Below, in pieces: positions 1 to 64,000 of a stretch of DNA of 64,000 bases; position 1 is the first letter of the stretch, and each line of letters starts with the position of its first letter. Below the pieces are notes generated by a model. That model worked only from the letters and a program-made list of their open reading frames with translations. It was not told the DNA's origin and did no database searches. Made by a program: the position numbers and the translations under genes. Origin of the DNA: Pseudarthrobacter sp. BIM B-2242 (lineage in GTDB: Bacteria > Actinomycetota > Actinomycetes > Actinomycetales > Micrococcaceae); the NCBI RefSeq assembly GCF_014764445.1, contig NZ_CP061721.1, forward strand, positions 3,348,001 to 3,412,000, read 5' to 3'.

Positions 1-1475
1 GGCCCGCCCGAGTCGCCGCCGCCGGACTGGACATCGAAGGACAAGAACCCGTTGAACGCCCTGAGATCCAGGGGGTCGGCCGGGTAGCCGTGCCCCGGCA
101 CAACGAAGATCCCCACCGCGTCGATGGTTCCGCAGGACCAGGCGGACGTCCGGCCCGAGCGGCAGACGGGCATGCCCACTACAGGGGCCGAGGTCCCGAC
201 GACCTTCACATCCGGGTCCGGTTCCGACGGGTTGCCCCAGGTGCTGGCCGCCGGCGAGGGGTCCACATCGGGCCGGAGGTCATCGATCACGGCGATGTCC
301 GTCCCCACGTTGCCGGGGTCGGTGGAATTGCCGGGCCGCAGTACCGTGGTGTTTCCCGGCCCGCCGAACTGGCTGAAGCCAAAGTCTCCGAGCCGCCCGG
401 CCGGAGTTCCAAGGAACTGCAGCGTGGCCGACCGTGCCGAGCCGTCGTTGGTGCAGTGGCCGGCAGTAAGGACGGCGGGCAGCCCCGCCGGATCAAAGGC
501 GGCGAAGCCCGTGGAGCAGACATAGCCGGTGTCGGCGGCATAGCCCAGGCCCCCGGGGACGTCCGCTTCGGGGGCGAGCCGGGCGCCGGCGTCGAGCTCC
601 ACGTTGGCGAAGCGCGCCACGAACTCCTCGGCGGAAATCTTGCCCGCGGCGGCAGCGGCCTCCGGGCCCGCGACGTCCGTGCCCGCACTTTCGGGTGCGC
701 CCATGCCTTCCTGTGATGCTTCGGAGGTGTTCACTCCCCCGGTGCGGATGACGAACCCGCTGCCGGTGTGGGCCACTGCCTGGAGCCCTGCCGGTCCCAC
801 CTCGCGAAGGTAAGCCTGGTACAGCTGCTGCGTGCTGTGCGCGAGCTCGCTGCCCGTCGCGGCTTCTGTCCGGGACGTGGCCGGGGTGCCGGCGGCGTCA
901 CCCGAACCAGCCGCCGTCGGAGCGGACCCAGCCGGCGCGGACCCATCCGGAAGGGACTCTCCCGGAACGTCCGACGGCGGCGTGGTCCGTACCGCTTCAA
1001 GGGTCACCGCCGGGATGGTCACCCTAAGTTTGGCTACCGCGGATTGCAGTTCCTTCCCGCTGCCGGCAACGAGAATACTGCCGTCCTCAAGCCGCGTTCC
1101 GAGGTATCCGGGGACGTCCCGCAGCGCCGCGGCAACATCAGCGGCCTGCTTACCCAGCTGGCCGGCGGCGGCGAATTCCGCGGGCGTCAGGCCGAGGTCC
1201 CGGAGGGCGGCCTCGGCCAGGCCGGCCTCCGAAAGGCCACCACCCGCCGTCGGGCTTTCCCCTGCATCCGGCGATGGAACCTCTGCCGACGGATCTGAGG
1301 ACGGAGCCTCCGACGGCGCCACCGGCGCCGGAACAGCCGGGGGCGTTGACCCCGGCACCGCCGCCACCGCAGACGCCGGAACGCCGCCCAATCCCACGGC
1401 AAGTGCCATCCCCGCTGCCGATGCTGCTCCCCATACGCGCTTCAAACCGGCCGCCTTCGCTCTTGTTCTAGTCAT
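1..1475 (-). CDS. secreted S1 serine protease (streptogrisin / alpha-lytic type), 3' end cut by the window
   Basis: The reading frame is open from ATG 1475 to the window edge (491 codons seen). It starts with a signal peptide ending near an A-S-A site at about residue 36, followed by a Pro/Ser/Ala-rich linker (about 40-80) and a propeptide-like region (about 82-150) that resembles the folding pro-region of alpha-lytic proteases. The mature part carries the chymotrypsin-fold triad: His340 in TAGHC, Asp393 in TDIAVI and Ser489 in GDSGG, the last motif lying at the very edge. The CRSGRTSAWSCG segment before it is typical of S1E proteases. It should be exported and self-processed. Its start overlaps the stop of the upstream small membrane gene (ATGA), so it is the last gene of a three-gene operon. 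The C-terminus and any extra domain lie outside the window. Confidence 0.9.
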   Translation of the reverse strand, partial: MTRTRAKAAGLKRVWGAASAAGMALAVGLGGVPASAVAAVPGSTPPAVPAPVAPSEAPSSDPSAEVPSPDAGESPTAGGGLSEAGLAEAALRDLGLTPAEFAAAGQLGKQAADVAAALRDVPGYLGTRLEDGSILVAGSGKELQSAVAKLRVTIPAVTLEAVRTTPPSDVPGESLPDGSAPAGSAPTAAGSGDAAGTPATSRTEAATGSELAHSTQQLYQAYLREVGPAGLQAVAHTGSGFVIRTGGVNTSEASQEGMGAPESAGTDVAGPEAAAAAGKISAEEFVARFANVELDAGARLAPEADVPGGLGYAADTGYVCSTGFAAFDPAGLPAVLTAGHCTNDGSARSATLQFLGTPAGRLGDFGFSQFGGPGNTTVLRPGNSTDPGNVGTDIAVIDDLRPDVDPSPAASTWGNPSEPDPDVKVVGTSAPVVGMPVCRSGRTSAWSCGTIDAVGIFVVPGHGYPADPLDLRAFNGFLSFDVQSGGGDSGG

Positions 1476-1729
1476 CTGCTCTGGTCATCTGCATCGCTCC
1501 GCCGTGACAGGTAGGCGGTGATCACTGCGGCCACGCACAGCACGGCCCCTGCCACCATCAGGAAGACCTGACCGGGAAGCCACTCGCCGTGGACGGTCCC
1601 GTCGCCGAGGCCGAAATTTTCGTCCGTCTGCCCAACATCCGAGGTCAGGACGGCCCAGAGAGGCCCGGCCACGAGCATCACCACACCCGCCACGGCAAGG
1701 CCGGCTGCCACATATCGGAGCGTATTCAT
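1472..1729 (-). CDS. small two-helix membrane protein, unknown function
   Basis: This 85-residue protein has two predicted membrane helices (about 5-28 and 55-76) joined by an acidic, Gly-rich loop (about 29-52), and a charged C-terminal tail. I do not recognise the family. It is coupled by 4-nt ATGA overlaps to the tyrosine phosphatase gene upstream and to the secreted protease gene downstream, which supports a real gene translated in one operon. A role linked to the envelope or the exported protease is only an inference from position. Confidence 0.7.
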   Translation of the reverse strand: MNTLRYVAAGLAVAGVVMLVAGPLWAVLTSDVGQTDENFGLGDGTVHGEWLPGQVFLMVAGAVLCVAAVITAYLSRRSDADDQSR

Positions 1730-2442
1730 GGCCCCTCCGGACGTTCGAGCAGTCGAAGGATGGCGGCGAGTTCGGTGTCCCTTAGCCCGTTCTGCAGCAG
1801 GAAGGCCCGCGTATCCAGCTCGCGGACGAACGTCACCACGGTCCGGGAGCGTTCCTCCAGAAGAGGCGTCAGCTCGGCGTCGGGGAGGTAGCGTTCCCGC
1901 GTGTGCGGAGGCCCGTGCGTCCGGTAGCGCTCGTTGATGCCGCGGCCCGCCTTCGCGTAGCCGTCGGCGATGAGGTTATCCGCGTGGCCGGCCAGATCCT
2001 GGAGCATCGCGGCCACCATGCCGCTGCGGTCCCGGCCCGCCGCGCAGTGGACCACAACGGCGCCGGCAGACGCCCTGGCCAGGGCACGGAAGACGCCGAC
2101 AAGCTTTTCCGGGAAAAGCCTGACGTTGTGCAGATAATGCGCAGGATCGTTGAGGTACGGGCCGCAGACGGCAGTGAAGCGCGGATCGTCGGGCTCTTCG
2201 GTGGGGGTGATGACGATGTCCACGCCGGACAACGCCTCGTCAGGCACGGCCGGGTCGGTGTCCCGGCGACGCACCTCGCGGGGGTGACGGAGGTCCACCA
2301 CGGTGCGGATGCCGTCGTCGTGCGCCTGCCGCCACCCGGCCTCGGTGAGCCACTCGCGGCGGCCCATCCGGTAGACACGGCCGGCGACGTGCCATGCGTT
2401 GACGGCTCCGTCCCAGCTCACAGCTCCCCCAATCGTCTCCAC
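1726..2442 (-). CDS. protein tyrosine / dual-specificity phosphatase (Y_phosphatase3 type)
   Basis: The protein has the P-loop phosphatase signature HCAAGRDRSG with nucleophile Cys133 and Arg139 (numbered from the start chosen here), and an N-terminal conserved stretch (VYRMGRREWLT, then VVDLRHPREV) seen in actinobacterial PTPs related to MptpB. It should hydrolyse phosphotyrosine or similar phosphoesters in the cytoplasm. The longer open frame reaches 2580, but residues before SWDGAVNAWHV look non-coding. GTG 2442 gives a length normal for the family and has a TTAGCT hexamer 6 nt upstream, as in other leaderless genes here; ATG 2484 is an alternative. It heads an operon with the 85-residue protein and the S1 protease. 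Confidence 0.82.
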   Translation of the reverse strand: METIGGAVSWDGAVNAWHVAGRVYRMGRREWLTEAGWRQAHDDGIRTVVDLRHPREVRRRDTDPAVPDEALSGVDIVITPTEEPDDPRFTAVCGPYLNDPAHYLHNVRLFPEKLVGVFRALARASAGAVVVHCAAGRDRSGMVAAMLQDLAGHADNLIADGYAKAGRGINERYRTHGPPHTRERYLPDAELTPLLEERSRTVVTFVRELDTRAFLLQNGLRDTELAAILRLLERPEGP

Positions 2443-2628
2443 CCGGACAGCTAACCACAAAGCCGCCACGGCCCGCACGCGCATTGGTGCAGGTACACCC
2501 CACGTATCCGGGCAGGGGCAGCGCGAAAGTCGAGTACTCCGGAGCGGTGACGAGGTTGGACGTGAGGCGTACGGTGTCACTTATATGCCTGTGTCACCCG
2601 TTCAATGGATCAATCTGAGGGGAATTCG

Positions 2629-3525
2629 ATGGCAACGTCAGCAGTACGACGGCGGCGCCCGGCTTTTGCGGCCGGCCTCGCCACCATGGTCATGGCCTTG
2701 GGGTTTGCGGCTATTCCGGCGGAGGCGGCACCGCCTGCGCCCAAGGTGGACTACGTCGCTTTGGGCGATTCGTACGCCGCCGGGACCGGCGCGGGTGGCG
2801 CGGAGCGTCCCGGGGGAATCGCCTGCTGGCAAAGTCAGCGCGGCTACGTTGACGTCGTAGGTAAGACAAGCCGCGTGGACCTAGCTCCTAACGCGGCCTG
2901 CCACGGTGCCGTGCTCTCCGCCCAGAGCCCCGCTTACGATCCTGTGATCTCCACTCCCACCGTCGAAGAGCAGCTCGATCGCTTGGTGTTCACCGGAAAG
3001 ATCTCAGATGCGACCGAACTCGTCAGTATCACTGCCGGGGCCAACGATTTGGGGTTTGCTTACGTCCTTGGCCAGTGTTCAGTTTCGCCGGAGGCCTGCA
3101 ACGTAGCCATCGCGTCGGCCACGAGCGAGGCGGCCCTGGCCGAACTTACGTCCGCCCTGGTCCAGACTTATGCTGACATCCACGCCGCGGCACCACATGC
3201 CAAGATCGTGGTCTTGGGCTATCCACTGCTTTTTGCCCCGGACAGCCCGGTTGCACCCCTTCCACCAGCCTCACAGTTGGCTATCAACCAAGCCACCCTG
3301 GGGCTTAACGAACTGATTGAAAATGCTGTAGCACTAGCTAACTATTACTACAGTGCCAACGCCGTCTTCGTCGACGTAACGCCACGCTTCCTTGGACATG
3401 CCGTGAACTCCGCCGACCCATGGCTCGTTTTTGATCCGAACAATCCCACCGCAGATTACAACTTCCATCCAAACCGGACGGGACACACCTTGGGCTATGC
3501 AGCAGCTCTGGTGGCAGCCATGTAG
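2629..3525 (+). CDS. secreted SGNH/GDSL-type esterase-lipase
   Basis: This 298-residue protein begins with a Sec signal peptide (basic RRRR, hydrophobic stretch, cleavage near AEA at about 31-33). The SGNH blocks are clear: GDSYAAG at 46-52 with nucleophile Ser48, the block with Asn in AGANDLG, and a C-terminal His block (FHPNRTGH). It resembles the SGNH hydrolases of actinobacteria such as the Streptomyces lipases. ATG 2629 is chosen because GAGGGGAA lies 5-8 nt upstream and the signal peptide follows at once; an upstream in-frame ATG at 2605 lacks this. Parts of the gene are less GC-rich than the neighbours (for example about 3320-3360), possibly a sign of transfer. Transcription ends at the palindrome shared with the convergent GNAT gene. 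Confidence 0.88.
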   Translation: MATSAVRRRRPAFAAGLATMVMALGFAAIPAEAAPPAPKVDYVALGDSYAAGTGAGGAERPGGIACWQSQRGYVDVVGKTSRVDLAPNAACHGAVLSAQSPAYDPVISTPTVEEQLDRLVFTGKISDATELVSITAGANDLGFAYVLGQCSVSPEACNVAIASATSEAALAELTSALVQTYADIHAAAPHAKIVVLGYPLLFAPDSPVAPLPPASQLAINQATLGLNELIENAVALANYYYSANAVFVDVTPRFLGHAVNSADPWLVFDPNNPTADYNFHPNRTGHTLGYAAALVAAM

Positions 3526-3556
3526 CAGGCGCGCAGAGCCCGAACCCGCAGTCCCA

Positions 3557-3590
3557 ACTCGCCAAACACCCCTAGGGGTGCTTGGCGAGT
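3557..3590. terminator. bidirectional terminator between convergent genes
   Basis: A 34-bp palindrome with 17-bp arms and one mismatch (ACTCGCCAAACACCCCT on the left) lies between the convergent esterase and GNAT genes. The last codons and the stop codon of the GNAT gene are inside it. It has no U-tract, which is common for actinobacterial terminators. Confidence 0.7.
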
Positions 3591-4180
3591 CTGTGTTCGA
3601 GCCCGTTGCGGACCATGGGCCACTCGTGCTCCAGGATGGAGAACACCACGTAGTCCCGCAGAACGCCGTCGGCCGTGCGTGAGTGGCTGCGCAGCACACC
3701 GTCCTGCTTGGCGCCGAGCCGGGCAATGGCCTCGCGGGACTGGTGGTTCATCCAGTGGGTGCGGAACTCCACCGCCACACAGCCCAGTGCTTTGAAGGCG
3801 TGCTGAAGCAGCAGCAGCTTGGAGTCCGGGTTGGTGCCGGTGCCGTGGGTTGAGGCGGCGTTCCAGGTGTAGCCGATCTCCACGCGGGGCGTGACGGCGT
3901 CGACATTGCAGTAAGTGGTCATCCCGATGATGCGGCCCGGGCCGCCAGTCGCGGGATCGATCAGCCGTGTGGTGAACGGCAGCATGGACCCCTGCGCCTG
4001 CATGGCCAGCCTGCGCTCAATCTCCGCGCCCATTCCGTCCGGGGTGGGAACGGACGTGTACCAGAGTTTCCACAGGTCGCCGTCCCGGGCCGCTGCCACC
4101 AGGCCGTCGTGGTGCCCGTACCGCAGCGGCTCAAGGATGACGTGGCGGCCGGTCAGGGTGAGGGGCTGAAGAAAAGTCAC
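3572..4180 (-). CDS. GNAT-family N-acetyltransferase (RimJ/RimL-like)
   Basis: This 202-residue protein has the RimJ-type GNAT layout: an N-terminal strand with VILEPLRYGHHDGL, a core with GMTTYCNVDAVTPRVEIGYTWN, and a C-terminal VEFRTHWMNHQSREAIARLGAKQDGVLR region like that of protein N-terminal or ribosomal-protein acetyltransferases. It should transfer acetyl from acetyl-CoA to an amine in the cytoplasm; the substrate is unknown. The usual acetyl-CoA loop R/Q-x-x-G-x-G/A is changed here to THGTGTNPDSKLLLLQHAF, which is normal for this subgroup. The start is GTG 4180 with AGCCTA (minus-strand TAGGCT) 6 nt upstream, so the mRNA is probably leaderless. The last codons lie inside the shared terminator palindrome. 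Confidence 0.85.
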   Translation of the reverse strand: MTFLQPLTLTGRHVILEPLRYGHHDGLVAAARDGDLWKLWYTSVPTPDGMGAEIERRLAMQAQGSMLPFTTRLIDPATGGPGRIIGMTTYCNVDAVTPRVEIGYTWNAASTHGTGTNPDSKLLLLQHAFKALGCVAVEFRTHWMNHQSREAIARLGAKQDGVLRSHSRTADGVLRDYVVFSILEHEWPMVRNGLEHRLAKHP

Positions 4181-4186
4181 GGCACC

Positions 4187-4192
4187 AGCCTA
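4187..4192 (-). promoter_or_regulatory. -10 element (TAGGCT) of leaderless GNAT gene
   Basis: On the minus strand TAGGCT lies 6 nt before GTG 4180, placing the transcription start at or next to the start codon. No Shine-Dalgarno sequence is present. Confidence 0.55.
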
Positions 4193-4264
4193 GGCCCGCC
4201 ACCCGCTGGCAGTTAGTCTGGGGACACGATCAGGACCACCCCACGCCGAGCCGAGGAAGTTACC

Positions 4265-4498
4265 GTGACAGGACCTAACCCCGATCCGCAGGACGACAAG
4301 ATCACAGGCCTGGAACCGGGCGGCGGTGTTCCTCCCGGTGAAACCCCGCCTGGCGAGGGTTCCGTGGCCGGCACACACGAACCAACGCTGCGGGGCTCCG
4401 GAAAAGGCCAGCAGGTTTTCTGGATCGCAGCCATCGCAGGTGGCGTCCTGCTGTTTCTTCTCTTCTTCATCGGCTACATCGTGGGCTTCTTCGACTGA
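4265..4498 (+). CDS. DUF6480-type small membrane protein
   Basis: The 77-residue product has an N-terminal Pro/Gly-rich acidic segment (NPDPQDDKITGLEPGGG) and one C-terminal membrane helix (about 51-75). The sequence fits the actinobacterial DUF6480 family, whose function is unknown. The start is GTG 4265 with a Shine-Dalgarno GCCGAGGAAG about 6 nt upstream; TAGTCT at 4214-4219 could be the -10 box. The gene stands alone and is convergent with the pentapeptide-repeat gene. Confidence 0.8.
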   Translation: MTGPNPDPQDDKITGLEPGGGVPPGETPPGEGSVAGTHEPTLRGSGKGQQVFWIAAIAGGVLLFLLFFIGYIVGFFD

Positions 4499-4528
4499 CC
4501 CTGGTGTAACCGGCACCTCAGGACCGGG

Positions 4529-5191
4529 CTACACCACCCGCATGCCCAGGTGTGCCGCCAGCAGCGGGGCCAGCAGGCTCAGCTGGTAGTCGTCAATCAC
4601 GACACCGGCCAGGCTCCCCAGACCGCTGATGGTCCTGAAGTCCGTGCCGCGGATATCGAAGTCCTTGAGCCGGGCCCCGGTGAGGTCCAGCGTCCCGATG
4701 GTGCAGTTCTCCAGCGCCACTCTTGTTCCCGCGGCGGAGCCCAGGTCCAGCTCGTTGATGATGCAGTCCGTGATCAGCACGTCTGTCAGCTTGGCGCCCC
4801 GCAGGTTGAGGAAGTCCAGCTTCCCGCCGTCGACGCGCACCGATTGCCAGCCGCTCTCGTAGAGTTCAGCGGACCCGAGTCTGGGGTTGTTCAGCTGCAC
4901 GTCACGCCATGTGGACCGGGCCGCCCTGAACACAGGCGCGTACAGCTCGGACAGGACGCAGTCGCGGAAGCCGGCGCCGCGGAGCTGGGTCTCATTGAAC
5001 GAGGCGCCCTGGAACTCACACTCGGCGAAGTCCGTGCCGCTAAGCTCCAGACCGTCAGCCGCCGCCCGGCTGTACCGGACGCCGTCGTACGTTTCACCGC
5101 GCCGGAAGTCCGGCGAAGGATCCTCGGTGAGGTCCTCCAGCCGCACCTCACTGATCCGGGGACCGGTGATCTTGGGAAGCTTGACCGCCAC
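4529..5191 (-). CDS. pentapeptide-repeat protein
   Basis: This 220-residue protein has degenerate pentapeptide repeats A(D/N)LXX from about residue 40 to 190 (for example LSGTDFAECEFQGASF, LNLRGAKL, LDLTGARLKDFDIRGTDF), which predicts a right-handed quadrilateral beta-helix. A few members of the family mimic DNA and protect gyrase, but most have no known role and nothing here points to gyrase. The start is GTG 5191, overlapping the upstream SRPBCC stop codon by 1 nt (TAGTG), so the two genes form a translationally coupled pair. Confidence 0.88.
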   Translation of the reverse strand: MAVKLPKITGPRISEVRLEDLTEDPSPDFRRGETYDGVRYSRAAADGLELSGTDFAECEFQGASFNETQLRGAGFRDCVLSELYAPVFRAARSTWRDVQLNNPRLGSAELYESGWQSVRVDGGKLDFLNLRGAKLTDVLITDCIINELDLGSAAGTRVALENCTIGTLDLTGARLKDFDIRGTDFRTISGLGSLAGVVIDDYQLSLLAPLLAAHLGMRVV

Positions 5192-5649
5192 TAGAGCGAT
5201 TCGGCTTTGGCCGCGATTTCCGCCAGATCCTTGGTCAGGGCCTTGCGGGTAATGTTCATGCCGAGCTTGCCGAACAGGCCCATGTAGATCTTGCTCAGCG
5301 TGGTGGGTTTGACCACTTCGGCGCCGAAAGTCACCGTGAGGTCCGTCCCGCCGTCCCGCTCGGCGAGGCTGAAGCGCGTGGTGTAATCGGCTCCGCCCTG
5401 GTTGGCCTTGACGGTGGTGCTGCGTGGCGGATCAGCCTGGTTCACCCACATCTCAACCGTTTCCGCCCGGCCCATCATCCTCCGCGTCTCCTTCCAGCGT
5501 GTCCCCTCACCGTAGGGTCCGTCGCTGAGCATCTGCACCGCCTCGATGCTGGACAGGGTGGCAGCAGAGCCTGGAATATCCGAGATGACGGCCCAGACCT
5601 TGTCCGGGCTGGCATGGATGTGCTGCGTCAGGCTTGTTGTGTGGTCCAT
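5191..5649 (-). CDS. SRPBCC (START-like) family protein
   Basis: The 152-residue product has the SRPBCC layout: an N-terminal strand with IHASPDKVWAVISDI, a basic middle region (GTRWKETRRMMGRAETVEMWV) and the long C-terminal helix (GLFGKLGMNITRKALTKDLAEIAAKAE). Such helix-grip proteins bind hydrophobic ligands; the ligand is unknown. Minus-strand TAGGCT lies 6 nt before ATG 5649, so the mRNA is probably leaderless. It is followed directly by the pentapeptide-repeat gene with a 1-nt overlap. Confidence 0.85.
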   Translation of the reverse strand: MDHTTSLTQHIHASPDKVWAVISDIPGSAATLSSIEAVQMLSDGPYGEGTRWKETRRMMGRAETVEMWVNQADPPRSTTVKANQGGADYTTRFSLAERDGGTDLTVTFGAEVVKPTTLSKIYMGLFGKLGMNITRKALTKDLAEIAAKAESL

Positions 5650-5655
5650 GCATCG

Positions 5656-5661
5656 AGCCTA
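5656..5661 (-). promoter_or_regulatory. -10 element (TAGGCT) of leaderless SRPBCC gene
   Basis: Minus-strand TAGGCT lies 6 nt upstream of ATG 5649, and there is no Shine-Dalgarno sequence between them. Confidence 0.55.
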
Positions 5662-5780
5662 GCCGGGGCTGCTGACATTCAATAGGCAACCTCAACCGGG
5701 CCCTTGAAATAGTAAGCATGCTTTGTGTTATGGTGAAAATGCAGTGTTTGATCAACAGGAAACGAAAGGCGGTCAGTGAC

Positions 5781-5957
5781 ATGGGCCTCGGAGACAAGAT
5801 CAGTAACGAAGCGGAAAACCTCGGCGGCAAGGCCAAAGAAGCGGCCGGCAACGCCACGGACAACGACCGCCTGAAGGCTGAAGGCCAGACGGATCAGGTC
5901 AAGGCTGACGCCAAGAAGGTCGGCGAAGACGTCAAGGACACCTTCAAGAAGGATTAG
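5781..5957 (+). CDS. CsbD-family stress-response protein
   Basis: This 58-residue, highly charged protein has the CsbD signature: MGLGDKISNEAENLGGKAKEAAGNATDNDRL, then repeats of KAEGQ...QVKADAKKVGEDVKD. CsbD proteins are small, soluble and induced under general stress in many bacteria; their molecular function is unknown. ATG 5781 is chosen because the family motif starts there and GAAAGGCGG lies about 9 nt upstream; the open frame up to 5718 is not conserved. A strong terminator follows. Confidence 0.88.
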   Translation: MGLGDKISNEAENLGGKAKEAAGNATDNDRLKAEGQTDQVKADAKKVGEDVKDTFKKD

Positions 5958-5973
5958 TTCCTAACAGAACCGG

Positions 5974-6014
5974 ACGGCGGCGGATTCCTATGGGGGATCC
6001 GCCGCCGTTCTTTT
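5974..6014 (+). terminator. intrinsic terminator after csbD-like gene
   Basis: A perfect 12-bp stem (ACGGCGGCGGAT at 5974-5985 with ATCCGCCGCCGT at 5997-6008) is followed by TCTTTT. Confidence 0.8.
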
Positions 6015-6025
6015 GCCTCTTTCCT

Positions 6026-6087
6026 CATCGACTGCTCCATAACGGCCCTTCTGAGGCCCCATAAGGACCGTTACGGAGCAGTCGATG
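6026..6087. repeat. long intergenic palindrome, divergent member of the REP-like family
   Basis: The 62-bp element has 25-bp arms (6026-6050 and 6063-6087) with two mismatches. The outer arm begins CATCGACTGCTCC. Its arm sequence differs from the other three copies, but the centre GGCCCCATAA nearly matches AGCCCCATAA in the copy at 16638-16707. It lies between the CsbD terminator and the dienelactone hydrolase promoter. Confidence 0.65.
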
Positions 6088-6099
6088 CAAGGGCCCGGC

Positions 6100-6105
6100 T
6101 ACCCT
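6100..6105 (+). promoter_or_regulatory. -10 element (TACCCT) of leaderless hydrolase gene
   Basis: TACCCT lies 6 nt before ATG 6112. This spacing decides the start over the in-frame ATG at 6085, which is inside the palindrome. Confidence 0.5.
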
Positions 6106-6111
6106 TGCCCC

Positions 6112-6855
6112 ATGACGTACGTCGACCTGAGCGCCGAAAGTGCCGCTGCCGGGGGTTCGCCCTCGCTGGGCGGCTACCTCGCCAGGCCGGCCGGAGCCGG
6201 CCCTTTTCCCGCCGTCCTCATGATTCACGAGGCCTTCGGCCTGAACGACTCGATCCGCGGCCACGCGGAGCGGCTGGCCCGCGCCGGTTACCTCACGCTG
6301 GCGGTGGACCTGTTCAGCGACGGCGGTGCCCGGCGCTGCGTGGTCAGCACCATGCGGAGCATGATGACGGGCAGCGGCCGCGTGTTCACCGACCTCGCCA
6401 CCGCCAGGACCTGGCTGGCCAAGTCACCGCTGTCCACGGGCAAAACCGGTGTGATCGGGTTCTGCATGGGCGGCGGCTTCGCCCTGCTGGTGGCCCGCGA
6501 CGGCTTCGATGCGGCCTCGGTCAACTACGGCCGTCTCCCCCGCGATTTGGAGGGAGCCCTCCGCGGAGCCTGCCCCATCGTGGCCAACTTCGGAGCCAAA
6601 GACACCACACTCAAGGGCGCGGCCCGCAGGCTCGAGACCGCCCTGGACAACCTCGGCATCGAAAACGACGTCAAGGAATTCCCCACGGCCGGCCACGCGT
6701 TCCTCAACGAAACCGACCTGGGCCCGGCAGTGCTCCGGCCGTTGATGCGGGTCATGGGCATCGGCCCAGACCCCGAATCCGCCCCTGAGGCCTGGCAACG
6801 GATCGAGGATCACTTCGCCCGGCACCTGAAGGGCTCGGACAACCCGGCTGTCTGA
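6112..6855 (+). CDS. dienelactone hydrolase family protein
   Basis: This 247-residue alpha/beta hydrolase carries the dienelactone hydrolase triad: Cys118 in GFCMGGG, Asp164 in FGAKDTT and His195 in GHAFLNE, at spacings matching the chlorocatechol-pathway enzyme (Cys123, Asp171, His202). The N-terminal GYLARP...VLMIHEAFGLND block is also typical. The substrate could be a dienelactone or another small ester. No catechol genes are nearby, so a general detoxifying or unknown role is as likely. The start ATG 6112 is preceded by TACCCT at -10 spacing for a leaderless transcript. Confidence 0.88.
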   Translation: MTYVDLSAESAAAGGSPSLGGYLARPAGAGPFPAVLMIHEAFGLNDSIRGHAERLARAGYLTLAVDLFSDGGARRCVVSTMRSMMTGSGRVFTDLATARTWLAKSPLSTGKTGVIGFCMGGGFALLVARDGFDAASVNYGRLPRDLEGALRGACPIVANFGAKDTTLKGAARRLETALDNLGIENDVKEFPTAGHAFLNETDLGPAVLRPLMRVMGIGPDPESAPEAWQRIEDHFARHLKGSDNPAV

Positions 6856-6954
6856 GCACTCCAGCCCGGTTACTCCCCCGAAATCCAGGCAGACCGCCCG
6901 AAATGGCGTGATTATGGCCGGGCCGGCCGGACAAACCGGGCAGGAACGCACGGG

Positions 6955-7007
6955 AGTACGACGGCGGCGGCCACCTTGGGAAGGTGACCGCCGCCGTCGT
7001 TCGTACT
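6955..7007. terminator. shared terminator between hydrolase and permease genes
   Basis: A long hairpin with core stem ACGGCGGCGG(C)CACCTT paired with AAGGTG(A)CCGCCGCCGT lies between the convergent genes ending at 6855 and 7024. Outer bases AGTACG/CGTACT extend it. Confidence 0.75.
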
Positions 7008-7023
7008 GCTTGGGTGGAAAGCC

Positions 7024-8484
7024 TTAGCTGAAGAGTTCGCTCTTGGGCTCGTTGTGCTTGACCTTCTGCCAGCCCAGCCACAGCACCAGCGCGAAGAACG
7101 GGATGGTGGCCAGGGTCCAGAGACCGAGGTGGAATACCTCGCCGGTCTTACTGGTCATGGTGTCGAAGCCGATCAGCACGGTAATGGCCAGCAGTGCGAT
7201 GAGGCCAGCCCAGCTGCTCCAGATGCCGCCGGGCGCGGGCAGGGAGGAAACCTTGCCTTTCTTCGTGCGGAGCGCGATCTGGCTGGCGAAGATGGCACCC
7301 CACGTGAAGATCACGCCGATTGATGCGGAGTTCAGCGCGAGGTCGAAGGCGTGGGAGCCGCCCAGCCAGATGTTCAGCAGGATGCCCACAAGGTACACGG
7401 CGCCGATGGCTAGGATGGCGGCGTAGGGCACGTGGCTCTTGGACATCCGGGTGAGCCATTCCGGAGCGTGCCCGTTGTTGGCCATGGTGCGGAAGATCCG
7501 GCCGATGGAGTACAGGCCCGAGTTGCAGGAGGACAGCGCGGCGGTGATGACGATCATGTTCATGACATCGCCCATCCAGCCGAGGCCCATCTGGCCGAAC
7601 ACGGTGACGAACGGCGAGGTGCCGGCTACGTACTGGTCCGAGGGCAGCAGCATGGCCAGAAGGGTCACGGAACCGACGTAGAACACCACGATGCGGAAGA
7701 CGACGGCGCGGATGGCCTTGGGCACTTCCTTGGCCGGGTTCTGCATTTCGCCGGCGGTGATGCCCACCAGTTCGATGCCGTTGTACGCGAAGATCACGGC
7801 GTTCAGCACCAGGATCATCACAAGGGCGCCCTTGGGGAACATGCCGCCTTCGGCCGCGAAGAGGTTGTTGACCGAGGCGTTACCGTCGCCCACCTGGGCA
7901 TTGGTGATGACCATGAAGGTGCCCACGGCCAGGAAGATCATGATGGCGCCGACCTTGAGGCAGGAGGCCCAGAATTCGAATTCGCCGAAGGCCTTGACGC
8001 TCAGGAGGTTGACGCCAACGAGCAGCAGCAGGGCGGCGATGGCGGACAGTTCAACCGGAACGTTGGGGAAGAAGAACTGGAAGTACAGTCCGATCGCAAT
8101 GAGCTCGGCGATGCCGGTCATGGCCCAGTTGATGAAATACATCCAGCCGGAAAGGTACGCGCCCTTCTTGCCGAACATTTCGCCGGCATAGCTGACGAAG
8201 GAACCGGACGTCTGGCGGTACATGATCAGTTCGCCCAGTGCACGCATCAGCAGGTAGGCGATGACGCCGGCAATGGCGTACGAGAAGATGAGCGCCGGGC
8301 CGGTGGAGGCCAGGCGTCCGCCCGCACCCATAAAGAGGCCGACGCCGATGGCGCCGCCCATGGCGATCATGGTGACCTGGCGGCCGCTCAGGGATTTTTT
8401 GTAGCCCTCGGCGCTGAGGGTGGAGTCGACGACGGCGGATTGCGCCGTGGGGCTCACGAGTTCTGTGGGGGTACTTTGAGGCAC
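7024..8484 (-). CDS. amino acid permease, APC superfamily (AnsP/AAT-like)
   Basis: This 486-residue protein has about 12 membrane helices and the APC signatures GGAIGVGLFMGAG (helix 1, substrate-binding Gly-rich turn), RALGELIMYRQTSGSFVSYA, and NGIELVGITAGEMQNPAKEVPKAI. It should import a neutral amino acid by proton symport across the inner membrane; the closest familiar types are asparagine (AnsP) or Ala/Ser/Gly (CycA-like) carriers, and the substrate cannot be fixed from sequence. GTG 8484 is chosen because CAAGGAATT lies just upstream; the frame up to 8538 (MRELCQGRR) has no family similarity. It is transcribed alone. Confidence 0.9.
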   Translation of the reverse strand: MPQSTPTELVSPTAQSAVVDSTLSAEGYKKSLSGRQVTMIAMGGAIGVGLFMGAGGRLASTGPALIFSYAIAGVIAYLLMRALGELIMYRQTSGSFVSYAGEMFGKKGAYLSGWMYFINWAMTGIAELIAIGLYFQFFFPNVPVELSAIAALLLLVGVNLLSVKAFGEFEFWASCLKVGAIMIFLAVGTFMVITNAQVGDGNASVNNLFAAEGGMFPKGALVMILVLNAVIFAYNGIELVGITAGEMQNPAKEVPKAIRAVVFRIVVFYVGSVTLLAMLLPSDQYVAGTSPFVTVFGQMGLGWMGDVMNMIVITAALSSCNSGLYSIGRIFRTMANNGHAPEWLTRMSKSHVPYAAILAIGAVYLVGILLNIWLGGSHAFDLALNSASIGVIFTWGAIFASQIALRTKKGKVSSLPAPGGIWSSWAGLIALLAITVLIGFDTMTSKTGEVFHLGLWTLATIPFFALVLWLGWQKVKHNEPKSELFS

Positions 8485-8671
8485 AACAATTCCTTGTGGG
8501 TAGGGGATTGGCCGGCGCCCCTGGCACAGCTCTCTCATCCTGAAAATTCGGCTTCAGTATGTTTGAAGGAATTTCCTGCATGGAAAGTCTCATTGCGTCG
8601 AAGTTCGCGCGGCCTGTCTATCCTACAAGACCCGCACCGCAGCGAGTGACGCGGACTACATTCAGCGGCAA

Positions 8672-9022
8672 TTAAGCTGAAGAACTGCGAGCCGCTTCCC
8701 CGCATTGCAGAATAATATTTCGCGCAGGATCCGCCTGCACCCCATAGGCGGTGAGTGGTTCGGCACCGGTTGTGGAGCAGCCGGTATCCAGCTCGAAAGC
8801 GTGCTGGTGGAGCGGGCACATCACAACCTGCCGGTCGATGGTGCCGTCCGCAATGGGTCCGCCGCGGTGGGGACACACGGCTGAAAGTGCCCGCAGGGAC
8901 CCGTCACGGAGCCGGAAGACCGCCACCTGCTCCCCGTCAACGCCGAACGCACGCCCCTCGCCGACGGGGATCTGGTCCACCGGGCCCAGGTTGTGGGTAT
9001 GGACGCTTGAAGGGCCGCTCAT
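8672..9022 (-). CDS. nirD: nitrite reductase small subunit (Rieske type)
   Basis: The 116-residue protein has a complete Rieske [2Fe-2S] motif: Cys50-Pro-His52 in CPHRGG and Cys69-Pro-Leu-His72 in CPLHQH. NirD works with NirB in cytoplasmic NADH-dependent reduction of nitrite to ammonium. Its ATG overlaps the nirB stop codon (ATGA), so the subunits are translationally coupled. Confidence 0.95.
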   Translation of the reverse strand: MSGPSSVHTHNLGPVDQIPVGEGRAFGVDGEQVAVFRLRDGSLRALSAVCPHRGGPIADGTIDRQVVMCPLHQHAFELDTGCSTTGAEPLTAYGVQADPARNIILQCGEAARSSSA

Positions 9023-11535
9023 CGGACCGGCACCTGGGGCAGGACCGTGAGCGGCAACGCTGTGCGGAACTGGCCGGGCGTCAGCGGATCGTGGCGCTCG
9101 CTCCAGGGATCCACGTAGCTGTCCACGGATGCCTGCATGGCGGCGTCGAGAGCGGCGGCGATGCCTTCGGAATCCTCCACAATCACCGCGCGGAGGTGCT
9201 CAATGCCTACCCGCGGCACAAAGGCGTAGGTCCGCTCCAGCCAGTTGGCCTGCTCGCGGTAGTACTGCATAAACCGTCCGGTCAGGAGCTTGACCTCCTC
9301 TGGATCGTCCACGGTGGCCAGGAGGTCGCCCTTGCGGATGTGGGCTCCCGCCGCTCCCCCGACGTAAAGCTCCCAGCGGCCGCCTTCCACGGCCACCACG
9401 CCCACGTCCTTGACCAGCGACTCCGCACAGTTCCGCGGGCAGCCGGACACGGCCAGCTTCAGTTTGGCCGGCGACTCGATCCCCTGGAACCGGGACTCGA
9501 TCTCGATGCCCAGCTTGGTGGAATCGCCCGTGCCGTACCGGCAGAAGTCCTTGCCCACGCAGGTCTTGACGGTGCGGAAGCTCTTGCCGTAGGCGTAACC
9601 GGAGGGCATGTCCAGGTCCGCCCAGACCTGCGGGAGGTCCTCCTTGGGGATCCCCAGCAGGTCGATCCGCTGCCCGCCGGTCAGCTTGATCAGCGGCACC
9701 TTGTGCTTCTCGGCGACGTCGGCGATGCGGCGCAGCTGCTGCACGGACGTCACGCCGCCCTTCATCTGCGGCACCACGGAGAACGTGCCGTCGCGCTGGA
9801 TATTGGCGTGGACACGGTCATTGATGAACCGGGCGTCGCGTTCGTCGATGTACCGGTCCGCGAGCATCATTTTCAGCAGCGAGGCCAGGCCCATCTTCGA
9901 CTTGGCGTCCTCGGCACTGCCGGGAGCCAACGCCGCGAACACCTGGGACACGGACCGCAGCCCCTGCTTCCGGATGGCGGCCATGAGCGCCGGCTTGTCC
10001 AGCGGGATCCCGGGCACGTAATAACTGGCGGCCGGGTCCTCCTCCACGGCGCCGTCGGCCGCCCACTCCACCACCTGCTTTACCAGGAGCTTGCACGAAC
10101 CGCAGCCCTTGCCGGCGCGGGTGGCGTCCATCGCGCCCGAAACCGTCGCGCAGCCGCCCTTCACGGCGGCCACGAGCGCCCCTTTCGAGACGCCGTTGCA
10201 GTTGCAGACCTGGGCGCCGTCGTCGAGCTCGGCCACGCCGGCCTCCTCACCGGGCCCGCCGACGTCGAACAGGAGCGCGATCCGCTCCTCCGGCAGCGGC
10301 AGCCCGCGGTCATACGCCTGCGTCAGGTAGGCCACTTTCCGGCTGTCGCCCAGCAGCGTTGCGCCCACCATTTTGTTGTCGCGGACGACGATGGACTTGA
10401 AGATGCCGCGGCTGGGCTCGGAGAAGACGATGTGCTCGTCCGTGTCGAGTTCCGGTCCGTGGAGCCCCATGGAGGCGACGTCGACGCCGGCGACCTTGAG
10501 CTTGGTGGCTGTCCGGGAGCCGAGGTAGGCCGACGACGTATCGGCGCCGGTCACGTGGTTGGCGAGCACCACGGCCTGTTCCCACAGCGGCGCCACCAGT
10601 CCGTAGACTTCCCCGCGGTGCTGGACGCATTCCCCCACCGCAAAGATATCGTCCTCGTCCTGGACCATCAGCCGGTCATCCACCACGATGGCCCGTTCCA
10701 CCGGCAGCCCGCTCAGCACGGCCAGGTCCACGTTCGGCCGGATCCCGGCGGCCACCACCACCATGTCGCACGCGATGTCCTCCCGGTCCCGGAGGCTGAC
10801 CCCTATGACGCTGTCGGTGCCGAGGACGGCAGTGGTGCGGCTGGACGTATGCACCCCGATGCCCAGCGCCTCCACGCTCCTCCGCAGCACCGCGCCGCCG
10901 TCGGGCCCCATCTGCGCATTCATGAGGTGCCCGCCGGAGTGCACCACTTCCACGGCGATGCCATGGCTTTTCAGCCCATAAGCGGCTTCCAGGCCCAGGA
11001 GGCCGCCGCCGATCACCACCGCCCGGCGGTGGTGATCCTGCTGGGCGTGCTGGACCATCTTGCGCGTGTCATCGATGGTGCGGAAGCCGAAAATCCCGTG
11101 TTTCACGGACCCGCCGGGAGTGTACAGCCCGTCCATCGGCGGCATGTGGGAGCGGCTGCCGGTGGCAATAATGAGGGTGTCGTACGGCGTGACGCGGCCG
11201 TCGTTGGAGAACACGTGCTTGGTGGCCTTGTCGATCCGGTCAACGCGGACCCCGGCGTGCAGCGTGATGCTGTTCTCGTTGTACCAGGACAGCGCGTTGA
11301 GGAAGATGTCGGCATCACTTTCCTCACCGGAGAGGACATGGCTGAGCATGATCCGGTTGTAGTTGCCGTAGGGCTCGTCGCCGAACATGGTGATGGTGAA
11401 CTGGTCCGCGCCTCCGCGGGCAAGGATCTCCTCCACGGCGCGGGCACCGGCCATCCCGTTGCCCACCACCACCAGCCGACGGCGGGGCGCGCCGCCCGGG
11501 TGCCTGCCGTGCGGCCGCTCCAGCACGCTGGTCAT
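9019..11535 (-). CDS. nirB: NADH-dependent nitrite reductase large subunit
   Basis: This 838-residue protein has the full NirB domain order: an N-terminal FAD/NADH-binding part (VVVGNGMAGAR near 21-31, a second Rossmann motif VVIGGGLLGLEAAYGL), a BFD-type [2Fe-2S] domain (VCNCNGV...GKGCGSCKLLV), and the C-terminal siroheme/[4Fe-4S] domain with TCVGKDFCRYG and SGCPRNC supplying the four Cys ligands. It reduces nitrite to ammonium for assimilation. It lies between a small gene of unknown function, whose 3' end it abuts (shared base 11535), and nirD. No nitrate reductase or transporter gene is in the window. Confidence 0.97.
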   Translation of the reverse strand: MTSVLERPHGRHPGGAPRRRLVVVGNGMAGARAVEEILARGGADQFTITMFGDEPYGNYNRIMLSHVLSGEESDADIFLNALSWYNENSITLHAGVRVDRIDKATKHVFSNDGRVTPYDTLIIATGSRSHMPPMDGLYTPGGSVKHGIFGFRTIDDTRKMVQHAQQDHHRRAVVIGGGLLGLEAAYGLKSHGIAVEVVHSGGHLMNAQMGPDGGAVLRRSVEALGIGVHTSSRTTAVLGTDSVIGVSLRDREDIACDMVVVAAGIRPNVDLAVLSGLPVERAIVVDDRLMVQDEDDIFAVGECVQHRGEVYGLVAPLWEQAVVLANHVTGADTSSAYLGSRTATKLKVAGVDVASMGLHGPELDTDEHIVFSEPSRGIFKSIVVRDNKMVGATLLGDSRKVAYLTQAYDRGLPLPEERIALLFDVGGPGEEAGVAELDDGAQVCNCNGVSKGALVAAVKGGCATVSGAMDATRAGKGCGSCKLLVKQVVEWAADGAVEEDPAASYYVPGIPLDKPALMAAIRKQGLRSVSQVFAALAPGSAEDAKSKMGLASLLKMMLADRYIDERDARFINDRVHANIQRDGTFSVVPQMKGGVTSVQQLRRIADVAEKHKVPLIKLTGGQRIDLLGIPKEDLPQVWADLDMPSGYAYGKSFRTVKTCVGKDFCRYGTGDSTKLGIEIESRFQGIESPAKLKLAVSGCPRNCAESLVKDVGVVAVEGGRWELYVGGAAGAHIRKGDLLATVDDPEEVKLLTGRFMQYYREQANWLERTYAFVPRVGIEHLRAVIVEDSEGIAAALDAAMQASVDSYVDPWSERHDPLTPGQFRTALPLTVLPQVPVR

Positions 11536-11882
11536 CAGTGCTCCACCATGCCCAGGTCCACCACAACGAATCCCGCCACGCCGTCCGGTGCCGCGACATG
11601 GAGCTCCACCACCGAGCCGCCGTCGATGTCCTCCACCACGCGCAGCGGCACGTGGACCTCGCTCTTGGCGCCGATGGGAAAATAGCGCATGGGCACGCCG
11701 TTCCGCATCAGCACCACCGTGATGAGCTCAGCGCTGGAATTGCCGCCGCGGAAGTAGAGCGTCTGGTTGATGACCCCGTCCGGGACGTAATGCGACAGTT
11801 CGCTGTGGATCAGGCCGGGTTTCTCCAACCCCGCGCCCTCGAACGGGAAGATGCCCTGCAGGAAAAGGTTCTTGGTGATCAT
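11535..11882 (-). CDS. conserved protein of the nirBD operon, unknown function
   Basis: This 115-residue protein has no membrane segment or cofactor motif that I can see. It is rich in beta-strand sequence (LYFRGGNSSAELITVVLMRNG, YFPIGAKSEVHVPLRVVEDIDGG, VVELHVAAPDGVAGFVVVDLGM), suggesting a small beta-sandwich. ATG 11882 is chosen because AAAGGA lies 7 nt upstream; the frame extends to 11981 without signals. It is the first gene of the operon and touches the start of nirB, so it is likely made together with nitrite reductase. A chaperone, sensor or assembly role is possible but not shown. Confidence 0.75.
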   Translation of the reverse strand: MITKNLFLQGIFPFEGAGLEKPGLIHSELSHYVPDGVINQTLYFRGGNSSAELITVVLMRNGVPMRYFPIGAKSEVHVPLRVVEDIDGGSVVELHVAAPDGVAGFVVVDLGMVEH

Positions 11883-11961
11883 GGACAGATCCTTTCGGCC
11901 GGCGGGAAGACTGGCATGAGCCCATCTTCCGCCGCCGATGTTTCCGTCCGCCGGTCCGCCG

Positions 11962-11982
11962 GTAACTTTTCGTTTGCGCAAA
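11962..11982. promoter_or_regulatory. possible nitrogen-control (GlnR-like) box and palindrome upstream of the nir operon
   Basis: GTAAC-N6-TTTGC (minus strand GCAAA-N6-GTTAC) loosely fits the actinobacterial GlnR half-site pair GTNAC-N6-GAAAC, about 80-100 nt before ATG 11882. It overlaps the perfect palindrome TTTGCGCAAA at 11973-11982. The match is weak. Confidence 0.25.
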
Positions 11983-12043
11983 ACTCACCGTTTCGGGGGC
12001 GCGGTGCGCGGGCGCGGGCCGGCGCAGCGCAGTGCGCGGGCGC

Positions 12044-13720
12044 TCAGGCCCCGGCCAGCACCCCGCTGTCCATCGAGTACCGGATCCAGCGGCCGGCCTC
12101 GTCCGTCCGCGACTTTTCGCTCTTCTTCGCGCAGCGGGCAAACCAATCCCGGAGGGCGCGGTCGTGGCTGACCATCACGAGAGTCCCGGTGAAGTCCGCG
12201 AGCGCCTCCTCGAGCTGCTCCACCAGCACGGGCGCCAGGTGGTTGGTGGGCTCGTCCACGATCAGGGTGCTGTAGCCGCCCAGCAGCAGGCGGGCGAGGG
12301 CGAGCCGGCGCTGCTGGCCTGCTGACAGGCTGCCCACCGGCACGTGGAACTCGCTGGTGCGGAACAGGCCTAGGCGGAGGAGGGCCTCGGCGTGCTCATC
12401 GATATTGCCGCCCAGTCCCGCCACGAAGGCCGGCAGCAGCCGCAGTGAGGGCCGTTCCGGCAGTTCGAGTTCCTGCTGCAGATAGCCGACGCGTGCCGGG
12501 CGGCTCACGCTCCCCCCGGCCGGCTCCAGGGTGCCGGCCAGTACGGAAAGCAGCGTGGACTTGCCGGCGCCGTTGGGACCGGTGATGAGGATCTTGTCGC
12601 CGGTCCAGGCTTCGAAATCCGTAGGGCGCAGGCGGCCCGGAACGCTCACGCCACGGACGGAGAGGACCGCTGAGGGCTCATCCAGGCCAGGGGCGGTTTC
12701 CGTGTCCACGGCCAGGTCCGCGTTCAGCCGCAGCGGAACCGGCGGGCGGTCCACCGGGCTCGCCTCAAGCCGGCGGAGCCGTTCCTGGGCATTGCGGACC
12801 TTGCTGGTGGCCGCCTTCTGCCAGGTCCCGGCCTTGAAGTCGAAGCCCATCTTGTCGCCGTCGCGTTTGCGGGCGTAGCCCATTTTTCCGGCCACGGTGT
12901 CGGCCTGCCGCTGTTCGGCGTCCATCGCGTCGATCCATTGGTGGTACTCCTGGACCCAGCGCTGACGCTCGGCGGCCTTCTCGCGGAGGTAGCCGTCATA
13001 CCCGTTGCCGAAGCGGGCCACTGCGAGACGCTCGGCGTCCACCTCGATAATCGTGCCGGCAACCTTACGGAGGAGCACACGGTCGTGGGAGACCACCACT
13101 ACCGTGCCGCGGTGGGCGGCCAGCCGGTCCTCCAGCCACGCCGTTCCCCGCGCGTCCAGGTGGTTGGTGGGTTCGTCCAGGAGCAGGATGTCCGCCGGAT
13201 CGGCCAGCACGCAGGCCAGGGCTACACGTTCCTGTTCGCCGCCGGAAAGTGAGCCCAGGGTCCGGGTCCGGTCCAGGCCGCCCAGGCCCAGCCGGTCCAG
13301 CGCGGCCTCCACCCGTGATTCCGCGGCGTAGCCTTCGCGCAGCTGGTACTCGGTCTGGAGCCTGCCGTACGTTTCCAGGTCGTCGTCCTCGGCCTCGGCC
13401 AGGCCTGCCTCCAGCCGGTCAAGCTCAGCCTCGAGAGCCCTTAGCGAGGCCAGGGAAGCGTCGATGGCGGCGCCCACGGTGAAGTCTTCCGGCAGGCCGT
13501 GGGCCTGCGAGAGGTAGCCCACCCGGCCATCACTGGTGACGGAGCCTTCGTCGGGCGTTTCGAGGCCGGCCATAATCCGGAGCAGGGTTGATTTACCGGC
13601 GCCGTTTTCGCCCACAATGGCCACATGTTCCCCGGCCGTGATGACCAGGGTGATGGCAGCCAGCAGCTGGCGGTCGCCGTAGCCGTGGGAGACGCCTGAA
13701 AGCTTGAGATGTTCGGTCAC
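12044..13720 (-). CDS. ABC-F family ATP-binding protein
   Basis: This 558-residue protein has two ABC domains and no membrane helix: Walker A GENGAGKST at 37-45 and GPNGAGKST in the second half, signatures LSGGE and LSAGQ, and Walker B with DEPTNHLD. The second D-loop reads DEPTNHLAP, so it lacks the usual Asp. A charged linker (about 230-290) joins the halves. ABC-F proteins act on ribosomes, either in translation control or in target protection against antibiotics; which applies here is open. GTG 13720 has AAGGAC 5 nt upstream. It is transcribed alone. Confidence 0.9.
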   Translation of the reverse strand: MTEHLKLSGVSHGYGDRQLLAAITLVITAGEHVAIVGENGAGKSTLLRIMAGLETPDEGSVTSDGRVGYLSQAHGLPEDFTVGAAIDASLASLRALEAELDRLEAGLAEAEDDDLETYGRLQTEYQLREGYAAESRVEAALDRLGLGGLDRTRTLGSLSGGEQERVALACVLADPADILLLDEPTNHLDARGTAWLEDRLAAHRGTVVVVSHDRVLLRKVAGTIIEVDAERLAVARFGNGYDGYLREKAAERQRWVQEYHQWIDAMDAEQRQADTVAGKMGYARKRDGDKMGFDFKAGTWQKAATSKVRNAQERLRRLEASPVDRPPVPLRLNADLAVDTETAPGLDEPSAVLSVRGVSVPGRLRPTDFEAWTGDKILITGPNGAGKSTLLSVLAGTLEPAGGSVSRPARVGYLQQELELPERPSLRLLPAFVAGLGGNIDEHAEALLRLGLFRTSEFHVPVGSLSAGQQRRLALARLLLGGYSTLIVDEPTNHLAPVLVEQLEEALADFTGTLVMVSHDRALRDWFARCAKKSEKSRTDEAGRWIRYSMDSGVLAGA

Positions 13721-13907
13721 GGGAAGTCCTTGTATTTTTCCGCAGTGTGGCCGCCGGAGCTGAACCGGAATTGTTCAGGGGGTGCTCGACGACGGCCTTG
13801 GGTTTCGGGGGAACGGTCCGGCCTGGCCGGTCCGCTGCTTAGGACTTCATCGGTCCAGCCTGCCGTGCGGCGGTCCGTCAGTCAATAATCGGGACCCCTG
13901 TGCGGGA

Positions 13908-14777
13908 TTACGCGGCCTGAAGCGCGGCTGCCTTCTTGCGGCGGGCCTTCGCCAGCCGGGTTCCGATCAGCCCCTGCCGCGGGCTGAAGAGATAGACGAC
14001 GGCGAACACGGCTCCCTGCGTGAGCACCACCATCGCGCCGGAGGCTGTGTCCAGGTAGTAACTGAAGTAGATGCCGGCGATGGAGCAGGTGGCCGAGACC
14101 GCCGGGGCGATCACCAGCATGCGGGAGAAGCGGTCGGTCAGCAGGTAGGCCGTGGCACCCGGAATGATGAGCATGGCCACCACCAGCACCACGCCCACGG
14201 TCTGCAGCGCCACCACGGACGTCAGCGCGAGCAGCCCCAGGAGCAGCGCCCCCAGCCGCTTCGGCGAGAGGCCGATCGCGTGGGCATGCGTGGGGTCAAA
14301 GGCGTAGAGCGTCAGGTCACGGCGCTTCAGGATCAGGATGGCGAAGGCAACAACGCCGAGGACCAGCACCTGGATGAGGTCCGGGATGCTGACTCCCAGG
14401 AGGTTGCCGAAGATGATGTGATTCAGGTCTGTCTGGCTGGGTGTGACGGAGATGAGAACCAGGCCCAGGGCAAACAGCGAGGTGAACACGATGCCGATCG
14501 CGGCGTCCTCCTTGACCCGGCTGGTGTTGCGCACCACCCCGATCAGCGTCACGGCGATCAGCGCGAACACCAGCGCGCCGACTGCGAACGGCGCCCCCAC
14601 AATATAGGCGAGAACGACGCCGGGCAGCACAGCGTGCGATACGGCGTCACCCATCAGCGACCAGCCGATCAGGACCAGCCAGCAGCTGAGCACGGCACAG
14701 ACGATGGCGGCGAGGGCGGTGGTGATGATGGCACGGACCATGAAGTCGTAGCTCAATGGCTCCAGGAGCAGTTCCAT
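13908..14777 (-). CDS. manganese/zinc ABC importer, membrane permease
   Basis: The 289-residue protein has about eight to nine membrane helices with the ABC-3 (ZnuB/MntB/SitC) features SLMGDAVSHAVLPGVVLAY and the coupling region AIGLSPKRLGALLLGLLALTSVVALQTVGVVLVVAMLIIPGATA. It forms the membrane channel with the ATPase and binding lipoprotein encoded just upstream. The gap to the ATPase gene is 3 nt. A Lys/Arg-rich tail (about 270-289) faces the cytoplasm. The metal is assigned from the binding protein. Confidence 0.9.
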   Translation of the reverse strand: MELLLEPLSYDFMVRAIITTALAAIVCAVLSCWLVLIGWSLMGDAVSHAVLPGVVLAYIVGAPFAVGALVFALIAVTLIGVVRNTSRVKEDAAIGIVFTSLFALGLVLISVTPSQTDLNHIIFGNLLGVSIPDLIQVLVLGVVAFAILILKRRDLTLYAFDPTHAHAIGLSPKRLGALLLGLLALTSVVALQTVGVVLVVAMLIIPGATAYLLTDRFSRMLVIAPAVSATCSIAGIYFSYYLDTASGAMVVLTQGAVFAVVYLFSPRQGLIGTRLAKARRKKAAALQAA

Positions 14778-14780
14778 GGC

Positions 14781-15584
14781 TCAGCTCCTGCTCTCGGTAC
14801 CGGCTGCCGTGGCGCGTGCTGTGGGGTGTTTGCGGCCAGGCTCCTCCGGAAGGTCCCGGTTCAGCACGTCCAGGCCGAACGCCATGGCCAGGTTTTCCGG
14901 CTGCAGGACCAGCTCGGGGGCGCCGTGCATCAGGACCCGGCGCATCAGGAGCACGGCTTCGTCGCACAGTTCGGGAAGGGCGTGCAGGTCATGGGTGGAG
15001 ACCAGGATGGTGCAGCCGTCGGAGGCGAGTTCGCGCAGCAGCCGGGTGATGGTGGCTTCGGATCGTTTGTCGACGCCGGCGAACGGCTCGTCCAGGAGCA
15101 TCATGGTGGCGCCCTGGGCGATGCCGCGGGCCACAAATGCCCGCTTCTTCTGGCCGCCGGACAACTGGCCGATCTGGCGTCCGGCGTACTCGGACAGTTC
15201 CACCCGGTCCAGTGCTTCGTCCACGGCGGCGCGGTCTGCCTTGGAGGGGCGGCGGGTGAATCCCTGGTGCCCGTAGCGGCCCATCATCACCACATCGCGG
15301 ACGGACAGCGGGAACTGCCAGTCCACATCCTCGCTCTGCGGCACGTAGCCGATCCCGCCTGCCTTGCGTGCCCTGGCGGGTGACTGTCCGCCGATCAGGA
15401 CGCGGCCGGCGTCGGGCTTGATCATGCCCATGATCACCTTGAACAGGGTGGATTTCCCGGACCCGTTCATGCCGATCAGGCCGCAGATCCGGGCGGCGTC
15501 CAGGGTGAGCGAGGCGGAATCGAGCGCCAGGACCTCGCCGTAGTGGACGGTGACGTTTTCAACGAGGATGGCCGGGGCGTTCAT
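14781..15584 (-). CDS. manganese/zinc ABC importer, ATP-binding protein
   Basis: This 267-residue ABC ATPase has Walker A GMNGSGKST, signature LSGGQKKR, Walker B MMLLDEPFAGVD and the switch His in STHDLHAL. It matches the MntA/SitB/ZnuC group and powers the adjacent permease. Its ATG overlaps the stop codon of the binding-protein gene (ATGA), and its own stop lies 3 nt before the permease start, so the three genes form one operon. Confidence 0.92.
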   Translation of the reverse strand: MNAPAILVENVTVHYGEVLALDSASLTLDAARICGLIGMNGSGKSTLFKVIMGMIKPDAGRVLIGGQSPARARKAGGIGYVPQSEDVDWQFPLSVRDVVMMGRYGHQGFTRRPSKADRAAVDEALDRVELSEYAGRQIGQLSGGQKKRAFVARGIAQGATMMLLDEPFAGVDKRSEATITRLLRELASDGCTILVSTHDLHALPELCDEAVLLMRRVLMHGAPELVLQPENLAMAFGLDVLNRDLPEEPGRKHPTARATAAGTESRS

Positions 15585-16579
15585 GACGTTGCCCGGGCTG
15601 AAGCTGCTGCGGTGCCGGTGAGCGCCTTGGTGATGAGGTCGGCGTCGTGCCTGATCAGATCCAGGTAGGTGGGGACGGGGCCGTCCGCCTCGGATAACGA
15701 GTCGACGTAGAGGATGCCGCCGAACGTCGTCCCGGTTGCCCCGACCACCTGCTGCATGGGGGCGTCTGACACGGTGGATTCGCAGAAGACAGCCGGGACC
15801 TGGTTCGCCTTGACGTACTCGATGGCGCGGGTGATCTGCTGCGGCGTGGTCTGCTGCTCGGCGTTGACGGCCCAGATATAGACCTCGCGGAGGCCGGCGT
15901 CGCGGGCCAGGTAGGAGAACGCGCCTTCGCAGGTCACCAGGGCACGCTGTTTCTCCGGGACGCCGGCCAGGCTGGCTGTCATCTCGTCCTGCACAGCCTG
16001 CAGCTCGGCCTTGTACGCGTCACCGTTGGCCTTGAAAGCCGCCGCGTTCTCCGGGTCCAGCCCGCTGAATGCCTTGACCATGTTGTCCACATAGATCTGC
16101 ACGTTCACCGGGGACATCCACGCGTGCGGGTTCGGCTTGCCCTGGTAGGAGTCCTCGCTGATGTCCATGACCGCCACACCGTCGCTGACCACGGCGTGCG
16201 GCACATCCAGACCCTCCACGAACTGCGCAAACCACGCTTCAAGGTTGAGTCCGTTGTCCAGGATCAGGTCGGCTTTGGACGCCTTCCGGATATCGCCGGG
16301 GGTTGGCTCGTAGCCGTGGATTTCGGCGCCTGCTTTGGTGATGGACTCCACCGTCAGCTTGTCCCCCGCAACGTTCCGGGCCACATCCGCCAGCACCGTA
16401 AAGGTGGTCAGCACCACGGGCTTCTCACTGTCGCCGTTGCCCGACGCATCGCCGCCGCAGGCTGTAAGGGACAGGGAGAGGAGGACGACGGCGGCAGCAC
16501 CTGCAGCGCGCAACCTCGCCGCTTGGGGCGCGAAGGTCCGGGCGGCTACTTTGGCGCACCGAAACAGAAAGTTAGGCAT
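15581..16579 (-). CDS. metal ABC importer substrate-binding lipoprotein (cluster A-I, manganese type)
   Basis: The 332-residue precursor has a lipobox LTAC with Cys41. Metal ligands of the PsaA/MntC class can be placed at His88 (IHGYEP), His152 (NPHAWMS), Glu218 (CEGAFSY) and Asp293 (YVDSLSE). The Glu at position three and absence of the His-rich loop of ZnuA favour Mn2+ over Zn2+, though this is not decisive. ATG 16579 is chosen because the signal peptide starts there and an operator-like palindrome overlaps it; residues from 16627 are not conserved. It is the first gene of the operon. Confidence 0.9.
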   Translation of the reverse strand: MPNFLFRCAKVAARTFAPQAARLRAAGAAAVVLLSLSLTACGGDASGNGDSEKPVVLTTFTVLADVARNVAGDKLTVESITKAGAEIHGYEPTPGDIRKASKADLILDNGLNLEAWFAQFVEGLDVPHAVVSDGVAVMDISEDSYQGKPNPHAWMSPVNVQIYVDNMVKAFSGLDPENAAAFKANGDAYKAELQAVQDEMTASLAGVPEKQRALVTCEGAFSYLARDAGLREVYIWAVNAEQQTTPQQITRAIEYVKANQVPAVFCESTVSDAPMQQVVGATGTTFGGILYVDSLSEADGPVPTYLDLIRHDADLITKALTGTAAASARATS

Positions 16580-16585
16580 ACCGAA
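16572..16585. promoter_or_regulatory. candidate metal-repressor operator overlapping the start of the metal-importer operon
   Basis: TTAGGCATACCGAA (minus strand TTCGGTATGCCTAA) is an imperfect palindrome with five of seven pairs, resembling DtxR/MntR-family sites. It covers the ATG at 16577-16579 and would block transcription or translation initiation. The regulator is not in the window. Confidence 0.4.
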
Positions 16586-16637
16586 TATTCTACGGGACGC
16601 CGAACTGGGGCCGCAATGTGACGCCACCCGCTTCCCT

Positions 16638-16707
16638 CGCCCAACTAGGTAGCGCTAACTGTCGTTTTGGAGCCCCATAACGACAGTTAGCGCTACCTAG
16701 TTGGGCG
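16638..16707. repeat. REP-like intergenic palindrome, copy A
   Basis: Perfect 29-bp arms (16638-16666 and 16679-16707) surround the loop TTGGAGCCCCAT. The arm core is CTAGGTAGCGCTAACTGTCG. The same core returns at 37371-37438 and 43370-43435. It lies between divergent genes, just before the CPBP promoter. Confidence 0.9.
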
Positions 16708-16712
16708 GGCGA

Positions 16713-16718
16713 TAGGCT
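16713..16718 (+). promoter_or_regulatory. -10 element (TAGGCT) of leaderless CPBP gene
   Basis: TAGGCT lies 6 nt before ATG 16725, with no Shine-Dalgarno sequence. Confidence 0.55.
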
Positions 16719-16724
16719 GAACCC

Positions 16725-17486
16725 ATGGCGACAATCCACCGGCGACCACCCGCTCCGCAGCCCGAGCTCTACCGGTTTTCGGCCCTCGACTTCACCACCG
16801 TGGCCCTGTACGTCGCCGCGGCCGGACTCTTCGCCGTTGCCGGTGAACTGCTCGCCCCGTTCCTGCGCCAGCTGGCACCCAGCCCCGCCGCGGCGTCGTA
16901 CGGGGTGAATCTGTTGTTCTACGGGTCCGTCGGGATCCTGGCCGTGATCGCCGCCCGCCGGGTGATGGCCAGGGACCTCCGGGTGCTGGCCACCCGGCCA
17001 TGGTTCACGCTCCTGATGATCCCCACCGCGGTGATCGCCATGATGATCCTCACCGCCATCGTGGTGACCGCGGCCGGCGGCGTGCAGACCTCCGCCAACC
17101 AGGCCGGACTCCAGGAGCTTATGCAGCAGGTCCCCGCCTGGCTCATGGTGCCCGTGGTGGTCATCGTGGGCCCTTTTGTGGAGGAGTACATCTTCCGGCA
17201 CCTGCTGATCGGCAAGCTCAGCCGCAAACTGAACATCTGGCTGTGCTGCGGCCTGTCCGTGGTGCTGTTCGCCGCCCTCCACATCGTGGGCCAGGAAGCC
17301 ATCACGCTCCCCGCCCTGCTGCCGTACCTGGCCATGGGCGCCACGCTGGTCTTTGTGTATGTCTGGACCGGCAGGAACCTTATGTTCGCCTACTTTGTGC
17401 ACGCGGCGAAGAACCTGCTGGCCGTGGTGTTCATCTACGCCATCCCGCCCGAGCTGTTCGAGCAGCTCCAGCAGGTCCAGCCTTAA
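16725..17486 (+). CDS. CPBP-family intramembrane glutamic/metallo-protease
   Basis: This 253-residue membrane protein has about six to eight helices and the CPBP (ABI/CAAX-protease-like) motifs: Glu153-Glu154 with Arg158 in EEYIFRH, His186 in FAALH, and His226/Asn230 in HAAKN. The glutamates and histidines form the active site in the membrane. Bacterial members act in peptide processing, regulated proteolysis or bacteriocin immunity; the target here is unknown. The gene stands between a REP-like palindrome and the VOC gene and appears to be leaderless. Confidence 0.88.
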   Translation: MATIHRRPPAPQPELYRFSALDFTTVALYVAAAGLFAVAGELLAPFLRQLAPSPAAASYGVNLLFYGSVGILAVIAARRVMARDLRVLATRPWFTLLMIPTAVIAMMILTAIVVTAAGGVQTSANQAGLQELMQQVPAWLMVPVVVIVGPFVEEYIFRHLLIGKLSRKLNIWLCCGLSVVLFAALHIVGQEAITLPALLPYLAMGATLVFVYVWTGRNLMFAYFVHAAKNLLAVVFIYAIPPELFEQLQQVQP

Positions 17487-17541
17487 CAGTTCCGGCCCAA
17501 CAGGGGGCCGGCTCCCCTATCCATCAGCAAGCCGCCGCGCG

Positions 17542-17547
17542 TAGGTT
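17542..17547 (+). promoter_or_regulatory. -10 element (TAGGTT) of leaderless VOC gene
   Basis: TAGGTT lies 6 nt before ATG 17554, with no Shine-Dalgarno sequence. Confidence 0.5.
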
Positions 17548-17553
17548 GGTGGG

Positions 17554-17994
17554 ATGGGACTGAAGATCCAGATTGTGGTGGACAGCAAGAACCCGCACGA
17601 GCTCGCCGACTGGTGGGCGGAGACCCTGGACTGGGCTGTGGAACCTCAGGACGAGGGCTTCATCCGGTCCATGATCAGCCAGGGCTACGCCACGGAAGCG
17701 GAAACCCTCACCCACAACGGCAAACTCGTCTGGCGCACAGGACAGGCTATCCGGCCGCCGGAGGAACTCGAGGCTCAAGCGCCCGCCCACCGCGTGCTGT
17801 TCCAGGCAGTCCCGGAAGGGAAGACCGTCAAGAACCGTGTCCACTGGGACGTGCGGCTGGACGGGCGGGACAAGGAAGAAGTCCGGAAGCGACTCGAAGC
17901 CCGCGGGGCCACCTTCCTCTGGACCGCGAACGAGGGCCCGCACGAGTGGCACACCATGGCTGACCCGGAAGGCAACGAGTTCTGCATCAGCTGA
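17554..17994 (+). CDS. VOC superfamily protein (glyoxalase-like domain)
   Basis: The 146-residue protein has two beta-alpha-beta-beta-beta modules of the vicinal-oxygen-chelate fold (IQIVVDSKNPHELADWWAETL and VHWDVRLDGRDKEEVRKRLEARGA, ending MADPEGNEFCI). Actinobacterial proteins of this Glyoxalase_6 type are common and mostly uncharacterised. A metal-dependent role is possible but the chelating residues are not clear-cut. It lies 21 nt before menB and has its own promoter, so a link to menaquinone synthesis is not implied. Confidence 0.82.
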   Translation: MGLKIQIVVDSKNPHELADWWAETLDWAVEPQDEGFIRSMISQGYATEAETLTHNGKLVWRTGQAIRPPEELEAQAPAHRVLFQAVPEGKTVKNRVHWDVRLDGRDKEEVRKRLEARGATFLWTANEGPHEWHTMADPEGNEFCIS

Positions 17995-18003
17995 CCCGAT
18001 TAC

Positions 18004-18009
18004 TAGACT
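18004..18009 (+). promoter_or_regulatory. -10 element (TAGACT) of leaderless menB
   Basis: TAGACT lies 6 nt before GTG 18016, just after the VOC gene stop codon, and there is no Shine-Dalgarno sequence. Confidence 0.55.
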
Positions 18010-18015
18010 TGTCCG

Positions 18016-18969
18016 GTGAGCAACCAAATTCCCGCCAAGGTGTCCGACGTCTTTGACCCCACCCGCTGGCGCACCGTCTCCGGCTTCGATGACTTCCAGG
18101 ACATGACGTACCACCGGCAGGTGGAGCGCTCCGGGGATGGCACCGTAACCAGGGACCTGCCCACCGTCCGGATCGCGTTCAACCGCCCCGAGGTCCGCAA
18201 CGCGTTCCGCCCCGGCACCGTGGACGAGCTCTACCGCGCCATGGACCACGCCCGTATGACCCCGGACGTCGCCACCGTCCTGCTCACCGGCAACGGCCCC
18301 TCCCCCAAGGACGGCGGCCACTCGTTCTGCTCCGGCGGGGACCAGCGGATCCGCGGCCGCGACGGCTACCGGTACGCGGAAGGTGAGACCAAGGAAACCA
18401 TCGACCCCGCCCGCGCCGGCCGCCTCCACATCCTGGAAGTCCAGCGGCTGATGCGGACCATGCCCAAGGTGGTCATCGCCGTCGTGAACGGCTGGGCAGC
18501 CGGCGGCGGGCACTCCCTGCACGTGGTCTCCGACCTCACCATCGCCTCCCGCCAGCACGGCAAGTTCAAGCAGACCGATGCCACCGTGGGAAGCTTCGAC
18601 GCCGGATACGGCTCCGCACTGCTGGCCCGCCAGATCGGCCAGAAGACCGCCCGCGAGATCTTCTTCCTGGCCCGCGAGTACTCCGCCGAAGACATGGTCC
18701 GCATGGGCGCCGTAAACGAGGCCGTGGACCACGAACGGCTCGAGGAAGTGGCCCTGGAATACGCCGCGGACATTGCCCGCCAGTCACCCCAGGCCATCCG
18801 CATGCTCAAATTCGCCTTCAACCTCGCCGACGACGGCCTGGCAGGCCAGCAGGTCTTCGCCGGCGAAGCCACCCGCCTGGCCTATATGACGGACGAGGCC
18901 GTGGAAGGGAAGGAAGCGTTCCTGGAGAAACGCGACCCTGACTGGTCCCGCTTCCCCCATTACTTCTAA
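18016..18969 (+). CDS. menB: 1,4-dihydroxy-2-naphthoyl-CoA synthase
   Basis: This 317-residue crotonase-fold enzyme closes the second ring of the naphthoate in menaquinone synthesis, turning O-succinylbenzoyl-CoA into DHNA-CoA. Clear features are the oxyanion-hole segments HSFCSGGDQRIRG and NGWAAGGGHSLH, the DATVGSFDAGYGS loop and the MenB C-terminal EKRDPDWSRFPHYF end. The N-terminus (FDDFQDMTYHR) is typical for the actinobacterial enzyme. GTG 18016 is the start. menE follows after 13 nt. Confidence 0.96.
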   Translation: MSNQIPAKVSDVFDPTRWRTVSGFDDFQDMTYHRQVERSGDGTVTRDLPTVRIAFNRPEVRNAFRPGTVDELYRAMDHARMTPDVATVLLTGNGPSPKDGGHSFCSGGDQRIRGRDGYRYAEGETKETIDPARAGRLHILEVQRLMRTMPKVVIAVVNGWAAGGGHSLHVVSDLTIASRQHGKFKQTDATVGSFDAGYGSALLARQIGQKTAREIFFLAREYSAEDMVRMGAVNEAVDHERLEEVALEYAADIARQSPQAIRMLKFAFNLADDGLAGQQVFAGEATRLAYMTDEAVEGKEAFLEKRDPDWSRFPHYF

Positions 18970-18982
18970 GGCAGGACGGCAC

Positions 18983-20194
18983 ATGAACATCGGACGCCAG
19001 CACATCGGCCCCCTGGACATTGAACCGGCGCTCACCGCCCTGGCGGCCGCCCTCCGCGGTGAGGGCCCCGCCGTCGAACTATCCATCAGCCCTGACGGCG
19101 AACTGGTGGTGGGGCACACCGAAACCCCCGGCTGCGACGACGCCGTGGCAGTGGTGCGCACGTCTGGCTCGACCGGCGCGCCGAAGGCCACCGTCCTGAC
19201 CGTCGAGTCACTGGCCGCGTCCTCCATGGGCACAGCGCTGGCACTCCAGGGCGAAGGCCAGTGGCTGCTTGCCCTTCCGGTCCAGTTCGTGGCCGGCGTT
19301 CAGGTGCTGGTGCGCTCGCTGTTTGCCGGCACACGGCCGTGGGTCATGGACATGTCCGGCGGTTTCACGCCCGAAGCGTTCACGGCGGGCGCCCTGGAGC
19401 TCACGGATCCCATCCGATTCACCTCGCTGGTGCCTACCCAGCTGCAGCGCCTCCTGGACGCCCCGTCCCCGGAGACCCTGGCTGTCCTGCGGCGTTTCGA
19501 CGGCATCCTGCTGGGCGGCGCACCGGCGTCGGCCGGGCTCCTGAAGGACGCCCGCGAGGCCGGGCTGCGGATCATCACCACTTACGGCTCGGCGGAAACC
19601 TGCGGGGGCTGCGTCTACGACGGCGTGCCGCTGACCGGTGTGGAGGTCCGGATCGCCGAGGACGGCCGGATCCTGCTGGGCGGCGACACCGTGGCCGCCG
19701 GATACCTCGACGCGCCCGAAAGCACTGACACGTTTTATGAGGAAGACGGCGTGCGCTGGTACCGCACGAACGATCTGGGCTCCGTGGACGCGGACGGCCG
19801 GCTCACCGTGCTGGGCCGCGCCGACGACGTCATTATCACCGGCGGCGTCAAGGTCTCCGCGGCGCACGTACAGGAAGAGCTGGAAAAGTCCGACGGCGTC
19901 GCAGCGGCTTTTGTGGCCGGTGTCCCGTCCGCGGAATGGGGCCAGGCCGTGGCCGCCTATGTTGCGCTGGCCGGCGGCGCCTCCGGCGCCGATGCTTTGG
20001 CAGCTCCCCCCGGCGACGCCCCCTCCGGCGCCGGGGATCACGCCGTCGTGCTTGAACAGAGATGGCACGCCCGGCTGGGACTGCTGGCCCCGAAAACAAT
20101 CCTCACCGCCAGTGAGCTGCTGATGCTTCCCAACGGCAAGCCGGACCGCCTGGCCATGATCGAGCGGCTCAACGCCCTGCACCAGGGAAAGTAG
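18983..20194 (+). CDS. menE: O-succinylbenzoate-CoA ligase
   Basis: This 403-residue adenylate-forming enzyme activates O-succinylbenzoate with ATP and CoA, feeding MenB. The P-loop TSGSTGAPKATVLT, the TYGSAETCGGCVYDG block, YRTNDLG and the hinge GRADDVIITGGVKVSAAHVQEEL are all present, as is the C-terminal catalytic Lys in LPNGKPDR. It is shorter than many AMP-binding ligases, as usual for actinobacterial MenE. An Ala/Gly/Pro-rich insertion (about 330-350) lies in the C-terminal domain. It follows menB closely with a Shine-Dalgarno AAGGCAGGA. Confidence 0.93.
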   Translation: MNIGRQHIGPLDIEPALTALAAALRGEGPAVELSISPDGELVVGHTETPGCDDAVAVVRTSGSTGAPKATVLTVESLAASSMGTALALQGEGQWLLALPVQFVAGVQVLVRSLFAGTRPWVMDMSGGFTPEAFTAGALELTDPIRFTSLVPTQLQRLLDAPSPETLAVLRRFDGILLGGAPASAGLLKDAREAGLRIITTYGSAETCGGCVYDGVPLTGVEVRIAEDGRILLGGDTVAAGYLDAPESTDTFYEEDGVRWYRTNDLGSVDADGRLTVLGRADDVIITGGVKVSAAHVQEELEKSDGVAAAFVAGVPSAEWGQAVAAYVALAGGASGADALAAPPGDAPSGAGDHAVVLEQRWHARLGLLAPKTILTASELLMLPNGKPDRLAMIERLNALHQGK

Positions 20195-20202
20195 AGTAGA
20201 GC

Positions 20203-20230
20203 TGCACCGGCCGCCCCCGCAGCCGGTGCA
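20203..20230 (+). terminator. hairpin between menE and menA
   Basis: A 9-bp stem, TGCACCGGC with GCCGGTGCA, lies just after the menE stop codon. It has no U-tract, so it may lower rather than stop readthrough into menA. Confidence 0.45.
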
Positions 20231-20274
20231 CACCGTTTCACCGTTTTCCCCCAACCCAACACGAGGTACTCACC

Positions 20275-21156
20275 GTGGCCACAGCCGCACAATGGATCCA
20301 AGGCGCCCGCCTCCGCACTTTGCCGGCCGCCATCGCCCCCGTGCTGATCGGCACCGCCGCAGCCTACGAGCTGGATTCGTTCCGCCCCGTGAACGCCGTG
20401 CTGGCCGCCCTGGTGGCGCTGCTCCTGCAGGTCGGCGTGAACTACGCCAACGACTACTCCGACGGCGTCCGCGGCACCGACGAGGACCGGGTGGGACCGC
20501 TGCGGCTGGTGGGCTCCGGCGCTGCCAAACCCGAGCACGTCAAGTATGCGGCGTTTGGTACGTTCGCCCTGGCCATGCTGTTTGGCCTGGCACTGGTGGT
20601 GATCACCCAGAGCTGGTGGCTGATCCTGGTGGGGATCGGCTGTGTGATGGCGGCCTGGGGCTACACCGGCGGCAAGAACCCGTACGGCTACATGGGCCTG
20701 GGTGACGTTTTTGTGTTTGTCTTCTTCGGCCTCGTGGCCACGCTCGGCACCACCTACACCCAGGCCGGTCAGGTCAGCCTGTCGGCGGTGATCGGCGCGA
20801 TCGGCACGGGCCTGATTGCCTGCGCCCTGCTGATGGCCAACAACGTCCGCGATATCCCCACGGATATCCAGGCGGGCAAGAAGACCCTGGCCGTGCGGCT
20901 GGGCGATAAACACGCCCGCGAAAGCTACGTGCTGATGCTCGCGGTGGCCATCCTACTGGTGGTGATCCTTGCACCCGGGCGCCCATGGATCCTGATCGTG
21001 CTGCTGCTCATCCCGGCCTGCCTGATGCCCGCCTGGCTGATGATCAACGGCCGCAAGCGCAAGAGCCTGATCCCCGTCCTCAAGCAGACCGGCCTGATCA
21101 ACCTCGGCTACAGCCTGCTGTTCACACTGGGACTGGTACTCAGCCACGGTTTCTAG
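20275..21156 (+). CDS. menA: 1,4-dihydroxy-2-naphthoate polyprenyltransferase
   Basis: This 293-residue UbiA-type membrane prenyltransferase attaches the polyprenyl chain to DHNA, giving demethylmenaquinone. The first Asp-rich site is NYANDYSDGVRGTDEDR and the second is NNVRDIPTDIQAGKKTLAVRLG; about eight to nine helices surround them. GTG 20275 is the start, with a CACGAGGTACTC Shine-Dalgarno. The stop codon region overlaps the convergent DUF4229 gene by 4 nt. Confidence 0.95.
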   Translation: MATAAQWIQGARLRTLPAAIAPVLIGTAAAYELDSFRPVNAVLAALVALLLQVGVNYANDYSDGVRGTDEDRVGPLRLVGSGAAKPEHVKYAAFGTFALAMLFGLALVVITQSWWLILVGIGCVMAAWGYTGGKNPYGYMGLGDVFVFVFFGLVATLGTTYTQAGQVSLSAVIGAIGTGLIACALLMANNVRDIPTDIQAGKKTLAVRLGDKHARESYVLMLAVAILLVVILAPGRPWILIVLLLIPACLMPAWLMINGRKRKSLIPVLKQTGLINLGYSLLFTLGLVLSHGF

Positions 21157-21464
21157 GCGTCGGGAGTCTTCGGGGTGGTATTCCGGATGGTGACGTCGGT
21201 ACTGGCATCCGTGAGGCGGTCCTCGGCGGCGGCATCCGCGGCCTCACCGGCGTTGGGCCCCGGCTTTGTCTTGCCGGTGAACCGGTCATGCAGGGCGGCC
21301 GCAGCTTCGTCGCGCTGCTTCTGGAAGAACAGGTAGCTGACGGCGAAGGCAATCAGCGCCGCGCAGACAACAGACAGCAACGCCCCCAACTGCAGGAACA
21401 TAAACAAGACGAAGAGCGGCGCAAACAGCGCCAGCCGGATCAGGGAGTATCTCAGGAAAGCCAC
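21153..21464 (-). CDS. DUF4229 membrane protein
   Basis: The product has two hydrophobic helices in the first 45 residues (LIRLALFAPLFVLFMFLQ and LLSVVCAALIAFAVSYLFF), then a basic FQKQRDEAAAALHDRF segment and an acidic tail. It fits DUF4229, a small actinobacterial family of unknown role often next to menA. Two GTG codons are adjacent: the second, at 21464, has minus-strand TAAACT exactly 6 nt upstream, so I choose it over 21467. It overlaps menA tail to tail. Confidence 0.8.
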   Translation of the reverse strand: MAFLRYSLIRLALFAPLFVLFMFLQLGALLSVVCAALIAFAVSYLFFQKQRDEAAAALHDRFTGKTKPGPNAGEAADAAAEDRLTDASTDVTIRNTTPKTPDA

Positions 21465-21470
21465 CACCCA

Positions 21471-21476
21471 AGTTTA
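21471..21476 (-). promoter_or_regulatory. -10 element (TAAACT) of leaderless DUF4229 gene
   Basis: Minus-strand TAAACT lies 6 nt before GTG 21464. It faces the divergent -10 box at 21512-21517, so two promoters share a 60-bp region. Confidence 0.5.
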
Positions 21477-21511
21477 GCCGCCCCGCCTGAACGCCAAACC
21501 CCTGCGGACGA

Positions 21512-21517
21512 TAGACT
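21512..21517 (+). promoter_or_regulatory. -10 element (TAGACT) of leaderless PLDc_N gene
   Basis: TAGACT lies 7 nt before ATG 21525, with no Shine-Dalgarno sequence. Confidence 0.55.
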
Positions 21518-21524
21518 TAATGGC

Positions 21525-21926
21525 ATGCTCTTCCGTGTGGCTCTGGCCGTGGCAGTACTCGTCATCTTTGTGTATGGATTGGTGGACGTGATCCGTACTG
21601 ACGCCCGCCTGACCCGGGGGATCTCCAAGCCCGCATGGATCATCGTCATGATCGTGCTTCCCGTGATCGGCGCCATCCTCTGGCTGCTGATGGGGCGTCC
21701 CCGGAACACGCCTCCTGCCCGGCGCGCCTACAGCGGCCCCACCGCCCCGGACGATGATCCCGACTTCCTCCGGAACCTGGAGGTCCGCCGCCGGAAACAG
21801 GCCGAAGCAGCCCGCCTCAAGAAACTCAAGGATGACCTGGAGGCGAAGGCCGACGACGGTCCCGCCGGCGCCGGACCGGACAGCACAGGAGACGCAGACA
21901 CCCACGACACCGGCGACGTGAAGTAG
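21525..21926 (+). CDS. PLDc_N-domain membrane protein
   Basis: The 133-residue product starts with two helices of the phospholipase D N-terminal domain (VALAVAVLVIFVYGLVDVIRTD, then PAWIIVMIVLPVIGAILWLLMGRP), followed by a cytoplasmic charged, coiled-coil-like segment (RKQAEAARLKKLKDDLEAKA) and a Gly/Asp tail. No catalytic HKD motif is present, so it is only the membrane module, a common actinobacterial protein of unknown function. It is followed after 5 nt by the 198-residue membrane protein. Confidence 0.85.
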   Translation: MLFRVALAVAVLVIFVYGLVDVIRTDARLTRGISKPAWIIVMIVLPVIGAILWLLMGRPRNTPPARRAYSGPTAPDDDPDFLRNLEVRRRKQAEAARLKKLKDDLEAKADDGPAGAGPDSTGDADTHDTGDVK

Positions 21927-21931
21927 GACCT

Positions 21932-22528
21932 ATGCCACAGCACCCCGACGGAAACCCCCAACTGCCAGTTGCGCCCGCCGGGGCTGCTTCGCCCCCTCCT
22001 CCCCCGCCGCGGCCGGGCCTGTCCTACGCCGCACCGGCTCCCATCCTGGTGATTCCGCCGGCCCCGCGCAGCATACGGCTGGGCCGGGCCCTTTGGCTGT
22101 CCAGTTTCGTCGCCGGGCTTGCCGTCCTGGTGGGCTCTTTCCTCACCCGGGATTCCCATCTGGAGCGGCTCCGCGCCGTCGTGGACGAGATGGCGCCGGG
22201 CGGGGATGACGCCGCCCTCACCACGTCCACGGCCATCGTTTTTTGGGGCAGCGGCGGTGCCCTGCTTCTGTTGATCCTTCTCCAGGCGGCCCTGCTGGGG
22301 GCTGTCTCCGGCCGCCGCGGGTGGGCCCGCTGGCTCATGATCCTGCTCCTGGCCGGGCAGGTGGGCGTGATGGCCGTGACAGCAGTCTTCCTCGTTCCCG
22401 AGGGCGACGCCGGCAGTTACGTTCTTATCCTTTGGGCCGCCCAGGTGCTCCTGGCCTTCGCCGGCCTCCTGGCACTGCTGATGCCTTCGGCCCACCGCTG
22501 GTTTAAGTCACGGCGGAACCGGCCCTAG
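21932..22528 (+). CDS. Pro-rich four-helix membrane protein, unknown
   Basis: The 198-residue product has a Pro/Ala-rich cytoplasmic N-terminus (about 1-45, with a run of prolines) and four membrane helices (about 52-70, 100-125, 133-155, 160-185). I do not recognise the family. It follows the PLDc_N gene by 5 nt with a TAGGA site, so it is probably cotranscribed. It ends 23 nt before the end of the convergent dynamin-like gene and marks the border of the accessory block. Confidence 0.75.
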   Translation: MPQHPDGNPQLPVAPAGAASPPPPPPRPGLSYAAPAPILVIPPAPRSIRLGRALWLSSFVAGLAVLVGSFLTRDSHLERLRAVVDEMAPGGDDAALTTSTAIVFWGSGGALLLLILLQAALLGAVSGRRGWARWLMILLLAGQVGVMAVTAVFLVPEGDAGSYVLILWAAQVLLAFAGLLALLMPSAHRWFKSRRNRP

Positions 22529-22551
22529 CAGGCCGTCGCGGGCGCCCGCTG

Positions 22552-24045
22552 TCAGGCAGGTTGCTTGTGCAGGTGCACCCCGGCGGCCTCAGCCAGGATG
22601 CCCTCACAGCTGCGCACCACTACCCGGCACACATCCAGTACGGATCGGTCCGTCAGCGGATTCTCGGCCAGCAGCCGCCACCGGTGAAGGACGCGGTGGG
22701 CCTCCGCGCTGATCTCGTCCCGCGACGCCTCCGGCTCCAGGCCCAGCCTCAGATGGGCTGCCACGCCCTCACCGCCAACGATCCGCTCGGCCTCCACGGC
22801 CAGTTCGTGCTTCAGCGTGACCCCGGTGGTCCGCAGCGTGGCCAGCAGGCCCAGTTCCCTGAACTCGTGGGCGTTGATCTGGAGCCGTTCCAGTGCTGTG
22901 GCCAGGTGCCCCGTTCCGTCCCGGGGTGAGTTGCGGAGCAGGGTTTCCACCCCCACCAGGGCGGTGCGGGCCTTGAGTGCGTCCGCGCGTGCATGGAACT
23001 GGCCCGCCAGCATGGCCAGCAGCGGGTCCAGGCCGCTGCGCCTGGCCAGCTCGTGGGCCAGTGGCGTGGGGTCCGTAAAGCCTGCCCGGATCAGGACTAC
23101 GGCCAGCCGGATTCCGAACAGTCCGAACCGCTCCAGCAGCTGCTTCCGTGCCTCGGCGGTGAGGCCGTCCGGAACGCCCGCCCGCAGAAACCTGTCCGCG
23201 GAGAGCAGCAGGCGCTCCCGTTCCGCCCGGTCCAAGGTGGAGAGAAGTGCCAGCGACTCGTAGTCGGACTGGCGCATGCTCCGGGCACTCTGGGCCAGCA
23301 GACCGGCCACCGGGACCACCCCCAATGCCAGCTTGCGCAGGCCGGGGTCCCGGCGGTACCGCTCTGCGATTTCTCCGGCCGAGAGCAGGGAATCGATCCG
23401 CCCGGCGCCGATTTCGTCGGCCCGGGACAAAACCGCCAGGGCGTTGACTGTTCCCGAACGGCCGGCCTCGGTGTCCTTGAAGGACTCCAGGAACCGCAGA
23501 TCGGCGGCATGCATATGCCGCATCAGGTACACAATGGCGTCCGCTTCGGAGGGCGAGTCGGCAGGAGTGAGGAAATTGACGGACCGGGCAGAAACGTCGC
23601 CGGACAGGGAAGCGATGCCAGGGGTGTCGATCAGGGTGACGTTCCGCAGGCTTTCCGACGGCCATTCCACCACCAGTCGTTCCACGTCCTCCGCCCGGTC
23701 CCTGCCGAGATCGAAGACGAGGCGCCCGTTGCTTCGTCGCAGGGGAAGCGGGCGGGGTTCGCCCGCAACGGGATGGAGCATGATGCGGGGCGAGTGGGCG
23801 AACCGGTACCAGGTGACGATGCGGGTGCATTCACCGGTGTCCGTGGGGGCGATCTCCTCCCCGATGATGGCGTTGAGAAGGGTTGATTTTCCGGCTTTCA
23901 CCATTCCGGCCACGGCGATCCGCAGAGGCTCCGACAACCTTGCGGCCCAGCCTTCCAGAGCCTCCACCGCAGCGGGGTCATCGCGGTAGGCGGCAAGCGC
24001 CTCCTGGATCAGGTCCGCTACTCCCGCGACCGTGGTCACCTTCAT
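22552..24045 (-). CDS. dynamin-like GTPase (IniC-type partner)
   Basis: This 497-residue protein has a dynamin-type G domain: P-loop GMVKAGKST at 47-55, switch-1 Thr region (APTDTGECT), G3 DTPG at 140-143 and a degenerate G4 (SRADE). A mostly helical stalk follows. I see no clear membrane helix, which fits IniC of mycobacteria rather than IniA. It should hydrolyse GTP and work with the larger dynamin encoded just upstream. Its ATG overlaps that gene's stop codon (ATGA), so the two are made together. Assignment to IniC is by domain type and gene order, not by sequence comparison. Confidence 0.85.
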   Translation of the reverse strand: MKVTTVAGVADLIQEALAAYRDDPAAVEALEGWAARLSEPLRIAVAGMVKAGKSTLLNAIIGEEIAPTDTGECTRIVTWYRFAHSPRIMLHPVAGEPRPLPLRRSNGRLVFDLGRDRAEDVERLVVEWPSESLRNVTLIDTPGIASLSGDVSARSVNFLTPADSPSEADAIVYLMRHMHAADLRFLESFKDTEAGRSGTVNALAVLSRADEIGAGRIDSLLSAGEIAERYRRDPGLRKLALGVVPVAGLLAQSARSMRQSDYESLALLSTLDRAERERLLLSADRFLRAGVPDGLTAEARKQLLERFGLFGIRLAVVLIRAGFTDPTPLAHELARRSGLDPLLAMLAGQFHARADALKARTALVGVETLLRNSPRDGTGHLATALERLQINAHEFRELGLLATLRTTGVTLKHELAVEAERIVGGEGVAAHLRLGLEPEASRDEISAEAHRVLHRWRLLAENPLTDRSVLDVCRVVVRSCEGILAEAAGVHLHKQPA

Positions 24046-26003
24046 CCGGCTGCCACCACCGCCGGAGCCCGCCGCGGTACGGAAACAGCCCCGTGTGCCG
24101 GCTTGGAAGGCGCCTGCTCCTTCTCCGCCAGGGCCCTGGCAGCCTGCTGCAAGGTGTCCACCCGCTTGAGCTCGGCCTTGATGTCCCGGATGCGCGTGTC
24201 CTTTTCAAGCTTGTACGTCGTGGCTGCCTTCTGCGCCGCCGACACCGAATCCGAGAGCGAGCGGTGATGCTCCTCGGCGATTTCCGTGAAGTGGTCACGG
24301 GTGGACCGCTGGACCATCCGCAGCCTGTCCTTGAGCTGCTTTCCCACCTGGAAGACCACATCGTCCAACTGGCGGCGGACCAGGGCCTTGGCCTCTGACT
24401 GCCGGCGTTTGAGCCTGGCGTCCTTGTCCTCCCGGTAGGCCTTGCGCCCCAGCAGCAGCCCCGCGCCGACGGACAGCGGATTGATCAAAGCCATGCCGAA
24501 GATCCCTGTCAGGAGGCCGAACATCAGGACACCGCCATAGGATCCCCGCATGCCGATAAGGACTTTTTGCATCGGGTTGATGTGCCCGTCGTCGAGGCCG
24601 GGCATATCGTCCACGGGGTCCAGGGCATCCCCGGTATCGGAGACGCGCAGCACCGGAAGTGTTACCTCGTCCTCGGAGAAGTGCTCGGCAACCTGCGTTG
24701 CCAGCCACTGGGAGCGCTCGCTCGTCCAGACGAAGGTGTCCGAAATCGCGGCAGCGGTGCACTCTTCAAGCCATTTGGTGAACGCCGTCCATGTAGGGCC
24801 GGGATCGCCCTGATCAATGGCGTTCTCCGCATCGCGCTGGATCCGCCGCAAGCGGTCCCGCAGGTCGTATTCCATGTCGGCTATCAAATCGCCGATACCG
24901 TCGTTAAGGGTGATCTGCCACCGTGCCGAGCGTTTGCGGAGGTCGTCGGCCTCCAGTTTCGCCGCTTCAAGGCCGGCGATCATGGCCGGCGTCCCTGCCG
25001 GGTTCTCCAGGGCCGCCAGTTCCGCCTGCAGGGACAGGCGGAGGTTATCGGTCACGGAGACCAGGTCCTGGCTTACGGAGCGCCGCTGGATCCGCTCGGC
25101 CTTCCCCACGATTTCGTTCCGCAGATGGCCGATGAGGCCGGGGAAGCCCGATTCATTGTTCAGTTCCGCATCCTGGTGCCGTGCGGCCTCGAGCCGAAGG
25201 TCCGAGGACACGGGGAACAGCGGGATGTCGGCCGACACCTGGGCGAGGTGTCCGCGGTCCAGTTCAGCCACGCGGCGCCAATCCGGGTAAAGGTCCGTCT
25301 TGGACAACACTCCGACAACGCTTGGTGTGATGCGCATTGCCTGCCGGAGGAACCTTATTTCCGGCTCGGTGTATTCCTGGGACGCATCCGATACCAGCAG
25401 CATCGCGTCTGCGGTCGGCAATGCCGTCAAGGTGGTCAGCGTGTGGCTGGAGCCCATGCCGCCGACACCGGGGGAATCAACAACCGTCAGGCCGCCGGCC
25501 AGGACTTTGCGGGGCAGGAACACTTCCGCGGCCACCAGCTTCTTCGCGTTGCCGGGATTCCCGCGTTCGGAAACATAGGCGGCCAGGTCAGCGATGTTGA
25601 TCGGCAGCCGTTCGAGTGGTTCGTCGTCACCGGGGTCCTTGTCTGCCCGGGGCAGGAGGACAGAAGCCGACGCCGGATCGCCGTGCCGGACAACCGTGGG
25701 CACCGAGGTGGCAATATCGTCGTCGACGGGGCAGACCGGCGCGTTGACCAAAGCGTTGATGAGTTTGCTTTTGCCTTGCTTGAACTCGCCCACCACTATC
25801 ACCCGGATGCTGGGATCCTTCAGCCGTGAAAGGGTCTGGTCCAGGCGCTTCCGCAAGTCGGCCCGCTCACCCTCGCTGACGATGTCGATTGCCTGCTCAA
25901 CGAGCCTGACCAGCTGCACTGAGGTCGCCGGCGCCGCTGGCTGGGGCGGGGCGGGAGATTCTGCCGCCGCTGCCGGAGCTCCTGATCGTTGCGTTTCAAC
26001 CAC
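24042..26003 (-). CDS. dynamin-like GTPase with membrane segment (IniA-type)
   Basis: This 653-residue protein has an N-terminal Ala/Pro-rich region, a G domain with GEFKQGKSK at 72-80, switch-1 Thr (ATSVPTVV), DSPG at 176-179 and SKTD as G4, then a helical stalk. A hydrophobic hairpin (YGGVLMFGLLTGIFGMALINPLSVGAGLLLG) near 475-505 is the likely membrane paddle, followed by a charged coiled coil. Bacterial dynamins of this class bind and fuse or reshape membranes; mycobacterial IniA is the closest named type. GTG 26003 is chosen because AAAGGA lies 6 nt upstream; a TTG at 26021 is the longer option. A strong hairpin separates it from the IniB-like gene. Confidence 0.87.
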   Translation of the reverse strand: MVETQRSGAPAAAAESPAPPQPAAPATSVQLVRLVEQAIDIVSEGERADLRKRLDQTLSRLKDPSIRVIVVGEFKQGKSKLINALVNAPVCPVDDDIATSVPTVVRHGDPASASVLLPRADKDPGDDEPLERLPINIADLAAYVSERGNPGNAKKLVAAEVFLPRKVLAGGLTVVDSPGVGGMGSSHTLTTLTALPTADAMLLVSDASQEYTEPEIRFLRQAMRITPSVVGVLSKTDLYPDWRRVAELDRGHLAQVSADIPLFPVSSDLRLEAARHQDAELNNESGFPGLIGHLRNEIVGKAERIQRRSVSQDLVSVTDNLRLSLQAELAALENPAGTPAMIAGLEAAKLEADDLRKRSARWQITLNDGIGDLIADMEYDLRDRLRRIQRDAENAIDQGDPGPTWTAFTKWLEECTAAAISDTFVWTSERSQWLATQVAEHFSEDEVTLPVLRVSDTGDALDPVDDMPGLDDGHINPMQKVLIGMRGSYGGVLMFGLLTGIFGMALINPLSVGAGLLLGRKAYREDKDARLKRRQSEAKALVRRQLDDVVFQVGKQLKDRLRMVQRSTRDHFTEIAEEHHRSLSDSVSAAQKAATTYKLEKDTRIRDIKAELKRVDTLQQAARALAEKEQAPSKPAHGAVSVPRRAPAVVAAG

Positions 26004-26056
26004 AGCCAGTCCTTTGGTCAATTCTCGAAAATGGGACGTTAGGGTGAGCCGGGAAA

Positions 26057-26088
26057 TGCCCGGCGGGAGGTTGGACTCCCGCCGGGCA
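26057..26088 (-). terminator. strong hairpin between the IniB-like and dynamin genes
   Basis: A perfect 13-bp stem, TGCCCGGCGGGAG with CTCCCGCCGGGCA, has a 6-nt loop. It lies in the 105 nt between the IniB-like stop codon and the first dynamin start, with no U-tract. It may stop part of the transcripts or stabilise the 3' end of the upstream mRNA. Confidence 0.65.
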
Positions 26089-26108
26089 CTTCCTGGCTAC
26101 CGCCTTAG

Positions 26109-27245
26109 TTAGTCGATTTCGTTGTCGTTCAGCGAATCAACCACCAGTACGTTGTCCTCGATGTCCACATCCGTGTTGATCGAGTTGTCGGAGTTGTCCT
26201 CGGTGAACTCGAGGGTGTTGTCCTCAACATTGACATCGGTGTAATCGATGTCGCCGACCGTCACAGACTCGTCAGTGGTGGTGGTGTTGTTGAAGTTCTC
26301 CAGGTCGTTCTCGGTGTTGGCGACATTCTCCAGGTTGTACTCGGTGTTTCCGACGTCCTCCACATCCACCTCGATGGACTCGTCGTTGTAGGAGCCGGTG
26401 GTCTCCTCGGAGTTGTCCACGCGGTTGTCCGAGTTGTCGTTCAGCGAGTCCTCGATATCAACGTCGATATCCGTCTCCGACGAGTTATCGGAGTTGTCGG
26501 AGTTGTCGGAGTTGTTGTTGTTGGAATCGTTGGTGGAGTTATCCGAGTTGTCGTTGAAGGATTCTTCAATGTCGACGTCAAGGTCGGTGTTGAAGGAATC
26601 CTCGATGTCCGTCTCTTCGTTTCCGATATTGACGTCGCCGCCTGCGCGGATGGAGTTATCCGTCGAATCGTCGTGCGAGTTGTCCGTGTTGTAGGAGTCC
26701 TCGATGTTGTTCGAATCCTCAATGTCGACGTCGTCGCCGGCAGCCACTGCACGGTCACCGGAGGCAACGACGGAGTCGTTGTCGAACCACTGCGTGACAT
26801 CGCCATCGGCCCAGATGTTCTGGTTGACGGACTGGTCCGTGATGGTGTCGCGGTCATCCACCGTTGAGGTGTAGGAGTAGTTGTTCACTACATGGTGCAG
26901 CTGCTGGACGGCGTGTGCGTGGTCATCGTGGTCGTGGTCACCATGATCATGATCGTGGTCATGGTCGCGGCCGCCTCCGGCCGGAGGCGGGGTGTGGCCG
27001 CCGCCACTGACCTCGGAATCGTTCCCGCCGGTGTTGTATTCCCGGTCGAAGGACGAAGCATTAACGGTGATGGGAGCGAAGTCCAGGATGACGGGCATTG
27101 CGGCATCAACATCTGCTGAGCAGACCTTGTCGAGTCCGTGTTCCTCAAGGACCTTCTCCGGATCATCCAGGAATTCCTTCGCTGCCTCCTCATTACCGAA
27201 AAGGCTCATCAGGAACAGTACGAGGTCGTTTGCGAGTGTAGGCAT
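26109..27245 (-). CDS. IniB-type N-terminal domain protein with very acidic Asp/Asn/Ser repeats
   Basis: The 378-residue protein begins with an IniB-like helical domain (about 1-62: LVLFLMSLFGNEEAAKEFLDDP, then ADVDAAMPVILDFAP). Residues 94-111 are a His/Asp run (RDHDHDHDHGDHDHDDHAH) that could bind metal. The rest (about 115-378) is low complexity, rich in Asp, Asn, Glu and Ser, with only a few basic residues and repeats close to DVDIEDS (about 173, 212, 223, 261, 360). This suggests a beta-solenoid or disordered polyanion. There is no signal peptide or Cys beyond residue 42. GAGGACC lies 6 nt before ATG 27245. In mycobacteria iniB precedes iniA and iniC in the same order as here. Confidence 0.85.
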   Translation of the reverse strand: MPTLANDLVLFLMSLFGNEEAAKEFLDDPEKVLEEHGLDKVCSADVDAAMPVILDFAPITVNASSFDREYNTGGNDSEVSGGGHTPPPAGGGRDHDHDHDHGDHDHDDHAHAVQQLHHVVNNYSYTSTVDDRDTITDQSVNQNIWADGDVTQWFDNDSVVASGDRAVAAGDDVDIEDSNNIEDSYNTDNSHDDSTDNSIRAGGDVNIGNEETDIEDSFNTDLDVDIEESFNDNSDNSTNDSNNNNSDNSDNSDNSSETDIDVDIEDSLNDNSDNRVDNSEETTGSYNDESIEVDVEDVGNTEYNLENVANTENDLENFNNTTTTDESVTVGDIDYTDVNVEDNTLEFTEDNSDNSINTDVDIEDNVLVVDSLNDNEID

Positions 27246-27317
27246 TGGATGGTCCTCAAATCTTCTCTGAGTTATGGGTAGCCCGGCTTCCTTGCGGGGC
27301 CTGAATCAAACGTAAGG

Positions 27318-27357
27318 TCCTACCCCGGGACCGGGCATCGGGTCGTTTCCCCCTACC
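27318..27357 (-). promoter_or_regulatory. paired CCTACC boxes upstream of the IniB-like gene
   Basis: TCCTACC at 27318-27324 and CCCTACC at 27351-27357 are direct repeats 33 bp apart, about three helical turns, within the 110 nt before the IniB-like gene. They could be sites for the LuxR-type regulator encoded next door. This is a guess from position and spacing. Confidence 0.3.
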
Positions 27358-27390
27358 GGGCCGGCCCCTACGGGGGATGGGCCGGCCCGG
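27356..27390 (-). terminator. terminator hairpin after the LuxR-type gene
   Basis: A perfect 12-bp stem, CCGGGCCGGCCC with GGGCCGGCCCGG and an 11-nt loop, follows the LuxR stop codon by about 20 nt. Confidence 0.65.
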
Positions 27391-27410
27391 GCGGTTAGGG
27401 GTACTAGGGA

Positions 27411-29456
27411 TCATTCGCGCGGGGGTTCTTCCGGCCCAAGGGCCAGCCTCAGCCGCACCAGCAGGTCAGAGCGGTTTTCAGCCCCCAGCCGGCGGCGCAT
27501 CCGGGCAATGTGGTGCTCGGCGGTACGCGGCGAGATATAGATTGCTTCCCCGATTTCCCGGTAGGTTTTTCCTTCCAGCACCAGCCTTGCCACTTCTTTT
27601 TCGCGTTCACTCAGCACGGACGCATCCGATGGCCGGGTGCCATTGCCCTGGTCAGCGTCGGGAACATTGTGGACTTCGGCCTGGACGGACGGTTTCGGCC
27701 CGCCTGAGCTCGACTGCGGGTGGAGGTCCCGGGCGCAGGAGAGCAGGCGGAGCATGTCTTTCCGCTCGTCTGCGCGGGCCGCGGCGTGCCCTGCCAGCCG
27801 GGCACCTTCCCAGGGCATCCCGACCGTGTTCAAGCCCCGGGCTGCCGCCTCGACGTCTGCCGGCTGGAATTTTCCGGCGAGGACCGAGACCCACGCTTTG
27901 CCGGCAGCCGCCAGCAGGGAGGCAAGGTGGCTGTGGTCCGCAGCGCGGGCAAGGGCTGCTGCATGGGGGCCCAGTGCGGCCGGACTTTCGTTCAACAGCG
28001 CCGCCTGCACGGCGGCCCAGTGGAATGGCACTGCCCAGAGCGGCGGCTCCCCCAGGTCCCGCAGAAGCTTCCACGCCTCATCGAAGTAGTGCGACACCCG
28101 CCGGGTTTCCCGCAGGCGGGCGGCGGTGATCATCAGTTCCCCCCACGGAAGGAGGCTGTACAGGTCCAGCGTGGTGTGCAGCATGGCTTCGCGGGCCCGT
28201 TCCCACGCCAGGACCAGGCCATGAACTTCGCCGCTCCGGCGCGCCAGGCCTACCTCCAAGGCAGCGCAGAGGAATTCGTCTCGCGGGACCAGCGGCCAGT
28301 GGTTGGCTTTGGAGGCTTCGTTGATGGCCAGCCTCGCTTCATCCGGATTGTCCTGTTGCATGGCGGACCATGCCTGGAGCAGGAACAGCCGTGGCTTGGC
28401 CGCATCGCCCCCCTGGCCCGCCGCCGCCGCGGCGCGCACAATCGTCTCTGCGAGATGGGGTTCGCCGCTGTGCAGTGCAACCAGCGCGGCCAAAGCCCCG
28501 GGCGTATCCGGAGCAGGCAGGGCTGCGCCCGAAGCGTTCAACATGTCTGAGGCGTGGATGAGAATCGGAAGCCCCTGATGCGGATCCCCAGCCAACGATT
28601 CCATGATGCCGTTGGCCATTTGGGCCTGCGCCACGGCCAGCGACGTGGGCGACGCGGGCGCAGATCCCTTCGGGAACATTGCCTCGGCACCTTCGCGGTC
28701 GCCGCTGCCGATCATCGCAACGGCGGCCGCCGGCCGGGACGGTCCCACCCTCTCCGGGCCAAGCCACGTGTACACATCGGCGCCGCGGGCCAGCATACCC
28801 CGCTGTGCCCACACTGCAGCAGAGACGTCCGCCCCCAGCCGGAGGTCCGGCGGATCAGGACACATCAGCAATCCGTCGATGATCCGGCTGGCAGAATCCA
28901 GGTCCCCGATGGCAAACGCTGCCTGGGCGCGGCGGGCCGCGGTGGCCAATTCATCCGCGCCGGCTAGGAGGGCCTCGTCGTAGAGCTGGGCGGCCAGTCC
29001 GGGATTGTGTTCCAGGGCCCGGTCCCCGGCCTTTTCAAGGTCGGCTGCGACGCGGGGGTCGGCCAATCCAGTGCGTGCCAGTTGGCGCGCGAGTTCGCCG
29101 AGGGGACGCCCGTCCGCAGCGAAGCAGCCCACAAGTTCGCGCTGCAGTGCGTGAACCCGCGGCGTCGGGGTGGACGACAGGAGAGCGTGCTGGACGGTTC
29201 CCATCACTGTGCCGTCAGGATTCAGAAGCCCGGATGATTCCGCCCGGGCGACCAGGGAGTTAAGGCTCTCCCCTTCCCCGTCTGCCATCCGGCGGGACAA
29301 TTCCCCGGGCAGCGGTCCGGGAAGTGTGAACCCGACGGACAAAGCCAGCAGAAGCTCCCGTAGCACGGCGTCCTCGCCACGGAGCTGTGCAGCAGTGTGC
29401 TGGGGGTTGGCGGGCAATGACGATTCCGTTGCCGGCGTGGCCTGATGTCTCATCAT
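27411..29456 (-). CDS. LuxR-type transcription regulator with TPR-like region
   Basis: This 681-residue protein ends in a GerE/LuxR helix-turn-helix (about 616-675: SEREKEVARLVLEGKTYREIG, ISPRTAEHHIARMRRRLGAENRSDLL). The rest is Ala/Leu-rich helical repeats like the TPR part of LAL regulators, but there is no P-loop, so it is not an ATPase-type LAL. It should bind DNA and sense a partner protein or ligand through the repeats. The start lies 3 nt after the Hsp70-like stop codon, with AGGG 6 nt upstream, so it is coupled to that gene. It most likely controls the downstream IniB/dynamin genes. Confidence 0.88.
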   Translation of the reverse strand: MMRHQATPATESSLPANPQHTAAQLRGEDAVLRELLLALSVGFTLPGPLPGELSRRMADGEGESLNSLVARAESSGLLNPDGTVMGTVQHALLSSTPTPRVHALQRELVGCFAADGRPLGELARQLARTGLADPRVAADLEKAGDRALEHNPGLAAQLYDEALLAGADELATAARRAQAAFAIGDLDSASRIIDGLLMCPDPPDLRLGADVSAAVWAQRGMLARGADVYTWLGPERVGPSRPAAAVAMIGSGDREGAEAMFPKGSAPASPTSLAVAQAQMANGIMESLAGDPHQGLPILIHASDMLNASGAALPAPDTPGALAALVALHSGEPHLAETIVRAAAAAGQGGDAAKPRLFLLQAWSAMQQDNPDEARLAINEASKANHWPLVPRDEFLCAALEVGLARRSGEVHGLVLAWERAREAMLHTTLDLYSLLPWGELMITAARLRETRRVSHYFDEAWKLLRDLGEPPLWAVPFHWAAVQAALLNESPAALGPHAAALARAADHSHLASLLAAAGKAWVSVLAGKFQPADVEAAARGLNTVGMPWEGARLAGHAAARADERKDMLRLLSCARDLHPQSSSGGPKPSVQAEVHNVPDADQGNGTRPSDASVLSEREKEVARLVLEGKTYREIGEAIYISPRTAEHHIARMRRRLGAENRSDLLVRLRLALGPEEPPRE

Positions 29457-29459
29457 GGA

Positions 29460-31502
29460 TCACCCTGCCGGAACGATGGTCGGATCGGGTGTCGGCTCTG
29501 CGGTCTGCGCAACGGTCTGCGTAGCCGTTGGTTCCGGTTCGGGCGCGGGCGGCGCAGACGGGGTCGGCGCAGGCTCGGCACTTGGCTCCGGCGTCACAGG
29601 CGTATCCGTGGGCGGCGGCGGATCAGTTGACGGCGGCGGGGTGGGCGTCGTCGGTGGCTCCGTTGGCGGCGGGGTGGCAGTCGTCGGCGGCGTCGTCGGT
29701 TCCTGCGTCGCCGGAGGAGGATCCGTTGGCGCAGGCGTGACCGGGGCCGTCGTCGAAGGCGGAGGGATCGTGGTGTCGGGTGTTGTCCCGGCGGGAGTTC
29801 CCGGTACGGCCGCCGCCGGCGTTGGTTCAGTCTTTGTCCCCTGCCCGTCGGGGGTGGACGCCGGGGCCGCGGCGTCCGGCGTGGTGCCGGCAGGCGATGA
29901 CGCTGCGGGGGACGGCTTGCTGCTGGGTGACGCCGCCGCTTCGAGTCCTGCTGAACTGCCAATTGTGTCCGCAGGCTTCTTCGCGCTGGCCTCAATGCCA
30001 CTCGCGGGATCCTGTACCGCGTCCGCAGAACCTCCGGGCGCCGCCGCCACGCCGTTGCCGCCGCCTGGAGAGGCGTCGGCCGGCGCGGCTGGCGGTGCGA
30101 ACATCGCGGTGAGGTTTCCCAGCCCCTCCGGGCTTTGCGCGGCAGTGGCGGTCAGGATGGTGAACAGGGCAGCCCCTGCCGCCACCGCTGTCAGCCGGAT
30201 GGCGGGACGCGGAGCATGTGCCCCCGCCTTCGCACCATGCCGGCGGCCCGCGGCAACTCCCCTGGCACCGTCGCCTGCGGCGGCCGTGCCGGCCAAAGAG
30301 CCAAACCCGGGTTTCCGGGACCAGCTGGCGCGGCGGTCAGCGTTGTGCGGCTCATCCGCCAGGTCTGCTGGAGCCGGGATCGCAGGAACCGTGCCGGCAA
30401 CAGCGTCAGCGGGGCCGGCTGCGGACGCCGCAGCGGCCCGGAGCGCGGCGACGGCCGCGCCGAGGCAAATGGAAGACTTGGGGTCTGCATCTACGGCGAT
30501 AGGCCGGTCCAGCTGTTCGGAGATCAGCTGCGCCACCAACGGAATCCGTGAAGAACCGCCAATCAGGAGCACCGCGGACAGGTCAGCAGGCTCCAGCCCG
30601 AGCTGCTCCAGCGAACGTTCCAGCGCATCCACGGTTTCGCGGATGGGCTCCTCGATCATGGCCTCGAACTCTGAGCGGACCAGCCGGACCTGCTGCTGCA
30701 TGCCGGGCAGGAAGACGGAGATGTTCGCCTCGCTGTCGGCCGAGAGTGCCTCCTTGGCCTCCACACATTCACGCTTCAGCCTGGCCAGTGCGGCCAGGGC
30801 GCCGGGGTCCTCCGGGTCAAGGGCTGCCAGCGCCTCCCCGGTATGCGAGGCAACGTACCGGAGCACGGCAGCGTCAAAGTCGGCGCCGCCCAGCCCCTCA
30901 ATGCCGTCCGGGCTGCCCAGGAAGTCGAAGCGGCCGTTGCCGGCCTTCTTCAGGATGGCTGTGTCGAACGTCCCGCCGCCCAGATCGTAGACGGCAATAG
31001 TGCTGCCGTCCTCCACGCGAACCTGGGAGGCGTAGTGCAGTGCCGCCGCTTCCGGTTCGCTGATGAGCGTAACGTTGTTCAGTCCTTTGGCAGCGAGGGC
31101 TGCCAGGACCGCGGTGGTCCGGTGTCCGCCCCAGGCTGCGGGGTGCGTGATGATGATTTCCGACGGCGGGGCGCCCTCGCGTTCTTCGGCCCGGTCGGCG
31201 ACCCAGCGGGCCATCGTGGCAAAGATGTCCTCTGCGGGCAGGGCTAATGTACCGACTGCGATGGGGACGCTGTCACCGATGCGGCGTTTGAACTCGCGCA
31301 CAACCCTGGCGGGAACATCCAGGCCGCGGCGTTCGGCTGCCTCCCCCACCAGGACGGGGCCCTCTTCAGGGTAGTAGACCACTGAGGGGACTGCTGTTCC
31401 GCGGAGGCCCAAGGGCAGGCTCTCAGGAACAGGCTGGTCGTTTTTGGCAATCGCGGCGGCGGTGAAACTGGTCCCGACATCAACGGCGAGGACATAGCTC
31501 AT
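29460..31502 (-). CDS. membrane-anchored Hsp70-fold protein with Pro/Thr-rich outer tail
   Basis: The 680-residue product has an N-terminal actin/Hsp70 ATPase domain (about 1-350): phosphate-1 AVDVGTSFTAAAI, phosphate-2 VYDLGGGTFDTAIL, adenosine LLIGGSSRIPLV and the C-terminal SSICLGAAVAALRAA helix. Instead of an Hsp70 substrate-binding domain there is a basic linker, one membrane helix (LTAVAAGAALFTILTAT) and about 230 residues rich in Pro, Thr, Ala and Ser reaching outside the cell. It is more like a transmembrane sensor than a chaperone. ATG 31502 has CGAGGTACC 5 nt upstream; an ATG at 31547 is less likely. It is the first gene of the accessory operon, with the LuxR-type gene next. Confidence 0.87.
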   Translation of the reverse strand: MSYVLAVDVGTSFTAAAIAKNDQPVPESLPLGLRGTAVPSVVYYPEEGPVLVGEAAERRGLDVPARVVREFKRRIGDSVPIAVGTLALPAEDIFATMARWVADRAEEREGAPPSEIIITHPAAWGGHRTTAVLAALAAKGLNNVTLISEPEAAALHYASQVRVEDGSTIAVYDLGGGTFDTAILKKAGNGRFDFLGSPDGIEGLGGADFDAAVLRYVASHTGEALAALDPEDPGALAALARLKRECVEAKEALSADSEANISVFLPGMQQQVRLVRSEFEAMIEEPIRETVDALERSLEQLGLEPADLSAVLLIGGSSRIPLVAQLISEQLDRPIAVDADPKSSICLGAAVAALRAAAASAAGPADAVAGTVPAIPAPADLADEPHNADRRASWSRKPGFGSLAGTAAAGDGARGVAAGRRHGAKAGAHAPRPAIRLTAVAAGAALFTILTATAAQSPEGLGNLTAMFAPPAAPADASPGGGNGVAAAPGGSADAVQDPASGIEASAKKPADTIGSSAGLEAAASPSSKPSPAASSPAGTTPDAAAPASTPDGQGTKTEPTPAAAVPGTPAGTTPDTTIPPPSTTAPVTPAPTDPPPATQEPTTPPTTATPPPTEPPTTPTPPPSTDPPPPTDTPVTPEPSAEPAPTPSAPPAPEPEPTATQTVAQTAEPTPDPTIVPAG

Positions 31503-31612
31503 GGGTACCTCGGAAAAACGCAGCTGGCCGTCTGCAAGCTTCATCACAGACGAGCTTCCACCAAGGTAGCATCACCGTCTGCCGGGCGACACCCTTATTC
31601 GTACATCGATTA

Positions 31613-31623
31613 GCGTATTACGC
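31613..31623. promoter_or_regulatory. palindrome upstream of the Hsp70-like gene
   Basis: GCGTATTACGC is a perfect 5+1+5 palindrome about 110 nt before ATG 31502, in the AT-richer spacer after ccsB. It could be an operator; no matching regulator site is known to me. Confidence 0.3.
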
Positions 31624-31657
31624 CGGAGGCTGGCGACCGATCCGACGAAACCGCTGA

Positions 31658-32773
31658 TCAGAGCCCTGAATACGAGTGCAGGCCGTTAAAGAACTGGTTC
31701 ACGATGGTGAAGTTGAAGACGACACAAAGGTAGCCAACAATCGACAGCCATGCTGCGCGGGTTCCGGTCCAGCCGCGTGTGGCACGGGCATGGAGGTAGC
31801 CGGCGTAGACCACCCAGATCACAAACGTCCAGACTTCCTTGGTGTCCCAGCCCCAGAACCGGCCCCAGGCCTTTTCGGCCCAGATGGCCCCGAACATCAG
31901 GGTGAACGTCCAGCCGATGAAGGCGATGGCGTTGATCCGGTAGGACAGGTTTTCGAGGCTCAGGGCTGAGGGCACCAGGCGCATAAAGCCAAGCTTGTCT
32001 GCGCCGCCGGCCGCGATGGTCTTTTGCCGGTGGGACTGGACCAGCTGCAGGGCGGACATGGCGAACGTGAGCGTAAACAGGGCCGAGGAGAGCACGGCGA
32101 TGGAGACGTGGATGATCAGCCAGTAGCTTTGCAGCGCCGGGACCAGGTGGCCCACGGGCGTCCAGTAGGCCACCGACGCGGCGACCAGCATAACGATCGC
32201 CAACCCGACGACAAATGTCCCCAGGAACCTCAGGTCGCGACGGATCAGCACCAGCAGGAAGACGGCCACCGCCACGAACGCGCCTGTGGTGAGGAACTCG
32301 TACATGTTGCCCCACGGCACGCGGCCGGCGCCGAGGGCGCGCGTGACCACTCCGCCGCCGTGGATCAGGGCACCCAGGACGGTGAGGGCGACGGCTACCC
32401 GTGCAGGGACGCGGCGTTCAGCCGCGTAGCGCATGTCGGCGTCGGCCGTCAGCCCCGCTCCCGAGGCAGTTCCGGCTTTCGCCGCGGACGACGACGGGCG
32501 CTCGGCCCGTCCGGCCGGTCCGGCCAGGTGCGAATCCACGCGGTCCGCTGCCGCGGCTGATGCGCCGACTCCCGCCGCCACCGGAACCTTGGCACCGGCC
32601 GCACCGGCCGTACCGGCAGCCTCGGCGGCCTTCAGGTCAATGGCACGCAGGGCCTTGCTGCTTCTGGCCAGGTCCCAGGCGAAGGCGATGAACGCCACGG
32701 TGTAGGTGCCGGCGGCGAGCAGCATCAGCAGTTCGCTGTATGCGCCCATGGTTTCGTTGATCACGACAGGCAT
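31658..32773 (-). CDS. ccsB: cytochrome c biogenesis protein CcsB (CcsA/ResC)
   Basis: This 371-residue membrane protein has about eight helices and the heme-handling WWD-type region (WGWDTKEVWTFVIW), with His ligands in helices (WLIIHVSIA, YAGYLHARAT, FFNGLHSYSG). With ResB it forms the system II heme export and cytochrome c synthetase complex. A long Ala/Gly-rich cytoplasmic insertion (about 45-125) follows the first helix. Its start overlaps the ResB stop codon by 1 nt (TAATG). Confidence 0.95.
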   Translation of the reverse strand: MPVVINETMGAYSELLMLLAAGTYTVAFIAFAWDLARSSKALRAIDLKAAEAAGTAGAAGAKVPVAAGVGASAAAADRVDSHLAGPAGRAERPSSSAAKAGTASGAGLTADADMRYAAERRVPARVAVALTVLGALIHGGGVVTRALGAGRVPWGNMYEFLTTGAFVAVAVFLLVLIRRDLRFLGTFVVGLAIVMLVAASVAYWTPVGHLVPALQSYWLIIHVSIAVLSSALFTLTFAMSALQLVQSHRQKTIAAGGADKLGFMRLVPSALSLENLSYRINAIAFIGWTFTLMFGAIWAEKAWGRFWGWDTKEVWTFVIWVVYAGYLHARATRGWTGTRAAWLSIVGYLCVVFNFTIVNQFFNGLHSYSGL

Positions 32774-34497
32774 TACTGGTCCTTTGTGGGTCCGGCGGAG
32801 CCGGTGGGGGTGGTGACGGAGTCTGCGCCATTATCGCCCTGGCGGCTGGGAGTTTGCTGGGTGGAACCGGAATCGTCAAGGTCCCATTCCTCGGCGAGAA
32901 GCTTCCGGATAGCCTGCGCTTCCCCGGCCAGGCGGTGGTCCTCGCCACGGGCAAGGAGGCCATATTCCACCATTGTCCGGCCGTCGTCGTGGGTTCCGGT
33001 GCGGATCCAGACGCGGCGGCGGTTGACGTAGAGCGAAACGATGAGCCCGGCCACCGCAAGCAGGGCGAAAATGAGGGCGTAGAGCTGGCCGGGGTTGTGG
33101 TGGATGTCCACACCCACGTACCGCTTCACGCTGTCAAAGCTGATGCTGCCCTTGCCGTCGGGCAGGGTGTAGGTGCTGCCCGGGGCCAGGGTGATGCCGC
33201 CGGCCTCCAGGTTGCGGTTGTTCAACGGTGTCAGGTCCGCCACGTCAAGTTCAAAGACGTTCTGCGGTGACCCGTTGTCCAGGCCGAGGTCCCCGAAGTA
33301 GGAGTTCAGGGTCAGCTGCGGGTTGAAGAGGTCCGGATCGCCGCTGAAGGAAATGCCCTCGTCGGTGATAAACGCGGTGGGGAGGAAGAAGCCCACAAAA
33401 CCCAGCTGGTCCGGCTTGGCATCGGGGACCTTGATGACCACCGACGAGTAGTAGTTCTCGCCTTGCAGCTTCGCCACCACGGGGCCCTGCATCGCCACGT
33501 TGCCGGCGCCGTCGCGGATGGTCACCACGGGCGCGTAGCCATTGCCCGTGAGGTAGATGCTGGTGCCGCCCAGGGTCACCGGTTCGTTGACCTTGAGGAC
33601 CTCCTGCTTCGCGGGCGCGTCCGGGGTTTCCCGGGTGGTGACTTCGGCGTTGAAATCGATGGGCTGGCCGAACTTGCCCGGGGACTCGCGGTCGAACACA
33701 ACGTCGAACTTGTCCAGCTGGATGGAGTACGGCTGCAGCTGGCTGGACTGGAAGTTGGTGCCGGGGGTGAACTGGTCATAGCCCACCAGGGTGTTGACGA
33801 ACGTATCGCCCTCCACCAGGATGCGCTGGCCGCTGTAGCCGAACAGGCCGCCGATGGCCACGGACACCAGCACGCCGATCAGCGAGGTGTGGAACACCAG
33901 GTTCCCTACCTCCTTGGCGAAGCCGCGCTCGGCCCCCAAAGACGGCCGCGCGCCGTCGTCGTCCCTCACCTCAACGCGGTAACCGCGCTTCCGGAGCAGC
34001 CCGGCGGCGCTGTTAATAGCGTCCGACGCCGGGAAGTTGGCGCTGGCGGGAACCACCAGGGTGCCGTACTCGGGGAGGCGGGAGAGCCGCTTGGGGGTCC
34101 GCGGCGGCTGGGAGCGCATGGCCTTGTAGTGCGCAATGGCGCGCGGAACCACGCAGCCGATCAGGGAGATAAAGAGCAGGATGTAGATGGCCGAGAACCA
34201 GGCCGAGGAGCAGACGTCGAAGAGCTGGAGGGTGTCCAGCAGTTCACCGTATTCCGCGTTGTCCTTGATGTACTGCGTGACGACGAAGGGGTTGGCCGGG
34301 CGCTGCGGGAACAGCGAACCCGGCACCGCGGCAACAGCCAGCAGGAGCAGGAGGAACAGCGCCGTGCGCATGCTGGTTAGCTGCGTCCAGGCCCACCGCA
34401 GCATCCCGAGCGGCCCCAGGACGGGCAGGGCCGCGTCTGCCTTGGCAGCAGCAACCGGGGCCGGGGACTTCTTGTTTGCTTTCACTCGCTCGCTCAT
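32773..34497 (-). CDS. resB: cytochrome c biogenesis protein ResB
   Basis: The 574-residue protein has three N-terminal helices, a large extracytoplasmic domain (about 230-480) and one C-terminal helix (LYALIFALLAVAGLIVSLYV), the normal ResB plan. It is the partner of CcsB in system II. ATG 34497 is chosen because it overlaps the ccdA stop codon (ATGA); the frame to 34803 is ccdA shadow. The N-terminal Lys/Ala-rich segment and the acidic C-terminal tail (about 540-574) are variable. Confidence 0.94.
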   Translation of the reverse strand: MSERVKANKKSPAPVAAAKADAALPVLGPLGMLRWAWTQLTSMRTALFLLLLLAVAAVPGSLFPQRPANPFVVTQYIKDNAEYGELLDTLQLFDVCSSAWFSAIYILLFISLIGCVVPRAIAHYKAMRSQPPRTPKRLSRLPEYGTLVVPASANFPASDAINSAAGLLRKRGYRVEVRDDDGARPSLGAERGFAKEVGNLVFHTSLIGVLVSVAIGGLFGYSGQRILVEGDTFVNTLVGYDQFTPGTNFQSSQLQPYSIQLDKFDVVFDRESPGKFGQPIDFNAEVTTRETPDAPAKQEVLKVNEPVTLGGTSIYLTGNGYAPVVTIRDGAGNVAMQGPVVAKLQGENYYSSVVIKVPDAKPDQLGFVGFFLPTAFITDEGISFSGDPDLFNPQLTLNSYFGDLGLDNGSPQNVFELDVADLTPLNNRNLEAGGITLAPGSTYTLPDGKGSISFDSVKRYVGVDIHHNPGQLYALIFALLAVAGLIVSLYVNRRRVWIRTGTHDDGRTMVEYGLLARGEDHRLAGEAQAIRKLLAEEWDLDDSGSTQQTPSRQGDNGADSVTTPTGSAGPTKDQ

Positions 34498-35252
34498 CAG
34501 ATTGGTAACTTCACGTCGGTTTGGAACCAGTACTGCAGTTCGGTGACCCAGGTGCCCCAGACGCCGCTGGCCATCAGCAGGCCCAGCACCACCAGGATGC
34601 CGCCGCCGATCCGCTGGATGGCAAGGCGGTGCTGGCGGAAGAAGGACATCACGCCCATGCCGCGGCGGACGGCCAGGGCAATCAGCAGGAACGGGATGCC
34701 CAGGCCCAGGCTGTACACGAACGCCAGGAGGGCGCCTTTGGCGGCGGAGGACCCGCCGGACAGGCTCAGGAGCTGGACGGCCGAGTAGGTGGGGCCGATG
34801 CACGGCGCCCAGCCAAGGCCGAAGGTGAGCCCCAGCAGCGGCGCTCCCCAGAGACCGGCCGGCGGCTTGGCGTGGATCTTGGCGTCACGCTGCAGCCAGC
34901 CGAATCCGCCCATAAAGACCACGCCCATGATGATCACCAGGATGCCCAGGAGCTGGGTGATCCAGGCGTTCTGGGAACCCGTGATGAGGGTGCCTAACTG
35001 GCCGAAGGCACCGCCCAGCAACACAAAAATGACCGAGAAACCCAGCACAAAAAGCCCGATCCCGGCGAACATCCGCCCGCGCTTCTGCTTCTGTAGGTCC
35101 ACCCCGCTCAGGCCGGTGACGTAGCCCAGGTACCCGGGCACCAGGGGCAGCACGCACGGGGACAGGAAGGACACCAGGCCGGCGAGCAGTGCCACCGGAA
35201 TGGCAAGCAGCAGCGAGCCGTTCAGGATGGTTTCGGCGAAGGGACTGTTCAC
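34497..35252 (-). CDS. ccdA: thiol-disulfide carrier CcdA
   Basis: The 251-residue, six-helix protein carries the paired Cys motifs LSPCVLP and GWAPCIGP and moves electrons from cytoplasmic thioredoxin to the outer side of the membrane. It reduces the ResA-like lipoprotein encoded next to it, which in turn keeps apocytochrome CxxCH thiols reduced. GTG 35252 is the start, 12 nt after the ResA-like stop codon. It overlaps resB by 4 nt. Confidence 0.95.
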   Translation of the reverse strand: MNSPFAETILNGSLLLAIPVALLAGLVSFLSPCVLPLVPGYLGYVTGLSGVDLQKQKRGRMFAGIGLFVLGFSVIFVLLGGAFGQLGTLITGSQNAWITQLLGILVIIMGVVFMGGFGWLQRDAKIHAKPPAGLWGAPLLGLTFGLGWAPCIGPTYSAVQLLSLSGGSSAAKGALLAFVYSLGLGIPFLLIALAVRRGMGVMSFFRQHRLAIQRIGGGILVVLGLLMASGVWGTWVTELQYWFQTDVKLPI

Positions 35253-35264
35253 GGTGGGCGGCCG

Positions 35265-35870
35265 CTACTCTGCCACTGCGGCGGCAATGAGGGCTTTGAG
35301 GGTGCCCTTTTGGATTTCGCCCAGCACGCGGGAGGCTACCCGGCCCTGCTTGTCCAGGACCAGCGTGGTGGGGACCGCCCCCGGCGGGACAATGCCGGAG
35401 ACGGCCAGGAGCACGCCGCCGTTCTTGTCATCGAAACTGGGGTAAGTCAGGTTGAAGGTCTTGTCGAAGGCCTCAGCGGTGGCTTTTTCGTCGCGGAGGT
35501 TAACGCCAAAGAACTGCACGCCCTGGTCCTTGAACTCCTGATGGAGTTCTTCCAGGATGGGCGCCTCCACCCGGCACGGGGCACAGGCGGCGAACCAGAA
35601 GTTCAGGACGGTCACCTTGCCCTGGAAGTTTTCGGGCGTGACTGTGGTGCCGTTAAAGAGGGTGCCGTTGACGGCGACGGCTGACTTGCGGTCAGCGGCG
35701 GTGAATTCCGTCACCGAGCCGTCTCCGGCGATGTAGTTCTTGTTGTCGCCGGCTTTGGCCTGCTTGGCGAGGGCATCCTCCTGGGCGCAGGCGGAGAGCC
35801 CCAGGACGAGGAACGCTGCGCCGCCGGCGGTGAGCAGGGCGCGTCGGGAGGTGGTGGGGTTAAAGGTCAC
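35265..35870 (-). CDS. ResA/TlpA-like thioredoxin lipoprotein
   Basis: This 201-residue precursor has a signal peptide and a lipobox LSAC with Cys28. The thioredoxin fold carries Cys96-Ala-Pro-Cys99 in FWFAACAPCR and the cis-Pro loop GAVPTTLVLD. It is placed outside the membrane and should reduce apocytochrome c thiols with CcdA. GTG 35870 lies 2 nt after the stop codon of the histidine-phosphatase gene, so the whole block 36553-31658 reads as one operon. Confidence 0.92.
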   Translation of the reverse strand: MTFNPTTSRRALLTAGGAAFLVLGLSACAQEDALAKQAKAGDNKNYIAGDGSVTEFTAADRKSAVAVNGTLFNGTTVTPENFQGKVTVLNFWFAACAPCRVEAPILEELHQEFKDQGVQFFGVNLRDEKATAEAFDKTFNLTYPSFDDKNGGVLLAVSGIVPPGAVPTTLVLDKQGRVASRVLGEIQKGTLKALIAAAVAE

Positions 35871-35872
35871 GG

Positions 35873-36553
35873 TCAGGCCCCCGGGGTGGTGGCGGCACCG
35901 GGAAGAAGGGCGGCAGCGGGCTCGCTGTACTCAACGCGCAGGAGGGAGCCGTCGTCGTCGAATACCAGGGAGGTGATTGACGTCAGCGTGCACTCGCGTT
36001 TGCGCGGGTCATGCCACAGAGGGCGGCCCTCGGCGCTCAGGCGCGTGGCCCAGATGGGCAGCTGATGGCTGACCATGATGGCTTCGGGGCCGCTGGTTCC
36101 ATAGTCACCGGCGGCCAGTTCGATGGCCCGCAGCCGGGCATCCTCGACGGCGGTCCGGACGCGGGCAGCCTGCGCCTTGTAGGGCTCGCCCCAGGACGGC
36201 CGCAGCGGGTTGACCAGGTGCGGCCAGTGCTTGGGCTTGCGGAGTTCGGCCTTGGTGACCTTCATGCCCTGGAAATAGTTCTCAGCCTCGATGATGCGCT
36301 CGTCCGTGTGGACCTCGAGGCGCAGCGCCTCGGCAGTGGGGGCGGCGGTTTCCTGGGCCCGGACCAGCGGCGACGCTGCCAGATAAGTGATCCGGGCGCC
36401 ATGGGCGGCGCGCTCGGCGAAGTGCTCGGCGAGGGTCTGCGCCATTTCCCGGCCCAGCTCGGAGAGGTGGAATTCGGGCAGCCTGCCGTACAGAACGCCG
36501 TCGGGATTATGGACCTCGCCGTGGCGGAGCAGATGGACAGTGGCTTGGGGCAT
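35873..36553 (-). CDS. histidine phosphatase (phosphoglycerate-mutase-like)
   Basis: The 226-residue protein has the catalytic RHGE (His11) near the N-terminus, the SPLVRAQETA segment and a second His in MVSHQLPIW, all of the histidine phosphatase family. The substrate is unknown. ATG 36553 is chosen because MPQATVHLLRHGE starts there; the frame to 36652 is upstream sequence. Proteins of this kind often open the actinobacterial cytochrome c maturation operon, as here. Confidence 0.9.
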   Translation of the reverse strand: MPQATVHLLRHGEVHNPDGVLYGRLPEFHLSELGREMAQTLAEHFAERAAHGARITYLAASPLVRAQETAAPTAEALRLEVHTDERIIEAENYFQGMKVTKAELRKPKHWPHLVNPLRPSWGEPYKAQAARVRTAVEDARLRAIELAAGDYGTSGPEAIMVSHQLPIWATRLSAEGRPLWHDPRKRECTLTSITSLVFDDDGSLLRVEYSEPAAALLPGAATTPGA

Positions 36554-36664
36554 GTTTACCAGTTTCTCAAAGATGGCGTGCGATCCGAAATCTTCTACAT
36601 TCCGTAGAACTGAAACTCTGGGAAAAAAGTTCCTGAACACGGAACAAAACATGCAAATGCATGC

Positions 36665-36713
36665 TTATACTCGGTACAGCGGATGGTTGATACTTCAATA
36701 GCTGAAGCGTCAA
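36665..36713 (+). promoter_or_regulatory. yceI promoter with 27-bp operator-like dyad
   Basis: TATACT at 36665-36670 is a likely -10 box. A dyad TTGA-N2-CTTCA-N5-TGAAG-N2-TCAA at 36687-36713 lies just after the expected transcription start, a place suited to repression, for example by a MarR-like protein. Confidence 0.45.
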
Positions 36714-36755
36714 GCTGTCCGGCAGGACCACCCGACAAACATTAAGGAAAACACC

Positions 36756-37304
36756 ATGACTCTTCCCGCAGACGTCACCACCGGCACCTGGACCCTCGAC
36801 AACTCGCACAGCGAAATCGGCTTCACCGTCCGCCATGCCGGCATCAGCAAGGTCCGCGGCCAGTTCAAGGATGCGGCCGCAACCCTGGACCTCGCCGAAA
36901 ACGTGGCCGATTCCAAAATCAGCGCCACCATCCAGACCGCAAGCTTCGACTCCGGCGACGCCAACCGCGACGGGCACGTCCGCGGCGAAGACTTCTTCGA
37001 CGTCGAGAAGTTCCCGGAAATCTCTTTTGTCTCCAACGGCCTCGTGGCCGCAGGCGACGGCTACGAACTGACCGGCGACCTCACCATCAAGGGCATCACC
37101 CGCCAGGTTTCCCTCGAGACCGAGTTCAATGGCGTGGCCGTTGACCCGTTCGGCATGACCCGCGCCGGCGTTTCCGCCGAAACCACCATCAGCCGCAAGG
37201 ACTTCGGCCTGACCTGGAACGCTGTGCTCGACGCCGGCGGCGTCCTGGTCAGCGACAAGGTTGCCATCAACCTTGAACTGGCATTCATCGCTCCCGCTGC
37301 ATAG
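36756..37304 (+). CDS. YceI family protein
   Basis: The 182-residue protein matches YceI lipocalin-like proteins along its length: WTLDNSHSEIGFTVRHAGISKVRG, FDSGDANRDGHVRGEDFFDVEKFPEISF, and GDLTIKGITRQVSLETEFNG. Such proteins form a beta-barrel that binds a polyprenyl or other hydrophobic chain. It has no signal peptide, so it is cytoplasmic here, as usual in actinobacteria. AAGGAAA lies 6 nt before ATG 36756. A dyad-bearing promoter precedes it and a strong terminator follows. Confidence 0.92.
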   Translation: MTLPADVTTGTWTLDNSHSEIGFTVRHAGISKVRGQFKDAAATLDLAENVADSKISATIQTASFDSGDANRDGHVRGEDFFDVEKFPEISFVSNGLVAAGDGYELTGDLTIKGITRQVSLETEFNGVAVDPFGMTRAGVSAETTISRKDFGLTWNAVLDAGGVLVSDKVAINLELAFIAPAA

Positions 37305-37315
37305 TTCTTCCCACG

Positions 37316-37362
37316 CTGAGCCCGGCTGCCGGATCCCCAAGGGGGTCTGCGGCCGGGCTCAG
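37316..37362 (+). terminator. terminator after yceI-like gene
   Basis: A perfect 11-bp stem, CTGAGCCCGGC with GCCGGGCTCAG, surrounds a 25-nt loop. Confidence 0.65.
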
Positions 37363-37370
37363 TACGTTAA

Positions 37371-37438
37371 CCCCAACTAGGTAGCGCTAACTGTCGTTTT
37401 GACGGCTCAAAACGACAGTTAGCGCTACTTAGTTGGGG
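37371..37438. repeat. REP-like intergenic palindrome, copy B
   Basis: Arms of 32 bp (37371-37402 and 37407-37438) with one mismatch surround CGGC. The arm core CTAGGTAGCGCTAACTGTCG is identical to copy A at 16638-16707. Confidence 0.9.
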
Positions 37439-37564
37439 CGCAGTGGGCGCGGGGTGCGGGTCCACTCATTCCTGCGTTGCGCATGCCGACGTGTCCCCCG
37501 GAAGGCCGCCTCCGTTCCCGGCGAGTTTGCCCCGATTCTCCTAGAGAACCGGGAATTCGCCGTC

Positions 37565-37570
37565 TACAGT
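37565..37570 (+). promoter_or_regulatory. -10 element (TACAGT) of leaderless membrane-protein gene
   Basis: TACAGT lies 7 nt before ATG 37578. Confidence 0.45.
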
Positions 37571-37577
37571 GAGAGCC

Positions 37578-38237
37578 ATGAGCAACCCCAGTGACACACC
37601 GCCGCCTCAGCCCGGTGACCAGCCGCCCGTCGGCAACGTTCCGCCCACCGGCTACCAGCCGCCGCAGGGATACCCGGCTCCGCAAACGCACCAGCCGCCA
37701 GGCCAGCCCTATCCCCCACAGGGCCAGAGCTACCAGCAGCCTGGCCAGCCGGGCGCCTTCCAGTTCCAGATGCCAACCGACGGTCCGCGCAACTTCAACG
37801 ATGTGATGCCGAAGGGCGGGCTCTCGGGGATGTTCAGCGTGGCCGGGCTTCCCATGGAACTCAAGGTCTCGTACTGGATCTGGCTCATCGGCGGCATGCT
37901 GGGTGTGCTCGGCACGTTTTTCGGTCTGCTTGCTGCTCTGGCTGTTTTCACAGTGGCCCCCGCCCTGGCGGCCATCGTTCTCGTCCTGGTCCTGGTTGCC
38001 CTCGCCCTTGCCGTGGCTCAGATCGTCCTCGCTTTGAAGATGAAGGAGGGAAAGGAATGGGCCCGCCTGGCACTCACCATCGTTGCGGGCGTCTCATTGA
38101 TCCTGGCGGTCATCGGCGGCAGCTTCGGTGAAGGCATCGGCAATAACTGGTTCGGCTTCCTGATCAGCGCCGCGGCGACCGTACTCATGTGGCTTCCCAA
38201 CTCGCAGGCCTGGTTCAACGCTTCCAAAGGCCGCTGA
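37578..38237 (+). CDS. Pro/Gln-rich N-terminus, four-helix membrane protein
   Basis: The first 65 residues of this 219-residue protein are a Pro/Gln/Gly/Tyr-rich cytoplasmic tail (repeats like GYQPPQGYPAPQ), followed by four hydrophobic helices (about 97-120, 125-155, 165-185, 190-208). I do not recognise a named family; many actinobacterial membrane proteins share this plan. ATG 37578 has TACAGT 7 nt upstream. The next gene encodes a protein of the same plan, suggesting an old duplication. Confidence 0.78.
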   Translation: MSNPSDTPPPQPGDQPPVGNVPPTGYQPPQGYPAPQTHQPPGQPYPPQGQSYQQPGQPGAFQFQMPTDGPRNFNDVMPKGGLSGMFSVAGLPMELKVSYWIWLIGGMLGVLGTFFGLLAALAVFTVAPALAAIVLVLVLVALALAVAQIVLALKMKEGKEWARLALTIVAGVSLILAVIGGSFGEGIGNNWFGFLISAAATVLMWLPNSQAWFNASKGR

Positions 38238-38407
38238 CCAGCCCGTTTCCACCATGATTCCGCTTGGCCGGGAGGGCGCGAATACCTCTCTGGTATGACC
38301 CGTCCCGGCACCGGCAGGGGTACGGTTGGAAGTAAGCCGTACTGGGGGCAGGGCCAGTGGACTGCACCCAGCAGCCGAACTGACTTCCGACCTGCAAAGG
38401 ACCGCTC

Positions 38408-39232
38408 ATGAGCACACCCGTCCCGCCTCCCGTCCCGAACGAACCCGAGCCAGGCAACCAGCCCCAGGCACCCCGCTACGGCGGGAACGGCCCGCAGTCC
38501 GGGCAGCCCGTTCCGCCGGCGCCGCAGTACGGCCAAAACTCCCCGCAGCAGCCGCAGTACGGCCAGAACTCACCACAGCCGCAATTCGGCCAAAACGCAC
38601 CGCAGTACGGCCAAAACTCACCGCAGGCACCACAGCAGCCCTACGGCCAGAATCCACCCCAGTTCGGGCAACCTACGCCGCCGGCCTATGGCCAGCAGCC
38701 GTACGGGCAGTCCCCCTACGCCCAGTACCCTTCTGAGCAGCCGCAGGCCACCGGAGCCAAGGGCGTTCCCCAGCTGGTCAACATTTCGTTCTGGCTCCTG
38801 ATCGCTGCGGCTGCACTCTTTGTCATCACCCTGCTTGTGGGCATCGGCATGCTCGATGACCCGATCATGCGTGACGCGTTCGAAGATGCCATGCGCAGCA
38901 GCGGCGCCACCGGCACGGAGTTCAACTTCGAGGACTTCAGGAGCGTCTTCGCCGGAACGCTGGTGGTCGTGGCAATCCTCGGTGCGGGAATGTACTTGCT
39001 GGTGGCCTTCTTCATCCGCAAGGGTAAGAACTGGGCCAGGATCCTGGGAACCGTATTCGCGGCGCTGTCCATAACCAGCCTTTTCCAGGTGCCGAACCTC
39101 GGGACTTTGGGAACCGTGGCTGGAATCGCAGCGATCGTTCTGCTGTACCTGCCGTCCACCGCTCCGTATTTCCGCAAGCAGCAGCCGTTCGCCAACCCCT
39201 ACAGCTCGCCGGGCAACCCCTACGGCCAGTAG
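38408..39232 (+). CDS. membrane protein with QYGQNSPQ repeats
   Basis: The 274-residue product has about 115 N-terminal residues rich in Gln, Pro, Tyr and Gly with at least five QYGQNSPQ-like units, then four helices (about 122-142, 175-200, 208-225, 230-248) and an N/P-rich tail. The membrane part resembles the preceding protein (RKGKNWARILG here, KEGKEWARLALTI there). Function is unknown. Long aromatic Q/P repeats like these can form condensates or bind SH3-like partners, which is only a thought. CAAAGGACC precedes ATG 38408. Confidence 0.8.
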   Translation: MSTPVPPPVPNEPEPGNQPQAPRYGGNGPQSGQPVPPAPQYGQNSPQQPQYGQNSPQPQFGQNAPQYGQNSPQAPQQPYGQNPPQFGQPTPPAYGQQPYGQSPYAQYPSEQPQATGAKGVPQLVNISFWLLIAAAALFVITLLVGIGMLDDPIMRDAFEDAMRSSGATGTEFNFEDFRSVFAGTLVVVAILGAGMYLLVAFFIRKGKNWARILGTVFAALSITSLFQVPNLGTLGTVAGIAAIVLLYLPSTAPYFRKQQPFANPYSSPGNPYGQ

Positions 39233-39287
39233 GTCCCGGCCAAGCCAGACACGACGGGCGTGGACCCCGCCAGCCGCCGAACAGAAC

Positions 39288-39995
39288 CTAGGCGGTTTGG
39301 TCCGGGGCCTGCGCCCGTTGCGCGTGATACGCCAGGATCTGAAGTTCGGTGGCCATGTCCACCTTGCGCAGGTTGACTCCGGCGGGGACCTGCAGCATGA
39401 CCGGAGCGAAGCTCAGGATGCTGTGGACACCGGCCGCAACGACGCGGTCGCAGATTGCCTGTGCCACGGCGGCCGGCAGCGCCAGGACCACCATATTGGC
39501 GCCCGTCCGCTCGAGTACTGTTTCGAGGTCGGCAACGTCGCTGACGCGCAGCCAGCCCACCTCGTTGCCCACCACCATCTGGTCGGCGTCGAAGATTGCC
39601 ACAACGTCAAAGCCGCGGGACTCGAAACCGCCGTAACGGGCCAGCGCCTTGCCCAGGTTGCCGGCGCCGACGATGGCCACCTTCCAATCATGGGTCAGCC
39701 CGAGGGCCGCGGAGATGTGGCGGCTAAGGTACTGCACTTCATAGCCAACCCCGCGCGTGCCATACGAGCCAACATAGGACAGGTCCTTGCGCAGTGTTGA
39801 AGAACTCACGCCCGACGCTTCCGCCAGGGACTCCGAGGACACGCGCTCCACACTGTCTGCGAGCAGTGTGTTCAGGGCGCGCAGATAGATGGTCAGCCGT
39901 GCCACGGCGGCGGGCGGAATCTGCTTGGCGATTTCCCCGGTCGGGGAAACGCCCGCACCTTCTACGGCATGGGGGGATGAATCCAGTGAACTCAC
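39288..39995 (-). CDS. rex: redox-sensing transcriptional repressor Rex
   Basis: This 235-residue protein has an N-terminal winged helix (IPPAAVARLTIYLRALN, SSTLRKDLSYVGSYGTRGVGY) and a Rossmann NADH-binding domain (VAIVGAGNLGKAL), with the C-terminal domain-swap helix. Rex senses the NADH/NAD ratio and represses respiratory and fermentative genes. GTG 39995 is chosen because GGAGGGG lies 5 nt upstream; GTG 40028 is the longer option. Its presence near the cytochrome c and menaquinone genes fits redox control, but I found no clear TTGTGAAN4TTCACAA box in the window. Confidence 0.93.
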   Translation of the reverse strand: MSSLDSSPHAVEGAGVSPTGEIAKQIPPAAVARLTIYLRALNTLLADSVERVSSESLAEASGVSSSTLRKDLSYVGSYGTRGVGYEVQYLSRHISAALGLTHDWKVAIVGAGNLGKALARYGGFESRGFDVVAIFDADQMVVGNEVGWLRVSDVADLETVLERTGANMVVLALPAAVAQAICDRVVAAGVHSILSFAPVMLQVPAGVNLRKVDMATELQILAYHAQRAQAPDQTA

Positions 39996-40085
39996 TATCC
40001 CCTCCGTTGCCTCGCGTTGTGACTCCACTCTAGAGCCCCGCGGCTGGTGTCAACAAAGCCAGCGACATTTTTGGCAATCGGTTGT

Positions 40086-40340
40086 CTACTGGGCCATGGC
40101 ACGCTGGAGGACACGCTCAAGCCGGGTTTCATCAATTTGCCAAAAGTCACGCTGGATGCCGTCCACCAGCACCACGGGAATTTCCTCCGCGTACCGCTCA
40201 CGCAGTTCCGGTAGTTCATCAACCCGCTGTTCCGTCCACCTGAGTCCCAGCGAGGCGGTAACCCGTTCGACGGCGTCGCGCGCGTCTGCGCACAGGTGAC
40301 AGTCTGCTTTGGTGATGAGGACTACCTCCGGTTTTGCCAT
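40086..40340 (-). CDS. glutaredoxin-like protein (DUF836)
   Basis: This 84-residue protein has the thioredoxin fold with Cys14-His-Leu-Cys17 and the cis-Pro loop EEIPVVLVDG. Such short glutaredoxin-like proteins are common beside rex in actinobacteria. It probably handles thiol exchange in the cytoplasm. The HAD gene is divergent, about 100 nt away. Confidence 0.88.
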   Translation of the reverse strand: MAKPEVVLITKADCHLCADARDAVERVTASLGLRWTEQRVDELPELRERYAEEIPVVLVDGIQRDFWQIDETRLERVLQRAMAQ

Positions 40341-40427
40341 GCTTTAACCGTATCGCCCTTTGGGTGCTGCCAGCGCTGCGGGCAGGGTCGCCGGCGCCTG
40401 CTGAAATGTTCGGCGCCGAGTATTGAC

Positions 40428-40433
40428 TAGACT
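40428..40433 (+). promoter_or_regulatory. -10 element (TAGACT) of leaderless HAD gene
   Basis: TAGACT lies 6 nt before ATG 40440, with no Shine-Dalgarno sequence. Confidence 0.55.
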
Positions 40434-40439
40434 CGTGGA

Positions 40440-41258
40440 ATGCCCGAGGAGAAGTACGTCGCTGTGATCACCAAGCCGGATGCGGTGATGCAGACCGGCG
40501 AAGCGGCCTTCTTTGACGTTGACAACACCCTAATGAAGGGCGCCAGCCTCTTCCACGTGGCCCGTAAGATGCACCAGCGGGGCGCCTTCACGCTGACCCA
40601 GGCGGCCGGATTCGCCTGGAAGCAATTCAAGTTCGTGACGCGCGGCGAGAACATGGACGATGTCCATGCAGTACGCGATTCGGCCCTCACCCTCGCGGCC
40701 GGCATCACGGTGGACGACATCAAGGCCCTGGGCGAAGAAGTGTACGACGAGATGATCGCCTCCAGGATCTGGCCAGGAGCCAAGGCACTGGCGCAGCAGC
40801 ACCTACGCGTGGGCCGGCGGGTCTGGCTTGTCACGGCCACCCCCATCGAAGTTGCCGCAGTCATCGCAACCCGACTGGGACTCACCGGAGCGCTGGGCAC
40901 TGTGGGCGAGATTGCGGACGGCATGTACACCGGCCGGCTGGTGGGTGACATCCTGCACGGCTCCGCGAAAGCAGTGGCAGTCCAGGAACTGGCCGATGCC
41001 GAGGGCCTGGACCTGAAACGGTGCTGGGCGTACAGCGACTCCTACAATGACATCCCGCTGCTGACCCTCGTGGGTCACCCGGTGGCCATCAATCCCGATG
41101 CCCGGCTCCGCAGCCACGCGCGCGACCACAATTGGCCGGTCTACGACTTCCGCTCCGGCCGCCGCGCCGCCACCCTGGGCCTCAAGGCGGCAACGGCCGG
41201 CGGCGTGGTCTACGGACTGTGGAAGGGCTTCGCCCGCATCCGCGGCCCCCGGGCATAA
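40440..41258 (+). CDS. HAD-IB family phosphatase (SerB-like)
   Basis: This 272-residue protein has the HAD motifs FFDVDNTLMKG (nucleophile Asp), VTATPI (motif II), a Lys region and YSDSYNDIPLL (motif IV), with the subclass IB helical cap. Related proteins are annotated as phosphoserine phosphatase or as acyltransferase-linked phosphatases; the substrate cannot be fixed. A hydrophobic stretch near the end (about 245-262) could touch the membrane. It is leaderless and transcribed alone. Confidence 0.87.
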   Translation: MPEEKYVAVITKPDAVMQTGEAAFFDVDNTLMKGASLFHVARKMHQRGAFTLTQAAGFAWKQFKFVTRGENMDDVHAVRDSALTLAAGITVDDIKALGEEVYDEMIASRIWPGAKALAQQHLRVGRRVWLVTATPIEVAAVIATRLGLTGALGTVGEIADGMYTGRLVGDILHGSAKAVAVQELADAEGLDLKRCWAYSDSYNDIPLLTLVGHPVAINPDARLRSHARDHNWPVYDFRSGRRAATLGLKAATAGGVVYGLWKGFARIRGPRA

Positions 41259-41326
41259 CTGCGGCCCCCGGGCATAACCGCCGTCGCGACTGTCGCCGTC
41301 GGCGTTTCACCGTCTTTTGCACACAA

Positions 41327-41359
41327 AAATGCCCGCTGCCGGGGAGGCAACGGGCATTT
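41327..41359 (-). terminator. terminator after the bS22 gene
   Basis: Arms AAATGCCCGCTGCC and GGCAACGGGCATTT (one mismatch) form a stem that on the minus strand is followed by TTTTTG. Confidence 0.8.
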
Positions 41360-41378
41360 CACACAGTTCGAAGTATCT

Positions 41379-41477
41379 CTACTTCTTATTGCGGCGCTGG
41401 TGACGCGTTTTGCGAAGCAGCTTGCGGTGCTTCTTCTTGGCCATACGCTTGCGACGCTTCTTAATAACTGAACCCAC
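41379..41477 (-). CDS. 30S ribosomal protein bS22 (AURKAIP1/COX24 domain)
   Basis: The 32-residue, extremely basic product (MGSVIKKRRKRMAKKKHR, then LLRKTRHQRRNKK) matches the tiny actinobacterial ribosomal protein bS22, which sits on the small subunit near the decoding centre. The start GTG 41477 has GAGGAA 5 nt upstream. It is followed by a terminator with a U-tract. It is too short for usual gene callers. Confidence 0.93.
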   Translation of the reverse strand: MGSVIKKRRKRMAKKKHRKLLRKTRHQRRNKK

Positions 41478-41666
41478 GAAAGTTCCTCACAAACTAGATG
41501 TAGTACCTGTCTGATGGAAGTGGTCCGTGAGCAGAGCTACAGACTGAAACAACTGACAGATTCTTACAATGACGTAAAACAATCCTTAACAGGGTACCGC
41601 TTTCTGGCGTCGACCACCGACCGCAGTCCATCCTCGGGCCGAATCATCGGTTGGAACGCCAGGTTG

Positions 41667-41879
41667 TCACGCGGTTTCGGTGTGACCGTCCACCACCGCA
41701 CCCTTGAGATACTGCTCGACGGCGTTCTCAGGCACTCTGTATGAGCGACCGAAACGCACCGCGGGCATTTCACCTGAATGAACCAGCCGATAGACGGTCA
41801 TTTTGGAGACGCGCATGACCTGGGCCACTTCGGCCACGGTCAGGAACTTCGCGTTCGAGAAGTTCTGTTCTGCAGACAT
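41667..41879 (-). CDS. excisionase-type HTH DNA-binding protein (HTH_17)
   Basis: The 70-residue protein is almost all one winged-helix domain (FLTVAEVAQVMRVSKMTVYRLVHSGEMPAVRFGRSYRVPENAVEQYL), of the HTH_17/excisionase type like BldC. A homologue sits next to bS22 in many actinobacteria, so it is a chromosomal regulator, not a phage remnant. ATG 41879 has AAGGAATAGGG upstream. Targets are unknown. Confidence 0.88.
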   Translation of the reverse strand: MSAEQNFSNAKFLTVAEVAQVMRVSKMTVYRLVHSGEMPAVRFGRSYRVPENAVEQYLKGAVVDGHTETA

Positions 41880-42016
41880 TTCCCTATTCCTTTGCTGACG
41901 GATGACTACTAACCCCAGCGTGTTCCATTGCGGTGTGCCGATGCTGAGCCATCCACCAACCATGTGATAGATACTCTAGAGGTTCATGGGGCTGTAGTGA
42001 AAGTCATTTCCGGCAA

Positions 42017-43126
<1,110 letters not shown>

Positions 43127-43189
43127 GCTCGGGGTCCTGTTCCAGATAGGAAGCGGGCCCAGATCAGAACCCGCCGGAGAAATGGCGAA

Positions 43190-43222
43190 GGGCAGAGAAT
43201 GATCTCTGCCCTGTTGGCTCTG
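43190..43222 (-). promoter_or_regulatory. attenuator-like stems between leader peptide and DAHP synthase gene
   Basis: GGGCAGAGA/TCTCTGCCC form a perfect 9-bp hairpin (43190-43211). CAGAGCCAA at 43214-43222 can pair with TTGGCTCTG at 43262-43270, which lies in the leader-peptide gene directly after the aromatic codons. A stalled ribosome would cover that arm and change the folding. No U-tract follows, so the switch may act on translation or through Rho. Confidence 0.55.
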
Positions 43223-43240
43223 AAGGAAGTTGGATGCGTG

Positions 43241-43300
43241 TCAGTTAGACGCGGGCTCCTCCAGAGCCAACGAAAAATACGCATACCAACGGTTAGTCAT
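43241..43300 (-). CDS. aromatic leader peptide (attenuation) of the DAHP synthase gene
   Basis: A 19-residue open frame, MTNRWYAYFSLALEEPASN, lies 114 nt before the DAHP synthase start. The run Trp-Tyr-Ala-Tyr-Phe at residues 5-9 is the classic mark of an aromatic attenuation leader. ATG 43300 has minus-strand TATGGT 6 nt upstream, so the mRNA is probably leaderless. Codons after the aromatic run form one arm of a stem. A similar aromatic leader (aroR) before a DAHP synthase gene is known in Corynebacterium, but I cannot compare the sequences. Confidence 0.75.
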   Translation of the reverse strand: MTNRWYAYFSLALEEPASN

Positions 43301-43306
43301 AGGGAG

Positions 43307-43312
43307 ACCATA
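43307..43312 (-). promoter_or_regulatory. -10 element (TATGGT) of the aromatic leader
   Basis: Minus-strand TATGGT lies 6 nt before ATG 43300, so the leader RNA would begin at the first codon of the leader peptide. Confidence 0.45.
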
Positions 43313-43369
43313 ACCGGACGATTTGGCCCGTGCAAAATCGGCGGCGTCACACACCGCAATCCGCCCCTC

Positions 43370-43435
43370 CCCAAGTAGGTAGCGCTATCTGTCGTTATGA
43401 GCGCTCAAAACGACAGATAGCGCTACCTAGTTGGG
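43370..43435. repeat. REP-like intergenic palindrome, copy C
   Basis: A 66-bp palindrome with two mismatches in 33-bp arms. The arm core AGGTAGCGCTATCTGTCG differs from copies A and B by one base, changed on both sides (TAACT to TATCT), so pairing is kept. The centre TGAGCGCTCA is itself palindromic. Confidence 0.9.
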
Positions 43436-43461
43436 CCGGGAAACGGGTACGCGCCGGATGG

Positions 43462-44457
43462 TCAGCCGAGGAGCTTGCGGAGGTACTGCAGCTGCCGGAT
43501 CCAGTGGTGCTCCTGGCCGCCCTCGTGGTTGTTGAACCGGTAGACCTCGATCTCCTTGGCGGCCCCGGTTCCGTAGGCATTGAAGCTGGCGAACACGGTG
43601 GACGGCGGGCAGACATCGTCCATCAAAGCCACCGAGTAAAGCGCCGGGGCGGTGGCCGCCCGGGCAAGGTTGACGCCGTCGAAATAGTTCAGCACCGCCA
43701 GCATCGGCTCGTACCGGTCGCGGTGCCGGCCCAGGAAGGCCGCGATTTCCGGATAGGGGCCGCGCGGTGCGATGTCGATGGACCGGGGAAAGTCCTGAAG
43801 GAACGGGACATCGGGCAGCGCGGCGATGACGCCGTCGAGTCTTCCGGCCGCCAGTCCGGCCACCGCCACCACGATGCCGCCGCCCTGGCTGATTCCGGCC
43901 AGGACCACGCGCGACGGATCCACCTCCGGGTGGGCTTGCGCCGCCTCCACAGCACGGAACGCGTCGACATACACGCGCCGGTAATAATAGTCCTCGCGAT
44001 TGGCTGCGCCCCGGGTCATGAGTCCGGCATAGGCGACGTCACCGGCGGACGGGTGAGGGTCCGGAGTATCGCCCGTGATCCCGCCGTATCCCTGGCCCCG
44101 CGTGTCCATGATGAACTGCGCATAGCCGGCCTGTGCCCATCGAGTGTCCTGGTTGACCAGACCGCGACCGCCTGAATATCCGATGTACTGCACGACGACG
44201 GGCAGCCGGCTCCCGGCCGGACGGTTTGCCGGGAGGTGCAGCCAGCCTTTGATCGGTGCGCCGCCGTAGCCGGGGAACCTGACGTCGAAGGTGTCGATGA
44301 CGGTCAGGTGGTTCTCTACCGGCTCGAACGTCGCGGTGAGCGGAAAGGTCCTGGCTTCCCGGATGGTGGCGTCCCAGAAGTCCTGCAGGTCCGGAGGCGG
44401 TGCGACGGAGGACGTGTAGCCGCGGAGCTGCTCAAGCGGGAGGTCAAAGAGGGGCAT
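43462..44457 (-). CDS. CE7-type acetyl esterase (acetylxylan esterase / cephalosporin C deacetylase)
   Basis: This 331-residue alpha/beta hydrolase has the CE7 features: an N-terminal PPDLQDFWDAT segment, the RGQ signature in DTRGQGYGG, Ser190 in GISQGGG, Asp280 or Asp281 in MDDVCPPST and His311 in NNHEGG. The enzyme should remove acetyl groups from xylo-oligosaccharides or other small acetylated sugars in the cytoplasm; no signal peptide is present. It lies before the rhamnose operon, which fits use of plant cell-wall sugars, but it is 94 nt from rhaB and may be separate. Confidence 0.9.
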   Translation of the reverse strand: MPLFDLPLEQLRGYTSSVAPPPDLQDFWDATIREARTFPLTATFEPVENHLTVIDTFDVRFPGYGGAPIKGWLHLPANRPAGSRLPVVVQYIGYSGGRGLVNQDTRWAQAGYAQFIMDTRGQGYGGITGDTPDPHPSAGDVAYAGLMTRGAANREDYYYRRVYVDAFRAVEAAQAHPEVDPSRVVLAGISQGGGIVVAVAGLAAGRLDGVIAALPDVPFLQDFPRSIDIAPRGPYPEIAAFLGRHRDRYEPMLAVLNYFDGVNLARAATAPALYSVALMDDVCPPSTVFASFNAYGTGAAKEIEVYRFNNHEGGQEHHWIRQLQYLRKLLG

Positions 44458-44551
44458 GGTGCTGTCCGGTCCTTACTCGTCTGGATACCTTCGGAGATCC
44501 TATGTCATACAAATCACCCGCGGCACCCGCTGGCCTGCCAACCCCGGCGAG

Positions 44552-46054
44552 TCACAACCGGGACAGCTGCTGCGGCGTGAAGGTCCGGAGGCCCGCCGAC
44601 GCCGCCGCCAGGCGCCGCAGATCCGCTAGTCCCCCGCTAACCTTCCCGGCAGCCCGTGCCTGGATGAGGATGTTGCCGAGCGCGGTGGCTTCGACGGGTC
44701 CTGCGATGACGCGTTTGCCGATGGCATCGGCAGTGAGCTGGCAGAGCAGCTTGTTTTGTGAGCCGCCGCCGACGATGTGGACGACATTCACCGTGCGGTC
44801 TGACAGTCGCTCCGCTTCTGCCAGGGTGCGGGCGTAGCCGGCGGCGAGGCTGTCCATGATGCACCGGGTGATCGCTGCGGGGTCATCGGGCAGGATGTCC
44901 CCGGTGTGGCGGACGGCGCCGCGGATGCGGTCTGGCATGTTGTCCGGGGCAATGAAGTAGGAGTCGTCGGGGTTGATCTGCGGCCCCCCCGGGGGTAGTG
45001 CCGCAGCCGCTGACAGCAGTTTGGGGAGGTCCGGGGTGAAGCCTTCCGCGGTCCAGGTACGTTGGCATTCACTGAGCAGCCAGAGCCCGCCCATGTTGCG
45101 CAGGTAGCGGATGGTGCCGTCCACACCGCGTTCGTTGGTGAAGTTCGCCGTCCGGCTGGCTTCGGTCAGGACCGGGTGCTTCAGTTCGAGCCCCACCAGG
45201 GACCAGGTGCCGGAGGAGATGTAGGCGAAGTTCTCCTCGCTGCCCTCAGATGTCACGGCGGGAACGGCGGCGACGGCGGAGGCGGTGTCGTGCGAGCCGA
45301 CGGCCACTACCTTGGTTGCGTGGGCCAGGCCGGTCCGCGCGGCGATGTCCGGCAGCAGGGTCCCGACGGTTTCGCCGGGCTCGATCAGCGGCGGGAACAC
45401 GTCCTTGGGCAGGCCCAGGGCGGTGAGGAACTCGGTGGCCCACTCCCCCGCGACGGCGTCGAACAGTCCCGTGGTGGAGGCATTAGTGGATTCCGTCCGG
45501 CGGACTCCGGTAAGCAGGAACGCGATCAGGTCCGGGATGAGCAACGCCTGCAGACCCTCCAGGTCCGGTTCGGTGGCGAGCTGGTAGATGGTGTTGAACT
45601 GCAGGAACTGCAGCCCCGTGGTGCCGTAGAGCCGCGCAGGGTCCAGTTTCTGGTGCACCGGGGCGACGGCGGCGCGGCTACGGTCATCCCGGTAGCTGTA
45701 CGGCTGCGCTGTCAGTTGCCCGGCCGTGGTGACCAGGCCGTAGTCCACCGCCCAGGTGTCGATCCCGATGCTGGTAATGGTCTCGCCGCGCTCCCCGGCC
45801 GCGCGGGCCGCGGCAGCGAGCCCGGTGAGGACCTCGGCGAACAGGGCGTCGAAGTCCCAGCGGAGACCGCCGTCGAGCTCCACCACCCCGTTGGGGAACC
45901 GGTGCACGGTCTCCAGCTCCACGGCGTGTTCCCCGGTGCTTCCCTTGTCACCGATCCGGCCGAGGATGACCCGGCCGGAGGACGCACCGATGTCGACGGC
46001 GGCGAACACGCCGCCATCGACACCCGCCTGTGCATGGGTTGCGCCGGTGTTCAT
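44552..46054 (-). CDS. rhaB: L-rhamnulokinase
   Basis: This 500-residue FGGY kinase phosphorylates L-rhamnulose at C1. It has the N-terminal AAVDIGASSGRVILG phosphate loop, GIDTWAVDYGL, a central SHDTASAVAAVP and the C-terminal HIVGGGSQNKLLCQLTADAIGKRV motif of rhamnulokinases. ATG 46054 overlaps the stop codon of the aldolase-dehydrogenase gene (ATGA), which decides the start over longer frames. It is the last gene of the rhamnose operon. Confidence 0.94.
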   Translation of the reverse strand: MNTGATHAQAGVDGGVFAAVDIGASSGRVILGRIGDKGSTGEHAVELETVHRFPNGVVELDGGLRWDFDALFAEVLTGLAAAARAAGERGETITSIGIDTWAVDYGLVTTAGQLTAQPYSYRDDRSRAAVAPVHQKLDPARLYGTTGLQFLQFNTIYQLATEPDLEGLQALLIPDLIAFLLTGVRRTESTNASTTGLFDAVAGEWATEFLTALGLPKDVFPPLIEPGETVGTLLPDIAARTGLAHATKVVAVGSHDTASAVAAVPAVTSEGSEENFAYISSGTWSLVGLELKHPVLTEASRTANFTNERGVDGTIRYLRNMGGLWLLSECQRTWTAEGFTPDLPKLLSAAAALPPGGPQINPDDSYFIAPDNMPDRIRGAVRHTGDILPDDPAAITRCIMDSLAAGYARTLAEAERLSDRTVNVVHIVGGGSQNKLLCQLTADAIGKRVIAGPVEATALGNILIQARAAGKVSGGLADLRRLAAASAGLRTFTPQQLSRL

Positions 46055-48090
46055 CGGAGGAAGGCTGCTGCCACGCCGGCGTCCACGGGGATGTGGAGTC
46101 CGGTGGTGTGGGACAGTTCGGCGCTGGTCAGGACCGCGGCGGCGTTGGCCACGTGCTCGGGCAGGACTTCGCGTTTGAGCAGGGTGCGCTGGGCATAGTA
46201 CTTGCCCAGTTCCTGCTCGTCCACGCCGTAGACTGCGGCGCGTTTGGCGCCCCAACCGCCGGCGAAGATCCCGGATCCGCGGACTACGCCGTCGGGGTTG
46301 ATGCCGTTCACGCGGATGCCGTACTCGCCGAGCTCGGCCGCGAGGAGCCGGACCTGGTGGGCCTGGTCTGCCTTGGTAGCGGAGTAGGCGATGTTGTTCG
46401 GGCCCGCGAAGACGGAGTTCTTGGAGGAGATGTAGATAATGTCCCCGCCCATATCCTGTCCGATCATGACCTTCGCTGCGGCCTTGGCCACCAGGAACGA
46501 GCCCTTGGCCATCACGTTGTGCTGCAGGTCCCAGTCCTTCTCGGTGGTGTCCAGCAGCGGCTTGGAAATGGACAGTCCGGCGTTGTTGACCACCAGATCC
46601 AGCCCGCCGAACGCCAGCACAGCCGCGTCGATCGCGGCGGCAACCTGGACTTCGTCGGTCACGTCAGCCTGGACACCGATGGCGACGTCGGGTCCGCCCA
46701 GTTCCGCGGCGACCTTTTCCGCGTTTTCAAGGTTCAGGTCCGCAATGACCACGCACGCGCCGTCGGACGCCAGCCGGGTGGCGATCGCCTTGCCGATCCC
46801 GGAGGCGGCACCGGTGACCAGCGCGATGCGGGTGGCGTGGGACTTGGGCTTGGGCAGCCGGGCGAGCTTGGCTTCCTCGAGAGACCAGTATTCGATCCGG
46901 AACTTCTCGGCTTCCTCGATCGGGGCGTAGGTGGAGATCGCCTCGGCGCCGCGCATCACGTTGATCGCGTTGAGGTAGAACTCACCGGCGACACGGGCGG
47001 TCTGCTTGTTCGCCCCGAACGAGAACATGCCCACGCCCGGGACCAGGACGATGGCCGGGTCCGCGCCGCGAAGGGCCGGGGAATCGGCGTCGGCGTGCCG
47101 GTCGTAGTAGGCCTGGTAATCCGCCCGGTACGCGGTGTGGAGTTCCTTCAGCCGGGCGATCGAGTCCTCGATGGACGCGTCGGCGGGCAGGTCCAGGATC
47201 AGCGGCTTGACCTTGGTGCGCAGGAAGTGGTCCGGGCAGGACGTGCCCAGGGCGCCCAGGCGGGGGTGTTCGGCGGCTGCGAGGAAGTCCAGGACGACGG
47301 CGTCATCGCTGAAGTGCCCCAGAACCGGTTTGTCGGTGGAGGCCAGGCCGCGGATCACCGGGGCGAGGGCGGCGGCCTTCGCGCGGCGCTCCGCCACCGG
47401 CAGGGCGCCATAGCCGGGCAGTTCGGGGCCGAACGGCTGCAGGCGGCCGTTGTCGCGGATGTACTTTTCGGCTTGTTCGATGATCCAGAGGGAGTTGGCT
47501 TCGGCTTCTTCGGACGTGGCGCCCCAGGCGGTGATGCCGTGGCCGCCGAGGATGGTCCCGATGGCCTGCGGGTTGGCCTCCTTGATCGCGGCGATGTCCA
47601 GGCCCAGCTGGAACCCGGGCCGGCGCCACGGCACCCACACCACCTTGTCACCGAAGATCTTGGTGGTCAGGGCCTCCCCGTCCACCGCGGTGGCAATCGC
47701 GATCCCGGAATCCGGGTGCAGGTGGTCCACGTGTGCGGCGTCCACCAGGCCGTGCATGGCGGTATCGATCGAGGGGGCGGCGCCGCCCTTGCCGTGCAGG
47801 CAGTAATCAAAAGCGGCCACCATCTCATCTTCACGATGCACACCGGGGTAGACGTTCTTCAGCGCGTTCAACCGGTCCAGGCGCAGTACCGCGAGGTTCT
47901 GTGCCGTCAGCGTGCCGAGGTCCCCGCCGGAGCCCTTCACCCAGAGGAGCTGGAGGTCCTCGCCGGTCACCGGGTCCTTCGCGGTGCCCTTGGCCGAGGT
48001 GTTGCCGCCGGCGAAGTTGGTGTTGCGCTTGTCCGCACCCAGGCGGTTGGAACGGGAAATCAGGTCTTCAACAGTCTTGTTGTTGCTCAT
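46051..48090 (-). CDS. rhamnulose-1-phosphate aldolase / short-chain dehydrogenase fusion (RhaEW-type)
   Basis: This 679-residue fusion has an N-terminal class II aldolase domain (about 1-400, with metal-binding His in DHLHPDSG) and a C-terminal short-chain dehydrogenase (about 425-679: TGAASGIGKAIA, NNAG, YSATK). It splits L-rhamnulose 1-phosphate into DHAP and L-lactaldehyde, and the dehydrogenase part oxidises lactaldehyde to lactate. This is the arrangement common in actinobacteria and some other bacteria in place of RhaD plus AldA. It follows rhaI with a 4-nt gap and overlaps rhaB. Confidence 0.94.
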   Translation of the reverse strand: MSNNKTVEDLISRSNRLGADKRNTNFAGGNTSAKGTAKDPVTGEDLQLLWVKGSGGDLGTLTAQNLAVLRLDRLNALKNVYPGVHREDEMVAAFDYCLHGKGGAAPSIDTAMHGLVDAAHVDHLHPDSGIAIATAVDGEALTTKIFGDKVVWVPWRRPGFQLGLDIAAIKEANPQAIGTILGGHGITAWGATSEEAEANSLWIIEQAEKYIRDNGRLQPFGPELPGYGALPVAERRAKAAALAPVIRGLASTDKPVLGHFSDDAVVLDFLAAAEHPRLGALGTSCPDHFLRTKVKPLILDLPADASIEDSIARLKELHTAYRADYQAYYDRHADADSPALRGADPAIVLVPGVGMFSFGANKQTARVAGEFYLNAINVMRGAEAISTYAPIEEAEKFRIEYWSLEEAKLARLPKPKSHATRIALVTGAASGIGKAIATRLASDGACVVIADLNLENAEKVAAELGGPDVAIGVQADVTDEVQVAAAIDAAVLAFGGLDLVVNNAGLSISKPLLDTTEKDWDLQHNVMAKGSFLVAKAAAKVMIGQDMGGDIIYISSKNSVFAGPNNIAYSATKADQAHQVRLLAAELGEYGIRVNGINPDGVVRGSGIFAGGWGAKRAAVYGVDEQELGKYYAQRTLLKREVLPEHVANAAAVLTSAELSHTTGLHIPVDAGVAAAFLR

Positions 48091-48094
48091 GCTC

Positions 48095-49261
48095 TTAGGC
48101 GCCCCATCCGGCTTGCTGGCCGCCTGCGCGGTCCTCGTTGATCTGTTTCTGGTAACCGCTGGCCTTGAACGCGGCCATCGGGTCCGCGGGCAGGCCGCGC
48201 TCTTCACGCCAGTCGGCCAGGAGGGGCCGGACGTCTGTGTAGAAGGCATCGTTGAAGATGCCGTTCGCGGCCAGGACATCGCCGGCACGCTGCGCCTCAC
48301 CCAATGCAGTGGTGTCCACCAGCATGGCCCGGGCCGTCATTTCCTGGACGTTCAGGACCGACCGGATCTGGCCCGGAATCTTCTCCTCCAGGTTGTGGCA
48401 CTGATCCAGCATGAGCGCCACACCGGATTCCTTCCCGAAGCCTCCGCCGCGGATGACCTCGTACATGATGCGGAACAGCTGGAACGGATCCGCCGCACCC
48501 ACAATCAGGTCATCGTCCGCGTAGAAACGGGAATTGAAATCAAAAGAGCCCAGCTTGCCCAGGCGCAGCAGCTGCATCACGATGAACTCGATGTTGGTGC
48601 CCGGCGCGTGGTGGCCGGTGTCCAGGCACACAAACGCCTTCTCACCCAGCGCCAGCGTCTGCGCGTAGGACGTACCCCAGTCCGGAACATCGGTGTGATA
48701 GAAAGCCGGCTCGAAGAACTTGTACTCCAACACCAGACGATGGTCCTCGCCCAGGCCCGCGTAGATCTCCTGCAGCGACTCAGCCAAACGGTCCTGCCGT
48801 CCACGCATATCGTCCTGGCCCGGGTAGTTAGTGCCGTCCGCCAGCCAGATCTTCAGATCCTTCGAACCGGTAGCGTGCATAATCTCAATGCAGTCCAGGT
48901 GATGCGCGATGGCCCGGCGCCGCACAGCCTCATTCGAGGACGTCAGCGAGCCGAACTTGTACTCGTCATCCTGGAACGTGTTGGAGTTGATGGTGCCCAA
49001 ACCGACGCCGAGGCCCGCCGCGTAGTCCTTCAGGGCCGCGTAGTCATCCACCCTGTCCCACGGAATGTGCAGGGCCACGGTGGGGGCCAACCCGGTCAGC
49101 TCATGGACCTTGGCCGCGTCCGCGATCTTCTCCTGCACCGTTCGGGGGGTGCCCGGCGTGCCAAACACCTTAAACCGAGTGCCTGAATTTCCATACGCCC
49201 ACGAAGGGACCTCGATGGCAAGCTCCCCGAGCCTGCCCAGCGCCGTTGCTACGTCATTCAT
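48095..49261 (-). CDS. rhaI: L-rhamnose isomerase
   Basis: The 388-residue TIM-barrel enzyme converts L-rhamnose to L-rhamnulose. It fits the RhaI type (Pseudomonas stutzeri / actinobacterial), not E. coli RhaA: metal ligands lie in LEYKFFEPAFYHTDVPDWG, CLDTGHHAPGTN and FDFNSRFYADDDL. It lies between rhaM and the aldolase-dehydrogenase gene in one operon. Confidence 0.93.
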   Translation of the reverse strand: MNDVATALGRLGELAIEVPSWAYGNSGTRFKVFGTPGTPRTVQEKIADAAKVHELTGLAPTVALHIPWDRVDDYAALKDYAAGLGVGLGTINSNTFQDDEYKFGSLTSSNEAVRRRAIAHHLDCIEIMHATGSKDLKIWLADGTNYPGQDDMRGRQDRLAESLQEIYAGLGEDHRLVLEYKFFEPAFYHTDVPDWGTSYAQTLALGEKAFVCLDTGHHAPGTNIEFIVMQLLRLGKLGSFDFNSRFYADDDLIVGAADPFQLFRIMYEVIRGGGFGKESGVALMLDQCHNLEEKIPGQIRSVLNVQEMTARAMLVDTTALGEAQRAGDVLAANGIFNDAFYTDVRPLLADWREERGLPADPMAAFKASGYQKQINEDRAGGQQAGWGA

Positions 49262-49383
49262 GATGTGTTCTTTCAGTCTGTGGTTCTGCGGTCGATAACC
49301 GCTGTGGTTAAGAAGCTGTGGTCTGTAACTGCTGCCTGCGTGTGCTGCAAGGTATTGCGGCCCTGCCGCGGGTGCCGGTGAAT

Positions 49384-49731
49384 TCAGCGTGCGGTGGACT
49401 CCGCCGCCGCCAGCTGGTCATCAAGGTTGAAGACTTCTTCAAGGACGCGGAACCCTTCGTCGGGTGCCTGGTCCGGATTGTCGAAAAGTGCTGCCATTTC
49501 CGTCTGCCACCGGGCGTTCACTTCGGTCAACGCCATCCGGGCCCGGACTGCGTCGAAGTCGTCGCATTCGAGATAGCCAACGAGGAGCCCGTCCTCACCG
49601 AGGAAAAGCGAGTAGTTGTGCCAGCCGGCACTTTCCAGCGCCTGCAGCATGTCCGGCCACACGGCTGCGTGCCGCCGTCGGTATTCATCGATCTCCTGCG
49701 GCATAACCGAAGCTCGGAAACACACCCTCAT
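49384..49731 (-). CDS. rhaM: L-rhamnose mutarotase
   Basis: This 115-residue dimeric ferredoxin-like-fold enzyme interconverts alpha and beta L-rhamnose. The family motifs EIDEYRRRHAAVWPDMLQALESAGWHNYSLFL and GYLECDDFD are present, with the catalytic His in RRRHAAVWP. ATG 49731 has GAGGGG 5 nt upstream; the longer frame to 49941 covers the promoter and LacI gene. It is the first gene of the rha operon, right after the operator. Confidence 0.95.
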   Translation of the reverse strand: MRVCFRASVMPQEIDEYRRRHAAVWPDMLQALESAGWHNYSLFLGEDGLLVGYLECDDFDAVRARMALTEVNARWQTEMAALFDNPDQAPDEGFRVLEEVFNLDDQLAAAESTAR

Positions 49732-49757
49732 CTGGACCCCTCGTGAAGTTTCGCGTA

Positions 49758-49786
49758 TTTGAATCGTTTCATTGTTACGATTCAAA
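49758..49786. promoter_or_regulatory. rhamnose operator shared by rhaM operon and divergent LacI gene
   Basis: TTTGAATCG (49758-49766) and CGATTCAAA (49778-49786) are perfect inverted 9-mers with an 11-nt spacer. The left half contains the LacI-type site TGAATCGTTTCA (49760-49771). It lies about 27 nt before rhaM and 88 nt before the LacI gene, so it can control both. Confidence 0.7.
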
Positions 49787-49873
49787 GTACCCGTGGGGCC
49801 AGAGGGTGTCAAGCAATTTTTCGGCCGTAGTCTTGGAGCAGGAAGCAATGCAGGCCAAGAGGTACGGAGGACC

Positions 49874-50914
49874 ATGAATCGCTCAGCCAGCATCAAGGAC
49901 GTCGCCAACCAGGCCGGCGTGGCTGTCGGCACGGTGTCCAACGTCCTGAACTACCCGGACAGGGTGTCGCCCCGGACCAAAGAACGGGTGCAGCGGGCCA
50001 TCGATGAGCTGGGTTTTGTCCGCAACGATGCTGCCCGCCAGCTGCGTGCCGGCCACAGCAGGACTATCGGGCTGATCGTGCTCGATGTCGGAAACCCGTT
50101 TTTCACCTCGGTGGTGCGCGCCGCAGAGGACGCCGCCGCCCTCCAGGGCAGTGCCGTTTTGCTCGGCGACAGCGGCCACAACGCGGGACGCGAATCCAAC
50201 TACATCGACCTTTTCCAGGAACAGCGGGTACAGGGTCTCCTGATCTCCCCGGTCGGAGACGTGACTGCCCGCATCGACCAGCTCCGGGAGCGCGGCGTCC
50301 CAACCGTCCTGGTGGACCGGCTCGCCGATGAGAAAAAGTACAGTTCGGTTTCAGTGGACGACGACGCCGGCGGTTACCTCGCTGCCCGGCACCTGCTGGA
50401 TACCGGCCGCCGTCGGCTCGCCTTTGTTGGCGGCCCGGCGTCCATCCGCCAGATTGCCGACCGTCTTCAGGGCGCGGAGCGCGCCATGAAAGAGGAACAC
50501 GATGCCACGCTGGAAGTCCTCGATTCCGACGGACAGACCGTCCTGGCCGGACGGAGCGTGGGAAACACGCTGGTGGAACGTGGGCTTGAGGACCTCCCGG
50601 ACGGCATCTTCTGCGCCAATGACCTCCTGGCCCTTGGAGTCATGCAATCACTCGCCATGACCCACCGGCTAAGGATTCCCGAAGACGTCGCCCTGATCGG
50701 CTACGACGACATCGACTTCGCAGTTTCCGCGGTCGTACCGCTCTCCTCCATCCGCCAGCCCACCGAAGCGTTGGGACGCACGGCCATTGAACTGCTGGCT
50801 GAGGAACTCGAATCCGACCAGCCCAAACACAGGGCCGTCATTTTCACCCCCGAACTGGTGGTGCGCCAGAGCACTGGCGGGGCCAAAATAACAGCAGCCG
50901 CCGACACCCGGTAG
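49874..50914 (+). CDS. LacI-family repressor, probable rhamnose regulator
   Basis: This 346-residue protein has a LacI HTH (ASIKDVANQAGVAVGTVSNVLNYPDRV), hinge helix (RNDAARQLRAG) and a periplasmic-binding-like sugar domain (IGLIVLDVGNPFFTSVVRAAEDAA, PEDVALIGYDDIDFA). It is divergent from rhaM, with an operator between them, so it is very likely the rhamnose-responsive repressor. ATG 49874 has GGAGG 4 nt upstream. Some operons of this kind respond to L-rhamnose or rhamnulose; the inducer is not shown here. Confidence 0.92.
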   Translation: MNRSASIKDVANQAGVAVGTVSNVLNYPDRVSPRTKERVQRAIDELGFVRNDAARQLRAGHSRTIGLIVLDVGNPFFTSVVRAAEDAAALQGSAVLLGDSGHNAGRESNYIDLFQEQRVQGLLISPVGDVTARIDQLRERGVPTVLVDRLADEKKYSSVSVDDDAGGYLAARHLLDTGRRRLAFVGGPASIRQIADRLQGAERAMKEEHDATLEVLDSDGQTVLAGRSVGNTLVERGLEDLPDGIFCANDLLALGVMQSLAMTHRLRIPEDVALIGYDDIDFAVSAVVPLSSIRQPTEALGRTAIELLAEELESDQPKHRAVIFTPELVVRQSTGGAKITAAADTR

Positions 50915-51029
50915 GGAGCCCTCTTCAGCCTCAGCTTTTCCCGCCTTTCCGCGTCCCGCCGCACGGCTCCAGTTTCCTCTTGTCAGGCCTACAGCGTTGT
51001 GGGACTCTGCTGGAAGGAGCGAGAGGTCC

Positions 51030-52433
51030 GTGATTCCAGTGACACAAAGCGTGGAGATCGACGGCACTGCCGTCGACGAACTGCAGAGGTCCTTTCGAGG
51101 CGAAATCCTCCGCCCGGATGATGCCGGGTACAACGATCACCGCAAGGTGTGGAACGGGTCGATTGATCGCCGACCCGCCGTGATAGCCCGCTGCGCCGGC
51201 GTCGCAGACGTTCGCGCCGCCCTGCGGCTGGCACGTTCCCAGGGCCTGCGGACCGCCGTCCGCGCGGGCGGTCACAGCTTCCCGGGACTGTCCGTCTGCG
51301 ACGACGGCCTGGTGATCGACCTGGGCCTGATGAAGGGGATTCGTGTGGATCCCGAGGCGCGGATGGCGCGCGTCCAGGCCGGTGTTCTGCTTGGAGAGCT
51401 TGATCGCGAGACGCAGGAGTTCGGGCTGGCCGTTCCCTCGGGAATAGTCACCCATACCGGCGTGGCAGGCCTGACCCTGGGCGGCGGCATCGGCTGGATC
51501 ATGCGCAAGCACGGACTCACCATCGACCAGTTGGTGTCCGTTGATCTTGTCACCGCGGACGGCGAGCTGGTCACGGCCAGCGAGCATCACAACGCCGACC
51601 TCTTCTGGGGCGTGCGGGGCGGGGGCGGGAACTTCGGCATCGTCACCGAGTTCGAGTTCCGGCTTGTCCCTGTGGGTCCCCAGGTGATGGCCGGGCCGGT
51701 GTTTTGGGCCATGGAAGACGCCCCGGAGGTGTTGCGCTTCTATCGTGACTGGATCGCAGACTGCCCTGATGAGCTTATGACCGCCGCGATCCAACGGAAG
51801 GCACCGGCGCTGCCGACCGTTCCGCCCGAACTGGTGGGCAAGCGCGTTATCGCAATCGTCGGATGCTATTCCGGATCGGTTGATGACGGCGAACGGGTCA
51901 TGCGCCCGCTGAAGGAATTCGGGTCCCCCGTACTCGATCTTTGCCGGCCGAAGCCGTTCCTGGAGCACCAGAAGATGTTCGATCCCTCGTTCCCGCACGG
52001 CTGGTCGTATTACGTCAGGTCCTGCGATGTCGCGGGCCTCAGCGACGACGTCATTGACATCGCCACCGAATACGGGCTGCGCATCACCTCGCCCGTCACC
52101 AGCGTGGCCATGTGGCAGCTGGGCGGTGCCGTGGGTCGGGTTGGCAACGATGCCACCGCGTTCAACGGACGCCAGGCAGGGTTTACCTTCAACATCAACG
52201 GCAACAGCAAGACCGCCGATGGTTTCGATGCTGAGCGGCAGTGGGCCCGGGACTATTGGTCGGCGCTGGCACCCCATCACACCGGCGTCTACGTGAATTT
52301 CCTTATGGAAGAGGGTGAGGAGCGCGTCAGGCAGGCGTACGGTGCCGCCAAGTACGACAGGCTCAAGACCCTCAAGCGCAAGTACGATCCCACGAACTTC
52401 TTCCGCCTCAACCAGAACATCAAGCCCGACTAA
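51030..52433 (+). CDS. BBE-type FAD-linked oxidase (6-hydroxynicotine oxidase-like)
   Basis: This 467-residue protein has the PCMH FAD domain (PAVIARCAGVADVRAALRLARSQGL, RAGGHSFPG with the His that can link FAD, TGVAGLTLGGGIGWIMRKHGLTIDQL) and a C-terminal BBE segment (KYDRLKTLKRKYDPTNFFRLNQNI). It should oxidise a small substrate such as an amine, sugar or alkaloid with oxygen. A bicovalent Cys is possible, but the usual site in GxCxxV is IDQLVS-like here, so single linkage is more likely. GTG 51030 has GAGAGG 4 nt upstream. Confidence 0.87.
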   Translation: MIPVTQSVEIDGTAVDELQRSFRGEILRPDDAGYNDHRKVWNGSIDRRPAVIARCAGVADVRAALRLARSQGLRTAVRAGGHSFPGLSVCDDGLVIDLGLMKGIRVDPEARMARVQAGVLLGELDRETQEFGLAVPSGIVTHTGVAGLTLGGGIGWIMRKHGLTIDQLVSVDLVTADGELVTASEHHNADLFWGVRGGGGNFGIVTEFEFRLVPVGPQVMAGPVFWAMEDAPEVLRFYRDWIADCPDELMTAAIQRKAPALPTVPPELVGKRVIAIVGCYSGSVDDGERVMRPLKEFGSPVLDLCRPKPFLEHQKMFDPSFPHGWSYYVRSCDVAGLSDDVIDIATEYGLRITSPVTSVAMWQLGGAVGRVGNDATAFNGRQAGFTFNINGNSKTADGFDAERQWARDYWSALAPHHTGVYVNFLMEEGEERVRQAYGAAKYDRLKTLKRKYDPTNFFRLNQNIKPD

Positions 52434-52457
52434 GGTCCTTACGGATCGGAGAACGTC

Positions 52458-52616
52458 GTGCTCAAGATGCTGCTCTGCAAAAAGAACGTGCGTCACGATT
52501 GGCACGTTGAAACCACGGTCGACGGCGGCCGGTACCGGCAATGCGCACGCTGCGGCAAGTACAAGACGGGCGGCAGCGGCCGCAACGGCAACTGGGCAGC
52601 CCCGCTCGGCGGGTAG
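52458..52616 (+). CDS. 52-residue Cys-rich small protein, possible zinc ribbon
   Basis: The 52-residue frame from GTG 52458 has Cys7, then CARCGKYK with Cys-x-x-Cys near residues 31-34, and HDWH between. Four Cys/His ligands could bind one zinc, though the fourth is uncertain. GGAGA lies 5 nt before the start. Small proteins of the form MLLCK...RYRQCARCGK are frequent in actinobacteria with no known role. It starts 24 nt after the oxidase gene and may be cotranscribed with it. Confidence 0.7.
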   Translation: MLKMLLCKKNVRHDWHVETTVDGGRYRQCARCGKYKTGGSGRNGNWAAPLGG

Positions 52617-52742
52617 CCGGCGGGCAACAAGCCTGCGCGCAACCGGCCCGTCGCGCGCCTCCCCCTACACAGATCGGGGCACAGATTCCGCCTCCGCCCG
52701 GAAACGTCAGCGGCCCTGCCCCGCTCAAACGGGGTGGGGCAG

Positions 52743-52799
52743 CACCGGTCATGCGGGTGAGGGCCGGCCATGCGGGCGAGCACCGGTCATGCGGGCTAC
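52743..52799 (+). repeat. three tandem 19-bp repeats (core CCGGYCATGCGGG)
   Basis: CACCGGTCATGCGGGTGAG, GGCCGGCCATGCGGGCGAG and CACCGGTCATGCGGGCTAC follow one another without gaps. The core CCGGYCATGCGGG is kept in all. They lie about 80 nt before the LacI-type operator. Confidence 0.75.
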
Positions 52800-52881
52800 G
52801 GCAAGCGGGGTGGACCGGTGGCGCGGGGCAGCCTGCAAGACACACTGGACGACCGCCCTGGCTTTGCTGCACACTGGATGC

Positions 52882-52897
52882 GGGAAAGCGCTTGCCC
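52882..52897. promoter_or_regulatory. LacI-family operator before the Gfo/Idh/MocA gene
   Basis: GGGAAAGCGCTTGCCC has the central CG and arms of LacI-type sites. The same 16-mer with one base changed lies in reverse at 59582-59597, before the beta-galactosidase gene. Confidence 0.65.
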
Positions 52898-52948
52898 AGC
52901 GATTGGGAAGCAAGCCCCTTGCGCCCTTCTGGGCAGGAATGGAGCACC

Positions 52949-54151
52949 ATGGGAACGTCATCGCCCGCAACGCCGTCACCAGTCCAGGCACAGCCCGCCG
53001 CTGCGCTGACCGGCAGGCCAACGACGCCGGCGAGGGTGGCGCTGGTAGGCGTCCACGGCTTCGGTACTCACCACCTGCGGAACCTTGAACGATTGCAGGA
53101 GGCCGGCGTCGTCGACCTCGTGGCAGTGGCTGATCCGCAGCCACCGGAACCGGGGTCCGTTCCGGAGACCGCCGCGGCCTTCCCTGGACTGGCTGAACTC
53201 CTGACGGACACACCGGACCTTGACGTCATTATTGTGGCCACGCCCATCCAGACCCACGCGCCACTGGGCCTCGCGGTCCTGGAAACCTCGGCCGACCTCT
53301 ATCTGGAGAAGCCTCCCGTTGCTTCACTGGCGGATTTCGACGCACTGCTTGATGCTGCCGCGGCCTCCGGGCGGGCAGTGCAGATCGGTTTCCAGAGCCT
53401 TGGATCGCATGCCCTGGCCGCCATCGGGGAGCTCGTCGCTGACGGAACCATCGGCATCCTTGAGGGCATCTCCGCGACCGGTCGCTGGGTTCGTCCCCGC
53501 GCGTACTACACGCGCTCCCGGTGGGCGGGGAAGCGCAGTATTGACGGCATCGATGTGGTGGACGGCGTCGCCACCAACCCGCTGGCCCATGCGGTGGCAA
53601 CGGCCCTGCGGATTGCGGGGGCGCGCACCAAAGCTGATGTCGCCTCTGTGGAAACCGATCTCTACCGCGCCAACGACATCGAATCAGATGACACGTCCGT
53701 AGTCCGGATCCGCACCGCTACGGGGCTGCCCATCACCTGCGCCCTGACCATCTGCGCCAGCGAATCAGTGGAACCCTACGTGACCCTGCAGGGCTCAGCA
53801 GGCACGGCAGTTTTCCACTACACCGAGGACCGCCTCGTCGTGACAACGGCAGAAGGGCAGTCAGAAACCACTTTTGGCAGGGACGATCTCACCGAGAACC
53901 TGATCGCGCACCGTGGAGGGGACGCCAAACTGATCAGCCCTATCGCGGACAGCGGCGCCTTTATGCTGGTCCTCGAAGCGATCCGAACAGCGCCTGCACC
54001 CACCCGCATCGCGCCGGAGTACATCCGCTGGGAGGGCGTCGGCGGCCAGGCGAACGCCGTGGTGGTAGGGATCGAAGACGCCCTGGAACGGGCAGCCACA
54101 GGACACGCAACGTTCAGCGAACTGGGGCTGCCTTGGGCGAACCACTCTTAA
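52949..54151 (+). CDS. Gfo/Idh/MocA-family oxidoreductase
   Basis: This 400-residue protein has an N-terminal Rossmann domain (RVALVGVHGFGTHHLRNL, VVDLVAVADP), the EKPPVASL motif of the Gfo/Idh/MocA family (Lys of the EKP site) and a long C-terminal beta domain. It should oxidise or reduce a sugar or inositol with NAD(P). An N-terminal Pro/Ala extension (about 1-25) precedes the fold. ATG 52949 has GGAG 4-5 nt upstream. A LacI-type operator shared with the beta-galactosidase locus suggests they answer the same sugar signal. Confidence 0.87.
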   Translation: MGTSSPATPSPVQAQPAAALTGRPTTPARVALVGVHGFGTHHLRNLERLQEAGVVDLVAVADPQPPEPGSVPETAAAFPGLAELLTDTPDLDVIIVATPIQTHAPLGLAVLETSADLYLEKPPVASLADFDALLDAAAASGRAVQIGFQSLGSHALAAIGELVADGTIGILEGISATGRWVRPRAYYTRSRWAGKRSIDGIDVVDGVATNPLAHAVATALRIAGARTKADVASVETDLYRANDIESDDTSVVRIRTATGLPITCALTICASESVEPYVTLQGSAGTAVFHYTEDRLVVTTAEGQSETTFGRDDLTENLIAHRGGDAKLISPIADSGAFMLVLEAIRTAPAPTRIAPEYIRWEGVGGQANAVVVGIEDALERAATGHATFSELGLPWANHS

Positions 54152-54265
54152 TGACGCCCTCAAGCTAAGCTTCCCCGGGAACAAGGGACCGGCCGGTCTA
54201 TGCGGCAGACAGTCCGGTCACGGAGCCGCGGATCTGGACCTTCCCTGCAATCAAGGCTCAGCGGT

Positions 54266-55537
54266 TTAGCGCCCCTTAGGCCTGGCATTCAGCCACAGCA
54301 AGAGACCGACAGCGGCCGCGGACACCATGGCCAGCGCACCGGTGACAACCAGGCCGGTCCGCACGCCGAACTCCTCGGTCAGCCAGCCGGCCAGCAGCCC
54401 GCCGAGGGCATGCCCGCCCAGAAGCAGCGGCAGGTAGAGCGCCATCACCCTCCCCCGGACCTCGGGGCCCGCCTCCAACTGCACGGCCGTTGCTGCGCTG
54501 GTCAGGAAAAGCAGGGTCGTCAGGCCCACCACGACGAGCATCACGATGAAAAGAACCAGCGTGGGCATCAGTGCGGCGATCAGCTGCGAGAGCCCAAAAA
54601 GGCCGGCGGCGGCGACGATTCCCTTGCGGCCAAGGGTCTTCAACCGGGCAGCCAGGAGTGCGCCGGCAAGAGCGCCGGCAGCGCTCACCGTATTGAAAAG
54701 CCCGAACCCGGCGGCTCCGTTGTGCCACACCCGTTCGGCGAAAGCTGCCAGGACCACCGGCCCGTTCATGCCAAATGCCCCCAGCAGCCCGGCCAAAGTA
54801 ATGATCAGGAGCAGCGATGGCCGCTCACGGACGTACCGGAACCCCGCCAGCAGCTGACCGCGTCCGCGCGATGCCGGGGCGCTGGCGTGCAGGAGCGCCG
54901 GGCGGACGGCGGCGATCATGCCCAGCACCAGCAGCGAAAGGACGGCGTTGGCGGCGAAGGCGGCGGCAGATCCCGCCTGCGCGATGACCACCCCGCCCAG
55001 TGCCGGCCCCAGCATGGCACCGAACTGGCCGATAGCATTGTTGACGCCGATCGCGGGCCTCAGCCCGGCGTCGCCCACCACCTCGTTGACGAACACCTGG
55101 CGGGCCGGCCCATCGATGGCCGACGTCACGCCCAGCGCCACGCAGCTTCCGTACACGGCCCAGACCGTGATGTTGCCGCTGGCCGCCCAGGCCGCCAGGC
55201 CGATGGCCAGAAGCGCGATCACCGACTGGCAGACCATCATGATGCTGCGCTTGGGGAAGATATCCACCAGCAGGCCGCTGAGCGGGCCGACGATCAGCAT
55301 GGGGAGGAACTGCAGAGCGACGGCGATACCCACCGCCGCAGGACTGCCGGTGAGTTGGAGCACCAGCCAGTCCTGGGCCAGCCGCTGCATCCACACGCCC
55401 ATGCTGCCGGCCAGTGTCATGCCCAGGAACAAGCGGTAGTTATGCTGCGTCAGCGGGTGGTACCACCGGACCGGTGGCTGAGGTGAACGAAGGGATTCTG
55501 CGGACTGCGGGCGGTCGGAAGACACGACTGGGCTCAA
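54266..55537 (-). CDS. MFS transporter (EntS/DHA3-type exporter)
   Basis: This 423-residue protein has twelve predicted helices and the look of the DHA3/MFS_3 (EntS-like) group: NYRLFLGMTLAGSMGVWMQRLAQDWLVLQLTG, GLLVDIFPKRSIMM (loop 2-3), and IDGPARQVFVNEVVG. Members export siderophores, drugs or metabolites; the substrate is unknown. The first codon in the long frame is TTG 55537; a GTG at 55525 is also possible. It lies 54 nt from the YesL-like gene and faces the end of the Gfo/Idh/MocA gene. Confidence 0.85.
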   Translation of the reverse strand: MSPVVSSDRPQSAESLRSPQPPVRWYHPLTQHNYRLFLGMTLAGSMGVWMQRLAQDWLVLQLTGSPAAVGIAVALQFLPMLIVGPLSGLLVDIFPKRSIMMVCQSVIALLAIGLAAWAASGNITVWAVYGSCVALGVTSAIDGPARQVFVNEVVGDAGLRPAIGVNNAIGQFGAMLGPALGGVVIAQAGSAAAFAANAVLSLLVLGMIAAVRPALLHASAPASRGRGQLLAGFRYVRERPSLLLIITLAGLLGAFGMNGPVVLAAFAERVWHNGAAGFGLFNTVSAAGALAGALLAARLKTLGRKGIVAAAGLFGLSQLIAALMPTLVLFIVMLVVVGLTTLLFLTSAATAVQLEAGPEVRGRVMALYLPLLLGGHALGGLLAGWLTEEFGVRTGLVVTGALAMVSAAAVGLLLWLNARPKGR

Positions 55538-55591
55538 CTCGCTAGTGATGGAAAGGTCTCGTAAGAGGTTGGAGACGGAGAGAACAAGTTC

Positions 55592-56236
55592 CTAAGCGCG
55601 GGCGGACCGCATTTTGACCGCAGCCGCCGCCAGGATCAGCGTGCCCGGAACCACCACAAACAGGGCTGCGAGCATCCAGACAAAGACCACGGACGCGAAC
55701 AGCGCCGCGGCAAGAAGGAGCGAGCCCGTCCAGTCACGCAGCGTCAACGCTTTAGCGGTACTAATGGCCGAGTGCCATGCTCCCGGCGCAGCGGATCCCC
55801 CGCCGGGAACGGCGGAATCGCGACCGTCAGGCCAGGCAGCTGCAGTGCGCAGGAGCAGGATCGCGCCGGCCACTGCCAGGACCAGCGTGGCCGGAAGGAC
55901 CACCGCACTGCCCGGCAGCTGCCCCACTGTTGCGAGCAACAGGTTAAGGACAATCACGACGGCGGCTCCCGCCGTCGTGATTCCCAGCTTCCAACTGCCG
56001 GGGAGAGCAGCGCGGAAGGTGGTCCACAGGGAACGGACGGAATCGTCGCGTCCCGAAAGATGCCGTTCCAGGTGGGCGATCCCCGCCGCATACGCGGCAG
56101 GGATCGTAACCAGCGGAACGGACAGCACCAGCACCAGCAGCCCGGCGAGGAGGGTCTCGGAAAAGAGTGCGAAGCGGTTCACCGGGATGGGATCACTCCG
56201 GTCGGAGTCGGCTCTGGTGCTGTCCATGATGCTCAT
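55592..56236 (-). CDS. YesL/DUF624-like membrane protein of the sugar ABC operon
   Basis: The 214-residue product has about five helices: FALFSETLLAGLLVLVLSVPLVTIPAAYAAGI at 20-50, then pairs around 80-130 and 170-205. DUF624 (YesL) proteins often accompany carbohydrate ABC importers; their role is unknown. It follows the permease gene by 26 nt. A second ATG 9 nt downstream (56227) could be the real start. Confidence 0.75.
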   Translation of the reverse strand: MSIMDSTRADSDRSDPIPVNRFALFSETLLAGLLVLVLSVPLVTIPAAYAAGIAHLERHLSGRDDSVRSLWTTFRAALPGSWKLGITTAGAAVVIVLNLLLATVGQLPGSAVVLPATLVLAVAGAILLLRTAAAWPDGRDSAVPGGGSAAPGAWHSAISTAKALTLRDWTGSLLLAAALFASVVFVWMLAALFVVVPGTLILAAAAVKMRSARA

Positions 56237-56262
56237 TTTTCTGTATCCGATTTCCGTTGCCG

Positions 56263-57180
56263 TCAGCCCTTGAGGCCCTGGGTGGAGACGCCTTCAACGA
56301 TGTAGCGCTGGAAGACGAGGAAGAAGATCAGCACCGGGAGCAGCGCCAGGACGGACATGGCGATCATGGCACCGTAGTCCGAGGATTGGGTCTGGTCCAC
56401 GAAGAGGCGCAGCGCCAGGGGCAGCGGGTACTTTTCCGGGGTGTTCAGGTAGAGCAGGGGGCCCAGGAAGTCGTTCCAGCTCCAGATGAAGGAGAAGATC
56501 GAGGTGGAGATCAGGGCCGGTTTCATCAGCGGGAGCATGATGGCGGTGAAGATCCGGACGTGGCCGGCGCCGTCGATCCTTGCCGCTTCGTCCAGTTCTG
56601 CCGGGAGGTTGCGCATGAACTGGACCATGAGGAACACAAAGAACGCGTCAGCGGCGAGGAACTTGCCGATCAGCAGCGGAACGTAGGTGTCCACGAGGCC
56701 CAGCTGGTTGAAGACGATGTACTGCGGGATGATCACCACGTGGAAGGGCAGGAGCAGGGTGGCGATCATCATCCCGAAGAAGATGCTGCGGCCAGGAAAC
56801 TTGATCCGGGCGAAGGCGTAGGCCGAGACGGACGCGGAGAGGATGGTGCCGACGACGGCACCGATGGCCAGGACCAGGGAGTTGGTGAAGAACTGCAGGG
56901 TGGAGACCCCGCCGATCCCGTCCATGGCCGTCACGAAGTTATCGAAGCTGAAGTTGTTGGACCACAGCGACGTGTTCGCGCCACCGATCTCGGCGTTGGG
57001 TTTGAAGGCTGAGGCAACCATCCACAATGCCGGGTACAAGACGACTGCGGTGAGCGCGAGGGCCACGATGTGGAAGATGGTGTTCTTGACCCGCTTGGCC
57101 GTGGCCGACTCGGATTTGGGGTTGTAGTGCGGCACCTGGTCGTCCGGGATGGACTGGGTGGGGGTTGCCAAAGTTGTCAT
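56263..57180 (-). CDS. carbohydrate ABC importer permease (MalG-type)
   Basis: This 305-residue permease has six helices and the EAA loop ELDEAARIDGAGHVRIFTAIMLPLMKPALI for contact with the ATPase. It pairs with the permease encoded upstream. Its start overlaps that gene's stop codon (ATGA). No ATPase gene is in the operon, so a shared MsiK-type ATPase is likely, as usual in actinobacteria. Confidence 0.93.
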   Translation of the reverse strand: MTTLATPTQSIPDDQVPHYNPKSESATAKRVKNTIFHIVALALTAVVLYPALWMVASAFKPNAEIGGANTSLWSNNFSFDNFVTAMDGIGGVSTLQFFTNSLVLAIGAVVGTILSASVSAYAFARIKFPGRSIFFGMMIATLLLPFHVVIIPQYIVFNQLGLVDTYVPLLIGKFLAADAFFVFLMVQFMRNLPAELDEAARIDGAGHVRIFTAIMLPLMKPALISTSIFSFIWSWNDFLGPLLYLNTPEKYPLPLALRLFVDQTQSSDYGAMIAMSVLALLPVLIFFLVFQRYIVEGVSTQGLKG

Positions 57181-58145
57181 TTAGAATCACCGCTGTAGTG
57201 GACCCAGGACTTGGAGGTTTTGAAGAAGATGAGGGTGATAACGCCGACCACGACCACCAGGAGCCAGGCCATCGCCGAGGCGTAGCCCATCCGGAAATCG
57301 GAGAAGCCGCGCAGGTACAGGTAGAGCGTGTAAAAGAGGGTGGAACCGGCCGGGCCGCCTTCACCGTTGGAGATGATATAGGCCGAGCTGAAGATCTGGA
57401 ACGCGTGGATGGTTTCCATCAGCAGGTTGAAGAAAACAACCGGGGAGAGCATGGGCCAGGTGATGTTGAAAAACTTCCGCACAGGGCCGGCGCCGTCCAT
57501 CGACGCCGCCTCGTAGAGGTCCGCCGGGATCTGCTTGAGGCCGGCGAGGAAGATCACCATCGGCGCACCGAACTGCCAGACGGTCAGCAGGATGAACATG
57601 GCCATGGTCATGGACGGGTTGCCCACCCAGCCGCCGAGGTTGATGCCGAAGAAGGACAGGCCCTGGTCCACCGGGCCGGCATCGCCGAACATCGCCTTCC
57701 ACACGATCGCGATCGAGACCGACGCTCCAATCAGGGACGGTGCGTAGAACGCCGAGCGGTAGAAACCCTGTCCCTTGCGTGCACTGTTCAGCAGCATCGC
57801 CACCGCCAGTGCCGCCGCGAGCTTGAGTGGGGTACCGAACACCACGTAGCCCACGGTTACGCCCACGGACTGCAGGAACCGCTCGTCCTGGAACATGGTG
57901 ACGTAGTTATCCAGCCCGATCCATTTGGGGGCGTCAAAGAGGTTGTAGTTGGTGAAGGACAGGTACAGCGAGGAAATCATCGGGCCCACGGTCAGGGCGA
58001 TGAATCCCAGCAACCAGGGCAAGAGGAAGGTGTAGCCGGCGCGGGCGTCCGCCCCGCTCCGCTTGGACGTGGGCCGGCGCGATGTGCGGGGCTGCGAAGG
58101 AGCGGAGCGCGGCGGGCGCCTGCTCAGGGTTGGGCTTTGAGTCAC
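57177..58145 (-). CDS. carbohydrate ABC importer permease (MalF-type)
   Basis: The 322-residue protein has six helices, a basic N-terminal tail (RRPPRSAPSQPRTSRR) and the EAA loop DLYEAASMDGAGPVRKFFNITWPMLSPVVFF. It is the first permease of the operon and starts at GTG 58145, 45 nt after the binding-protein gene. Confidence 0.92.
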   Translation of the reverse strand: MTQSPTLSRRPPRSAPSQPRTSRRPTSKRSGADARAGYTFLLPWLLGFIALTVGPMISSLYLSFTNYNLFDAPKWIGLDNYVTMFQDERFLQSVGVTVGYVVFGTPLKLAAALAVAMLLNSARKGQGFYRSAFYAPSLIGASVSIAIVWKAMFGDAGPVDQGLSFFGINLGGWVGNPSMTMAMFILLTVWQFGAPMVIFLAGLKQIPADLYEAASMDGAGPVRKFFNITWPMLSPVVFFNLLMETIHAFQIFSSAYIISNGEGGPAGSTLFYTLYLYLRGFSDFRMGYASAMAWLLVVVVGVITLIFFKTSKSWVHYSGDSK

Positions 58146-58190
58146 GATTTCAGTCCGTCAGTTATGAGCGTCGGGCAGGCAATACGCTGC

Positions 58191-59474
58191 TCAGGCGTTC
58201 TGCTTGATGAGGTCTTCAGCTTCCTTGAACCAGGCGTCTGCTGCACCGTCCACGGTCAGCTTGCCGTAGTTCAGATCGGAGGCGACGCGCTTGAACGACG
58301 ACTCGAGAGTGCCGAAACCGACGATGGGCGGCTCGGGGGCATCCTTGAGGTACTGCTCGATGGACTTCTCGTAGTCAACAACCAGCTTGTCGGTCCCTTC
58401 GAAAGTGGTGCCGTCCCGCTGCGTTTTGGATGCGGGAACCCCGCGGGAGGTCTTGAAGATCTGACCCACCTCGGGATCGTTGACCATAAAATCGATGAAC
58501 CGGGCAGCAGCGTCCTTGTACTTGGTCTTGGCGCTGGCCACCATCAGCATGGAAGGCTTCAGGAACAGGCCCAGGTTGTCCGCGTCGTCCGACGGAACCG
58601 GGACGAGCTTGAGCTCCTTGGCGCCGCTGTCACCGAGGTAACTGGCCATGAAGTTGTCCCACGTGACTTCCGAGCCGGTGACGTTTGAGCCGAACGGCGA
58701 CTTGGGAGCAAGCTGGGTGACGCGTTCTTCGGAGACGATCGCAGGGGTGCCGCGGAGCTCGGCGGTGACGTTCCACCACTTCTTGAGGTCATCCTTGGTG
58801 AAGCCGAGCTTGCCGTCCTCGGTGAAGGCCTCGATGTTGTTCTGGCGCAGCCAGATGTTGAACATCCACCAGACGGAGGTGTAATCCGTGGCGCCGAACA
58901 GTGCACCGTTTCCCTTGGCCCCCACCTCGGCGAGGAACGCGTTGTAGTCCTTGTAGGTCCACTTGCCGGTCGGCTCTGTGATGCCCAGGGAGGCCAGCTT
59001 GGCGGGATCGTAATAGACGGCAAACGCGTTGGTGCTGGTGGGGATGCCGTAGGTCTTGCCCTTGATCTGGCCGGACGGCAGAAGGGACTTCTCGAAGGCG
59101 TCCGTGTTGATCTTGACGGTGCCGAGATCCAGGAGCTGGTTGCGCTGGCCGTAGTCCCGGAGGTAGGACAGGTCCCACTGCATCACGTCCGGCAGGCCGC
59201 CGCCGGCAGCCTCCGTGGCGCGCTTCTGCCAGTAGCCGGCAAAGTCAGTGAAGTTGCCGTTGACCTTGATGTCCGGGTTTTTCCCCTCGAAGAGGGCAAT
59301 CGCCTTGCGGGTTCGCTCGGCGCGGTCGTCGTTGCCCCACCAGGTGTAGTTGATGGTGACGGGGTTCTCCGCAGAGCCCGTCTGGCTCGCTGCGGGTGAG
59401 CCGCAGGCCGCCAGAGCCGCGGCCGATGCCGAACCGATCGCTACCGTGGTGATGAAACTTCTCCTGCTGATCAT
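58191..59474 (-). CDS. carbohydrate ABC importer binding lipoprotein
   Basis: This 427-residue precursor has a twin-arginine-like signal (MISRRSFITTVAIGSASAAALAACG) with the lipobox LAAC at Cys24. The mature domain fits cluster-B sugar-binding proteins (YTWWGNDDRAERTRKAIALFEGKNPDIKV, GNGALFGATDYTSVWWMFNIWLRQN). It is anchored outside the membrane and delivers sugar to the two permeases. ATG 59474 has GGAGG 6 nt upstream. It is divergent from the beta-galactosidase gene, so beta-galactosides are the likely substrate. Confidence 0.92.
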   Translation of the reverse strand: MISRRSFITTVAIGSASAAALAACGSPAASQTGSAENPVTINYTWWGNDDRAERTRKAIALFEGKNPDIKVNGNFTDFAGYWQKRATEAAGGGLPDVMQWDLSYLRDYGQRNQLLDLGTVKINTDAFEKSLLPSGQIKGKTYGIPTSTNAFAVYYDPAKLASLGITEPTGKWTYKDYNAFLAEVGAKGNGALFGATDYTSVWWMFNIWLRQNNIEAFTEDGKLGFTKDDLKKWWNVTAELRGTPAIVSEERVTQLAPKSPFGSNVTGSEVTWDNFMASYLGDSGAKELKLVPVPSDDADNLGLFLKPSMLMVASAKTKYKDAAARFIDFMVNDPEVGQIFKTSRGVPASKTQRDGTTFEGTDKLVVDYEKSIEQYLKDAPEPPIVGFGTLESSFKRVASDLNYGKLTVDGAADAWFKEAEDLIKQNA

Positions 59475-59549
59475 AAGAGCCTCCTTGCTCGGGTTGTGCA
59501 AACCATTCGCTCCGGCAACTGCAGGTTGTGAGCTGGCTTACACGCTTTC

Positions 59550-59561
59550 TGAATCGATACA
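59550..59561. promoter_or_regulatory. second LacI-type site in the ABC / beta-galactosidase spacer
   Basis: TGAATCGATACA has central CG and five of six pairs, as in LacI-family sites. It lies near the promoter of the binding-protein gene. Confidence 0.4.
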
Positions 59562-59581
59562 ATACGGGCATTCCCCGGATT

Positions 59582-59597
59582 GGGCAAGCGTTTTCCC
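59582..59597. promoter_or_regulatory. LacI-family operator before the beta-galactosidase gene
   Basis: GGGCAAGCGTTTTCCC; its reverse complement GGGAAAACGCTTGCCC differs by one base from the site at 52882-52897. It lies about 50 nt before ATG 59648, between divergent genes. Confidence 0.65.
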
Positions 59598-59647
59598 AGG
59601 GCCGTTATTGCGATACGTTTAGTCCATCCCGCAGACCAAGGAGTCCC

Positions 59648-61663
59648 ATGACCAGGCAAGGCAATTCCGTCCCCGCCAGTATCTGGAGCAACGTGGAAGG
59701 GATCGCTTACGGCGGCGATTACAACCCGGAGCAGTGGCCGGTCAACGTCCGGCTCGAAGACCTCGAGCTGATGAAGGAAGCCGGCGTCACGTTCCTGAGC
59801 GTCGGGATTTTCTCCTGGGCTCTGTTGGAACCCTCCGAAGGCCAGTACAACTTCGGCTGGCTGGACGAGGTAATGGACAACCTGGCCGCCCACGGAATCA
59901 AGGTGGCCCTGGCTACGGCAACGGCGGCACCACCGGCGTGGCTGGTCCGCAGGCACCCGGAAATCCTCCCCGTCACGGCTGACGGGAGCGTGCTGGGACC
60001 GGGCTCACGGCGGCACTACACGCCGTCGTCGGCCGTTTACCGCCGGTACGCCAGCGGCATTACCCGCGTCATCGCCGAGCGGTACAAAAACCACCCCGCT
60101 CTGGCGCTCTGGCATGTGGACAACGAACTGGGCTGCCACGTTTCCGAGTTCTACGGAGCCGAGGACGCGGCGGCCTTCCGGGCGTGGCTGGAGCGGCGAT
60201 ACGGCAGCATCGATGCCCTCAACTCAGCGTGGGGAACGGCGTTCTGGTCCCAGAACTACGGTTCCTTTGAAGAGATTCTGCCGCCGGGCGTCGCGCCTTC
60301 AACACTCAATCCGGGCCAGCAACTGGACTTCCAGCGGTTCAACTCGTGGGCCCTGATGGACTATTACCGGGAACTGGTGGCGGTCCTGCGGGAGGTCACC
60401 CCCGGCATTCCGGCTACCACCAACCTCATGGCCTCCAGCGCCACCAAAGCTCTGGACTACTTCGATTGGGCGAAGGATCTGGACGTTATCGCCAACGACC
60501 ACTACCTCGTGGCGGCGGATCCCGAACGGCACATCGAACTGGCATTCAGCGCGGATCTCACCCGGGGAATTGCGGGCGGGGACCCGTGGATCCTGATGGA
60601 ACATTCGACGTCGGCCGTCAACTGGCAGCCGCGCAACCAGCCCAAACTGCCGGGCGAGATGCTGCGCAATTCGCTGGCGCACGTGGCCCGCGGCGCAGAC
60701 GCCGTGATGTTCTTCCAGTGGCGGCAAAGCTTCGCCGGGTCCGAGAAATTCCACTCGGCGATGGTGCCCCACGGCGGCCGGGACACGCGGGTGTGGCGCG
60801 AGGTAGTGGGACTCGGCGCCGCCCTGAAGCGGCTTGCGCCGGTCCGCGGATCCCGAGTGGAATCGCGCGTGGCGATCGTGTTCGACTACGAGGCCTGGTG
60901 GGCAAGCGAAATCGATTCAAAGCCGAGCGAAGACGTCCGATACCTGGACCTGCTGCGGGCCTTCCACCGGTCGCTGTTCCTGCGGGGCGTATCCGTGGAT
61001 ATGGTGCATCCTTCAGCCCCGCTTGAGGCATACGACCTGGTGCTGGTATGCACGCTGTACGCGGTGTCCGATGCCGACGCCTCCAACATCGCGGCTGCTG
61101 CGTCCGGCGGCGCGACAGTGCTGGTGACGTACTTCAGCGGAATCGTGGACCAGAACGACCATGTCCGGCTCGGCGGCTACCCGGGTGCCTTCCGGGACCT
61201 GCTGGGCATTCGGGTGGAGGAATTCCATCCGCTGTTGGCCGGTAGCCAGCTGAAGTTGAGCGACGGCGGCGTGTCCAGCATCTGGAGTGAGCACGTCCAT
61301 CTTGCCGGGGCCGAGGCCGTGCAGAATTTTGCTGAATATCCCTTGGAGGGCGTGCCTTCCCTGACCCGCCATGCTGCCGGTTCCGGTACTGCCTGGTACT
61401 TGGCGACGTTCCCGGACCATGACGGCATCGAGGCGCTCGTGGACCGGCTGCTGGCCGAATCCGGAGTTGCCCCCGCTGCTGCGGCCGACGCCGGGGTGGA
61501 GCTCGTGCGCCGCCGCGCCGACTCGGGCGGGAGCTATCTGTTTGCCATCAACCACACCCGGTCCGCTGCCGCCGTTGAGGCTGTGGGTATTGACCTGCTG
61601 ACCGGTTCGGCGTTCGCGGGGACGGTTGAGGCCGGCTCAGTTGCGGTGATCGCGGAGGACTGA
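59648..61663 (+). CDS. GH42 beta-galactosidase
   Basis: The 671-residue enzyme has the three-domain GH42 plan: a TIM barrel with YGGDYNPEQWP near the N-terminus, acid/base Glu160 in WHVDNELGCH and nucleophile Glu318 in ILMEHSTSAVNWQ, then a trimer-interface domain (about 400-600) and a C-terminal beta domain. There is no signal peptide, so it hydrolyses beta-galactosides in the cytoplasm after import. AAGGAG lies 4 nt before ATG 59648. The spacer with the binding-protein gene holds two LacI-type sites. Confidence 0.95.
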   Translation: MTRQGNSVPASIWSNVEGIAYGGDYNPEQWPVNVRLEDLELMKEAGVTFLSVGIFSWALLEPSEGQYNFGWLDEVMDNLAAHGIKVALATATAAPPAWLVRRHPEILPVTADGSVLGPGSRRHYTPSSAVYRRYASGITRVIAERYKNHPALALWHVDNELGCHVSEFYGAEDAAAFRAWLERRYGSIDALNSAWGTAFWSQNYGSFEEILPPGVAPSTLNPGQQLDFQRFNSWALMDYYRELVAVLREVTPGIPATTNLMASSATKALDYFDWAKDLDVIANDHYLVAADPERHIELAFSADLTRGIAGGDPWILMEHSTSAVNWQPRNQPKLPGEMLRNSLAHVARGADAVMFFQWRQSFAGSEKFHSAMVPHGGRDTRVWREVVGLGAALKRLAPVRGSRVESRVAIVFDYEAWWASEIDSKPSEDVRYLDLLRAFHRSLFLRGVSVDMVHPSAPLEAYDLVLVCTLYAVSDADASNIAAAASGGATVLVTYFSGIVDQNDHVRLGGYPGAFRDLLGIRVEEFHPLLAGSQLKLSDGGVSSIWSEHVHLAGAEAVQNFAEYPLEGVPSLTRHAAGSGTAWYLATFPDHDGIEALVDRLLAESGVAPAAAADAGVELVRRRADSGGSYLFAINHTRSAAAVEAVGIDLLTGSAFAGTVEAGSVAVIAED

Positions 61664-61715
61664 TTCGGAGGGTTACCGGGGGGCTTCCGAACGCTCTCCG
61701 GTCCCCCTTCCAGAA

Positions 61716-61805
61716 GGAATGCCCGACGCCGGCCTAAATGTCAGTGCCTCACGGCAGAGTATTCCCATGGAGGCTTTGACGGAGCAACTCACGGGGAACG
61801 GCAGC
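61716..61805 (+). repeat. direct repeat, copy 1 (5' end of DUF222 gene)
   Basis: About 90 bp, starting GGAATGCCCGACGCCGGC, almost identical to 61860-61947. It covers the upstream region, the ATG and about 13 codons of the DUF222 gene. Confidence 0.9.
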
Positions 61806-61880
61806 CGTTCCGCTGTGCAATTGCGCGCCGCCACCACAGCTGACGAGTGTTCCCGAGGCGGAATGCGACGCCGGCAATAA
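61767..61880 (+). pseudogene. truncated 5' remnant of a DUF222-HNH gene
   Basis: A 37-codon frame starts MEALTEQLTGNGS, the same start as the full gene downstream (MEALTEQLAGNGS), then changes to unrelated sequence and stops at TAA 61880. It is probably the scar of a deleted or recombined paralogue. The tail is not similar to the DUF222 domain. Confidence 0.75.
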
Positions 61881-61947
61881 TGTCAGTGCCTCACGGCAGA
61901 GTATTCCCATGGAGGCTTTGACGGAGCAACTCGCGGGGAACGGCAGC
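61860..61947 (+). repeat. direct repeat, copy 2 (5' end of the intact DUF222 gene)
   Basis: The match to copy 1 covers both the non-coding lead and the first 13 codons, with a few single-base changes and a 2-base indel near the start. Confidence 0.9.
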
Positions 61948-63654
61948 GTTTCTGCCGTGGCTGCGCCTGCGAGTCTGGCGGCGGCGATCGGCGTCGTCCG
62001 CGCCGCTGCCGCCGCCGCCCCGGCCCACCTGGCCATGGCCTCCTATCTGGAGGCCGCCGATTACGCCGGCCTCACCGAAGAACTCTCCCGGACCGTGGAG
62101 TACCTCCAGATCCTCTCCGCCGGGGCCGTGGACCGCACCCGCACCCAAGCCATCGCCGACGCCGCTGCCACCCGGGCGGTCAGGTCCTGGACCACCGGCT
62201 GGGACAGCACCGGCATCGAAACCGTCACCGAAACCGACGCAGCCTGGCCCGCCGGCGCAGGCACTCCTGCTCCTGCGTCCGGGTCACCGGCGGACGACGG
62301 CTGCAAAAACACCGCCGAATTCCTCCGTCTACGGCTGCGGATCGGTGGCAGCGAAGCCAAACGCCGCCTCCACCTCGCCCACGCCATCCTCCCCGAAACC
62401 ACCCTCACCGGCGACACCCTCCCACCGGCCCGCGAACACCTCGCCGCAGCCCTCACCCCCACCAGCGACACGACAGACCCCGGCACCGAAACCCTGAACC
62501 CCCTTGAGCTCCCGGCAGCAGCCGGGCCCGTGATGTCCTCCCAGGCCGGGACAATCATCAGCGCCACCCTGGACCGCCTCACACACCACACCACCGCCGA
62601 AACCCTGGACCGGATCGAACACGACCTGACCCGCGCCGCCGCGACCACCGACCCCGACTTCCTCGCCCGCCTCGCCCGCCGCTGGGCCGACACCCTCGAC
62701 GCCGACGGCACCGAACCCACCGAAGAAGCCCTCCGCCACACCCAAGGCGCGTTCATCCGCAAACCCCGCCACGGCCTGCACCACCTCGAAATCTTCGCCA
62801 CCACCGACCAATACGAACACTTCGCCACCATCATGAACGCCGCCACCAACCCCCGCACCCACCCCACCACCAGCCCAGACACGGACAGCAACACCGGCAG
62901 CGCCGGCACGGACAACAGCGACGGGACCGGGCAGGGCGCGCGGCAGAACACCGGCGTGTGGCAGGACAATAACGTGGACCTGGACCGGCGCACCCGGCCC
63001 CAAAAACAACTCGACGGCATCATCACCGCCTTCAAAGCAGCCCTCACCACCAACAAACTCCCCACCGCCGGCGGGAACCGCCCCCAAATCATCGCCACCA
63101 TCAACTACCAGGACCTCCTCCCCCACCTCCCAGCCCCGGAAACCGGCACCGACACCGGTCCGGCCAGCGCCGACACGGACACAGTCGCAAATACAGGTGC
63201 AGGTACAGGCACAGGCACAGGCAGTTTCATCTTCACCGGACCCGCCGCGGCCGCCACCATCCGCAAACTCGCCTGCCACGCCGACATCATCCCCACCCTC
63301 CTGGGCACCCACGGCGAAATCCTGGACCTCGGCCGCAAAACCCGCCTCTTCACCCCCGCCCAACGCCTCGCCCTCACCGCCCGCGACCAAGGCTGTACCT
63401 TCCCCAACTGCACCATCCCCGCACCCTGGTGCGAAGCCCACCACATCACCTACTGGTCACACAACGGCCCCACCAGCACCACCAACGGCGTCCTCCTCTG
63501 CTCACACCACCACCACCTCATCCACAAAGAACAATGGACCATCCACACCACCAACGACACCCCCTGGTTCACACCCCCACGCCACATCGACCCCACCCAA
63601 AAACCCCAACAAAACCACTACTTCAAACCACCCCCACCACCCCAACGCGAATAA
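61909..63654 (+). CDS. DUF222 / HNH endonuclease-domain protein (13E12 type)
   Basis: The 581-residue protein has an Ala-rich helical DUF222 region (about 60-340) and a C-terminal HNH nuclease (CTFPNCTIPAPWCEAHHI, then NGVLLCSHHHHLIHKEQW). A low-complexity stretch rich in Thr, Asp, Asn and Gly (about 315-345 and 410-440) interrupts it. Such genes are present in many copies in Arthrobacter and mycobacteria (REP13E12), and their role is unknown. Codon use near the 3' end is extreme for C in third position. A duplicated 5' end precedes it. Confidence 0.9.
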   Translation: MEALTEQLAGNGSVSAVAAPASLAAAIGVVRAAAAAAPAHLAMASYLEAADYAGLTEELSRTVEYLQILSAGAVDRTRTQAIADAAATRAVRSWTTGWDSTGIETVTETDAAWPAGAGTPAPASGSPADDGCKNTAEFLRLRLRIGGSEAKRRLHLAHAILPETTLTGDTLPPAREHLAAALTPTSDTTDPGTETLNPLELPAAAGPVMSSQAGTIISATLDRLTHHTTAETLDRIEHDLTRAAATTDPDFLARLARRWADTLDADGTEPTEEALRHTQGAFIRKPRHGLHHLEIFATTDQYEHFATIMNAATNPRTHPTTSPDTDSNTGSAGTDNSDGTGQGARQNTGVWQDNNVDLDRRTRPQKQLDGIITAFKAALTTNKLPTAGGNRPQIIATINYQDLLPHLPAPETGTDTGPASADTDTVANTGAGTGTGTGSFIFTGPAAAATIRKLACHADIIPTLLGTHGEILDLGRKTRLFTPAQRLALTARDQGCTFPNCTIPAPWCEAHHITYWSHNGPTSTTNGVLLCSHHHHLIHKEQWTIHTTNDTPWFTPPRHIDPTQKPQQNHYFKPPPPPQRE

Positions 63655-63751
63655 GCAGCCGTCCACGCTTACGTGGCATGCCGCCGGAACACACGACAAT
63701 CACTCCAGTCGGTGGGAATCCGGTATCACCAGGAATTCCGGGAGCAGAACA

Positions 63752-64000
63752 CTACTCGGCCGCTGCGGCCAGGACCGGGCCCGCCCGCTCCCCCATGGCA
63801 CCGCCGGACGTAAAGCCCAGGACCTCAATCAGGACATCCTTTTCGCGATGTACCTCTGTCACGTTGACGGAGCGGGCCGATCCTTCAACGACGCCTGCCG
63901 GGTAGCCGTCAATGGTCACTCCCCACCGGTACACCGCCGGATCAGCAGACTCCCAGCTGACTTTGACCTCGCTGATCCGCCCCACCGTAGAGAGAACTTC
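63752..64000 (-). CDS. C-terminal part of a protein with an Fn3-like domain, 5' end outside the window
   Basis: The frame is open to the window edge on the minus strand (83 codons seen). The sequence (GRISEVKVSWESADPAVYRWGVTIDGYPAG, then VNVTEVHREKDVLIEVLGFTSGG) fits the last strands of a fibronectin type III-like domain. The in-frame GTG at 63985 is not the real start, since the frame continues before it. The gene is convergent with the DUF222 gene. Nothing can be said of the rest. Confidence 0.6.
   Translation of the reverse strand, partial: EVLSTVGRISEVKVSWESADPAVYRWGVTIDGYPAGVVEGSARSVNVTEVHREKDVLIEVLGFTSGGAMGERAGPVLAAAAE

What the first reader, a model, noticed from the sequence alone, without database searches (positions are those of the whole stretch)
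22552..31502. Hsp70-like / LuxR / IniB-like / dynamin-dynamin block: candidate membrane-stress system
Five minus-strand genes in one direction: a transmembrane Hsp70-fold protein without a substrate-binding domain, a LuxR-type TPR regulator coupled to it (3 nt), an IniB-type acidic repeat protein and two dynamin-like GTPases with ATGA overlap. The last three follow the iniB-iniA-iniC order of mycobacteria, where the operon answers cell-wall inhibitors. The first two are not part of that operon. Together they look like sensor, switch and effectors: the Hsp70 tail samples the wall, the regulator turns on the IniB/dynamin genes and the GTPases repair or reshape the membrane. The circuit is inference.
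Basis: partly seen in the sequence, partly recalled or inferred. Interest (0 to 1): 0.85.

Follow-up and report, generated by a model that had tools for sequence, protein, structure and literature searches.

The report
Envelope-stress operon with Hsp70-like partner
An Arthrobacter-like bacterium carries a slimmed-down version of the mycobacterial iniBAC envelope-stress system, whose switch protein has lost its own ATP-burning part and sits beside a membrane-anchored Hsp70-like protein, with a probable DNA docking site for the switch in front of the effector genes.

Summary
The five genes are real and inherited as a unit. The 'LuxR' gene is a homologue of IniR, the known mycobacterial iniBAC activator (E 1.4e-111), lacking IniR's N-terminal AAA ATPase domain. 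A membrane-anchored Hsp70-like gene lies directly upstream of iniR in 95 of 104 loci with room. All 38 IniR genomes in a class sample of 394 also have IniA. I found a probable IniR operator at the iniB promoter: CCCCTAA boxes plus a dyad. A composite pattern occurs only at iniB, in 12 of 15 IniR+ relatives and 0 of 24 others. Paired boxes occur in 18 of 18 IniR+ and 0 of 7 IniR- genomes of one mycobacterial-type genus group. A missed sixth gene (4-TM, 21932-22528 +) faces iniC. hsp70-iniR and iniBAC seem to have separate promoters. That the Hsp70-like protein controls IniR is inference; a role on the IniB/dynamin side is the main rival, since some lineages keep it without IniR. A general 'ATPase handed over' rule was tested and not supported. 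New variant of a known kind.

The parts
29460..31502 (-). Hsp70-like protein, 680 aa: nucleotide-binding domain (about 1-360) with the six catalytic residues checked in place, TM about 434-452, 228-residue Pro/Ala/Thr-rich tail, no substrate-binding domain
   Evidence: PF00012 E 8.8e-49; TM by hydropathy, tail; DnaK alignment; model: NBD pLDDT above 90, most of the tail under 50; six residues intact
27411..29456 (-). IniR homologue without the AAA ATPase domain, 681 aa: all-helical solenoid (18-578) plus LuxR/GerE HTH (613-673)
   Evidence: NF038181 E 1.4e-111, profile 221-825 of 827, 374 bits versus cut-off 750; no P-loop; model mean pLDDT 88.9; best PDB matches are helical-repeat proteins such as APC/C subunits, TTC7B and Tom70, TM-score at most about 0.4
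27395..27401 (-). probable IniR half-box CCCCTAA in the iniB promoter; degenerate box TCCCTA at 27405-27410; CCCCCGTAGGGG at 27365-27376
   Evidence: genome-wide tests
27335..27355 (-). dyad TAGGGG-N7-CCCGATGC, core of the probable IniR operator
27305..27314 (-). TACGTTTGAT, conserved probable -10 region of the iniB promoter (inference)
26109..27245 (-). IniB-type protein, 378 aa: IniB N-terminal domain, His/Asp stretch, then Asp/Asn-rich acidic repeats (residues 61-378: 28.3% D+E, 1.9% K+R)
   Evidence: NF038175 55.4 bits, cut-off 40; composition
24042..26021 (-). IniA, dynamin-like GTPase; alternative start GTG at 26003
   Evidence: (M. smegmatis IniA 6j72, E 1e-139; GRKAY stretch of the lipid-interacting loop aligned)
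22552..24045 (-). IniC, dynamin-like GTPase, 497 aa
21932..22528 (+). sixth gene of the cassette: 198 aa, Pro-rich N-terminus, 4 predicted TM, convergent with iniC; no Pfam or NCBIfam family
31503..31657 (-). upstream region of hsp70-iniR: stretches conserved in close relatives, no CCCCTAA box

Best explanation
This is the Micrococcaceae form of the IniR-iniBAC envelope-stress module. The hsp70-iniR unit is made from its own promoter. On envelope stress IniR, here a bare helical solenoid plus LuxR HTH, binds the CCCCTAA/dyad operator and turns on one target operon, iniB-iniA-iniC. IniA and IniC then remodel or cut the membrane; IniB and the 4-TM protein help in an unknown way. The Hsp70-like protein is a membrane-anchored, nucleotide-driven partner that most likely holds or releases IniR at the membrane, as MalK does MalT, and so supplies the ATP-dependent switching that IniR's own ATPase domain, lost here, may give elsewhere. 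Shown by sequence: homologies, gene order, co-inheritance, a shared promoter motif, absence of the ATPase domain, intact Hsp70 catalytic residues. Inferred: binding and activation by IniR here, the stress signal, the Hsp70-IniR contact, and the functions of IniB and the 4-TM protein. The confidence given is for the module and its IniR-iniBAC logic; for the Hsp70-controls-IniR step alone I give about 0.5.
For: IniR homology. IniR is the iniBAC activator, with a ChIP peak upstream of the operon in M. tuberculosis (PMC5760070, abstract, section read). Co-inheritance: IniR, IniA and over-cut-off IniB in the same 15 of 25 genus genomes, own included; 38 of 38 IniR genomes in a class sample of 394 have IniA; this Hsp70 in 4 of 4 IniR+ and 0 of 10 IniR- genomes tested. 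hsp70 directly upstream of iniR in 95 of 104 loci with room. Operator: one place per genome, at iniB, in 12 of 15 IniR+ relatives and none in 24 others; reversed-pattern control one hit in 39 genomes. In genus group f19/g29, paired boxes in 18 of 18 IniR+ and 0 of 7 IniR- genomes, 40 sites against 6 for the reversed pattern in the 18; the 5 sites outside the ini locus in that group all precede an IniB-domain gene. IniA resembles 6j72, and IniA cuts membranes with GTP in vitro (PMC6715688, passages).
Against: No expression or binding data for any Micrococcaceae. The Hsp70-IniR link is only genomic. hsp70 occurs with iniA and iniC without IniR in f29 and f10, so its partner may be the effectors. 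Locus L080 has no Hsp70 in the 18 kb read. The 'ATPase handed over' idea fails as a rule: the independent-pairs test shows nothing, and L087, L089 and L090 lack the P-loop and have a degenerate Hsp70. Distance correlations are high among all four families, with no specific Hsp70-IniR signal. The composite operator is missing in 3 of 15 IniR+ relatives (G007, G017, G021). The paired-box pattern is absent from the window's own genome and its sites in two other IniR+ genomes (G313, G281) lie outside the ini locus with no IniB-type gene found nearby. In other Micrococcales only 5 of 34 loci have CCCCTAA and 15 of 34 a diverged dyad before iniB.
Confidence: 0.72

Rival explanations
1. The Hsp70-like protein belongs to the effector side: a membrane-anchored Hsp70 ATPase that assembles, disassembles or positions IniB and the IniA/IniC dynamins, and does not regulate IniR. 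It sits next to iniR only because the whole module is kept together.
For: Hsp70 genes with the same NBD-TM-tail plan are linked to IniA/IniC without IniR in f29 (L173, L174) and f10 (L069); the ORF between them looks IniB-like by eye but two of the three were tested and match no NCBIfam model. In f28 the Hsp70 lies on the iniA side, away from iniR, in 4 of 4 loci. In the mycobacterial-type loci L075 and L076 a second hsp70 carries its own CCCCTAA boxes, like an effector. Partial distance correlation given IniA is 0.57 for Hsp70-IniC and 0.40 for Hsp70-IniR.
Against: Immediate upstream position at iniR in 95 of 104 loci. In Arthrobacter the hsp70-iniR unit lacks the motif that marks the effector operon.
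Confidence: 0.35
2. The Hsp70-like protein is mainly a wall sensor whose Pro/Thr-rich tail feels wall state.
For: A TM by hydropathy in 34 of 38 orthologues examined, mostly followed by a long low-complexity, probably extracytoplasmic tail; beta-propeller-type tail in L181 by Pfam; structured-looking, Cys-bearing tails in L069, L173 and L174 by eye only.
Against: In the window the tail is predicted largely disordered; tail sequence is poorly conserved; L071 has no TM and no tail.
Confidence: 0.2
3. Two unrelated gene sets that happen to be neighbours.
For: Apparently separate promoters.
Against: Co-inheritance, synteny over several families, the empty site and the motif that follows IniR.
Confidence: 0.02
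4. An anti-phage or conflict system (GTPases plus an Hsp70).
For: GTPase-HSP70 conflict systems have been described, some with an HSP70 lacking the peptide-binding domain (PMC7159879, passages); patchy presence in the genus.
Against: No conflict-type effector recognised among the five genes by Pfam or NCBIfam; the paper's text as held has no 'dynamin' and no 'IniR'; homology is to the iniBAC envelope-stress system. The PADLOC library was not searched.
Confidence: 0.05

Closest known systems
IniR-iniBAC of mycobacteria (Rv0339c, Rv0341-Rv0343)
   Same: IniR homologue, IniB N-terminal domain, IniA and IniC in the same order; the same CCCCTAA boxes before iniB-type genes in mycobacterial-type genomes
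   Different: IniR here lacks the AAA domain and scores 374 bits against a cut-off of 750; hsp70-iniR-iniB-iniA-iniC all on one strand; IniB tail is Asp/Asn-rich; extra 4-TM gene; host lineage without mycolic acids (recalled)
M. smegmatis iniR locus with a dnaK-like gene (one sentence in PMC5760070)
   Same: an Hsp70-type gene next to iniR
   Different: the sections I read draw no conclusion from it; here the Hsp70 keeps its catalytic residues, whereas in the seven f19/g29 loci with an Hsp70 that I read (of eight read, of 18 found) they are degenerate
MalT-MalK (E. coli)
   Same: LuxR-HTH plus helical-repeat activator; a membrane-held off state is the model proposed here
   Different: MalT has its own NTPase domain and MalK is an ABC ATPase, not an Hsp70; resemblance recalled and from PMC5760070, not tested
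HSP70/GTPase conflict systems (PMC7159879)
   Same: Hsp70 without its peptide-binding domain beside GTPases
   Different: no dynamin and no IniR in the text as held; other partners (passages)

Membership tests
IniR (NCBIfam NF038181 equivalog) | score above the curated cut-off of 750 bits | tested here: not met
   374.3 bits, profile 221-825
IniR | N-terminal AAA ATPase domain with P-loop | tested here: not met
   no P-loop; 103 nt between the hsp70 stop and the start of shared IniR homology, against 600-775 nt in most loci that keep the domain
IniR | helical repeat domain plus C-terminal LuxR HTH | tested here: met
IniR | binds upstream of iniB and activates iniBAC | not testable with these tools
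   only the probable operator was found
IniB | IniB N-terminal domain above the curated cut-off | tested here: met
   NF038175 55.4 bits, cut-off 40
IniA | full-length similarity to solved IniA, with lipid-interacting loop | tested here: met
   6j72 over residues 37-622, E 1e-139, GRKAY stretch aligned
IniC | second dynamin-like GTPase directly after iniA | tested here: met
   Dynamin_N E 2.3e-13, ATGA overlap
Hsp70/DnaK chaperone | ATPase domain with catalytic residues | tested here: met
   the six residues checked match the DnaK reference L182:2277-4124
Hsp70/DnaK chaperone | substrate-binding domain | tested here: not met
   PF00012 matches only up to profile position 372 of 599; the rest is TM plus a largely disordered tail
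HSP70/GTPase conflict systems | conflict-type effector gene in the neighbourhood | tested here: inconclusive
   none seen among the five genes; PADLOC not searched

The most novel reading that the evidence does not exclude
A membrane-anchored Hsp70 ATPase without a substrate-binding domain is the conserved nucleotide switch of the IniR-iniBAC envelope-stress pathway; in Micrococcaceae it has taken over the role of IniR's own lost AAA domain, giving a new kind of transmembrane signalling (Hsp70 anchor plus solenoid-LuxR activator) that controls a dynamin pair.
Probability: 0.3. Interest if true: 0.82.

Novelty: new variant of a known kind. Interest (0 to 1): 0.62.

Why it matters
How IniR senses envelope stress is open: trehalose (PMC5760070) and an ATP surge read by its AAA domain (PMC6104191, passages, put forward there as speculation) have both been proposed. 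A natural IniR without that domain, in lineages that to my knowledge (recalled) make no mycolic acids, with a probable operator and one predicted target operon, lets the question be tested outside mycobacteria. The operator also predicts IniR targets, including iniB-type genes far from the locus.

Tried and rejected
ATPase complementarity (Hsp70 intact exactly where IniR lacks its ATPase): raw counts in 97 loci looked suggestive (no P-loop/intact 49, P-loop/intact 26, P-loop/degenerate 19, no P-loop/degenerate 3), but on an IniA tree the P-loop changes 4 times and Hsp70 decay 6 times, and the independent-pairs test (3-4 pairs) shows nothing and is too small to reach significance. Rejected as a general rule. 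In that tree L129 was scored as keeping the domain (its P-loop reads GVGGSGKR), L091 was left unscored for the P-loop, and L083, L102, L104, L115, L125, L136, L154 and L165 were left out beforehand.

Natural Hsp70-IniR fusion: L133 has one 1359-codon ORF over both genes, but an apparent out-of-frame stretch and a ribosome site plus ATG for iniR inside it point to a frameshift. Not counted as a fusion, not mended.

Specific Hsp70-IniR coevolution: rank correlations 0.85-0.93 among the four families in 93 loci (L090, L092, L102, L104, L115, L125, L136, L154 and L165 excluded as duplicate, truncated, frameshifted or over-long ORFs); no specific pair.

Literature: the listings of searches show no paper on the Hsp70-IniR pairing; the one mention found is the sentence in PMC5760070. 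Searches and the reading failed by time-out, so whether the CCCCTAA operator is in print was NOT settled. I can say only that a term search of PMC5760070 and passages of PMC13413693 do not describe it; the latter reports a different motif, for HpoR, in the iniBAC promoter. Papers seen: PMC5760070 abstract and sections 10, 11 and 17; PMC6715688, PMC13413693, PMC11832169, PMC6104191 and PMC7159879 passages only.

Duplicates: L102 is the contig of G009 (L058) and L125 that of G008 (L065), judged by contig name length. They were left out. L102 is counted (L125 lacked room there) and both are counted. Other same-species pairs between named and unnamed loci may remain.
Full report
Observation. The five minus-strand genes are as described. 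The Hsp70-like protein has a nucleotide-binding half, one TM by hydropathy beyond it and a long Pro/Ala/Thr-rich tail; it has no substrate-binding domain. Its six checked catalytic residues match a DnaK reference from G143.

What the regulator is. NCBIfam places the 'LuxR' protein in the IniR family (E 1.4e-111) but only over profile 221-825 of 827, at 374 bits against a cut-off of 750. IniR is the published activator of iniBAC: a knockout does not respond to ethambutol or isoniazid, overexpression turns iniBAC on, and a ChIP peak lies upstream of the operon (PMC5760070; abstract, sections 10, 11 and 17 read). The part missing here is the AAA ATPase domain. The predicted structure is a helical solenoid with an HTH; its PDB matches are helical-repeat proteins at TM-scores of about 0.4 or less. 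So the regulator is an IniR homologue but not an IniR equivalog.

Where it occurs. Among 39 relatives, own genome included, IniR, IniA and over-cut-off IniB-domain genes occur in the same 15, all in the window's genus group of 25. One further genome, G033, has IniA (43% identity) and a sub-threshold IniB-type match on another contig; G016 has a second sub-threshold IniB-type match. The matching Hsp70 is in 4 of 4 IniR+ and 0 of 10 IniR- genomes tested, the latter having only 29-32% matches; the Hsp70 was not surveyed class-wide. In a class sample of 394 genomes, 38 have IniR at E 1e-40 or better and all 38 are among the 49 with IniA; the other 11 have weaker IniA matches (569 bits or less). 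The IniA model was built mostly from IniR-linked loci, which favours this result. A scan with the IniA alignment gave 80 named loci, the best 80 of 558 relatives, itself a capped list: Arthrobacter, Pseudarthrobacter, Paenarthrobacter, Agromyces, Agreia, Naasia, Georgenia, Microbacterium, Zafaria and others. On the IniA tree the window groups with L054 (G013), L053 (G015) and Pseudarthrobacter sulfonivorans L093.

Gene order. Of 104 IniR loci with at least 2.5 kb upstream, 95 have hsp70 upstream on the same strand, its stop within 1.4 kb of the start of shared IniR homology (the room that IniR's own N-terminal domain takes where it is kept). By group: 53 of 54 Micrococcaceae-like, 32 of 33 other Micrococcales, 8 of 11 f19, 0 of 4 f28, 2 of 2 others. 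Seven have hsp70 elsewhere in the fetched stretch (the 4 of f28, L079, L081, and L165 whose iniR is broken up); 2 have none by this test. One of those two, L133, does have the gene, merged into one ORF by an apparent frameshift; the other is L080. The sample is anchored on IniR or IniA hits, so it says nothing about iniR-free hsp70 genes elsewhere. Two layouts recur: all genes in one direction (Micrococcaceae, Agromyces, Georgenia) and iniA-iniC facing iniB-iniR-hsp70 (Microbacterium); the mycobacterial-type loci differ again. In f29 and f10 the Hsp70 gene sits with IniA and IniC and no IniR; the ORF between them looks IniB-like by eye, but the two tested match no NCBIfam model.

Empty site. 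In 9 of 10 IniR- relatives (the tenth contig ends) the flanking ccsB and PLDc-type genes lie near each other: alignment ends 136-180 nt apart in three and about 1.4-3.6 kb in six, without a match to IniC, Hsp70 or the gene at 21932 in the stretch. The content of the longer gaps was not studied.

Sixth gene. A 198-residue protein with a Pro-rich start and 4 predicted TM is encoded at 21932-22528 (+), convergent with iniC. It is found beside iniC in 93 loci and not found in 14; 9 more were too short to tell. The 14 misses are five of one subclade (L057, L100, L101, L109, L141), L115 and L133 in the Micrococcaceae-like group, L069 (same order), and six from other orders of the class (L079, L081, L084, L085, L086, L091). 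A weak match next to iniC exists in one f19 genome (L184). No Pfam or NCBIfam family for the window's protein (limits E 1 and 0.1).

Operator. Alignment of iniB upstream regions shows CCCCTAA half-boxes, a dyad (in the window TAGGGG-N7-CCCGATGC) and a probable -10. In 51 Micrococcaceae-like loci, 46 have at least one CCCCTAA within 260 nt of iniB; sites are 374 times denser there than elsewhere in the loci (partly circular, since the motif came from these; loci without it: L061, L062, L108, L110, L117). More independent tests: the composite pattern in 39 whole genomes occurs in 12, at one place each and always at iniB: 12 of 15 IniR+ (not G007, G017, G021) and 0 of 24 others, with one hit for the reversed control, in G016. 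Paired CCCCTAA in 394 genomes occurs in 22 of 38 IniR+ and 22 of 356 others; the window's own genome has no exact pair. Within genus group f19/g29, whose IniR hits pass the equivalog cut-off, it occurs in 18 of 18 IniR+ and 0 of 7 IniR- genomes; reversed-pattern hits are 6 and 4. Of 40 sites in those 18 genomes, 35 lie in the ini locus and 5 elsewhere; all 5 precede a gene with the IniB N-terminal domain over cut-off, though these five come from only two kinds of genome. Against this, the sites of two other IniR+ genomes, G313 and G281, lie outside the ini locus and no IniB-type gene was found beside them (L193, L194). Other Micrococcales have diverged: 5 of 34 loci with CCCCTAA and 15 of 34 with a CGGG-CCCCGAT-type dyad before iniB. 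I saw no CCCCTAA box upstream of hsp70-iniR in the window or in the 22 aligned Micrococcaceae loci; in mycobacterial-type loci the boxes lie between the divergent hsp70-iniR and an IniB-type gene, before iniB, and before a second hsp70 in L075 and L076.

Mechanism. IniA cuts membranes with GTP in vitro (PMC6715688, passages), and iniAC are linked to vesicle release in M. tuberculosis (PMC11832169, passages, citing Gupta 2023, not read). I infer: stress frees or activates IniR, IniR turns on iniBAC, and the dynamins restore the membrane. The Hsp70-like protein is either IniR's membrane anchor and nucleotide switch (my favoured reading, about 0.5) or an effector-side ATPase for IniB and the dynamins (about 0.35). 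Absence of the IniR ATPase in 51 of 54 Micrococcaceae-like loci with room or an adjacent hsp70 (kept in L110, L119, L151), with the Hsp70 active site kept, fits the first; IniR-free loci with the Hsp70 fit the second; the tree test decides neither.

Known versus new. The iniBAC genes, IniR and one dnaK-like neighbour in M. smegmatis were known. New as far as my completed searches go: the wide Hsp70-IniR-iniBAC linkage, the ATPase-less IniR, the operator and its reach to distant iniB-type genes, and the 4-TM gene. Later paper searches failed, so priority on the operator is not established.

Noticed in passing
L075:10590-12347; L076:10794-12236: A second, divergent Hsp70-like gene downstream of iniR in two mycobacterial-type loci carries its own pair of CCCCTAA boxes, so it may be a further IniR target.
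   Followed up: partly
L181:2934-5393: An Hsp70-like protein beside iniC whose outer part matches beta-propeller families (Vgb_lyase, YNCE-like), unlike the disordered tails elsewhere.
   Followed up: no
L069:10795-13047; L173:5446-7581; L174:6533-8716: In loci without IniR the Hsp70 tail holds a structured-looking, Cys-bearing part (by eye) of no Pfam family, a possible sensor domain.
   Followed up: no
L119:6938-9893: Two tandem iniB genes, each with its own CCCCTAA pair.
   Followed up: partly
L177, L178, L179, L180: IniA-IniC pairs in f33 genomes with a divergent smaller gene that scores only 23-25 bits against the IniR profile, perhaps another LuxR-type activator.
   Followed up: no
L193 about 5659-5674; L194 about 3632-3655: Paired CCCCTAA sites of two IniR+ genomes outside the ini locus with no IniB-type gene beside them; chance or unknown targets.
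   Followed up: partly
window 26109-27245: IniB carries a His/Asp-rich stretch after its N-terminal domain that could bind metal, followed by short tandem repeats.
   Followed up: no
window 62001-64000: Strong strand asymmetry (GC skew -0.335, AT skew 0.343) that I did not explain; no Rfam match in the window at gathering threshold.
   Followed up: no
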